In this document: piece after piece, positions 1-34,443 of the stretch
Layout of the letters: each line of letters begins with the position of its first letter
Position numbering within the stretch: the stretch's first letter is position 1
DNA from: a virus
Length of the DNA: 34,443 nucleotides
Virus record (IMG/VR): IMGVR_UViG_3300030012_000353
Location: 1 to 34,443 of that record
Reading direction: 5' to 3' (one strand)
Translations under genes and position numbers: made by a program
The notes under the pieces: generated by a model
What the model was told of the DNA's origin: nothing
The model's input: the letters and a program-made list of their open reading frames with translations, nothing else
The model's database searches: none

Positions 1-1
1 A

Positions 2-13
2 TGCGAATTTACC
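2..13. repeat. Left copy of 12-bp terminal direct repeat (cos-like or circle overlap)
   Basis: TGCGAATTTACC at 2-13 is repeated exactly at 34432-34443, the last 12 bases of the window. Joining the ends gives a gap of about 100 bp between the gpZ-like gene (stop at 46) and the small terminase start (34376). In lambda-type phages cos lies just upstream of the small terminase gene. The repeat could be the cohesive overhang or the overlap left when a circular assembly was opened. The sequence alone cannot separate these. Confidence 0.6.
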
Positions 14-45
14 CACGTTGGATTGCTTACAAGAACCTAGTTGCA

Positions 46-633
46 TTATTTAGCACTCCTAAGAGCCTTGTTGAAGGCTTCTACAAAGTTTTTATCAAAC
101 TTAGCTTGTGAGAACTTTTGTGCAATAACATAAAATGGAAATTTAATTTTATATGTAGCAGAATTTTTAAAAGCAACAATAAGTTTTAGTGTCCTGTCTT
201 TATGTGTTTCATAAACGCCAGTCATTCCCTTTATTGTCATAATCTTTTGGTTTTTCTTCTTTACTACACCACCTTTTTTATTTGGTATGTTGCCAAATTT
301 ATTTAGTTTTGCATTGCTAGTAGGTATAGCAAACTTTTTACCACTAGCTCTTACACCGCCTTCTATTTGGTAATGTAGGTAATCAGCTACTTCTTTTCTA
401 GCAAACAATGCGCCAAACAATTTAGATTTCTTTGCCTTTTCAATAAAGAATCCTCTTTGTGTAAATGGAGTTGGGTTATCTAATTTTTTAACAGTTTGCT
501 TTGCCATTTCTTTTTTTAGTTGAAACAAGGTTGTATTGATTGCGTTAGATGTTGCAAACGGTATCTGCTTTTTTTGAACAGATGTAGTCCACTTAGTTAC
601 TTCTTTTATGTTGTCTTTTACATTAACTTTCAT
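46..633 (-). CDS. gpZ-like tail completion protein (tentative)
   Basis: This 195-aa basic protein has no membrane segment. Residues 24-50 form an alanine- and lysine-rich helix (IPFATSNAINTTLFQLKKEM), followed by LDNPTPFTQRGFFIEKAKKS and a glycine-containing EGGVR segment, then a C-terminal helix. This layout and length resemble lambda gpZ (192 aa), which finishes the head-proximal tail end. The match is by pattern only, not by a strong motif. The start codon overlaps the upstream HTH gene by 11 nt. In a circular map it is immediately upstream of the terminase genes, so it can belong to the structural block although it seems to trail the replication genes. It could instead be another conserved structural protein. 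Confidence 0.45.
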   Translation of the reverse strand: MKVNVKDNIKEVTKWTTSVQKKQIPFATSNAINTTLFQLKKEMAKQTVKKLDNPTPFTQRGFFIEKAKKSKLFGALFARKEVADYLHYQIEGGVRASGKKFAIPTSNAKLNKFGNIPNKKGGVVKKKNQKIMTIKGMTGVYETHKDRTLKLIVAFKNSATYKIKFPFYVIAQKFSQAKFDKNFVEAFNKALRSAK

Positions 634-796
634 AATATTTTTTCCAATTTGATTTAGCGTTAAACTTTAATCCTACCTCTGCTGCTACACGCCTAATATG
701 AGTAGGTGAACATCCAAATTGCATAGCTGTTTCTCTACTGCTTTGCCCATTCTTAATCTTGTTTTTTAATTTAGATAAATCTATTTTATGTTTCAT
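623..796 (-). CDS. Small helix-turn-helix protein, 57 aa
   Basis: The product begins MKHKIDLSKLKNKIKNGQSS and continues with RETAMQFGCSPTHIRRVAAE, a Hin/homeodomain-type HTH: a first helix, a turn at FGCS, and a recognition helix PTHIRRVAAEVGL. It is probably a DNA-binding protein. It lies two bases after the DUF3310 gene stop and ends inside the start of the gpZ-like gene, so translation is probably coupled. In a circular map it sits just before the packaging genes, which would suit a regulator or a DNA-packaging accessory. The target is unknown. Confidence 0.65.
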   Translation of the reverse strand: MKHKIDLSKLKNKIKNGQSSRETAMQFGCSPTHIRRVAAEVGLKFNAKSNWKKYYES

Positions 797-798
797 AG

Positions 799-1026
799 TT
801 ATAAATTTTTATAATGTTCAATCAACTTATTAATATACCAAACGCATTTCTCTAAGTCTTGTATGTTTGCACCTTTATCCTTATGCCTATGCAAGTACTT
901 AATTGCAGATGCTTCCAGGTATGATGCAAAAGCTGCATTGCCTATTTGTTGTTTTATGTAATCAATACACTCTAAGTTTCCTTTGTTGTAGTGTGGTGGT
1001 TTGTTTACCATATCTATACTAGCCAT
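799..1026 (-). CDS. DUF3310 family protein, 75 aa
   Basis: The sequence shows the DUF3310 pattern: VNKPPHYNKGNLECIDYI near the N-terminus, then AIKYLHRHKDKG and a C-terminal DLEKCVWYINKLIEHY. DUF3310 proteins are small and common in phages; the domain also occurs in the T7 gp1.7 nucleotide kinase, so a role in nucleotide metabolism is possible but unproven here. The start overlaps the preceding gene by 8 nt and the stop is 2 nt from the HTH gene. The full family-like length is present. Confidence 0.8.
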   Translation of the reverse strand: MASIDMVNKPPHYNKGNLECIDYIKQQIGNAAFASYLEASAIKYLHRHKDKGANIQDLEKCVWYINKLIEHYKNL

Positions 1027-1210
1027 TATTTTTTCTCCTCTTTGTTAGTTCTCTTTTACATTTCATTCTTAATTTAGGACTGGCATTTTTGTCATTAGCA
1101 ATTCGTTCTAATTCACTTTGTTTCGTTGCATGTAAGTAAAAATGCTCAGTAGTAGTCTTACCTGTTTGTCTGTTATACGTCTTTACGCTTTTCTTTAATT
1201 TTGTTGGCAT
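1019..1210 (-). CDS. Conserved phage protein, 63 aa, basic
   Basis: Beginning at ATG 1210 the product reads MPTKLKKSVKTYNRQTGKTT, then TEHFYLHATKQSELERI and a lysine/arginine-rich tail. A longer in-frame start at 1255 exists, but the 1210 start is preceded by AAAGGA at good spacing. The longer start also lies wholly inside the coding part of the preceding 43-aa gene. I recognise the MPxKLKxSVKTxxRxTGKTTTEHxY pattern from tailed phages, where its function is unknown. The basic charge suggests nucleic-acid contact. It overlaps its upstream neighbour by 38 nt and its downstream neighbour by 8 nt. Confidence 0.75.
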   Translation of the reverse strand: MPTKLKKSVKTYNRQTGKTTTEHFYLHATKQSELERIANDKNASPKLRMKCKRELTKRRKNNG

Positions 1211-1304
1211 TTTTTTTATCCTTTGTTTTTTCACCCCATATAAGTTCCCAAGCATCCCTATACTTGTTTGTGTTTTCTTTACGTCTTTTAGAGCCTTTAC
1301 CCAT
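1173..1304 (-). CDS. MGKGSKRR-type conserved small phage protein, 43 aa
   Basis: The product reads MGKGSKRRKENTNKYRDAWE followed by LIWGEKTKDKK and a basic tail. The MGKGxKRRxExTxxxRxxW pattern is a recurring small phage protein family of unknown function, so this is a real gene despite its size. It begins 8 nt inside the end of the 164-aa gene and runs 38 nt into the next gene in another frame, so three genes share a short coding stretch. Reading it as a gene also argues against the longer start of the downstream protein. Confidence 0.7.
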   Translation of the reverse strand: MGKGSKRRKENTNKYRDAWELIWGEKTKDKKNANKIKEKRKDV

Positions 1305-1791
1305 ACGTCACCTTTTCAAAAGTTATGTCTATATTATTTTTCTTAAATGTTTCTTTTGCTTCTAAATAATCAGGATGTATAAATCTAAACAACTCTTGCA
1401 TACTAAATAAAACAGTATCTTTATCGTTTTTGTATTTATCTTTTAAGTATGATAATTGTAAATCTGAATCACAAATAATAGCTACTTTATTTGCACCATA
1501 ACTGTAACATCTATGATTTTTATCCAAAGTGTCATACCCATTTTCTTTTGCTTTATTTATTAATGCGTCCCATGCTCTATACATCATTTCAACCATTTGT
1601 ATTTTCTTTTTTGTTTTATCCTTTAATAATGATTCTTTTAATATCATTTCTGCTTTGCTGAATTTAATCTCTAATTGCACATCAACACATTTGAATAATC
1701 TTTTCTTACCGCCCCAAAGAATATTCATCTGAGTTTCATAATCTCTATATTCCTTTAATTTGGTTTTTAGTGTTTCTTCTAAATAATTCAT
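1297..1791 (-). CDS. Hypothetical protein, 164 aa
   Basis: I do not recognise a family. The first 75 residues are lysine-rich and helical (MNYLEETLKTKLKEYRDYET onward), and the second half is mixed alpha/beta with VAIICDSDLQLSYLKDKY and a tail of IDITFEKVTYG. No catalytic motif, signal peptide or membrane span is visible. It is the first gene after the GAGTTAG repeat cluster and the primase-helicase, so a role near the replication origin is possible. No Shine-Dalgarno sequence precedes the ATG. It overlaps the next gene by 8 nt. Confidence 0.6.
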   Translation of the reverse strand: MNYLEETLKTKLKEYRDYETQMNILWGGKKRLFKCVDVQLEIKFSKAEMILKESLLKDKTKKKIQMVEMMYRAWDALINKAKENGYDTLDKNHRCYSYGANKVAIICDSDLQLSYLKDKYKNDKDTVLFSMQELFRFIHPDYLEAKETFKKNNIDITFEKVTYG

Positions 1792-1799
1792 AACATTTA

Positions 1800-1910
1800 G
1801 AGTTAGTAGTTAGATATACTAGGTATATATCTAACCTAACTAACTCATAATCCTTGTTTTTTGCATAAAAACTAACTCAAAACTAACTCAAAACTAACTC
1901 AACCTAACTC
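1800..1910. repeat. Iteron-like GAGTTAG repeat cluster with hairpin (candidate origin)
   Basis: CTAACTC (GAGTTAG on the minus strand) occurs at 1840-1846, 1872-1878, 1883-1889, 1894-1900 and 1904-1910. An inverted copy GAGTTAG is at 1800-1806. The last four copies are spaced 11, 11 and 10 bp, close to one helical turn, so they could present one face to a protein. Between the outer copies lies a perfect 10-bp inverted repeat, GTTAGATATA at 1809-1818 and TATATCTAAC at 1826-1835, with a 7-nt loop. The cluster fills the largest gap in the replication module, just after the primase-helicase. It could be an origin or an operator. Confidence 0.6.
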
Positions 1911-1913
1911 TAA

Positions 1914-3827
1914 TTATTCAAATTTAGGCATTAATTTATTAAATTCTGCTGATTGATAACCAGCACCCTCTTCATGTATCACATAGCCTGTTTCTACTAA
2001 TTTTGGTAAATGAGTAGTTTTAATGCTATTTAATGACATTACGTTTCCATCTTTATCGCTTACTTTTCCTTCCAAATCAGAAGGCATAAGCCAAATATCT
2101 TGTGGATTTTCTTTATTTTGTAATATTGCTTCTCTCTCTACAGCGTCTAATACAAGTTGTCTCTTATAAGGTAATTGGTCTTTTTTAGTAAAATCTACAT
2201 CTGTTATTTCTAAATAACCGCTTGTAAGCTCTAATCCTTCACCTATTATTTCCACCTCTTTAAACTTAAACTTCTTCTCTTCCATGCCCTGACCATCTTT
2301 ATTTAGCGTTTGCTCAAATTTCACATACATTTCATCGTTTTTATCTGTTCTATCTACCATAAACTCATAATCTAGCGATGCACCTATAACACTTGAACCT
2401 CTACCTCTGCCTGAATTGTTGTGACCTGAATGATGTATTAAACATACACAACATCCATAATCGCTTATAAGACCATCTAATTGATTAATAAAGTTACCTA
2501 CATCTTCAGCACTATTCTCATTACCTACAAAGTTACGTTGAAACGTATCTATGACAATCATGCCAATCTGACCTTCCACCTCTTCTACAGCTTTTATTTC
2601 TTCCTCTAACTTAGCAAAATCATCTTTATCATTAATTCTTATAGCTCTGTCCGATAAATATAACGGTACTTTATTAAGGTCAAATACACTTTGTTGCCAG
2701 GCGGATAATCTACGCTTAACTCCTCTTTGACCTTCACCACATACATACAATACTGGTTTAGCATATGCCTTATTTCCATAAAACTCTTTACCTGCTGCAA
2801 TAGCACAACTCATAGCTATACCTATAAATGACTTACCTGATTTTGGACTACCAAAAATACACATAAGGCTTTCTTCCTCACATACGTCCTTTATAAGCCA
2901 TTTAGGGTTTGTAACTTGCTGTAATACCTCGTCTGCTCTTGTAAAAGTTACTGAACCTTTTGATTTAGGTAACACAAACTGCTCTATATACTGCTCTAAC
3001 GCCTTAGAATCCTCAAAATAATTACTTTCTTTAGCGTCCCATAAATCATCTTTATCGTTAAAATCTCTTGGTGGATAAACAACCTTAATGCTAGTGCATT
3101 TGCCTTTTAGTAGTTTCTCTAAATCATGCCCAAACTTCTTACCAGCTTCATCGTTATCACACCAAATTATTAAATCTCTATTGTGTAATTTTGACCAATC
3201 TTGTTTCTCTATTGCGTTTACTCCACCATGAAAACATGCTGAGTCATAAGCATAAATATCCTTACAACCCAACATTGCTTTTTCCCCTTCATTTAATATT
3301 ACTGGCTTATCTAAATGTTCTTCATTGCAAAATATAGGCAATAATCCTGTTGGTCTCGCCATAAACCATTCATTGCCCACTCTGTTAAAAGGTGCATATT
3401 TTTGTTTTATAGGATGCCCTTCAGGAAATCGCATAACAACAAAAGTATTGCTGTATTTAACTGCAACAATAGATTGCTTATATAGGTTTCTAACCTGTTC
3501 TGTAGAGAATGACCTCACATTGCTTTGTGCAACAACTAGGGGTTTGTTGCCATTCAGTAGGGAGTTATTACTGTTATTGGTCTGCAACGTGAGGTCGAAG
3601 CCATATTGTTTTAGTGTTTCAGCTACATTCTTGCCATGTTTTTCTAATAGCCACTTAACACCGCCACCTTCACCATCTTCAAAATCGTAAAATTGTGCGG
3701 TTTCTAAGTTAAATGTTAGTGAACCTTTATTACCCCATCGCCATTCATTAGACTTTTGGATATTTGGCTTACCTAATATTTGTATAGCTACTTCAGGTGC
3801 TATTTTTTGCCAGTCATTTTCGTGCAT
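1914..3827 (-). CDS. Toprim primase / RecA-like replicative helicase
   Basis: This 637-aa bifunctional replication protein carries an N-terminal GNKGSLTFNLETAQFYDFED region (about 32-51) like the entry domain of phage primases. A Toprim domain follows, with LNEGEK (E180, E182) and CDNDEAG (D224, D226). A RecA/RepA-type (AAA_25-like) ATPase has Walker A GSPKSGKS at 326-333 and Walker B MIVIDT at 423-428. LIHHSG (463-468) resembles the sensor region of RepA-like helicases. It should prime and unwind phage DNA. It lies 3 nt after the SSB-like gene and directly before the GAGTTAG repeats. No CHC2 zinc cysteines are visible. No phage DNA polymerase accompanies it. Confidence 0.88.
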   Translation of the reverse strand: MHENDWQKIAPEVAIQILGKPNIQKSNEWRWGNKGSLTFNLETAQFYDFEDGEGGGVKWLLEKHGKNVAETLKQYGFDLTLQTNNSNNSLLNGNKPLVVAQSNVRSFSTEQVRNLYKQSIVAVKYSNTFVVMRFPEGHPIKQKYAPFNRVGNEWFMARPTGLLPIFCNEEHLDKPVILNEGEKAMLGCKDIYAYDSACFHGGVNAIEKQDWSKLHNRDLIIWCDNDEAGKKFGHDLEKLLKGKCTSIKVVYPPRDFNDKDDLWDAKESNYFEDSKALEQYIEQFVLPKSKGSVTFTRADEVLQQVTNPKWLIKDVCEEESLMCIFGSPKSGKSFIGIAMSCAIAAGKEFYGNKAYAKPVLYVCGEGQRGVKRRLSAWQQSVFDLNKVPLYLSDRAIRINDKDDFAKLEEEIKAVEEVEGQIGMIVIDTFQRNFVGNENSAEDVGNFINQLDGLISDYGCCVCLIHHSGHNNSGRGRGSSVIGASLDYEFMVDRTDKNDEMYVKFEQTLNKDGQGMEEKKFKFKEVEIIGEGLELTSGYLEITDVDFTKKDQLPYKRQLVLDAVEREAILQNKENPQDIWLMPSDLEGKVSDKDGNVMSLNSIKTTHLPKLVETGYVIHEEGAGYQSAEFNKLMPKFE

Positions 3828-3830
3828 GCT

Positions 3831-4442
3831 TTAGAAAGGAATATCATCTTCTGTTAATTCATTTCTTTGTATTTGCTGATTGACTAAATCGCCTAACCCA
3901 TCATTACCAGGAACAGTTGTAACCTCACCATTAGCAATTAAAGGTTCTTCGCTATCCCAAGCTGGTATAACAAAACTATCTTTTCTTGGTCTGCATCCCA
4001 TAAACTCAAATTGAGCTATAGATGTATTACCCATACCAACCTTAGTATCTTCACTACCTGTATATTTATATGTTGGTAATTTAGTTTTATCTTTTTGCCA
4101 CTCTGACCAACCTAATCTAAGAAGTATTTTTAAAGACTCAAATTCACCAAAAGTAAACCTATTCCATAACAAAGGACTATCATAACCATCAACCATAACC
4201 CATAAATAAAAAGCTCTCTTATGGTCGTCTGTAGGTTTAGGTGTCTTAGCACCTACTACGTTGTCCCATGTATAGTTATATGAGCCGTCATAGTAACCCC
4301 AACCTGTTTTTAAAGTATTAAAGTCAACTTGCATAGCGGTAAATTTACAAGGTGTTTCACCAAGCCAAAATCCCTTATGCCCGTCCACCTCTTTTACCTT
4401 ATGTGATAAATAACTATTATTACCACTTTCTAATATTTCCAT
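3831..4442 (-). CDS. Probable single-stranded DNA-binding protein
   Basis: This 203-aa soluble protein is rich in aromatic residues and beta-type segments in its first 150 residues, as expected for an OB-fold DNA-binding protein. It ends ELTEDDIPF; the DDIPF tip is the same as that of bacterial SSB, which docks helicases and repair enzymes of the host. It starts after a clear AAAAGGAGAG ribosome-binding site and is followed 3 nt later by the primase-helicase, supporting a replication role. I cannot align the body to SSB by eye, so the assignment rests on the tail, composition and context. Confidence 0.65.
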   Translation of the reverse strand: MEILESGNNSYLSHKVKEVDGHKGFWLGETPCKFTAMQVDFNTLKTGWGYYDGSYNYTWDNVVGAKTPKPTDDHKRAFYLWVMVDGYDSPLLWNRFTFGEFESLKILLRLGWSEWQKDKTKLPTYKYTGSEDTKVGMGNTSIAQFEFMGCRPRKDSFVIPAWDSEEPLIANGEVTTVPGNDGLGDLVNQQIQRNELTEDDIPF

Positions 4443-4456
4443 TTTTACTCTCCTTT

Positions 4457-4636
4457 TTAATGTATAGTTTTGTCTATACTGTTTATATAATCTTCGTACA
4501 AGATGTCGTAATTTCTCTCTACAAAGTCCTCAAATTTTTCATCGTTTACTATCCCTAAAATGTCACAAGCTGTTTGTATGCGGTCAAACCTACTCCTACA
4601 GTACTTGTTAAAATCTTCGTCATATTGGATGTACAT
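4457..4636 (-). CDS. Acidic hypothetical protein, 59 aa
   Basis: A reading frame opens at ATG 4636, inside the last codons of the resolvase gene, and continues to TAA at 4457. The product starts MYIQYDEDFNKYCRSRFDRI and goes on QTACDILGIVNDEKFEDFVE, ending INSIDKTIH. It is acidic and helical with no membrane span. GAAAGG a few bases before the ATG is a plausible ribosome-binding site. It fills the whole space between the resolvase and the SSB-like gene. No family is recognised. Confidence 0.6.
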   Translation of the reverse strand: MYIQYDEDFNKYCRSRFDRIQTACDILGIVNDEKFEDFVERNYDILYEDYINSIDKTIH

Positions 4637-5045
4637 TGCCTTTCGCCATAACGCTATTAAAATCCTTGCATAGCTCCTCTAACGGTGTCATATAAACCAT
4701 GTCATTATCTTTTGGAGCATTTTGCGTAACTAACCACATTGGCACTACGCACATAATCTTTTTTCTGTCGTACTTATAAATAAGTATTGGTATAAATTTA
4801 TCACTAGCACTTTCAGTAACTTGTTGCCACCAGGCATTTCTATAACAACCAGTATTAGATTTACCGTATCTTTTACATTCAATGGCAAAATCTCCTAAAT
4901 AAATATCTGCTAAACCTTTAACGTAAGTTTGGTCTAAGTTGCGTTTTACTCTTGCTGAATAATTACCAGCTTCTAAATATGAATTTATTTTTTTGACCAT
5001 TAGCCTTTCAAATGCTGCTCCCTTAGTTCTGCTGTTTATTGGCAT
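4620..5045 (-). CDS. Hjc-like Holliday junction resolvase / PD-(D/E)XK nuclease
   Basis: This 141-aa protein has the archaeal-Hjc-like layout: SRTKGAAFER at the N-terminus with E13, then D47 in KGLADIYLG, E56 and K58 in IECKRYG, and a glutamine pair in WWQQV (Q74-Q75). These are the expected PD-(D/E)XK catalytic positions. Such enzymes cut branched DNA during phage recombination, repair or before packaging. It belongs to the replication cluster; its start shares one base with the stop of the 29-aa membrane protein (TAATG). A different substrate among this nuclease superfamily cannot be excluded. Confidence 0.8.
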   Translation of the reverse strand: MPINSRTKGAAFERLMVKKINSYLEAGNYSARVKRNLDQTYVKGLADIYLGDFAIECKRYGKSNTGCYRNAWWQQVTESASDKFIPILIYKYDRKKIMCVVPMWLVTQNAPKDNDMVYMTPLEELCKDFNSVMAKGNVHPI

Positions 5046-5134
5046 TAATCTTTATATAAGTAATAAATTGATATACCCATAAACAAAGCTATGAAACCAA
5101 AAATAGAAAAAATTGTTTCTAATACTTCAATCAT
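5045..5134 (-). CDS. Tiny single-span membrane protein, 29 aa
   Basis: ATG 5134 opens a frame giving MIEVLETIFSIFGFIALFMG and ISIYYLYKD, a single hydrophobic helix (about residues 7-26) with a short charged tail. The start overlaps the preceding gene by 8 nt and the stop TAA overlaps the resolvase ATG by one base, so both boundaries look like translational coupling. The function is unknown; small phage membrane proteins can act on host division or superinfection. The exact fit between two genes is the main evidence. Confidence 0.55.
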   Translation of the reverse strand: MIEVLETIFSIFGFIALFMGISIYYLYKD

Positions 5135-5294
5135 TTGGAAAATAAGTTATCTCCTCTCTTCCGCTTTCATATCGCACTAATCTGTAATGCTCACCTGCTC
5201 CTCTTTGGAAGTAATGCAACACTATGTTTTTATCTTTTTTTTCTTCTGCAAGCCTTTTCCTTTGCTCTTCTACAGTTTTAAAAAATTCAGTCAT
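5127..5294 (-). CDS. Small charged hypothetical protein, 55 aa
   Basis: The product is MTEFFKTVEEQRKRLAEEKK, then DKNIVLHYFQRGAGEHYRLV and a last part RYESGREEITYFPND. The N-terminal third is a charged helix, and the rest looks like a small beta-sheet domain. The start overlaps the end of the ribbon-helix-helix gene by 8 nt, with CAGGAGAAC just upstream as ribosome-binding site. The end overlaps the 29-aa gene by 8 nt. No family is recognised. The precise overlaps on both sides and a good ribosome-binding site make it a likely real gene. Confidence 0.6.
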   Translation of the reverse strand: MTEFFKTVEEQRKRLAEEKKDKNIVLHYFQRGAGEHYRLVRYESGREEITYFPND

Positions 5295-5454
5295 TTTTGT
5301 TCTCCTGCTTATGAGTGCATATACCTAGTTTTATTAAGTATTGCGTTGCTTCTTTAATGTTTTGATTGCGATTAATAGCAAAAAGTCTTATCTCTTTATG
5401 CAAGTCTGCATCTATCCATAAAGCCTTCTTATCTGTATTTTTTTCTATATTCAT
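5287..5454 (-). CDS. Ribbon-helix-helix DNA-binding protein, 55 aa
   Basis: The product begins MNIEKNTDKKALWIDADLHK and continues EIRLFAINRNQNIKEATQYL. A short beta strand (ALWID), then helix (DLHKEIRLFAINR), turn (NQN) and second helix (IKEATQYLIKLG), is the Arc/CopG pattern. Such proteins dimerise and repress by inserting the strand into the major groove. It is the first gene of a coupled cascade down to the resolvase. The 10-mer TATAAAAGTA occurs twice just upstream, 30 bp apart, once inside the predicted promoter spacer, suggesting self-repression. GGAG lies about 11 nt before the ATG. Confidence 0.7.
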   Translation of the reverse strand: MNIEKNTDKKALWIDADLHKEIRLFAINRNQNIKEATQYLIKLGICTHKQENKND

Positions 5455-5475
5455 ACTTTTATACTCTCCATTTTT

Positions 5476-5503
5476 ATTTTACCTACTTTTATAACTATTA
5501 CAA
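5476..5503 (-). promoter_or_regulatory. Predicted promoter of the ribbon-helix-helix / resolvase operon
   Basis: On the minus strand TTGTAA (5503-5498) and TAAAAT (5481-5476) form -35 and -10 boxes with a 16-nt spacer, in the 113-nt gap between the 64-aa coiled-coil gene and the ribbon-helix-helix gene. The same gap has a 14-nt element TTATAAATATCAAA 7 nt upstream of the -35 box, also found at the 9.3-kb promoter. TATAAAAGTA copies are at 5484-5493 (in the spacer) and 5454-5463. AT-rich DNA makes chance matches likely. Confidence 0.45.
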
Positions 5504-5510
5504 TTACAAG

Positions 5511-5524
5511 TTTGATATTTATAA
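5511..5524 (-). promoter_or_regulatory. Shared 14-nt upstream element, copy 1
   Basis: TTATAAATATCAAA on the minus strand lies 7 nt upstream of the predicted -35 box of the ribbon-helix-helix operon. An identical copy is at 9328-9341, 6 nt upstream of another predicted -35 box. It could be an activator or repressor site, or an UP-like element. Confidence 0.45.
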
Positions 5525-5567
5525 TCTATAATCAAAATAGAAGGGCATTGCAAAACTCTCCATATAA

Positions 5568-5762
5568 TTACATACTCTCTATTTGCGTTTGCCCTTCTTT
5601 TAATGCTTTATTTTCCAACTCAATTAATCTTGCTTTATGGTTGTATACGTTATCTCTTTTTTGTTTAACAACCGCTTCAGCTTCTTTCAACTCCTTTTCA
5701 GCAACCTCAATCCTTGTATGCTGTTCTATAATTTCACATGCAAAACTAAAAGGATTAGTCAT
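5568..5762 (-). CDS. Coiled-coil small protein, 64 aa
   Basis: The protein is nearly all one long charged helix from residue 8 to 58 (IIEQHTRIEVAEKELKEAEA, then VVKQKRDNVYNHKARLIELE), with a heptad-like pattern of a coiled coil. There is no membrane span and no family is recognised. Its ATG overlaps the end of the YqaJ-like nuclease gene by 8 nt (ATGACTAA), so it is translated with it. A partner of the nuclease, perhaps a recombination accessory, is possible but is inference from position only. Confidence 0.65.
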   Translation of the reverse strand: MTNPFSFACEIIEQHTRIEVAEKELKEAEAVVKQKRDNVYNHKARLIELENKALKEGQTQIESM

Positions 5763-6702
5763 TTCTAATCCTGGTAATTTTAGGTGTTTTTAATCTTATG
5801 CTTCTAGCTTCTTTAGCTGGTACTACCCTTTCTTTTGTTGCTTTATAGTTCCTGGTACCCCAATCAACCTTGTAGTCCTCTGACCTACCTTTAGAATGAT
5901 TGCCCATAGCAACCATAATGTTAGTCATTAATAAATCAGCAGTTTCTTCAGCCTGTTTAGCTACGCCTTTAAGGGTCAAATATTGGTCTATATCCTCTAC
6001 AGTACCTTCATCTAATATAAACACATTCTCTTCATCTTCTGCTTTATCAAATATCAAATAAGCATCTTCAGTACATTCAGGGATGTAATAATCCTCTTCT
6101 TCTACTCTTCTATCAAAATCCAATACCACCTCTTTTAGCTTGTTAGCAAAGTCTGCTTGTCTCTGATAAACATAAGTCCTTAAATCAGTTCCTTGCCATA
6201 ACACAATCAGAACACCGTACTCAGCATCTAATATCTCCATGCTACTCATAAGTTGTAATACACCTAACCACTCAGGCGGTTCATCTTTAGGAAATTCAGC
6301 AGTACATTTAACTTCAATAGGAATTTGTCCATTTAAAGTTAGTTTAGTTGCATGTGGTAAATAAATTCCTCTTTCTATGTCCTCTTCTATAGTTAAATTA
6401 TCAGCTTCAGCTAAACCATCTAAGGATGCTTCTAAAGGCAATAAAGGATGTTCTATTTTGTAATCTATTTCAGGATTGACATTAATTAATCCCAACCTAT
6501 CTGCAACTTCTACAATTAAGGGTTGCTCTAATAAGTCCCCTGTTCTTTGTCTATTAGTTTGTTTGTAATCATCTACATATACGCCATTCTTTTCATCTAT
6601 TGCCCTTTTTAAGCATTGCTGTTTGTTAAAGTATTTTGGAAAACCCATTAATGCACAAATAATAGAACTCGTTGCTTTAAACCATGTTAATTTACCAACC
6701 AT
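5755..6702 (-). CDS. YqaJ/lambda-exonuclease-like recombination nuclease
   Basis: This 315-aa PD-(D/E)XK nuclease has RTGDLLEQP (E59), LEASLDGLAE (D95), PIEVKC (E130, K132) and a glutamine in LGVLQLMSSMEIL (Q150), in the spacing of the YqaJ/lambda exonuclease family. These enzymes resect 5' ends of double-stranded DNA for single-strand annealing recombination. The C-terminal 120 residues are an extra, mostly helical region. AAAGGAG precedes the ATG at good spacing. No RecT/Beta annealing protein is recognised beside it; the SSB-like protein or one of the unknown small genes might serve. Confidence 0.85.
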   Translation of the reverse strand: MVGKLTWFKATSSIICALMGFPKYFNKQQCLKRAIDEKNGVYVDDYKQTNRQRTGDLLEQPLIVEVADRLGLINVNPEIDYKIEHPLLPLEASLDGLAEADNLTIEEDIERGIYLPHATKLTLNGQIPIEVKCTAEFPKDEPPEWLGVLQLMSSMEILDAEYGVLIVLWQGTDLRTYVYQRQADFANKLKEVVLDFDRRVEEEDYYIPECTEDAYLIFDKAEDEENVFILDEGTVEDIDQYLTLKGVAKQAEETADLLMTNIMVAMGNHSKGRSEDYKVDWGTRNYKATKERVVPAKEARSIRLKTPKITRIRND

Positions 6703-6703
6703 T

Positions 6704-7063
6704 TTAATTTCTCCTTTTATTAATAAGATTATTTATTTCATCTATTGATTCTCTTACGAGAATTGGAGTTGATAAATTACATACTTCTACACATACGCCC
6801 TGCTCGTCTTTATAAAACGATTTGATTTGATTAACAGATATGTCTAAACTATTAGGTGAACCTACTTTGTTAAGTCTAACAGTTCTTATAGGTTTAACTA
6901 ATTTATGTAATGAATCAGATAAATAGGTTGATTTGACGTTATATATATTATGCGAACCTATATGGTTCATAAAATTAAACTCTAATTGTTTTGTTTGATT
7001 CTTATGCGGTTTTGCATAAGTACCCTCTTTACAACTATTAGGTTTTTTATTTATAACTTTCAT
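6704..7063 (-). CDS. Hypothetical protein, 119 aa, with FlbD-like C-terminal pattern
   Basis: The first 60 residues are polar and look disordered (MKVINKKPNSCKEGTYAKPH). The second half reads TVRLNKVGSPNSLDISVNQI, then KSFYKDEQGVCVEVC and STPILVRESIDEINNLI. This RLN-VN-I-VRESxxEINNLI pattern is like the small beta-rich fold of FlbD-type proteins found in many phage genomes, where the function is unknown. The stop is one base from the nuclease ATG, which lies in the same operon. The family assignment is weak. Confidence 0.6.
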   Translation of the reverse strand: MKVINKKPNSCKEGTYAKPHKNQTKQLEFNFMNHIGSHNIYNVKSTYLSDSLHKLVKPIRTVRLNKVGSPNSLDISVNQIKSFYKDEQGVCVEVCNLSTPILVRESIDEINNLINKRRN

Positions 7064-7079
7064 ACTCTATCATGCCCAC

Positions 7080-7331
7080 TTATCTAGCGTTTTTATAATG
7101 CACACTATTATATTTATCACCATCTTGCTTATTAGCTATAGTTTTTAATTCATTATGAATAGTCCATATAGCCATTTGTGCAATAAATAATTTATTCATT
7201 TCAGAGTTTGGTGATTTATATATTTTTGCAAAGTCTTGTCCCAACTTGGTAAAAAGTTCAGCAGCATTTTTAATGTGCCTGGACTTTTCCATTGGTACTG
7301 TAATTCTTTTAGACCTTGTTTGATATGTCAT
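7080..7331 (-). CDS. Hypothetical protein, 83 aa
   Basis: A basic N-terminus (MTYQTRSKRITVPMEKSRHI) is followed by a mostly helical body (AELFTKLGQDFAKIYK, FIAQMAIWTIHNELKTI). The RxxRITVPMEKSRHIKNA start is reminiscent of small DNA-associated proteins, but I recognise no family. GGTGGAGAG at correct spacing supports the ATG. It follows an 87-nt gap after the winged-helix gene and begins the run of recombination genes, so it may be the first gene of a transcript. Confidence 0.6.
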   Translation of the reverse strand: MTYQTRSKRITVPMEKSRHIKNAAELFTKLGQDFAKIYKSPNSEMNKLFIAQMAIWTIHNELKTIANKQDGDKYNSVHYKNAR

Positions 7332-7418
7332 TATTAACTCTCCACCTCTTACTTTATTAAATTATTTTTGTATTGCAATAGGGTTTTTAAAATATGTGTA
7401 TAAAATACCCTCAATTAT
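7332..7418. other. 87-nt non-coding gap
   Basis: On the minus strand this gap holds GAGGGTATTTTATAC and, about 20 nt later, AAAACCCTA. The GGGT...ACCC arms could form an imperfect hairpin between the winged-helix gene and the next operon, but there is no T-run to call a terminator. No convincing promoter is visible; the ribosome-binding site GGTGGAG of the 83-aa gene is at its end. Confidence 0.4.
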
Positions 7419-7967
7419 TTACCCTAATTTTTTGCGGGTATTGGTTTCTAAAAACTCCATTTTCCCATCTGACATTTGTTTAGCTATTAAATCATAATGT
7501 TCTTTTTCATATTTATTAAAATAACTTGGTATACCTGTTGTTTTATATGCAGCATAAAAACCCTTTGACCAACTACCAAAAAATGTTTTTAAAACTGGTG
7601 AAGTCTCTAATAATGTTTTTAACATTCTTGATGATTGTATTTCATACATTCTAATTAACACTTTTGTTGGTTTTAATATATATACCCTAGCATCGTTAGC
7701 TAATCTTATTTTTTGTATTAGACCTGCTTTAATTAAAAATTTAATTTTTTTTCTAATTGTATTATCAGTCTCATTTAGTAGCTCTGATAATTCTGATATT
7801 GTTACTTGCCTATCATTTAGATATTCAACATAAACGTACTTATTTATAAATTCTGTTACACCATCTTGCTTAACATTTGCATTTTTGTAGAAATTTAATA
7901 TTTCTTTTTGAAATTGCACATGTACTGTATGTCCCTGTTTTACAAAATCTGCATAATCTATTTTCAT
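7419..7967 (-). CDS. Winged-helix DNA-binding protein, 182 aa
   Basis: Residues about 38-100 form a winged helix: TEFINKYVYVEYLNDRQVTI, the HTH SELSELLNETDNTIRKKIKF, then LIKAGLIQKIRLANDARVYI as the wing. This is the MarR/plasmid-Rep-like arrangement. The rest is helical (KVLIRMYEIQSSRMLKTLLE) and may dimerise. It starts 2 nt after the stop of the recombinase-like gene, so the two are co-translated. It is probably a transcription regulator of the early region; it could also be a replication-initiator-like protein. It has no similarity to CI repressors that I can see. Confidence 0.7.
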   Translation of the reverse strand: MKIDYADFVKQGHTVHVQFQKEILNFYKNANVKQDGVTEFINKYVYVEYLNDRQVTISELSELLNETDNTIRKKIKFLIKAGLIQKIRLANDARVYILKPTKVLIRMYEIQSSRMLKTLLETSPVLKTFFGSWSKGFYAAYKTTGIPSYFNKYEKEHYDLIAKQMSDGKMEFLETNTRKKLG

Positions 7968-7969
7968 AT

Positions 7970-8674
7970 TTATATCCCTAGCTTCTTAGCCTTTTTTAAA
8001 ATATTAGAAACACCTATTGGTGTCCACGTTTCCTTTCCAGTTCTAGTCAAAACCTTTTGTGCCATTAAAGCATCTGCTATTTGTTGTAGCGTAGCTTTTT
8101 CATGTATTCTGCTTTGAATTAATCTTATTCTTGGAATAATTTGCCTAACGTAATCATCTGCAAGTTCCCTTCTAGCTTTAGCTGCTAATAGTGTTGCGGT
8201 ATTTAAATTCTTTTTATTACCAGGTTGCCAACCGCTTTTCATTTTTTTAGCAATACTTTTCTTTATGTCTTTGCCTATATCTTTGCTACGGTCAAATGCT
8301 TGTAACATCATTTGTAACGTACCGTACTTATAACAAGCAACCACCCTATTCACCTCTCTTATAGCTGTAACAGTACTTTTACTACCATCTATCCTATTAA
8401 ATATTTCACAAGCTGTAAGGTTTCTAGCTAAATGCGATATATTTGGTACTAACAATTGCGCTCCTCTTTCATTGCATGATGCTACTGCTTTTTCTAATTC
8501 AGGTTTATAATTCCTTCTCACGCTTGTTTCTATATATTCGTCTATCACTTTTGCCCTAGTATCAATTGCTTTTTCTATAAGCAGTCTTGCTCTGTTGGTC
8601 TCTTTTTTTGATTTAATGTATGTAATATATTTACCTCTAGGAATAATCCTTGCTTTTAATATATCTTGGTTCAT
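7970..8674 (-). CDS. Serine recombinase-like protein with altered active site
   Basis: From ATG 8674 the product is 234 aa; GAGGAG lies 7 nt upstream, better than the GTG at 8689. The fold pattern of a resolvase/invertase is present: YITYIKSK strand, ETSVRRNYKPELEKAVASC, then AQLLVPNISHLARNL, then LQAFDR and a DNA-binding C-terminal part (TLQQIADALMAQKVLTRTGK). The key residues are changed: the usual YxRVS is YIKSK, RPxL is KPEL, and DRLxR is SHLAR (R84 kept). It may be inactive, or a divergent enzyme. It precedes a winged-helix gene and follows AT-rich repeats. Confidence 0.72.
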   Translation of the reverse strand: MNQDILKARIIPRGKYITYIKSKKETNRARLLIEKAIDTRAKVIDEYIETSVRRNYKPELEKAVASCNERGAQLLVPNISHLARNLTACEIFNRIDGSKSTVTAIREVNRVVACYKYGTLQMMLQAFDRSKDIGKDIKKSIAKKMKSGWQPGNKKNLNTATLLAAKARRELADDYVRQIIPRIRLIQSRIHEKATLQQIADALMAQKVLTRTGKETWTPIGVSNILKKAKKLGI

Positions 8675-8778
8675 TTGGTCTCTCCTCACTCCGTCTGCAT
8701 AGAGTGTTTATAATTATCATTCATACAATATATATAAAAATATATATAAATACAAATATCATACTTTTATACTTATAA
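8675..8778. other. 104-nt non-coding region with direct repeats and AT symmetry
   Basis: This gap lies upstream of the recombinase-like gene. TTATAATTATC occurs at 8708-8718 and, overlapping the end of the small membrane-protein gene, at 8773-8783. Between them is TATATATA-AAAA-TATATATA (8729-8748) and the 15-mer TCATACTTTTATACT (8759-8773), which also covers the start of the ribbon-helix-helix gene (5451-5465). It could hold operators or a recombination site, as well as a promoter. Confidence 0.5.
8727..8755 (-). promoter_or_regulatory. Weak predicted promoter of the recombinase-like gene
   Basis: On the minus strand TTGTAT (8755-8750) and TATATT (8732-8727) are separated by 17 nt. The -10 box has 5/6 and the -35 box 4/6 consensus bases. 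A TATAAAAGTA copy (8762-8771) lies just upstream. Alternating AT sequence makes this call uncertain. Confidence 0.35.
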
Positions 8779-8943
8779 TTATCTTACGGTCTTTTTGTTG
8801 TAAATTAATCTAGTATCAAAGTTAGGTTTTACCCACATATTCCTTCTTTTTCTAAATGCCATCCATAATATTAATGAATTATATGCATGCCTTAAAAGTA
8901 TGAAGGTTATAAAACCTAGTATAAAAAATAATAAATTAGTCAT
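8779..8943 (-). CDS. Small single-span membrane protein, 54 aa
   Basis: ATG 8943 shares a base with the stop of the preceding gene (TAATG) and has AAAGGAGAG at 7-8 nt. The product is MTNLLFFILGFITFILLRHA, then YNSLILWMAFRKRRNMWVKP and a basic tail. The first 17 residues are strongly hydrophobic, and FRKRRN would stay in the cytoplasm. No cleavable signal is evident. The function is unknown; small inner-membrane proteins in early phage operons often modify the host or exclude other phages, but nothing here shows that. Confidence 0.65.
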   Translation of the reverse strand: MTNLLFFILGFITFILLRHAYNSLILWMAFRKRRNMWVKPNFDTRLIYNKKTVR

Positions 8944-9257
8944 TATGCACTCTCCTTTTGCTTATCTGCTGTAATGAATTTTTTTACTCTATCTAAATCT
9001 AATCTATAGTTTTCATTGAAAGTTCTTGTCTTATCTAAGTTATATTTTCTACCATAAATGTTACAAGACTTTGTAATTCTATCTACTATAAATAAAGCTG
9101 TTCCTGTTTTATGAACATATTTACCAGTATTACGTTCTAAAACGCTAGTACCACCATGCTCTATATGTAGTTCATCCCCTACATTAACAATTACATAATC
9201 ATCTATAGATTTAGAACCATTTTTAAAATGACCTATCCAACCATAATGTGTATTCAT
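8943..9257 (-). CDS. Hypothetical protein, 104 aa
   Basis: The preferred start is ATG 9257 (MNTHYGWIGHFKNGSKSIDD) because AAGGAG lies 8 nt upstream; a longer frame begins at 9284 but would put the ribosome-binding site inside the coding part. The product is beta-rich (YVIVNVGDELHIEHGGTSVL), has a single cysteine and a lysine-rich end. No family is recognised. It is the first gene after the strongest predicted promoter in the window, and its stop is coupled to the small membrane protein, so it is probably early-expressed. Confidence 0.6.
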   Translation of the reverse strand: MNTHYGWIGHFKNGSKSIDDYVIVNVGDELHIEHGGTSVLERNTGKYVHKTGTALFIVDRITKSCNIYGRKYNLDKTRTFNENYRLDLDRVKKFITADKQKESA

Positions 9258-9291
9258 GTTTACTTCTCCTTTTATAAATAACATACATCTA

Positions 9292-9321
9292 ATTATATAC
9301 TTATATATATAAATATATCAA
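9292..9321 (-). promoter_or_regulatory. Strong sigma70-like promoter for the 9.26-kb operon
   Basis: On the minus strand TTGATA (9321-9316, 5/6 match) and TATAAT (9297-9292, 6/6) are separated by 18 nt, 34 nt before the ATG at 9257. A 7-bp inverted repeat, ATATCAA / TTGATAT (arms 9315-9321 and 9329-9335, 7-nt centre), overlaps the -35 box and looks like an operator. The 14-nt element shared with the 5.5-kb promoter overlaps the upstream arm. Confidence 0.6.
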
Positions 9322-9327
9322 CACATA

Positions 9328-9341
9328 TTTGATATTTATAA
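9328..9341 (-). promoter_or_regulatory. Shared 14-nt upstream element, copy 2
   Basis: TTATAAATATCAAA on the minus strand lies 6 nt upstream of the TTGATA box and is identical to the copy at 5511-5524. From element to -10 box the distance is 30 nt here and 29 nt there, so the two promoters share their layout. It also forms half of an inverted repeat here. Confidence 0.5.
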
Positions 9342-9342
9342 A

Positions 9343-9786
9343 TTAAAGTTTATTTATGACTGGAACTGAGCTTAATTGATTTAGAGTTTCTTGGAGTGTA
9401 TCTATCTCTAAAGTTGGATTTATATGCTTATTGTTGAAAGTGTAATAACTCTGCGAAGTGTTATTTGGTTGGAACTTGATGCGTTTTGCTGAGTCACTAA
9501 TAAATACAAAAGCAAAAATATCACAATGATATTGCTTATATACTTCAGACATATTTCGTGAGTTTTCAGTTGCGAAAACATATTTTCCTTCTTTTGTTTC
9601 TCTTCTTGTTTTTACTTGTACAGTAAATTTAGCTGAACCTAGTTCAACCAATAAATCTGCTGGATGTTTTTCTTGCGTTGGGTAACACCAATCACAATAC
9701 TCTAATAAAAATGTTTGTACTAAGGACTCGCCTAATGCACCAAGCCTAGAATTACTTTGATGCTGTTCGCTGGTTTTCTTTGTCAT
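9343..9786 (-). CDS. PD-(D/E)XK nuclease-like protein, 147 aa
   Basis: The N-terminal half has a nuclease pattern: LGALGESLVQTFLLEY (E20), HPADLLVEL (D44) and FTVQVKTRR with Q57 and K59, the QxK form of the (D/E)XK motif. The next segment is VFATENSRNMSEVYKQYHCD. Similar folds occur in Hjc-type resolvases and in group-I-intron-type endonucleases. The ATG lies 35 nt inside the lysozyme gene, in another frame. The location after the lysis genes is odd for a recombination enzyme; it may act on host or competing phage DNA, which is inference only. Confidence 0.68.
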   Translation of the reverse strand: MTKKTSEQHQSNSRLGALGESLVQTFLLEYCDWCYPTQEKHPADLLVELGSAKFTVQVKTRRETKEGKYVFATENSRNMSEVYKQYHCDIFAFVFISDSAKRIKFQPNNTSQSYYTFNNKHINPTLEIDTLQETLNQLSSVPVINKL

Positions 9787-10228
9787 TGTTATGGCATAAA
9801 GCTAATTGCCTAGAATTGTATAATGCCCTATTTGGAGTTTGCACTTCTGCATACCTACTTCTTAACAACTCTTCAGATGCTTCTAACCATTTGCCTAGTT
9901 CCATAAGTTTTCTTGTTTTTCTAAAACCCATAAAACCAGTAATACCCATTTGAAAAGTCATATCTATGCAAACTAATCTAACCCTTTCAGGGAATGTTCT
10001 CCATACACCCCAATTAGCAGTAAGTTCTTCTTGTACTTTCTTTATATCGTTATATAACAAATAGTGTGCTTCTGCTTCGCTTATTCCATTTGCATCAAGG
10101 TTTCTACCAATTCCTAAAGTAAGAAACCCCTCACTACAATTATAAGGAAAAGTGCGTAAGCCTTCATGCCTTCTTAGCATTTCTACCACCTTGTCATGGA
10201 ATATCTGCTCTAAGCCTTCCATGTTCAT
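9752..10228 (-). CDS. T4-type lysozyme endolysin (GH24)
   Basis: This 158-aa muramidase aligns end to end with T4 lysozyme. E22 (HEGL), C31 (NCSEG) and T37 (FLTLGIG) have the spacing E-8-(D/C)-5-T of the catalytic triad; cysteine stands in the place of Asp20 of T4, a known natural variant. The later FQMGITGFMGF and TPNRA blocks match MVFQMGETGVAGF and QTPNRA of T4. There is no signal peptide or SAR domain, so release needs the holin. It follows the holin and membrane proteins and overlaps the next gene by 35 nt. Confidence 0.92.
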   Translation of the reverse strand: MNMEGLEQIFHDKVVEMLRRHEGLRTFPYNCSEGFLTLGIGRNLDANGISEAEAHYLLYNDIKKVQEELTANWGVWRTFPERVRLVCIDMTFQMGITGFMGFRKTRKLMELGKWLEASEELLRSRYAEVQTPNRALYNSRQLALCHNNDKENQRTASK

Positions 10229-10252
10229 TTTCTTAATTTAAGTATATGATTT

Positions 10253-10528
10253 TTAATCATTTTTTTTTGTAGCTTCTATTTCTGTTTTAAGAATTAATAC
10301 TTCTTTTTCTAATCCTATAACTTGTTTTTCTAATGTTCTTATATCAGGAAAAATATAATTATTTTGATTACCTCTTAAATTTTTTAATTCTTGTTTATTT
10401 TTTTCTATTTTTTCTGCAATACTTGCATAACCCCAAACAGCTATCGATATTACAGTTATGATTTGTATAAGATAGCTTAGTGAAATATGTAAAATAGATT
10501 TATCGTCAATTTTAGCTAAATCACTCAT
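10253..10528 (-). CDS. Membrane-anchored coiled-coil lysis protein, 91 aa
   Basis: One transmembrane helix (about 13-35, ILHISLSYLIQIITVISIAV) is followed by a long coiled coil (about 40-90, IAEKIEKNKQELKNLR and LEKQVIGLEKEVLILKTEIE). This is the topology of an i-spanin (Rz type) or of a small holin-associated protein. Its start overlaps the holin stop by 4 nt (ATGA), and the lysozyme follows 24 nt later. No lipoprotein partner (o-spanin) was found in or beside it, so the spanin reading is tentative. Confidence 0.6.
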   Translation of the reverse strand: MSDLAKIDDKSILHISLSYLIQIITVISIAVWGYASIAEKIEKNKQELKNLRGNQNNYIFPDIRTLEKQVIGLEKEVLILKTEIEATKKND

Positions 10529-10896
10529 TTTCCAACGCCTTTTACCCGTTCAAATGACCTTAACCCACCTAAACCTAGCATACCCATAAGCACGGGTAAC
10601 ATAACTGAGGTATCTGCTTGTGGTATATCAATACCAAAAGGTGTAGCTAATGGACTAATTAAAAAATTTACTGCAAAACCAGCAACACATATCCAGGCTG
10701 TAGCTGGTCGCCAAGATGATTGAAACCAATTACCTTTAGCTTCTTCCTTATTTACTTCTATTTGTGCTTTGGCAATTTCGTGAATATGCTTTTCCGACAT
10801 GGTAGCTATTTCATGTGCTATCTTCTGCTTAATATCAGCATCGGGAATAAACTTATCCAGTATTTTAGATACTGGTTGTATTAGTTTTTCCAACAT
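10525..10896 (-). CDS. 3TM-type holin
   Basis: The 123-aa protein has an amphipathic N-terminal half (ILDKFIPDADIKQKIAHEIA) with a basic NWFQSSWRPATAW block. Hydrophobic segments follow at about 66-90 (ICVAGFAVNFLISPLATPFG) and 96-114 (VMLPVLMGMLGLGGL). NWFxSSWRPxxAW before the membrane segments is characteristic of the holin family also found in alphaproteobacterial gene transfer agents (GTA_holin_3TM). It makes the membrane lesion that releases the lysozyme. Neighbouring lysis genes on both sides support the call. Confidence 0.85.
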   Translation of the reverse strand: MLEKLIQPVSKILDKFIPDADIKQKIAHEIATMSEKHIHEIAKAQIEVNKEEAKGNWFQSSWRPATAWICVAGFAVNFLISPLATPFGIDIPQADTSVMLPVLMGMLGLGGLRSFERVKGVGK

Positions 10897-10902
10897 ATTA
10901 GT

Positions 10903-11103
10903 TTATATAAAAAAATCTCTAATAAGAATTAATAGCATAGAAATAACTATTGTCGTAAGACCGCCTTTTATCCAATTATTTAAACCAGCTATATCGTTAT
11001 CTAGTTTTTCAAAATGTTTAAAAGCTGTAGTCCACCTCTCAGAGCATTGGATTTCATGGTTTTTTAAATCATGCGCTACATCGTGTGCGGTCTTTCTAGG
11101 CAT
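10903..11103 (-). CDS. Small membrane protein, XhlA-like, 66 aa
   Basis: A soluble charged helix (HDVAHDLKNHEIQCSERWTT, then FKHFEKLDNDIAGLN) leads to one C-terminal transmembrane segment (about 47-65, GGLTTIVISMLLILIRDFF). This is the layout of the haemolysin XhlA family, small helpers of holins. It is 6 nt upstream of the 3TM holin and shares one base with the stop of the 87-aa gene, so it belongs to the lysis operon. The exact role (second holin, antiholin or pinholin) is not shown by the sequence. Confidence 0.6.
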   Translation of the reverse strand: MPRKTAHDVAHDLKNHEIQCSERWTTAFKHFEKLDNDIAGLNNWIKGGLTTIVISMLLILIRDFFI

Positions 11104-11366
11104 TATTCTTCCTCTACTTCTACCTCTTCAGTCTCTTCCATTGGTTCAATTTCATCTTCTTCAATCATTTTTCTCAATTGTTCCTTTTGGTATTCAACTG
11201 CTGAAGCATCTTTAACAGCAACATAATTTGACCTTTTTGCATCGTTTTCCATTTCTTTGATGGTTACAAATGTTGATAGCACTCGTTGCGAACAATCTTT
11301 AGTAGCATATCTTTTATCAAATAATGTTAATTCTGTTATTGCATTATTATCGTTGTTATTTTCCAT
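11103..11366 (-). CDS. Acidic hypothetical protein, 87 aa
   Basis: The protein is soluble, with TELTLFDKRYATKDCSQRVL in the first half, a helix (AVEYQKEQLRKMIEE), and a very acidic end (EPMEETEEVEVEEE). No domain is recognised. GAGAGGAA precedes the ATG. It is the first gene after the 92-nt gap with a predicted promoter and is coupled to the XhlA-like gene, so it probably opens the lysis operon. The acidic tail could be a binding surface or a DNA mimic; this is a guess. Confidence 0.55.
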   Translation of the reverse strand: MENNNDNNAITELTLFDKRYATKDCSQRVLSTFVTIKEMENDAKRSNYVAVKDASAVEYQKEQLRKMIEEDEIEPMEETEEVEVEEE

Positions 11367-11394
11367 ATAAATTCCTCTCTAAGGTTTAATAGTT

Positions 11395-11423
11395 ATAAAA
11401 TTAAATTATATATTAATTCTCAA
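11395..11423 (-). promoter_or_regulatory. Predicted promoter of the lysis operon
   Basis: Minus strand TTGAGA (11423-11418, 5/6) and TTTTAT (11400-11395, 4/6) are separated by 17 nt, 29 nt before the 87-aa gene. A second perfect TATAAT (11410-11405) lies inside the spacer without a well-placed -35 box. Just upstream CTCATATTTA-GCAA-TATATTTGAG could form an imperfect hairpin after the structural operon, without the T-run of a terminator. Confidence 0.35.
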
Positions 11424-11458
11424 ATATATTGCTAAATATGAGTAATTTTTTTTATTAA

Positions 11459-11734
11459 TTAACTATTATCAGTAATGTATTTTTTGCCTGTAGCAATAGC
11501 TGCAACATGATTAGTTTTTTTACTATCTGCTGCACCTTTTACGTCAGGTGTATCATCATCACTATCAATAGGTGCATATTCTAAAATAATTTCTAAATGG
11601 TCAACATTTCTTTGTACCATTTCATTTATTTCAGCTTGTGTCATATTTTCAACGTTCCAACTTCCAGCTTTTACGCCATCAATTAGGTTTACGCTATCTG
11701 TGCCTGCTGTCAGGACTTCTGTTACTGTTGCCAT
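11459..11734 (-). CDS. Hypothetical protein after fibre, 91 aa
   Basis: AAAGGAG at good spacing precedes the ATG one base after the fibre stop. The product has VLTAGTDSVNLIDGVKAGSW, then NMTQAEINEMVQRNVDHLEI in a helix and ILEYAPIDSDDDTPD as an acidic loop. No catalytic motif or membrane span is seen. Position at the end of the tail operon suggests a fibre assembly factor, a small fibre-associated protein, or an early lysis-side gene; none is established. Confidence 0.6.
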   Translation of the reverse strand: MATVTEVLTAGTDSVNLIDGVKAGSWNVENMTQAEINEMVQRNVDHLEIILEYAPIDSDDDTPDVKGAADSKKTNHVAAIATGKKYITDNS

Positions 11735-11735
11735 A

Positions 11736-14700
11736 TTATTCTCCTTTTAAAGTTTTTATTTCGGCTTTTAGTTCATCTACTTGCGTAGATAGTTCTTGTA
11801 CTGCTTTGACCATAACAGACATTAAAGCAGTAGGTGCAACTCTTTGTCTGCCATCTGCTTCATCTTCTGACCACATATCAAAGCCATCTTTTAAATTATG
11901 ATTATCAATCACTTCTTTAACTTCTTGTGCTATAAAACCATGATTATATTTACCATTCATAGTTCTTTCTTCAGAACCTTCTTTATAAGCGTTCATATCT
12001 GTAGGTATATCTTTTTCTTTTTTCCATTGGAAAGTAACAGGTCTTAAATCGTTTATAAAATCTAATCCTACTTCTTCATCTTGTATATCTTCTTTTAATC
12101 TAATATCAGAGGGTGCTGTTATTGATGTAGCACCAAAAGCTATATTTGAATCTGTAGAGCCTACACCGAAAGTAAAATTAGAATTTCCAACACCTGTTAC
12201 TGTGTCACCCATAACAATTTGATTACTACCACCAACAGCAGATAATTCACATGCGAATCCTACAACCACATTATTACTACCTGTAGTACCATCGCCATTA
12301 GCACCACTTCCAATAGCAACATTACGATTTCCTGTAGTAACATTACCATTAGAATTAAAACCAACAGATACATTGTCAACACCTGTGGTACAAGCTACTA
12401 ATGCAGTTCTACCTACTGCTGTATTTTGGTTACCAGTAGTAACATTTTTAGCAGCTTCACGACCTACAGCAGTATTGTGACTACCTGTAGTTAAATCTTC
12501 TAATGCAAGTAACCCAAGACCTGTATTTTGTGTACCTGTTGTACAAAGCAATAAAGCATCTTTACCTAGTGCAGTATTTTGGTCACCAGTAGTGTTGGAA
12601 TACAAAGCATTTAAACCAACTGCTGTGTTGTTATTTGCTGTGGTATTATTTTCTAAAGCACCACTTCCTAATGCTGTAAGATTTGTACCTGTAGAATTAT
12701 CAGACAAAGAATTAAAACCAACTGCTGTGTTGTTATCTGCTGTTGTAGCAGAAAATAGTGCATTTTTACCAACGGCTGTATTTTTATCGCCTGTTGTGTT
12801 TGTTTTTAAAGTGTTATTGCCTAAACCTACATTGTCAAAGCCTGTCGTGGTTGCTGCTAAAGACGCATAACCAACTGCTGTGTTATTAGATGCTGTAGTA
12901 TTTGCGTGTAAAGAAAGATTACCTATTGCAGTATTAAGACCACCTGTAGTATTTACATCTAATGCATTTACACCTATTGCAATATTTTCAGCACCTGTTG
13001 TGTTAGCTAATAAATTACTAGACCCAAGTGATGTGTTAAAAGAACCTGTGGTGGTTGCTAAAAGTGCTGTATAACCAACTGCTGTGTTATGTGAAGCTGT
13101 GGTATTTGCTGATAAAGATAGTCTACCTATTGCTACATTACTATCACCAGTTGTATTAGCATCTAAAGCATTACCACCTACAGCAACATTAAATTGACCA
13201 GTTGTATTGACACCCATAGCAAAAACACCAACTGCTGTATTGTTTCCAGCCGTAGTATTAGCTTCTAATGCTCTCATGCCTACTGCTGTGTTTGAACCAC
13301 CAGTCGTATTAGCTTGTAATGCTTCTACACCAATAGCTACATTTTCAATTCCTGTTGTTGTTGAACCAAGAGATAAATAACCCATAGCTACATTATCATC
13401 ACCTGTTGTTATATCTTGTGAAGATAACGAACCTACTGCTGTATTTCTTTGACCTGTAGTATTTGCTACTAAACAATCTCTACCAACTGCTGTGTTATTA
13501 GAAGCTGTAGTGTTTGCTCTTAAAGCATTTCTACCTACACCAGTATTTGAAGCACCAGTAGTATTAGTATCTAAAGAATGAGAACCAAGAGCAGTATTAT
13601 CTGATGCTGTAGTGTTACTAGCTAAAGAATTTTGACCTAAACCTACATTAGCAAGACCAGTAGTGTTAGCACCTAATGAATTATAGCCTACTGCTGTGTT
13701 TGAATCACCTGTTGTAATAGCATCACCAGCTTCACCACCAATAAGAGTGTTTTGAACACCTGTAGTAATTGATTCACCAGAAGCATAACCTATTGCTACA
13801 TTGTAAGAATTTGTTGCAGAGCCATAGTTTTGTGTCAATAAAGCGTTTCTACCTATAGCAACATTTCTAGCTCCTAATATGTTAGTAGATAAAGTATTAT
13901 AACCTATTGCGGTGTTGTAACTAGCTGTTGTATTTGCAGTTAAAGCATTATTACCAATCGCTACATTTTGAATACCAGTAGTATTACTGTCTAATGTTGT
14001 ATACCCCATACCAGTATTGTGATTACCAGTTGTTATAGAAGCCATAACTCCTGTACCAACACCTGTATTGAAACTAGCAGTAGTCAATGCTCCTAGTGCA
14101 TTTATACCCATACCTACGTTATAGCTACCTGTAGTACAAGCATCAAGTGCACTTGAACCAACAGCAGTATTTTCTACACCTGTTGTTGTAAATTTTAAAG
14201 TTTCAAAACCTACAGCGGTGTTATGCGTATCTGTTGCACTTGAAGGGTTCATTGTAAATAAAGCAGCATAGCCTACAGCAGTATTTCTAGAACCATCTAC
14301 ATTGTTACCCATAGCTTCATTACCAATAGCTGTGTTGTAACTAGCTGTTGTATTAGCATCTAAAGCTACAGAACCTACAGCTGTGTTACCAGTACCTGTA
14401 GTATTTGCTAATAAAGATTGAAACCCAACAGCAGTATTGTTTGAGGCTGTAGTATTAGCATCAAGTGCTTGTGTTCCTATAGCAACATTACTTGCACCAG
14501 TTGTATTAGCTTCTAAAGAATTTACACCAACTGAGGTATTAGAACCACCAGTAGTAGTATTTGCTTGTGAACCATAGCCTACTGCTGTATTACTAGCACC
14601 AGTTGTATTGTCTGTTAAAGCATTACGACCTACAGCAGTATTATAACTAGCTGTTGTGTTAGCATCTAATGCCCCAGCACCAACTGCTGTGTTATCTCCA

Positions 14701-17700
14701 CCAGTTGTGTTTGACCCTAATGCTGCTTGACCAATGCCTGTATTAGAACTACCTGTAGTATTTGCATCTAAAGAAGCCTGACCTGTAGCAGTATTTGAAG
14801 CACCTGTAGTGTTTAATCTTAAAGCAAATTTTCCTACTGCGGTATTAAAACTAGCTGTGGTATTTTCTAGGAGTGCATATGCACCAACAGATGTATTATC
14901 AGTACCTGTAGTATTATTTCCTAATGCTCCTATACCAAAAGCTGCATTAGTGTTACCCTCTGTGTTATCAGCTAAAGCACCATCTCCACAAGCTGTACTT
15001 TGAACACCTGTGGTATTAGAACCTAAAGCATTGTTACCGATTGCAACATGATTAGAACCAGTTGTGTTAGCATCTAAAGCATTAGCACCAACTGCTGTAT
15101 TTGTATTACCTGTTGTATTAACTTGTAATGTATTTTTACCTATCGCTGTATTGTTATCAGCTGTTGTATTTGCACTTAAAGAATTTACACCAACCGAAGT
15201 ATTGTTATTACCAGTTGTATTAGCATCTAATGCTTTAGAACCGACTCCAACATTATTAACACCTGTAGTATTTGCTTTTAACGCAGTATGACCAACTGCG
15301 GTGTTATTACTTGCAGTTGTGTTAGCTTCTAATGCTTCTGTACCTATTGCGACATTATTACCACCAGTTGTGTTGTCAAATAATGCTTCAAATCCTATAG
15401 CGATATTTTGTGAACCAGTTGTATTATCAGTAAGAGCAACAGAACCAATAGCTACGTTTAATGCTCCTGTTGTATTTGCATCTAAAGTGTTATAGCCAAG
15501 TGATGAATTATTAGAACCTGTGGTAGTTAATCTCATAGAATCACTACCTACAGCAGTATTGTTGGTTTTAGTTCCTGAAACTTGCATTGATTCATCACCT
15601 ATAGCAACATTACCACCTGAACTACCATCAATACCTAATCCAGCAGCATATCCAACAGCAGTATTTTGTGTTCCATTTACGTTTGCTCCTAATGCGTGAT
15701 GTCCTATTCCTGTATTATAACTACCTCCATCATTAGCATCTAAAGCAAACGCACCAACCGCTACATTACTTGTACCAGTACCATTTGTTGTTAATGCATC
15801 TTTACCGACTGCGGTGTTGTTGTCTGCTGTGCTATTTAATTCTAAAGCTCCTTGTCCGACTGCTGTGTTTGCAGTTCCAGTAGTGTTAGCACCTAAAGCA
15901 TCGTAACCTAGTGCAGTATTATTATGTGCGGTTGTGTTAGCATCTAAAGAAGCATAACCTACAGCTGTGTTACTAGTTCCTGTGGTGTTTGCACCCATTG
16001 AATTTTGACCAATAGCTGTATTGTTACTTGCTGTGGTATTAGCACCTAAAGCACTTCTACCTACAGCTGTGTTTTGTGAACCTATTGTATTAGAATCTCC
16101 TACTAAACCACCGATAAAAGTGTTAGCAACACCTGTGGTTGTTTGTAGACCTGCATTTACCCCTATTGCTACGTTATACATATCTTCATTAGAGCTAGGT
16201 TCTTGGTCTCTTAAAGCATTATGACCTATAGCTATAGACCTATCACCAATTGTGTTAGAACTCATAGCAGTACTTCCTATAGCTATATTTAAATCACCAG
16301 TACTATTACTATTTAAAGCAGAAGTACCTACTGCTACATTATTTCCTGCTGTAGTATTTGATGTTAAAGCTCCAGTACCTACTGCAACATTTGAAGAACC
16401 TGTGGTATTGGCATCTAAAGTAGTTGAGCCAATAGCAACATTGTTAGTGCCTGTAGTATTTGCAAGACCTGCTTGACCGCCAACAAAGGTGTTATTTGTA
16501 CCTGTAGTATTGTCTCTACCTGCTGCATAACCGACCGCTACATTATAAGAATCTGTAGAAGAAGTAAAATTTTGTGAAGATAAAGTTGATAAACCAATAG
16601 CAACATTTCTGTCACCTAATGTATCTGTGCTTAAAGAATTATAACCTACTGCTACGTTGCTATTACCTGTAGTTATATTTTGAGCAGCTAAAGAACCTAC
16701 AGCAGTATTTAAGCTACCTGTAGTATTTGCTGTTAGTGCATTATTACCTAAAGCTACGTTACTAGTACCAGTTGGATAATTACCATCAAGTTTAATTGTT
16801 CCACCATCTACTGAGACGTTACCAGCTACAGTCAAACCATCCATTGTGGCTGTACCTGTTACATCTACGCCTGATGAGGTTGTGGCTAGTTTAGTGCCAT
16901 TATCATAATAAAAAGTAGCAGCACCATTTTCTGTAAATACTGCATAGTTTTCTCCTGATAATGCTTGTAGTCTTAAAGCACTTGATGACCTAATATATAA
17001 ATCACCATCACCTCCATCTTTAATAAAACTATCGTTACCTGAATGATAAATTTCTAAATCTGAACTATCACCAAATAAAGCCTTACCATTATCGCCAAAT
17101 TTAATGTCGTGATTAAATATAGCTGTACCAGCGTCAGACATATCAAGAGTAAGGGCAGTAATTTGACTTCCACCATCATTACCTTTAAATATAATGTCCT
17201 CATCTGAAACCATTGAACGAATAGTAAAATTATTACTTTCGTTTCTTAACATACCAATATCAGCACCATCGTCTCTAAAACGAATAATCCCATTAGCTGT
17301 ATCTAAATGTATTTCATCACCAGCATCTACTGTTATAATTCCCCCATCAGAAATAGTAGAACCATTAATAGTTATGTCATCTACTGTAAGTGTTGTAAGC
17401 GTACCAAGACTTGTAATATTAGGTTGAGCTGCTGTTTGTAAAGTACCTGTTACATTACCCTCTAAATTAGAAACTAAAGTGCCTGTAGAAGTTAAAGTTA
17501 TATTACCTGTAGAAGTACCATCTGCTGTAGTAAGTCCTAACGCAAACTTATCATTAGACTCGTCCCACATAAAAATAGCATTGTTTTGATTACCTCTGTT
17601 TATTAACATACCTGAATCATTTACAGGACTACCTGTTAATCCTGCATTAAGCTGAAATAAATTATCTTCTATATCTAAATTTGTAGTATCTAAAGAAGTA

Positions 17701-19172
17701 AGTGTTCCATTAACAGTTAAATTACCTGCTACAGTTAAATCATTTGCTATTTGTACATCTGAGGGTAATGTTAGTGTTATATCAGCAGATTCACTTCCAC
17801 TACCTGATACTGAAATTTTATTAGCTGTACCAGTAATGGTTTGTACATAATTACCAGTAGTATCTGTTCCTAAAGCTACGCTATTTGCTGCTATTGTGGT
17901 ACTTAAACTTATATTACCTGTTCCATCGAAGCTAACACCTGTAGCTGTAACATCTCCTGATAAAGCAATAGTTCTACCTGTAGCAAGTGCTGTAGCAGTA
18001 TCAGCCACAACACCGCTTAAATTATTAATAAATGTGTTTGTAACCCTAGCATCAATAGCAGAATTTGCTCTTGCATCTGTATAGTAAAGATTTGAGCTTC
18101 CTTCACCTATATCATCTGTATCAAATGTATGTGAACCACCTAATGCTATTGCTTGTGAATTGATTGTTACACTTGAATTAGCAAGTTTAGAGTTAGCAAT
18201 AGAACCAGCTAACATAGCATTTGTAATACCACTTGCTTTTACTCTAAGTGCATCTGAATTTATTTCTATAGAAGAATCATCAACGCCTACAGCAAGTGTT
18301 ACATCTCCTGAAGTACCACCACCTGTAAGACCATTACCTGCTACTACAGAAGTTATATCCCCTGTTTGTCCATCTATTGTAAGAGTTCCAGCACCATCAT
18401 TGTATGTTAGTGTAATTCCTGTTCCTGCTGTTAATAATGTGTTTACTTGGTCGTCTACTCTTTCAGCAGTAAAATATTTGTTTGTACCCTCGCTAATATC
18501 ATCTGTATCTAAAGTTATATTTGCTGTTCCATCAAAACTTACACCTGATATTGTTCTAGCTGTAGCTAAAGCAGTAGCAGTAGAAGCATTACCAACTAAT
18601 GCACCTGTAACTTGATTAAATACTACATTATCTGAAGTACCAACAGATTGACCAATAGCAAAAGTTACCTCATTACCTGAAGCTGTAGAAGTAACACCAG
18701 TACCACCTAATAAACTTAATGTTTCGCTATCTAAATCAATAGCAATAGTTGAGCTACCATCTGTTATATCTAAATCTTGTGCTGTTACCTGGCTATCTAC
18801 ATACGCTTTAATTGATTGTTGCGTTGCTAAAGCTGTTGCTGAGTTTGATGCTAAATTATCTTCATCAAGTATTGAGCTTACTGTTGAGCCTGAACTAAAA
18901 CTTAATGATGTAATACCATTTATAGTACCTGCATTAATATCTACTGCATTGTCTGTACTTATACTCATTGGCATAGTTATCCATGCTGAATTATCAGAGT
19001 TTCTTAATTTTAAAACTCCTGTAGCAGTATCTATCCACCATTCATAAGCAAAGGTTGTTGAAGGTTGTGTTGCACCACTATTGTTTGTTGCAATAGCAGA
19101 TAAAGCATTATTTAGGTCTGCTCTAAAATCTGCTCCTGATTGATTTATTAAATTATAATCGTGTTGTGCCAT
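11736..19172 (-). CDS. Giant tail fibre with 17-residue beta-roll repeats and S74 chaperone
   Basis: This 2,478-aa fibre has three parts. Residues 1-800 hold a phage attachment region (MAQHDYNLINQSGADFRADL) and glycine/threonine-rich shaft segments. Residues about 805-2317 are roughly 89 tandem units of 17 residues of the type NTAVGxxALxANTTGxx, like the left-handed beta-roll of YadA heads. The C-terminus from S2355 is a Peptidase_S74 intramolecular chaperone: SDIRLK places S2355 and K2360 at the catalytic Ser/Lys spacing, followed by a coiled coil. Cleavage before S2355 would leave a 2,354-aa mature trimer. It is expected to bind the host surface. At 7.4 kb it is the largest gene in the window. 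Confidence 0.92.
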   Translation of the reverse strand: MAQHDYNLINQSGADFRADLNNALSAIATNNSGATQPSTTFAYEWWIDTATGVLKLRNSDNSAWITMPMSISTDNAVDINAGTINGITSLSFSSGSTVSSILDEDNLASNSATALATQQSIKAYVDSQVTAQDLDITDGSSTIAIDLDSETLSLLGGTGVTSTASGNEVTFAIGQSVGTSDNVVFNQVTGALVGNASTATALATARTISGVSFDGTANITLDTDDISEGTNKYFTAERVDDQVNTLLTAGTGITLTYNDGAGTLTIDGQTGDITSVVAGNGLTGGGTSGDVTLAVGVDDSSIEINSDALRVKASGITNAMLAGSIANSKLANSSVTINSQAIALGGSHTFDTDDIGEGSSNLYYTDARANSAIDARVTNTFINNLSGVVADTATALATGRTIALSGDVTATGVSFDGTGNISLSTTIAANSVALGTDTTGNYVQTITGTANKISVSGSGSESADITLTLPSDVQIANDLTVAGNLTVNGTLTSLDTTNLDIEDNLFQLNAGLTGSPVNDSGMLINRGNQNNAIFMWDESNDKFALGLTTADGTSTGNITLTSTGTLVSNLEGNVTGTLQTAAQPNITSLGTLTTLTVDDITINGSTISDGGIITVDAGDEIHLDTANGIIRFRDDGADIGMLRNESNNFTIRSMVSDEDIIFKGNDGGSQITALTLDMSDAGTAIFNHDIKFGDNGKALFGDSSDLEIYHSGNDSFIKDGGDGDLYIRSSSALRLQALSGENYAVFTENGAATFYYDNGTKLATTSSGVDVTGTATMDGLTVAGNVSVDGGTIKLDGNYPTGTSNVALGNNALTANTTGSLNTAVGSLAAQNITTGNSNVAVGYNSLSTDTLGDRNVAIGLSTLSSQNFTSSTDSYNVAVGYAAGRDNTTGTNNTFVGGQAGLANTTGTNNVAIGSTTLDANTTGSSNVAVGTGALTSNTTAGNNVAVGTSALNSNSTGDLNIAIGSTAMSSNTIGDRSIAIGHNALRDQEPSSNEDMYNVAIGVNAGLQTTTGVANTFIGGLVGDSNTIGSQNTAVGRSALGANTTASNNTAIGQNSMGANTTGTSNTAVGYASLDANTTAHNNTALGYDALGANTTGTANTAVGQGALELNSTADNNTAVGKDALTTNGTGTSNVAVGAFALDANDGGSYNTGIGHHALGANVNGTQNTAVGYAAGLGIDGSSGGNVAIGDESMQVSGTKTNNTAVGSDSMRLTTTGSNNSSLGYNTLDANTTGALNVAIGSVALTDNTTGSQNIAIGFEALFDNTTGGNNVAIGTEALEANTTASNNTAVGHTALKANTTGVNNVGVGSKALDANTTGNNNTSVGVNSLSANTTADNNTAIGKNTLQVNTTGNTNTAVGANALDANTTGSNHVAIGNNALGSNTTGVQSTACGDGALADNTEGNTNAAFGIGALGNNTTGTDNTSVGAYALLENTTASFNTAVGKFALRLNTTGASNTATGQASLDANTTGSSNTGIGQAALGSNTTGGDNTAVGAGALDANTTASYNTAVGRNALTDNTTGASNTAVGYGSQANTTTGGSNTSVGVNSLEANTTGASNVAIGTQALDANTTASNNTAVGFQSLLANTTGTGNTAVGSVALDANTTASYNTAIGNEAMGNNVDGSRNTAVGYAALFTMNPSSATDTHNTAVGFETLKFTTTGVENTAVGSSALDACTTGSYNVGMGINALGALTTASFNTGVGTGVMASITTGNHNTGMGYTTLDSNTTGIQNVAIGNNALTANTTASYNTAIGYNTLSTNILGARNVAIGRNALLTQNYGSATNSYNVAIGYASGESITTGVQNTLIGGEAGDAITTGDSNTAVGYNSLGANTTGLANVGLGQNSLASNTTASDNTALGSHSLDTNTTGASNTGVGRNALRANTTASNNTAVGRDCLVANTTGQRNTAVGSLSSQDITTGDDNVAMGYLSLGSTTTGIENVAIGVEALQANTTGGSNTAVGMRALEANTTAGNNTAVGVFAMGVNTTGQFNVAVGGNALDANTTGDSNVAIGRLSLSANTTASHNTAVGYTALLATTTGSFNTSLGSSNLLANTTGAENIAIGVNALDVNTTGGLNTAIGNLSLHANTTASNNTAVGYASLAATTTGFDNVGLGNNTLKTNTTGDKNTAVGKNALFSATTADNNTAVGFNSLSDNSTGTNLTALGSGALENNTTANNNTAVGLNALYSNTTGDQNTALGKDALLLCTTGTQNTGLGLLALEDLTTGSHNTAVGREAAKNVTTGNQNTAVGRTALVACTTGVDNVSVGFNSNGNVTTGNRNVAIGSGANGDGTTGSNNVVVGFACELSAVGGSNQIVMGDTVTGVGNSNFTFGVGSTDSNIAFGATSITAPSDIRLKEDIQDEEVGLDFINDLRPVTFQWKKEKDIPTDMNAYKEGSEERTMNGKYNHGFIAQEVKEVIDNHNLKDGFDMWSEDEADGRQRVAPTALMSVMVKAVQELSTQVDELKAEIKTLKGE
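12270..16760 (-). repeat. About 4.5 kb of 51-bp tandem coding repeats in the fibre gene
   Basis: Each 51-bp unit encodes 17 residues: N(T/V)A(V/I)G, two variable residues, AL or SL, then xANTT(G/A) and two variable residues. Copies have drifted in sequence but rarely in length. Three longer super-units break the rhythm and share YNVA(V/I)G and NT(F/L)(V/I)GG blocks. The opposite strand shows many open frames that are only shadows of this repetition. Confidence 0.9.
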
Positions 19173-19212
19173 ATTTAATTCCTTTTATTAATTTTATACC
19201 TATGTTTGTTAT

Positions 19213-19413
19213 TTATAAATCATTTGCAGTCGGATTTATTATTATTTCTTGTTCTACTGGTTCTCCATTTACAAATTTATATTTTGATGGTGAATAATTG
19301 CCCTCTACTATAGTTTCAGTATTTTTTATTGGAATATCTTCAATATTACAATTTGCACTAATATTATGTTCAATAATTCCTGTTCCTGTTTTATAAACTG
19401 TAAATTCTTTCAT
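19213..19413 (-). CDS. Small protein between tip and fibre genes, 66 aa
   Basis: The ATG shares one base with the gpJ-like stop. The product is MKEFTVYKTGTGIIEHNISA and later EGNYSPSKYKFVNGEPVEQE. The pattern of a YxPxxYKxVNGxPV block in a short beta-rich protein recurs between tip and fibre genes of phages, where it may serve in fibre attachment or assembly. It has no membrane span. The exact role is unknown. Confidence 0.65.
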   Translation of the reverse strand: MKEFTVYKTGTGIIEHNISANCNIEDIPIKNTETIVEGNYSPSKYKFVNGEPVEQEIIINPTANDL

Positions 19414-22400
19414 TATGTTGTGTTATCCATTGTTACATGCAGTTGCATTTGAGTATGATTATAAGTGCCTGAAAAATATACTCTCCAATAAACGGTGGAT
19501 TGTGTATCATTCAGCGTTTGTATCCTACCTTGATAGGTATATACATAACCTCTGTAAGTTCCAGCGTTCCAATAAATATTTGTTTCTCCGCCTGCAGCAT
19601 TTATCCAGGTTGAATTATCTAAAGAATATTGAACCCTACCACCATTAACGTTACCTAAAACGGCTGACAAAACTGCTGTATAAGTAGAGTTATTTCTTAC
19701 CTGTGTTATTGTCACAGGCACAAAAGAAGCATTGCTTCCTGTATATATAGTATTACCACCTGCTCCTCTTTTAGCAAAACCATAAACTATTAAAGGTACA
19801 AAAGTTTCTGTAGCTAAATGACTTTTAATATCTGTACTAACATCATCAAAATGTTTTACATTTAAAGTATTAGTGTTAATTCTTGCAGAATCTAAAGTAT
19901 CTGTTGTAATGCTATTTGCACTTAAATTTGATACCTTTGCATCTGTAACAGCATCATCTGCTATTTGGCTAGTATCAACACCACCTGATTTAATAATTAA
20001 ATTACCACTACCATCTGTATCAATAGTGACATCATCAATTTGTAAATTATTAGCATTTAATGTGCCTGTTGTTATGTTATCTGCATTTAAGTTAGTAACA
20101 GCTACATTACTTGCATTTAAAGTGCCTGTAGTAATATCGTTTGCAGATATTGTTCCAAAAACACCTGAAGCAGATGTAAGCGTTCCTGTTGCTATATCAC
20201 TCGCTGTAATTGTATTAGATGCAATATTTGCAGAAACTATTGTTGATGCTGCAATTTCTGAAGTTGTAATTGTACCTGCAACTATTTCAGAAGCTGTAAC
20301 TGAATTAGCTGCAATACTATCTTGGTTTACTGCATTAGTAGCTATTAATGCATTTGTAACAGCATCATCTATTATTTTTGCGGTTGTAACAGCATCATCT
20401 GCTATTTTATCGCTAGTTATTGAACCATCTTTAATATCAGCAGCTACAGTTGGTTCATCTGCAACAGTAAATGTAAGAGTAGCAGCAGAAGATTCTGAGC
20501 CTAGTGTATTTAATGAAGTAACACTGGCTACATAATTAGTTCCTTTAGATATAAAATTTAAGTCACAATTTTCAACATCTACTATCTTATTTATTACTTG
20601 ATTGCCTGAAGAATCAACGACATTAACTCTATATTGATAGTTAGGAAAATCTGTTGGTGTGTTCCATGCTAAGAAAGGTCTACCTGTAGAGCTAGAATCA
20701 GTATCAGTAAACGCTAATCCTGTTGGTGCTTTAACTGCATAAGCAGATGGTAAATTTGCAAGCTCTTCTACTGGTTCTTGTGGCGGTACTTCCCATGTAT
20801 ATACATCAAAATATTCTATAAGACTTACAGACACCAAACCGTCTGATTGCAATTCTAATGCTTCAACTCTACAAACTTTATTGTTAAATCCTAGACCTGC
20901 ATAAGTAAATGAAACTATATCATTTACATTTAATTTATACATTTCAGGTGTTCCTAAAAATTGTATAGTTGTTTGATTTCTGCTTCTAACTAATATTGCC
21001 TTACCCATGTTATAAGCAATATAAGGGTCGCTAATATATGGAAACTCTGCTTTTATTTCTAATTCTTCACCGCCATCATCTGAAGTAAAATCATTTGCAT
21101 CGGTTGTGGCAGAATGTAAAACCGTTGCTGTATCTAATTCATATTTTTTATTACCGTTAAAAAATTCAATTATAACTTTGTTAGCTCTTTTATCTTTATT
21201 ACCATAATCAACACTTATACCAGCATCCGAAATAATATGATTGTCTGTAATACTAAAAGTAGATGTGCCTGTATCTTCTATTGCTAATTCATATTTACCA
21301 TCTACATAAAGGAATACACCTCGCATATTTGCAAGTAATTCTTTAGCATTATCCATAACATTTTTATTTGCATCTAAATAACCATTACAATGAAATCTTT
21401 TTGTTTTTACTAAATATGTTCCTGTATTAGATGAATAATCAGCACCTAATGTAGCATCTACATAAACTTTATATTCTTCATTGGCATCATAAAATTCGTC
21501 ACGACTTATTTCTTTTATACTTTTACTATCTAATATAGTAGTACCTGAAGAATTTATAAGTGTAATTTTTTCCCCTATTTTATTTTGAAACCAATCTCTA
21601 TTGGCATTTGCTCCTAATATGCTAATAAAATCATCTCCATTATTGCCACTCCATGTAACGCCTTGTGCTGAACCATTGAAGTATGGTTGGTCAACTAAAG
21701 TATCAGCAGTATTAGCAGCAGTAGAAAATGTAGATGTGTTAATTTTTGCAATTGGTAAACCCTTACCATATTCATCATTTGTAATGTAATCTAAAAAACA
21801 TAGTGAAGGATTATCTGACCACTTATAGGTTGATACAGTACCAAATGTTTGAGAAGCATCTCTAGGGTCAAAAACCTTTTTTCCCTTTACCTGTACTGTT
21901 AATTGCGGTACGCCTGACCATATACCCTCTTTATCATATCCAAAATGTGCTGCTATATAACAAACACCATTTAACTTATGTGCTGAAGTCCAATTTGACA
22001 TTGACGCTACTAGCATTGGGTCTGCTGTTTGTGTAGCAGCTCCATGATGTAGATTCATAACATATCTATATTTAGATGTTGGTGAAGTACCAAATTGACC
22101 TGCTCCTGCATTAATTCCAGTCCCATTTTGTGAAACGGTATTTAGCGAGCCTGAACCTGAAGAAATTTTATCTGAACCTATATAACCACCGTCTCTAAAT
22201 CTTGAAGAGTCGGAAAGTGGATTACCATCTAATTCAATTGTTCTACCAATAATTTCCTCACATTCTCCTACTGCTAAAGCATAAACCACATATAAGTCTC
22301 TTGAATCATTTGCATTTGTGTCCATGTAGATTATTTGTGCGCCTACTCTACGAGTACCATATATAATTGGTAATTTACCACCAGCAGAAGTTTTATTTGC

Positions 22401-22583
22401 AAGTATGTCTTGACCTTTTGCAAGCATTTGTTTTGCTTGCATAAAACCTTTAACACCAACCGCTAAAGTGACAGCCTGAATTACATAACCTATTTTTTGT
22501 AATGTTGATGCTGCTTTCCAAGCCGTACCAATAGATTTAAAAAATCCAAAAATAGCACTAAAAACACCCATTACATTCCCCAC
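19413..22583 (-). CDS. Tail tip / central hub protein, gpJ-like
   Basis: This 1,056-aa protein begins with a hydrophobic, glycine-rich leader (MGNVMGVFSAIFGFFKSIGT). The hub signature GGKLPIIYGTRRVGAQIIYM follows at about 68-87, then a long hub region. A fibronectin-type segment lies near 610-710 (APTGLAFTDTDS...RPFLAWNTP). From about 720 to 910 there are short DKIADDAVTTAKIIDDAVT-like repeats, as in J proteins. The C-terminal 130 residues form a separate beta-rich domain. It shapes the tail tip and, in lambda, recognises the receptor. It overlaps the preceding gene by 13 nt. Length is close to lambda J (1,132). Confidence 0.85.
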   Translation of the reverse strand: MGNVMGVFSAIFGFFKSIGTAWKAASTLQKIGYVIQAVTLAVGVKGFMQAKQMLAKGQDILANKTSAGGKLPIIYGTRRVGAQIIYMDTNANDSRDLYVVYALAVGECEEIIGRTIELDGNPLSDSSRFRDGGYIGSDKISSGSGSLNTVSQNGTGINAGAGQFGTSPTSKYRYVMNLHHGAATQTADPMLVASMSNWTSAHKLNGVCYIAAHFGYDKEGIWSGVPQLTVQVKGKKVFDPRDASQTFGTVSTYKWSDNPSLCFLDYITNDEYGKGLPIAKINTSTFSTAANTADTLVDQPYFNGSAQGVTWSGNNGDDFISILGANANRDWFQNKIGEKITLINSSGTTILDSKSIKEISRDEFYDANEEYKVYVDATLGADYSSNTGTYLVKTKRFHCNGYLDANKNVMDNAKELLANMRGVFLYVDGKYELAIEDTGTSTFSITDNHIISDAGISVDYGNKDKRANKVIIEFFNGNKKYELDTATVLHSATTDANDFTSDDGGEELEIKAEFPYISDPYIAYNMGKAILVRSRNQTTIQFLGTPEMYKLNVNDIVSFTYAGLGFNNKVCRVEALELQSDGLVSVSLIEYFDVYTWEVPPQEPVEELANLPSAYAVKAPTGLAFTDTDSSSTGRPFLAWNTPTDFPNYQYRVNVVDSSGNQVINKIVDVENCDLNFISKGTNYVASVTSLNTLGSESSAATLTFTVADEPTVAADIKDGSITSDKIADDAVTTAKIIDDAVTNALIATNAVNQDSIAANSVTASEIVAGTITTSEIAASTIVSANIASNTITASDIATGTLTSASGVFGTISANDITTGTLNASNVAVTNLNADNITTGTLNANNLQIDDVTIDTDGSGNLIIKSGGVDTSQIADDAVTDAKVSNLSANSITTDTLDSARINTNTLNVKHFDDVSTDIKSHLATETFVPLIVYGFAKRGAGGNTIYTGSNASFVPVTITQVRNNSTYTAVLSAVLGNVNGGRVQYSLDNSTWINAAGGETNIYWNAGTYRGYVYTYQGRIQTLNDTQSTVYWRVYFSGTYNHTQMQLHVTMDNTT

Positions 22584-23119
22584 CTAACATCTTCTTTAAC
22601 TTGCGTTGCAAACTCCATACCTTTATCACCACTACTAAATGTTTGTTGTGATTCATCTGTAAAATGTCTACCTTTAGTTAAATTCCAGTTTGACCAATGA
22701 CTAGCAACTGTCATGTTTATTACAGAATCATCTATGCTCTCTTGTATAGAGACATTTCTTATTTGACCTGTAAAATAATTAATAGCACCTACAATAGCTT
22801 CATTAGAATCAAAATAAGCTAAATATATTTCTACTGTTTTATCTGTAAATGCACCGCTTTGCACCAATGACCTAACTTGGTCTGTAATGTTTGAAAAACC
22901 TATATTAATTTCATCAACTTGTAATTGTCCTGTTTCAGCAGTTGCATCAACTGTTAAGAAAGAACCGCCAGCTTCATAAGTATTAGAATCATAAACAACA
23001 TTCGTATAATAATCAGTAAGCCTAATTGTGGATGATAAATTAAGCTCAACTAAAAAAGCTGTTTTAGTTGCTGTTGCAGAGACTTGTGTTTGTAGTGCGG
23101 TTGATAAACTTCTAGGCAT
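22571..23119 (-). CDS. DUF2163/gpL-like tail tip protein
   Basis: The 182-aa protein starts MPRSLSTALQTQVSATATKT and includes AFLVELNLSSTIRLTDYYTN and a conserved C-terminal GRHFTDESQQTFSSGDKGME, the pattern of the DUF2163 (BR0599-type) tail proteins, which occupy the gpL place at the tail tip. Unlike lambda's gpL it shows no evident iron-sulphur cysteine cluster. It shares a base with the stop of the upstream gene and overlaps the hub gene. No NlpC/P60 peptidase (gpK) or gpI gene follows it. Confidence 0.75.
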   Translation of the reverse strand: MPRSLSTALQTQVSATATKTAFLVELNLSSTIRLTDYYTNVVYDSNTYEAGGSFLTVDATAETGQLQVDEINIGFSNITDQVRSLVQSGAFTDKTVEIYLAYFDSNEAIVGAINYFTGQIRNVSIQESIDDSVINMTVASHWSNWNLTKGRHFTDESQQTFSSGDKGMEFATQVKEDVRWGM

Positions 23120-23724
23120 TAGCTAATAACCTCTCTAACATCAAATGAAATAGTATATAAACCACTAGCATTTGTTGAATACATAATCTCATTGTTTTCA
23201 AGATATACAGTAAAACTAGGTTTATTAACAGTTACAGCTTCATTATCTGCTAGAGCAGTTATTAAATTTGGAGATATTAAAGCAGTTAGCTCACCACTTG
23301 CATTTGAATCAACATCTGCTTGCACCATATAAACTTTAGAATGATTTGCAAACTTAATTAAATCACCAGCTTTTAATGCACCTGTTGTATTTGCTGTAAA
23401 ACCATCTAAAGCTATAGAAGCATCTGCTGCAACATGCGAACCTGCAACTAAAATATCTGTTTCGCCTTTTGATGCACCTAAGTTATCTAGTGGTGCAACT
23501 ATAGTAAAATCTTCAAAAGAACCTTTTTGTTTTTGTAAAAATGCAAATATTTCTTGTGCTTTTTCTTGTTGCATTGGTGGCATTTGTACTGTAAATGAAA
23601 AATATTGTGAGCCTATTTGTCTTACTTGTTTTCTACCTGATAAAGTCTGATTTAGTAAAGTAGGTCTATTATCTTGAAATTGTAATGCTCTATAATTTGG
23701 ATTTGTTGGAAATTGACCTGACAT
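23119..23724 (-). CDS. Distal tail protein, gpM-like
   Basis: The 201-aa beta-rich protein contains YFSFTVQMPPMQQEKAQEIF, then FLQKQKGSFEDFTIVAP and a C-terminal YTISFDVREVIS. The position between tape measure and the DUF2163 protein is that of the lambda minor tail protein M, and the pattern of an N-terminal strand sheet, a helix after QMPP and a central insert fits a distal tail protein. It connects tube and tip. No catalytic residues are seen. The stop and start codons are joined with both neighbours. Confidence 0.7.
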   Translation of the reverse strand: MSGQFPTNPNYRALQFQDNRPTLLNQTLSGRKQVRQIGSQYFSFTVQMPPMQQEKAQEIFAFLQKQKGSFEDFTIVAPLDNLGASKGETDILVAGSHVAADASIALDGFTANTTGALKAGDLIKFANHSKVYMVQADVDSNASGELTALISPNLITALADNEAVTVNKPSFTVYLENNEIMYSTNASGLYTISFDVREVIS

Positions 23725-25463
23725 TATACAACTCCCATTTTTCCTTGATTGTTCATAGCGTTATTAATTATGCTTGTTATAAGACCTTTTCTTGATGCTA
23801 ATAACTGGTCAAAACCTGCTGCATCTACTGTTGATATATTAAAATTAACTGTTGCTCCCATGCCCTGACCTTTTGTATGGTCTATTACAGTTTCATTAGG
23901 GTGTAATATTGCTGGAAAACCACCTTTACCATCTATACCACCTGACCTTGAACCACTACCTGTAAAGCCACCACCATTAAAATTAAAAAGAGTGTCGTTA
24001 TCTGTAAGACGGTTGTATTCCATTGCTGCTCCAATTTTTCCACCTGATAACATGCTTCTAAATGGGTCAATTAATCTTGATATAATTAATTGTTGTATTG
24101 CTACTCTAATTAATTGTTCAACAACAAAAGTTGCAAAATCTTTAAATGCTAACTTACCCGTTTTTAAGCCTTGTACTATAGAATCTTCAAATTTTTTCAT
24201 TGAATTTACAGCTAGTGAATCTAATGTTTTGCCAATATCTGCTAAAGAATTTTTATATGCAGTTAATGGATTCATTGCATCAAACATTGTATCTGCTTGT
24301 TCTTTTTGTGTTTCGTTTAAGTTACTATATGAATCAGTAATATCATCAAGAGTTATTTTCAATCCAAGCAACTCTTGTGCAACAAGAAACATTTTATCCC
24401 TAAACTTAGTATTTGCTTGAACAGTTTTTTTCATTTCTAACTGCATTTCAGCTTGTTTTTTAATTATGCCAATCTCTATAGCAGTACCAAACGCTTTAGT
24501 AGTAGGTATTAACCTCATTATATCATTTGCAAAATTGGCAAAAGAGAGTGACATACTAGGTAAAATTATGTCTATGTTAGCTGCTACATGAGCTAAAACT
24601 AATTGAAATTCACCTAATGCTGATATTGCTGCTGCTACTCCCTCAATTATAGAGTTAGCTATATTCATACCTAATTTATCAAAACCACCTGCATCTTCTT
24701 TAATTCTTTTAAATACATTTGCAATTTTTTCTTGCATTTTTTCAAATACTGGTAAAAAAGCAGTAGTAATATTATCTTTGATTGCTCTAATTTGCATCCC
24801 AAGAACACCTACAGAATCATTAAATTGTTCAGTTCTTCTTATAACCTTTTCTGATAAAACAATGCCTAAATCTTCTGCTCTTTGTATAAATCCATCTAAA
24901 CCTTTTGAATTCAAATCTTCTATTGCATTGTTAAGCAAGATACCTTGTCTTCCAAATAGATTTGCTAAAGCTGTTGTTTTTTCAGTTTGAGAACCAAGAC
25001 TAGCAATACCTTTAGCTGTATCTTCTAATATTTCATCCGTACTTCTATAATTACCAGCAGCATCAACTAATTCAACATTAATTGCTTTAAATATGTCCTG
25101 TTGTGTTTTTAAACCTCTTTGTGCATCACCAACACTTCTAGCAAATTTTTCAAGAGCTTTATTAGCACCTTCTATGTTTGTTCCTGATTCTCTAGCAGCC
25201 AAATGAAATGCTTGTATTGTATCTGTTGCAATACCAGTTCTAGTTGCAGTTTTACCAATAGCATCAATAAAATCAAATGAATTTTTGACAAGCAAAGACA
25301 TAGCACCAGCAGCAGCACCTACAGCTAAACCTAAACCTGCTATACCTTTTACAGCAGTTTTACTAGCATTTGATATACCACCTAAACCACCTTTAACTTT
25401 GTCAAAAGCAGCTTTAGTTTTATTTACAGCAGTTAACTCAAACTTTATCTTTTTATTTGCCAT
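23724..25463 (-). CDS. Tape measure protein
   Basis: This 579-aa protein has a glycine/alanine hydrophobic segment near the N-terminus (GIAGLGLAVGAAAGAMSLLV), long helical regions, and a C-terminal GGGFTGSGSRSGGIDGKGGF followed by ILHPNETVIDH, a hallmark of lambda-type tape measures. It sets tail length and travels to the cell envelope on ejection. By the usual 0.15 nm per residue the tail would be about 85-90 nm, rather short (lambda gpH is 853 aa). Its ATG lies 11 nt before the end of the frameshifted G-T frame. Confidence 0.9.
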   Translation of the reverse strand: MANKKIKFELTAVNKTKAAFDKVKGGLGGISNASKTAVKGIAGLGLAVGAAAGAMSLLVKNSFDFIDAIGKTATRTGIATDTIQAFHLAARESGTNIEGANKALEKFARSVGDAQRGLKTQQDIFKAINVELVDAAGNYRSTDEILEDTAKGIASLGSQTEKTTALANLFGRQGILLNNAIEDLNSKGLDGFIQRAEDLGIVLSEKVIRRTEQFNDSVGVLGMQIRAIKDNITTAFLPVFEKMQEKIANVFKRIKEDAGGFDKLGMNIANSIIEGVAAAISALGEFQLVLAHVAANIDIILPSMSLSFANFANDIMRLIPTTKAFGTAIEIGIIKKQAEMQLEMKKTVQANTKFRDKMFLVAQELLGLKITLDDITDSYSNLNETQKEQADTMFDAMNPLTAYKNSLADIGKTLDSLAVNSMKKFEDSIVQGLKTGKLAFKDFATFVVEQLIRVAIQQLIISRLIDPFRSMLSGGKIGAAMEYNRLTDNDTLFNFNGGGFTGSGSRSGGIDGKGGFPAILHPNETVIDHTKGQGMGATVNFNISTVDAAGFDQLLASRKGLITSIINNAMNNQGKMGVV

Positions 25464-25940
25464 TATTTCTTTGCCTTTCTTCCACTAATTCAAAGTATGC
25501 TATCCATCCTTGATATTCATGGATGCTAATTTTCTGCAATTCTTCTAAAGTTTTGCCTAGTTTTTCTGCTAGTGCATATTGCGAATATAAATTAACATCC
25601 TCTATTAGTTTTTTTTAACATCCTCAATAGGTTCTTGTCCCATAATTTGAGTTGCTACTCTTACTAATACTTCTTGGTCTACATTATTTAATAAAGAACC
25701 TTTATCATCTAATGTAAATAATTTATCTCCATTTGAATCAAGTGCCTTAAATATAAGAACGTAAGCCATCATAGTTAGGTCGTCATTTTTACTCATTTTA
25801 TAGAGCTTAGATGTTTCAGCTAACGTTAATGGCTTACTATATATTTGTAAGGGCATATCTTCCTCACCCCATTCAGGTACTTGTATTACTTTTACATCTT
25901 GCTCTGCAAAATGCGTTTTAGCTCTCTCTATAGCTTTCAT
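25453..25940 (-). CDS. Tail assembly chaperone fusion G-T, made by -1 frameshift
   Basis: The G frame ends VKKN-stop at 25605 with the codons GTT AAA AAA AAC TAA. The run of eight A followed by C (25616-25608) is a classic slippery site. A -1 slip continues AAA CTA ATA GAG and gives KLIEDVNLYSQYALAEKLGK, then TLEELQKISIHEYQGWIAYF and ELVEERQRNNGK, to a stop at 25453. The fused product would be 162 aa. The T part has no start codon of its own, and a stop precedes it in frame, so frameshifting is the only evident route. The GWIAYF end is typical of T-type chaperones. Confidence 0.8.
25605..25940 (-). CDS. Tail assembly chaperone G
   Basis: This 111-aa protein begins MKAIERAKTHFAEQDVKVIQ and contains PLTLAETSKLYKMSKNDDLT and MAYVLIFKALDSNGDKLFTL, the pattern of lambda-type chaperones placed between major tail protein and tape measure. 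It coats the tape measure before the tube polymerises. A part of the ribosomes is expected to shift at the end to give the G-T form. It starts 2 nt after the major tail protein stop. Confidence 0.82.
   Translation of the reverse strand: MKAIERAKTHFAEQDVKVIQVPEWGEEDMPLQIYSKPLTLAETSKLYKMSKNDDLTMMAYVLIFKALDSNGDKLFTLDDKGSLLNNVDQEVLVRVATQIMGQEPIEDVKKN
25608..25616 (-). promoter_or_regulatory. Slippery site A8C for -1 frameshift
   Basis: On the minus strand AAAAAAAAC precedes the G stop codon TAA directly. The zero frame AAA AAA AAC can re-pair at -1 without mismatch in both sites. No other homopolymer of this length lies near, and the -1 frame is open for 52 codons afterwards. Confidence 0.8.
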
Positions 25941-25942
25941 AA

Positions 25943-26332
25943 TTAATATGTAGTTGTAGTTAAACCACCAGTACCTTGAACAGTAATACTAGCTTCTACT
26001 AATCCATCAAAAGATGAAGTTATAGATTTACCAGTTACTATTGCTGTACCAGTTAGTTTTACGTCACCACTTGCTGTACCTTCAGGTGCAAAATTTAAAG
26101 TTACAGATGCTCCTACCGCTAGTGCTGTTTGACCATTTGTATCAGTTTCATCATAAAGAACATCAACTGAACCGCTAAAGTCTTTAATAGATGCTAAGTA
26201 TGATTTAGCACTATCACCCATTGAAGTATCTTCAACAGTATCAATAGTTTCATCTATACTAAAACTTCTAATTTCACCAATAGCGTTAGAGCCAACTTGA
26301 ACTGTACCTTCTTTTCCAAGATGTGTTGCCAT
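25943..26332 (-). CDS. Major tail tube protein
   Basis: This 129-aa beta-rich protein starts MATHLGKEGTVQVGSNAIGE, with IRSFSIDETIDTVEDTSMGD and later SFDGLVEASITVQGTGG, as in short tail tube proteins of lambda- and TP901-like phages. It forms the hexameric rings of the tail tube. It lies between a small linker gene and the chaperones, the standard place. A ribosome-binding GAGGAA lies within the end of the small upstream gene. Confidence 0.82.
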   Translation of the reverse strand: MATHLGKEGTVQVGSNAIGEIRSFSIDETIDTVEDTSMGDSAKSYLASIKDFSGSVDVLYDETDTNGQTALAVGASVTLNFAPEGTASGDVKLTGTAIVTGKSITSSFDGLVEASITVQGTGGLTTTTY

Positions 26333-26334
26333 AA

Positions 26335-26481
26335 TTATTCCTCGTTTTTAGTTTTAGAAGAAGGTTTAACTTTATCTTTTGATGGGATTGCTTCTTCCTT
26401 CCAACCCTTTTTCTTTAAATATTCAACCGAATCAGGTTGAACATCTATTGAACTTTTGCCATTTGGACTAATCATTTTCAT
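26335..26481 (-). CDS. Small tail-region protein, 48 aa
   Basis: A short frame fills the gap between the tail terminator and tail tube genes: MKMISPNGKSSIDVQPDSVE then YLKKKGWKEEAIPSKDKVKP and a lysine/serine-rich end. The MxxxSPNGKxxxDVxPxxVExLKxxGW pattern is a common small phage protein at this place. ATG 26481 has GAGGAA six bases upstream; another ATG at 26487 is too close to it. A role in tail tube joining is possible. Confidence 0.7.
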   Translation of the reverse strand: MKMISPNGKSSIDVQPDSVEYLKKKGWKEEAIPSKDKVKPSSKTKNEE

Positions 26482-26494
26482 AATCATTTCCTCG

Positions 26495-26941
26495 TTATAC
26501 TGCTACATCAGGATTTTGTTCCTGGACATAGTATTTGGTTAAAAATATAAGGGTAGCTACCGCTAATGGTTTCTCTCCCTCTGCATTAAATTCAATTTCT
26601 GTACTTTCTAAATAACAATCTTTTGCTAAACCGTTTAGCGTTGTATCAGCAGCTATAGCACTCTCAATTTCTTTAGATGAAGTGTCTATAGTGTCGTCAA
26701 AGTTGGTTGTATCTTTAACGTATATTTCTACTGCTACAGATAAATTTCTTTCGCTTAATCTATTTGTACTAATTACCATTGGCTCTGAATCCTCAGATTT
26801 TGTATAGATTAATAGTGCTGGTGTACCACCAGTTTCTAATGGGTAAACTCTACTTTGATAAACTCTATTACCTGTTGTAGTCAATCCTGTTAGAGTTGTA
26901 CCTATTTCTTCTCTAATTTGTTGTCTTACATGATTTGCCAT
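26495..26941 (-). CDS. Tail terminator, gpU-like
   Basis: The 148-aa protein begins MANHVRQQIREEIGTTLTGL and includes RVYQSRVYPLETGGTPALLI, then YTKSEDSEPMVISTNRLSER, the sequence pattern of lambda gpU-type minor tail proteins that cap the tail tube and join it to the head. The genome position (after the FII-like genes and before the major tail protein) is that of U in lambda. Its ATG shares a base with the stop of the second FII-like gene. Confidence 0.8.
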   Translation of the reverse strand: MANHVRQQIREEIGTTLTGLTTTGNRVYQSRVYPLETGGTPALLIYTKSEDSEPMVISTNRLSERNLSVAVEIYVKDTTNFDDTIDTSSKEIESAIAADTTLNGLAKDCYLESTEIEFNAEGEKPLAVATLIFLTKYYVQEQNPDVAV

Positions 26942-27294
26942 TAGATTTCCTCTAACTCTAATGCAGTAAAACCTGTTCTATCACTCTGAATAGAAACAAC
27001 TGTATATGTTTGTGCTGCTTTTAAAGTATTACCATTTACATCTTTTATAGCCGATGCTGCTAATGTGTTTCCATGTGCAATACTAGGAACATCAATACTT
27101 CTGCAATATGCTATTGGTTGTGTTGCTTCAACTCCAACCTCTAAACCTTCTTGTTCTATAAATTCATTATTTAAAATAATGTTTATAGTTTTTGCTGTAC
27201 CACTATTAGTCCATACAGCTTCAATACCATGTCCGTAATTAATATCTAAGTAAGCTGACATATCCTCTTCAGTCTCCATTACATACGTTGACAT
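26941..27294 (-). CDS. Head-tail connector, gpFII-like (copy 2)
   Basis: This 117-aa protein holds VEATQPIAYCRSIDVPSIAH and NGNTLKAAQTYTVVSIQSDR, which match both the first copy (VEGYQPRAMIKASDVPYVSQ, TPETTFIVREVQPDN) and lambda gpFII (VEGSSPSLFVRTDEV, NFWVDRVSPDD). FII binds the connector and the tail terminator at the head-tail interface. It overlaps copy 1 by one base and is followed directly by the gpU-like gene. Having two such proteins is unusual; one could be the gpFII analogue and the other a diverged partner. Confidence 0.7.
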   Translation of the reverse strand: MSTYVMETEEDMSAYLDINYGHGIEAVWTNSGTAKTINIILNNEFIEQEGLEVGVEATQPIAYCRSIDVPSIAHGNTLAASAIKDVNGNTLKAAQTYTVVSIQSDRTGFTALELEEI

Positions 27295-27695
27295 TATTGA
27301 GCTTCCAGTAAAACTGTAACCATGCCAACATTATCAGGTTGCACTTCTCTAACTATAAAAGTTGTTTCAGGTGTTAATACTGAACCTTTATTGGTTGTTA
27401 TTGCATTTACAACAATCCTATCTTGTTGTGAAACATAAGGTACGTCACTAGCTTTTATCATTGCTCTAGGTTGATACCCTTCAACTGCTACAGAATTGCC
27501 CTCTATATTAAAAAATTCTTGGTCTATTAATAAATTTATATTAGTAGTATTTCCTGAATCAATATCAAACCAAGTATCTATAAGACCAACTCTTGAATCC
27601 CATAAAGAATTTTGTACTTCAAAAAATGTAGCAGATACACCACCAATTTGGTTGTCTACATAAGAATTAAAATCTGCTGCACTTTCTAAAGCCAT
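27294..27695 (-). CDS. Head-tail connector, gpFII-like (copy 1)
   Basis: This 133-aa protein contains NTTNINLLIDQEFFNIEGNS and VAVEGYQPRAMIKASDVPYV, then VLTPETTFIVREVQPDNVGM. It aligns with the following 117-aa protein through about 80 residues, with conserved EG/VE, QP, DVP and a shared TYTV/TFIV strand, and with lambda gpFII. It should sit at the head-tail joint. The pair probably arose by tandem duplication. It begins 2 nt after the small head protein gene. Confidence 0.72.
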   Translation of the reverse strand: MALESAADFNSYVDNQIGGVSATFFEVQNSLWDSRVGLIDTWFDIDSGNTTNINLLIDQEFFNIEGNSVAVEGYQPRAMIKASDVPYVSQQDRIVVNAITTNKGSVLTPETTFIVREVQPDNVGMVTVLLEAQ

Positions 27696-27697
27696 TA

Positions 27698-27904
27698 CTA
27701 TCTCTTTTTAGTTGGTTTAGTATCTGATTTTTTTAAGCCCACGCTTCTATCAGATTTTTTTGGTTTACTTTTAGCAACATAGACTTCAGCTTTCATATAA
27801 GCAATTAATGTATTACCTTCAATTTCAGGTAATTCAACTACATCGCCTGCATGTACTTTTTGTCCGTTAGCCATCGTGTCTTGTAAAATTTTATATTTCA
27901 TCAT
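27698..27904 (-). CDS. Small head-region protein, 68 aa
   Basis: The likely start is MMKYKILQDTMANGQKVHAG at 27904. An upstream in-frame ATG at 27946 would add 14 residues, but those codons include a stable GC-rich hairpin, unlike the rest of the gene. The family pattern KYKxLxDTMANGxKVxAGDVVEL also begins there. The product is a short beta domain (GDVVELPEIEGNTLIAYMKA) with a basic KPKKSDR tail. It may be a head decoration or connector helper like those found after capsid genes. Confidence 0.65.
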   Translation of the reverse strand: MMKYKILQDTMANGQKVHAGDVVELPEIEGNTLIAYMKAEVYVAKSKPKKSDRSVGLKKSDTKPTKKR

Positions 27905-27912
27905 TTTTAAGT

Positions 27913-27932
27913 TGGGGGTATTGCTACCCCCA
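27913..27932 (-). promoter_or_regulatory. Stable GCAA-loop hairpin after the capsid gene
   Basis: On the minus strand TGGGGGTA-GCAA-TACCCCCA makes an 8-bp perfect stem (7 bp without the outer T-A) with a GNRA tetraloop, in otherwise AT-rich DNA. It is 22 nt after the capsid stop and 8 nt before ATG 27904. No U-run follows, so it is not a classic terminator; it may cap or stabilise the capsid mRNA or partly attenuate downstream expression. Confidence 0.7.
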
Positions 27933-27953
27933 TTCCATTTCATCATTAGTTAA

Positions 27954-29207
27954 TTAATCACTTGATTTACAGAAAGAAACTGCATGTCTAACAGCAGTAT
28001 CAATTGTCTGTAATGCAACAATTCTTAAACTTCCTGATTTGCTATGTGTATAAGGGTCTACAGTTATATCTAAACCACCGTACATACCAATTAATAAATC
28101 AGCAAAGTTACCAAAATAGAAATCACCACTTGTTACTTGATTACTTCTGACAACATTGTAGCCATTCATATTTCCGTCAGGTGAAACAACAAACTGAGCA
28201 GTACCAGTAGCCTTTTCAGTTGTTTTTAATGTTCCATAATCTGCTGGTCTACAAATATAGCTTAATGAACCCATTAGAGCATTATCATTAGCAACAGCAC
28301 TTTCCATAGCTACTATTTCAGCCCATGTTGGGTTAGCAGCAGCGAAAGTTGTTGTGTTAATACCTGAAGTATTCGCAATACCAGTAGGTTGCCCTGAAGA
28401 GCCACTACCAGCCAATGCACCTAAATCAATTGCAGTAGCGATTGATTGAGTTAGGTCGTCTCTGATTAAGTTTTCAACATCTAGTGAAGATTGTTGTAAC
28501 AATAGTCTTGTGACGTCTGTATGTGCGCCAATAACTTTTGGTGACATTGTTACTGAACCAGTTGTAAATTCTGATTCGCTTGAATCTCCGCCTTCTGTAG
28601 CAATCCAACCAGCAGAAGCACCAGCAGTTTTCTTAGGTATTACAACATTACCTTGTAATCCTCTAAGCATAGTAGCACCAGCTTGCATTACTGAAGATGC
28701 ATTTCTTAGTACGTCTATGAAATCACCGCCCCTGTAATCTTGTGCTACAAGAGTTGAGTCATTAGAAGTATTTAAGTCTCTTTTCCAGTTTCTTAATACG
28801 TCTGCTGGTAACATAACACCTTGTGCTGTTTTACCATGTTCTCTAGCAGCAGCTTCAGAACATTCAAATTCAAATGCTGCTTCTTCTTGTGCTCTTCTAT
28901 CAGCAGGGTTAGCTAAAGCTCTAATTGCTTTTACTAAGCTAAATTTTCTGACTTCTTCTTTAGTCATACCGATTTCTGAAGGTGTTTCTAGTGGAGTATC
29001 GTTAGAAATATTTTCTAGTAATACACCTCTAAATTCTTCTACAGAGATACCATCGGCAATCGCTTTATCAGCTAAATCTCTTTTATTGTGTCTAGCAGCT
29101 AAATCAATAATTTCTTTTGAATTTCTTTTAAATTCAGCTTTTGCTTCATCAATAGTTTGAGTTCTAACTTCGTCAAGATTAATATCTTGTTTCTTTTCGT
29201 TTTCCAT
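27954..29207 (-). other. Possible internal start giving free major capsid protein
   Basis: Inside the fused frame ATG 29207 (MENEKKQDINLDEVRTQTID) is preceded by TGAGG with an 8-nt spacer (GAGG at 29219-29216), as good as any start in this genome. It lies between protease and delta/capsid parts, so it would make a 417-aa capsid precursor without the protease. This would resemble lambda, where an internal start in the protease gene gives the scaffold. Confidence 0.55.
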
Positions 29208-29975
29208 TAGTTTTACCTCAATGTTTGTATTTTGTTTATCTTTAGAACGTCCAACTCCGACTAACCTGGATTGGTCTGCTGGAATACTTACGGAAGATAC
29301 CTCCATAGGTGTCCAACTTGCCTTGTAGTAAGTTTCATCGTCTTTACCCATTCTGCTTAATTTGTCGATTCTATATCCGACTGAAATATTCATCCGTATT
29401 CCGTCTCTTATATCATCATATACTTCACGGGCTAGAGCAGACTTACCAAGCCTTACTACTGCGGTTGTCCTCTTCGCAGTCTCGTCAAGTTTAAATTCTT
29501 CTATTACACCAATTTGTTTTTCCATGTCATGGTCTAACAATAAAGGCGCACGTCCTGAATTTATAAACTCCATGTTTATATCTTCAGGTGAATGTCCTAG
29601 CACTTCCATGCCAAATGACCTTTCAACTGGCTCTTCACTTGATACGCCAACTTTTACTGTTCTAGTTTCCTCGTCAATATATGAGTTTTTAGATAAATCA
29701 ATAGTTCTATACTTCATAGGCATATCTACTACTTTTCTATCTTCTTCTTCATCATAGTGATAAGGTCTTTCAGTTTCAGTCATATCCATATCAACTGCTT
29801 CGCCTTCTTCTTTATCCTCATGTTTCGCAAATTCAACAACAACTTTGTCGTCTTGTTCGCTTACGTTGAGGATATGTCTATTTTCTTTTTCCATAGTTTT
29901 GTCCTCTTCATTATTTAATAAAGGATGTTTTTTTGATTCAATTACAGAATCAAAACCTGTTAAATCGTTATTCAT
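27954..29975 (-). CDS. Prohead protease-major capsid protein fusion
   Basis: One frame encodes a HK97-type (S78) protease and a HK97-fold capsid protein. Counting from the GTG at 29990, the protease part is about 80-250 with H154 (LLLDHD), S203 (MNISVGY) and E230 (TPMEVSSVSIPAD). A charged delta-like helix follows at about 265-330, and the capsid domain from about 390 ends at 678 (AGSGSSGQPTGIA inside). ATG 29975 (9 nt after GGAG) is preferred; the codons overlap the portal end. The fusion must cleave itself on maturation. An internal start may also supply free capsid. Confidence 0.85.
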   Translation of the reverse strand: MNNDLTGFDSVIESKKHPLLNNEEDKTMEKENRHILNVSEQDDKVVVEFAKHEDKEEGEAVDMDMTETERPYHYDEEEDRKVVDMPMKYRTIDLSKNSYIDEETRTVKVGVSSEEPVERSFGMEVLGHSPEDINMEFINSGRAPLLLDHDMEKQIGVIEEFKLDETAKRTTAVVRLGKSALAREVYDDIRDGIRMNISVGYRIDKLSRMGKDDETYYKASWTPMEVSSVSIPADQSRLVGVGRSKDKQNTNIEVKLMENEKKQDINLDEVRTQTIDEAKAEFKRNSKEIIDLAARHNKRDLADKAIADGISVEEFRGVLLENISNDTPLETPSEIGMTKEEVRKFSLVKAIRALANPADRRAQEEAAFEFECSEAAAREHGKTAQGVMLPADVLRNWKRDLNTSNDSTLVAQDYRGGDFIDVLRNASSVMQAGATMLRGLQGNVVIPKKTAGASAGWIATEGGDSSESEFTTGSVTMSPKVIGAHTDVTRLLLQQSSLDVENLIRDDLTQSIATAIDLGALAGSGSSGQPTGIANTSGINTTTFAAANPTWAEIVAMESAVANDNALMGSLSYICRPADYGTLKTTEKATGTAQFVVSPDGNMNGYNVVRSNQVTSGDFYFGNFADLLIGMYGGLDITVDPYTHSKSGSLRIVALQTIDTAVRHAVSFCKSSD

Positions 29976-31458
29976 TTTCATTTTCTCCACCAGTTATAGT
30001 TGCTTCTACTGGTTGTTTTTGTCCAAAAGGCTGATATGCCAATTCAATATCGTATTGTTTAGCTAATTCAATCTCTTTTTGGTGTTGTTCAAATAATTCT
30101 TCTGTATCTCTACCATAAGCAGCAGAAATATCTGAATAAGTTATTGTTCCGTTTTGTAATCCAACGACATTAGCCTGCATTTCTTTTAAAGGGTCAATCC
30201 ATGCAAAACTTCTTGGTATATAGTTAATAGCATTAGCAAATTTTTCATATTTACCCATCGGCAAATTGATATAGCCTGTAGATATAGACATTTCTAACCA
30301 AGATTTAAAAACTGGTCTTACAAAATGGTCTATTACAAACTGTTGATACAATTGATACATGCTTCTATCTTCTAAAGCACCTTGTCTTATTGATGAATAA
30401 TTGACTGAAGTTAAATCGTTACTTAAAGCGTGGTATGAAATGTTTAATCCACTAGCAATACTTCTTAATACGTTTGTTGTAAATGATTCAAATGCAGAAG
30501 TGGGATGTGTAGGGTCAAATGCTTTAAAATCCATTCCTGCTGGTAATTGTTCAAATACGCCTGCTTGCGCATTAGTTGTAGGTGAAAAAGTATCTTCATA
30601 CTCACCATCGCCAACATAAGAATTGCCATCGCCTGAAGTAAAGAAACCCATTTTAGATGCTCCTACTCTTGCAGCTACTATTTCAGCTTCAAGATAACCA
30701 TTTAACATCTTCACATTAGCCATTGCAGTAGCTACTAGAGATACACCCCTAGTTTGCTCGGCTCTTTGTGGTAAATAAGCGTGTATTATTTCTTCTGCTG
30801 GGACTCTTATATGTTGATTTTGACTAACATAGCTTCTGTCGTATGGATGGTCTTTATATAAATGGTAAGCTACTGGCTTATCGTTCTTATCTACCTCAAC
30901 ACCCATTTTAATTTTATTGCCAGTAGGTTTGTATAAGTCATTCTTATTTTCATCTAAATGGTCTGCTTCTAAAAACTGTAATTGGAATCCAAATGGTGAA
31001 TTGTTTACTTTTACTTTTCTTATTAGTACTTCACCGTCTCTGCATAGTGATTCTATAAATATTTTTTGACAATCCAGGAAAGTTAATCTTCCATTTGTAG
31101 TACATACTCCTAATTGTTGCCATTCCTTCCATGCAGTTTCAATAAGCTGGTTTCCAGCAAGGTCTAGTGTGCCATTTGCGTTACGACTCTTGCTGGATAC
31201 TCTTATGCCATGCTTTCCGATAACATTTGATACCATTAGGTTTAGGTATCTCGCTATGTAGCTATCGTTTCTTGCAAGCTCTCTAGCTCTATCTCGCAAT
31301 ATTCTTATGTTATCTCGTATTTCTGCATCGGCACTTGTTGAGCTTGTTAAAAAGTCTGCAAACAACCTACCTGTATTAGCACCTGTATAGCTTCTTCTAT
31401 AAGGAAATTTCTTTTGTTTAGGTTTTTCTCTTCCTAAAATTCTGTCATACCAAGCCAT
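29968..31458 (-). CDS. Portal protein, lambda type
   Basis: The 496-aa protein belongs to the lambda portal family (Phage_portal_2): ARNDSYIARYLNLMVSNVIG near 62-81, then LCRDGEVLIRKVKVN, HLYKDHPYD, AEEIIHAYLPQRAEQTRGVS and VNYSSIRQGALEDRSMYQLY. It forms the dodecameric ring for DNA entry and exit. GAGG five bases before ATG supports the start, which shares a base with the stop of the gpW-like gene. The end overlaps the capsid-protease fusion by a few codons. Confidence 0.92.
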   Translation of the reverse strand: MAWYDRILGREKPKQKKFPYRRSYTGANTGRLFADFLTSSTSADAEIRDNIRILRDRARELARNDSYIARYLNLMVSNVIGKHGIRVSSKSRNANGTLDLAGNQLIETAWKEWQQLGVCTTNGRLTFLDCQKIFIESLCRDGEVLIRKVKVNNSPFGFQLQFLEADHLDENKNDLYKPTGNKIKMGVEVDKNDKPVAYHLYKDHPYDRSYVSQNQHIRVPAEEIIHAYLPQRAEQTRGVSLVATAMANVKMLNGYLEAEIVAARVGASKMGFFTSGDGNSYVGDGEYEDTFSPTTNAQAGVFEQLPAGMDFKAFDPTHPTSAFESFTTNVLRSIASGLNISYHALSNDLTSVNYSSIRQGALEDRSMYQLYQQFVIDHFVRPVFKSWLEMSISTGYINLPMGKYEKFANAINYIPRSFAWIDPLKEMQANVVGLQNGTITYSDISAAYGRDTEELFEQHQKEIELAKQYDIELAYQPFGQKQPVEATITGGENENE

Positions 31459-32021
31459 TAAAACCTCACTTTAATAGTATTTCCTGAAGCCTGTTTGTTA
31501 TTAATTCTTGCTTTTTTTACTTCTTGTAAATATTCAGCCTTATATCTGTCTCTAAACGTCATTAATTCATCTATAGACATTCTTGATAATGACCTACCAG
31601 CTATAGACATTGATGATTGGTCTATATTTGCACGGTTTTGAATAACCGCTTCTATAGCGTCAAGCACAATTTTTGCATGTGACCTAACAGCATTATCAAA
31701 TACGGTACTAAAACCATCTGATATTATTTTTTCAGCACTATCTGACGTTCTAACAATAATTTCATCCCATCTATAGTCGCCAGCAGTATGTGAACTGGTA
31801 CTAGATGTTGAAATTATGTATTCATCATTGCTCTCTGAAGCAGTTAGGGTGAAATTAGAAGCTGTAGAACCATCTATTAAATAAAACTTATACTTTAAAG
31901 AATATGCTGCTAATGGATAGTCTATTGCTAAATTTGTTTTTTTCCATGCCCAAAAGTCTCCTTTCTGTAATATTTCAGGAACTTCTGTAGGATAATTAGT
32001 TGAATCAAATGCGTTGCTCAA
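31458..32021 (-). CDS. Connector protein with gpW-like C-terminal part
   Basis: This 187-aa protein starts at TTG 32021, supported by GAGG seven bases upstream. The first 100 residues are beta-rich (WAWKKTNLAIDYPLAAYSLK); the C-terminal 75 residues have QSSMSIAGRSLSRMSIDELM and FRDRYKAEYLQEVKKAR, a helix pair pattern like gpW head-tail joining proteins. The place between large terminase and portal is that of lambda gpW. Here it carries an added N-terminal domain, as in several marine phages. The gpW role is therefore inferred from place and pattern. Confidence 0.65.
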   Translation of the reverse strand: MSNAFDSTNYPTEVPEILQKGDFWAWKKTNLAIDYPLAAYSLKYKFYLIDGSTASNFTLTASESNDEYIISTSSTSSHTAGDYRWDEIIVRTSDSAEKIISDGFSTVFDNAVRSHAKIVLDAIEAVIQNRANIDQSSMSIAGRSLSRMSIDELMTFRDRYKAEYLQEVKKARINNKQASGNTIKVRF

Positions 32022-32104
32022 ACAAAAACCTCGTATGTAAATTAGATTAATCTACCTTTAAAGCTATGCGCCATTTTATAAATGTCAAGTTTATAGTATG
32101 AAGT
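32022..32104. other. 83-nt gap with perfect -35 box, palindrome and micro-ORF
   Basis: On the minus strand TTGACA (32088-32083) has all six -35 bases, but the best -10 (TAGCTT at 16 nt) matches poorly. An ATG 12 nt after TTGACA opens MAHSFKGRLI-stop (10 aa). The perfect palindrome TAGATTAATCTA lies at 32043-32054. It may control the capsid operon; any single element could be chance. Confidence 0.35.
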
Positions 32105-33931
32105 TTATAAATCTTTCCAAGAATAGGCAAAATTAGTGCTTTTATGATTGTTTTTTAGTTTTTTAGGTTTGTTTTGTTCAATTGGTGCTTCATTATTAAG
32201 TATTCTGCTCTCAATCAAGTCCCAATTAGGGTTTAGTATGTAAATAGCAGCAAAACAGTACACTAAACAGTCTAATGCTTCATTTCTTGGTCGTATTTGC
32301 TTCCAAACTAACGATTTTCTACCTCTTATGAATTTAGCAACTCTTTTTTCTGCTGTAAGCTGTTTAAAGTACTCTTCATCGACATCTGAAGGGAAATGTA
32401 GGGTAGATTGGTTAGAATCTGTAGATAAACGTGCAAAAATAGCTTCTTTTGCTGAATCTGTACCTACACCATATAAAACTGCTCTATTTTTACCAACATA
32501 AGTAGGTTTATTGGCTATAGGTTTACCTGCAACACTTAAACCCTTTACCGCAAAGACTCTTCTAGCTTGTCTAGGCTTAGTAAATTGATAAACTTGGTTT
32601 GTCGAGTGTCCACCGCTGTCGATACAAGTACATGATATTGGTATCATTCTTCCTGATTCCGTTGTAAATCTCTTTTTTAAAAATGCGTCTAAGTCTGACC
32701 AACAACCAGCAGCGTTAGGGTCTCCCCAAAATATACGATGGTCTAAAACCCATGCTTCATAATTTCTACCAAAACCAGTAAGTGTTATTTCTAATCTATC
32801 TTTTTGTGTATCTACACCAGCAACAATAACCAAAACATCCTCAGGTATTGTGGTGTGGTCGTAATTTAATCTTTTTTCTAATAAAGTGTCATACTCTACT
32901 GAATCGCCCTGTTCTTCCCATGATTCTCCTAAAGCAGTATTTATAAATGTTTTTAACGTTTCAGGATTTTTTTTAGCTTCTAAAAAGTTAGTAGCCATTT
33001 CACCCCAAGTTGACCAAACGCTATATAGTTCTGATATATGGAATCCAGCTACGTTAGATGTTTTGTTTGTTGCTCTCCACTCACCATTTTTAACCATCCA
33101 TTGTTTTTTTGATTCTTCAATAACCACTCCACATTCTTCACATGCATAACTTGCAGTTTCAGGTTTATCTTCTTCCCAAATTACATTTTTCCATTTTAAA
33201 ACTTGTTTATGGTCACATTCAGGACATGGTACATAATAATAACGCTTGTCTGATTCCTCAAAAGCAGCTTCAATTACAGATAAACCTTTTATAGTTGGTG
33301 TAGAACACATAAATATTTTTCTATTCCAAAAAGTTTTAGTTCTTGCTATTGCAAGTGCTACTGGTGAACCTTCAGAACCAGCACTTAACTCATATCTATC
33401 AACTTCATCCATTAATAATATTCTTATAGGTCTTGATGCTAAACCAGCAGCAGAATTAGAACCAACTATTGTTAAATGACCACCTGCAAACTTTTTGTGC
33501 ATGGTTGTATTATGCGAATCTCTACTTCTTGCGTCTTTTACACATCCTCTTAGCTTCTCACTATCTCTAATCATTGCTGAAAGTCTATCTTTACTAAAGG
33601 CTTGACCCATTGCCAGCGTTGGTTGCGTAATTAAGATTGGAGAAGCATCCTGGTCTATGTAATAACCTATAGCATTAAGTATAATTTCTGTTTTACCGAC
33701 TTGTGAAGAAGTCATAACAACAATCCTTTCAATGCTAGGATTGTTAAATGCATCCATTATCTCTCTTTGATACTCTGCTCTATCAGTTCTCCATTGACCA
33801 GCTTCAGCACTAGATTCAGGCGATAGTTTTCTGTATCTATCTGACCAATCAGATATTTTCAGATTTGGTGGACTCTTCCATATCTGATTCGTATTCCGAA
33901 CCACCTCTTCTATATTTTTTAGGTATTCCAT
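32105..33931 (-). CDS. Terminase large subunit, GpA type
   Basis: This 608-aa packaging motor has Walker A SSQVGKTE (about 75-82), TQPTLAMGQAFSKDRL after it, and Walker B ILLMDEVD (171-178). The metal-binding pair CPEC and CEECG follows near 237 and 260. The nuclease part begins at VAGVDTQKDRLEI and contains CIDSGGHSTNQVYQF. It cuts concatemers and pumps DNA into the prohead. Its start overlaps the small subunit gene by 83 nt in another frame. The GpA family usually works with cos-type ends. Confidence 0.93.
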   Translation of the reverse strand: MEYLKNIEEVVRNTNQIWKSPPNLKISDWSDRYRKLSPESSAEAGQWRTDRAEYQREIMDAFNNPSIERIVVMTSSQVGKTEIILNAIGYYIDQDASPILITQPTLAMGQAFSKDRLSAMIRDSEKLRGCVKDARSRDSHNTTMHKKFAGGHLTIVGSNSAAGLASRPIRILLMDEVDRYELSAGSEGSPVALAIARTKTFWNRKIFMCSTPTIKGLSVIEAAFEESDKRYYYVPCPECDHKQVLKWKNVIWEEDKPETASYACEECGVVIEESKKQWMVKNGEWRATNKTSNVAGFHISELYSVWSTWGEMATNFLEAKKNPETLKTFINTALGESWEEQGDSVEYDTLLEKRLNYDHTTIPEDVLVIVAGVDTQKDRLEITLTGFGRNYEAWVLDHRIFWGDPNAAGCWSDLDAFLKKRFTTESGRMIPISCTCIDSGGHSTNQVYQFTKPRQARRVFAVKGLSVAGKPIANKPTYVGKNRAVLYGVGTDSAKEAIFARLSTDSNQSTLHFPSDVDEEYFKQLTAEKRVAKFIRGRKSLVWKQIRPRNEALDCLVYCFAAIYILNPNWDLIESRILNNEAPIEQNKPKKLKNNHKSTNFAYSWKDL

Positions 33932-34376
33932 TTTCGCTTAGTTCATCAAGTGCTTCATGCACTTGTTCTTTAATTAATAATTCTGCTTCAGCATATTTAT
34001 CAACAGTTATTACTTGATGTGCAACTCTTGATGGTATGCCTAACAACTTGGCTCTTGCATTAGATACATAGTCAGTCCAGGTATCTTGTACTAAATTAGC
34101 TGGTATCAAGTTTCCTTCTAGTTCTTCAACCTCTAATTCTGCTTTTCTAGCTTGTGCTGCTGTTAATTTAGTCTTTTCTTCTGCTATATCACCTGTTCCG
34201 CTACGTTTATTGTAGCCACCTAGTTTTCTAAGGTAGGAAATGTATGCAAATCTGCAAACATCAACATTTAAAGGACTTCTTCCTTTCTTTGAAGGTAAAA
34301 TACCGTCTCTTATTAGTTCAGATATGCGTTTTACGCTTAAATCAAGGTGTTCAGCTACTTCTCGTTGTGTTGCCAT
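33849..34376 (-). CDS. Terminase small subunit, Nu1-like
   Basis: This 175-aa protein begins with a winged-helix motif, MATQREVAEHLDLSVKRISE then LIRDGILPSKKGRSPLNVDV, as in lambda Nu1. A helical middle (KTKLTAAQARKAELEVEELE) is expected to oligomerise, and the acidic tail (GGSEYESDMEESTKSENI) may bind the large subunit. It recognises the packaging site near its own gene. The start is at the right end, 56 bp from the terminal repeat. No strong ribosome-binding sequence precedes the ATG. Confidence 0.85.
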   Translation of the reverse strand: MATQREVAEHLDLSVKRISELIRDGILPSKKGRSPLNVDVCRFAYISYLRKLGGYNKRSGTGDIAEEKTKLTAAQARKAELEVEELEGNLIPANLVQDTWTDYVSNARAKLLGIPSRVAHQVITVDKYAEAELLIKEQVHEALDELSENGIPKKYRRGGSEYESDMEESTKSENI

Positions 34377-34431
34377 ATTTTATGGATATTTACCTAAGTT
34401 ATATTTGCCTGTCGCTAAAAAAATACTGCGG

Positions 34432-34443
34432 TGCGAATTTACC
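34432..34443. repeat. Right copy of 12-bp terminal direct repeat
   Basis: This is the exact partner of the repeat at 2-13. It lies 56 bp upstream of the small terminase start codon, the expected place for a cos site in a phage with a Nu1/GpA-type terminase. The 14-mer GGTGCGAATTTACC has GGT/ACC symmetry only at its outer ends, and a few bases away is a GC-richer patch (ACTGCGG) in otherwise AT-rich DNA. Confidence 0.6.

Follow-up and report, generated by a model that had tools for sequence, protein, structure and literature searches.

The analysed stretch of DNA (hereafter the window), a virus record of 34,443 bp, comes from a tailed phage of lambda-like type and has a G+C content of 33%. Its TerL is 48-50% identical to those of the Roseobacter phages CRP-406, CRP-811, and CRP-821, and the order of modules is the same in all four. 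The 12-mer TGCGAATTTACC is common to both ends of the window (2-13 and 34432-34443), so that the record, labelled linear in IMG/VR, may represent almost all of a genome that is circular or circularly permuted; its GC skew gave no origin signal. Read leftwards, a cassette on the minus strand encodes a degenerate serine recombinase, a winged-helix protein, an 83-aa and a 119-aa product, and a RecE-like exonuclease, followed by a member of a Holliday-junction nuclease family, an SSB-like protein, and a helicase-primase. The features concerned are:

5755-6702, minus strand: RecE-like exonuclease, the landmark of the slot in phages with active recombinases
6704-7063, minus strand: 119-aa ORF, fourth gene of the cassette
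7080-7331, minus strand: 83-aa ORF, directly downstream of the dyad and always third in the cassette
7405-7441, minus strand: 37-bp dyad ATACCCGCAAAAAATTAGGGTAAATAATTGAGGGTAT, overlapping the stop codon of the winged-helix gene, one copy per genome
7419-7967, minus strand: winged-helix (MarR/SarA-like) protein of 182 aa, starting 2 nt after the recombinase stop
7970-8674, minus strand: small serine recombinase homologue without catalytic residues, 234 aa from ATG (Pfam, alignment, and model)
8727-8755, minus strand: promoter-like TTGTAT-N17-TATATT upstream of the recombinase gene, conserved across loci

An alternative GTG start would extend the recombinase ORF to 239 aa (7970-8689). In this longer numbering, two Pfam families were matched just over the cut-off, namely Resolvase (residues 29-112, E 3.1e-5) and Recombinase (PF07508, residues 188-234, E 2.6e-4), and a profile-profile comparison with active plasmid recombinases of Rhodobacterales aligned 185 columns with a probability of 99.2 and an E-value of 8e-20. 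The AlphaFold model obtained from a 49-sequence alignment adopts the recombinase fold with a mean pLDDT of 94.0 and a pTM of 0.68; because active relatives were included in that alignment, the model indicates that the sequence is compatible with this fold and does not prove it independently. This alignment was used in place of one with four close homologues only, the model from which (pLDDT 42) was discarded. Foldseek searches of the PDB returned only serine integrases below an E-value of 0.001, and the top match in VIA-align was 3guv, a resolvase-family recombinase (Z 8.1 over 131 residues), followed by 6dgc, 9dxd, 3g13, and 4bqq. With both domains homologous and the resolvase fold modelled, the window protein belongs by descent to the serine recombinase superfamily. 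The earlier note had described a recombinase that lost its catalytic residues and retained the fold and the DNA-binding part, a description borne out by the Pfam and profile matches, the model, and an alignment of 17 members.

Alignment with intact relatives places K21, K23, K57, S80, H81, and R84 (234-aa numbering) at the positions of R8, S10, R45, D67, R68, and R71 of gamma-delta resolvase, so that of the residues on which a working serine recombinase depends R71 alone is retained. The motifs YIKSK, KPEL, and SHLAR, read in the earlier note against YxRVS, RPxL, and DRLxR, are all three correct. The loop after the Ser10 position is also shorter than in intact relatives, and the helix-E signature E..E...IS.RTK of active relatives is lost. 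Ser22, previously suspected of being the nucleophile shifted by one position, falls opposite Val9 in the alignment and is replaced by Asn in L014, whereas the residue that truly corresponds to Ser10 is variable; the structure prediction proposed as a check reproduced the fold, and a normal active site with Ser22 is not supported by the alignment.

About 30 further phage contigs encode the same degenerate protein, with identities to that of the window of 43-100%. Relatives were collected as seven loci in a first profile scan, 24 contigs in a second, and six more via the winged-helix gene. All of them are metagenomic and several contigs are fragments; no relatives of the dead form were found among phage isolates, where matches to it are weak. 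Across the 17 aligned members, the Ser10 position is occupied by K/T/S/I/E/A, the D67 position by S/G/D, and the R68 position by H/Y/A, and the catalytic residues other than R71 are replaced in every member, with the exceptions of Ser10 in L108 and Asp67 in L014. Lys21, Lys57, and Arg84 are invariant in all 17. This pattern indicates that the catalytic site is not kept as such, in contrast to three basic residues that surround the former phosphate pocket. Of the invariant positions, 20 fall within the last 44 residues, comparable conservation elsewhere being confined to the short first strand, and helix E is the least conserved element with a mean entropy of 1.59. The dN/dS of the gene is 0.017 relative to L001 (dS 0.11) and 0.10 relative to L004, low values that show strong purifying selection and a gene that is not decaying. 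The seven degenerate sequences available for a 93-row tree group together there in a single clade (100/100) with a long stem (2.8), which places the predicted loss of strand-exchange chemistry as a single event in one clade of marine phages. The whole cassette is absent from L006, a close relative, and from the CRP phages.

Related phages fill the same slot in other ways. Eighty viral contigs carry active-type relatives, in which DRLxR is present without exception and YxRVS in 79, and close to 50 of these contigs encode a RecE-like exonuclease, around 30% identical to that of the window, shortly downstream on the same strand. A bare C-terminal domain of 75-100 aa, without the catalytic domain, occupies the slot in another seven contigs; these share 41% identity with the window in the helicase and about 31% in the exonuclease. 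These stand-alone domains match PF07508 just over the cut-off and, weakly and below the cut-off, the recombinase-like helix-turn-helix family HTH_62 (PF20552); the window protein differs from them in keeping its dead catalytic domain. The domain tree leaves both orders possible, namely truncation to the C-terminal domain after catalytic loss or independently of it. Since the DNA-binding domain survives in every state of the slot, DNA binding would seem to be what is kept, and this is the main argument for the function proposed below.

Small serine recombinases of Rhodobacterales with a short PF07508 domain, such as WP_028720573 of Paracoccus yeei pLM20P5, are collinear with the window protein, which departs from them in the replacement of R8, S10, R45, D67, and R68, in the post-Ser10 loop, and in helix E. 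Active phage homologues share with the window protein the position upstream of a RecE-like exonuclease; the window locus, unlike those with active recombinases, has a winged-helix gene in between. On plasmids and plasmid-like contigs of Rhodobacterales (L017 at 2007-3529, L019 at the plasmid start, L074, and L081), an active small serine recombinase is located directly before the replication initiator RPA, and in several of these contigs the two genes overlap by 4 nt.

The gene order of the cassette is fixed down to 43-44% recombinase identity. The product of ORF 6704-7063 and its homologues keep a peptide, QL(E/S)(F/L)xF, with the variants QLEFNF, QLEFDF, QLELNF, QLSLFF, and QLELFF, which resembles the bacterial sliding-clamp binding motif. 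The promoter-like sequence at 8727-8755 is accompanied by a leader resembling ATGTTAATTATAA. Similar sequences are also seen in front of further early genes, among them those of the recombinase-less L006, and this promoter looks like a general early type of these phages rather than one specific to the recombinase. Repeats at 8.7 kb had been put forward in the earlier note as a target for a DNA-binding test; two AT-rich 15-mers, 87% alike, do exist near 8.73 kb, but they lie inside the conserved promoter region and form no repeat array. As an operator they were rejected, being part of the promoter type that stands before other early genes as well. A conserved 54-aa membrane-like ORF (MTNLLFFILGFITF...; window 8779-8943, minus strand) precedes the recombinase gene and is also present in the cassette-less L006.

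Of the 23 loci that reach beyond the recombinase gene, 22 have the winged-helix gene next to it, which supports the pairing (at a distance of 2 nt in the window) pointed out previously. The exception is L108, which has the recombinase without the winged-helix gene, and the two are thus not an obligate pair. The winged-helix protein of the window is 52% identical to those of L003 and L001, most flanking genes being 94-100% identical, and in the comparison with L003 the divergent stretch coincides with the gene. The only other matched genes that diverge strongly between the window and L003 are a tail gene (67%, window 46-633) and a holin-like gene (36%, window 10525-10896). The invariant residues N69, R72, K74, D92, and R94 of the winged-helix protein map to its helix-turn-helix and wing; among protein families, regulators of the MarR/SarA type match it best, though weakly in every case. 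The recombinase-RPA operons of plasmids had suggested that it might be an RPA plasmid initiator; profiles lent this identity no support, with no Pfam match and an hhalign probability of 0.3% for PF10134/RPA against a two-sequence profile. Iterons were searched for in and near the gene and not found.

The dyad at the 3′ end of the winged-helix gene, with the consensus ATACCCTCAAAAAATTAGGCTAAATGTTTGAGGGTAA across loci, is present once per genome in all 20 winged-helix loci scanned. The scanning matrix was built from nine loci, and ten loci outside it score 22-52 bits, as against at most 13.5 bits in L108, in L006, in three of the CRP phages, and in phages whose recombinase is active or truncated. 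The dyad DNA is read in another frame in L014, and its codons in the window are rare (ACC, 7% of Thr; CGC, 1% of Arg; GGG, 4% of Gly), which together indicate that selection acts on the DNA itself. Its outer arms pair in 79% of cells with 0 compensatory changes; this absence speaks against an RNA hairpin and is what would be expected of a protein-binding DNA site. Judging from L108, the dyad is tied to the winged-helix gene and not to the recombinase, with the caveat that the two overlap and that loss of the gene would remove part of the dyad too. Downstream of the dyad, a promoter-like TTGTAT/TATATT pair is found in many winged-helix loci. In L108, where both the winged-helix gene and the dyad are absent, the downstream promoter has a perfect TTGACA, a single case that is suggestive of activation of this promoter by the winged-helix protein.

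Both genes had been proposed in the earlier note to replace a CI/Cro switch, a view that the type of phage speaks against. Tyrosine integrases (PF00589 matches) were found in none of the 14 phage records including the window, several of which are fragments, and the only intact serine recombinases were those of three other phages (L131, L135, and L136). Nearly all members of the nearest cultured family, the CRP-822-type phages, are reported to lack an integrase gene, which suggests that their cycle is strictly lytic (PMC12629253). This makes a lysogeny switch unlikely, and the genes are better seen in the context of early transcription or replication control.

The reading that we judge just about probable is that a recombinase has become a non-cutting DNA-binding component of early-operon control in a lytic programme. 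The gene descends from a small serine recombinase of the kind that in many environmental phages stands immediately before a RecE-like exonuclease gene. The dead protein, whose gene heads the cassette, would hold DNA as a dimer through its C-terminal recombinase domain, perhaps with an additional contact through the basic pocket of Lys21, Lys57, and Arg84 left from the active site, and like the earlier note we infer that it regulates, in this case by contributing to the control or organisation of the early operon for replication and recombination. The dyad, which lies at the 3′ end of the winged-helix gene, is more likely bound by the protein which that gene encodes; from there, it would control, and probably activate, the promoter of ORFs 7080 and 6704 and then of the exonuclease. 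The system would serve the lytic programme, not lysogeny. Against this stand L006 and the CRP phages, which do without the cassette, the general appearance of the promoter before the recombinase, and the association of the dyad with the winged-helix gene, which leaves the dead recombinase no assigned operator; purifying selection would also fit a role other than DNA binding, such as that of a protein-protein inhibitor. A wider proposal, offered tentatively as plausible and still short of probable, is that catalysis was lost within one slot of a module widespread among marine phages in two forms, a full-length dead protein accompanied by a winged-helix partner and a bare DNA-binding domain. Both would regulate early transcription or replication without enzymatic activity, in phages that are strictly lytic, and would be the serine-recombinase equivalent of MrpR in a setting other than lysogeny.

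The same cassette could alternatively mark a replication origin, with the dead recombinase as architectural factor and the winged-helix protein as initiator or helicase loader in one initiator complex, and with the dyad as part of the origin. The cassette does head an operon of an exonuclease, a Holliday-junction nuclease, an SSB-like protein, and a helicase-primase; the winged-helix protein has weak matches to PHROG families of DnaD-like helicase loaders and of replication initiation, with DnaD_N in one member, and both the plasmid position of active homologues directly before RPA and the clamp-motif-like peptide in ORF 6704 homologues point the same way. However, the RPA comparison gave no support and MarR/SarA-type matches are better, the dyad is single and iterons are lacking, and L108 keeps the rest of the cassette without the winged-helix gene and the dyad, which makes an origin an unlikely explanation. 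Still less probable is a decoy subunit that would enter mixed dimers or tetramers and thereby block the active serine recombinases encoded by plasmids of the host or by rival phages. The retained fold and the abundance of active homologues on Rhodobacterales plasmids and phages would suit such a role, but conservation is lowest in helix E, through which active enzymes dimerise, and the DNA-binding end is among the most conserved parts, and the stand-alone DNA-binding domains in the slot would be left unexplained.

That the protein still recombines DNA through unusual residues such as Ser22 appears very improbable. All members keep a positive charge at the R8, R45, and R71 positions as K, K, and R, yet neither Ser22 nor the Ser10 position offers a conserved nucleophile, and D67 and R68 are lost. 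Decay of a functionless gene, to which the absence of the cassette from some relatives might point, is the least credible account: the ORF is open in about 30 contigs, gene order is held to the lowest identities sampled, and the dN/dS values refute it, barring strong sampling bias.

Only isolated examples are known of recombinases that have become regulators. MrpR (YopR) of the Bacillus prophage SPbeta has a tyrosine recombinase fold, has lost recombination, and is now a DNA-binding master repressor, which binds repeated elements across the prophage genome and maintains lysogeny (PMC10516654). It resembles the window protein as a phage recombinase fold without recombination, DNA binding being established for MrpR and predicted for the window protein; it differs in the tyrosine fold and lysogeny, and probably in the repeated operators, as against a serine fold, no sign of lysogeny, and a conserved dyad present only once in the window. 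The vaccinia virus F16 protein, described as a predicted inactive serine recombinase targeted to nucleoli (Senkevich 2011, cited in PMC11980589), is by that description likewise a viral serine recombinase homologue without catalytic residues, from a eukaryotic virus. A literature search for inactive serine recombinases acting as regulators, in which subscription journals were thinly covered, yielded only these two as relevant. The present case is like both in principle and belongs to neither, since fold, host, or probably operator pattern differ. The module comes from marine phages whose early gene control is little understood, and the dyad provides a concrete DNA target for binding. Moreover, related phages carry an active enzyme, a dead full-length protein, or only the DNA-binding domain at this one position, which opens the transition itself to study. 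A separate group of phage recombinases (L131 and L135-L139) keeps R8, S10, R45, R68, and R71 and has Ser in place of Asp67 (SRLGR).
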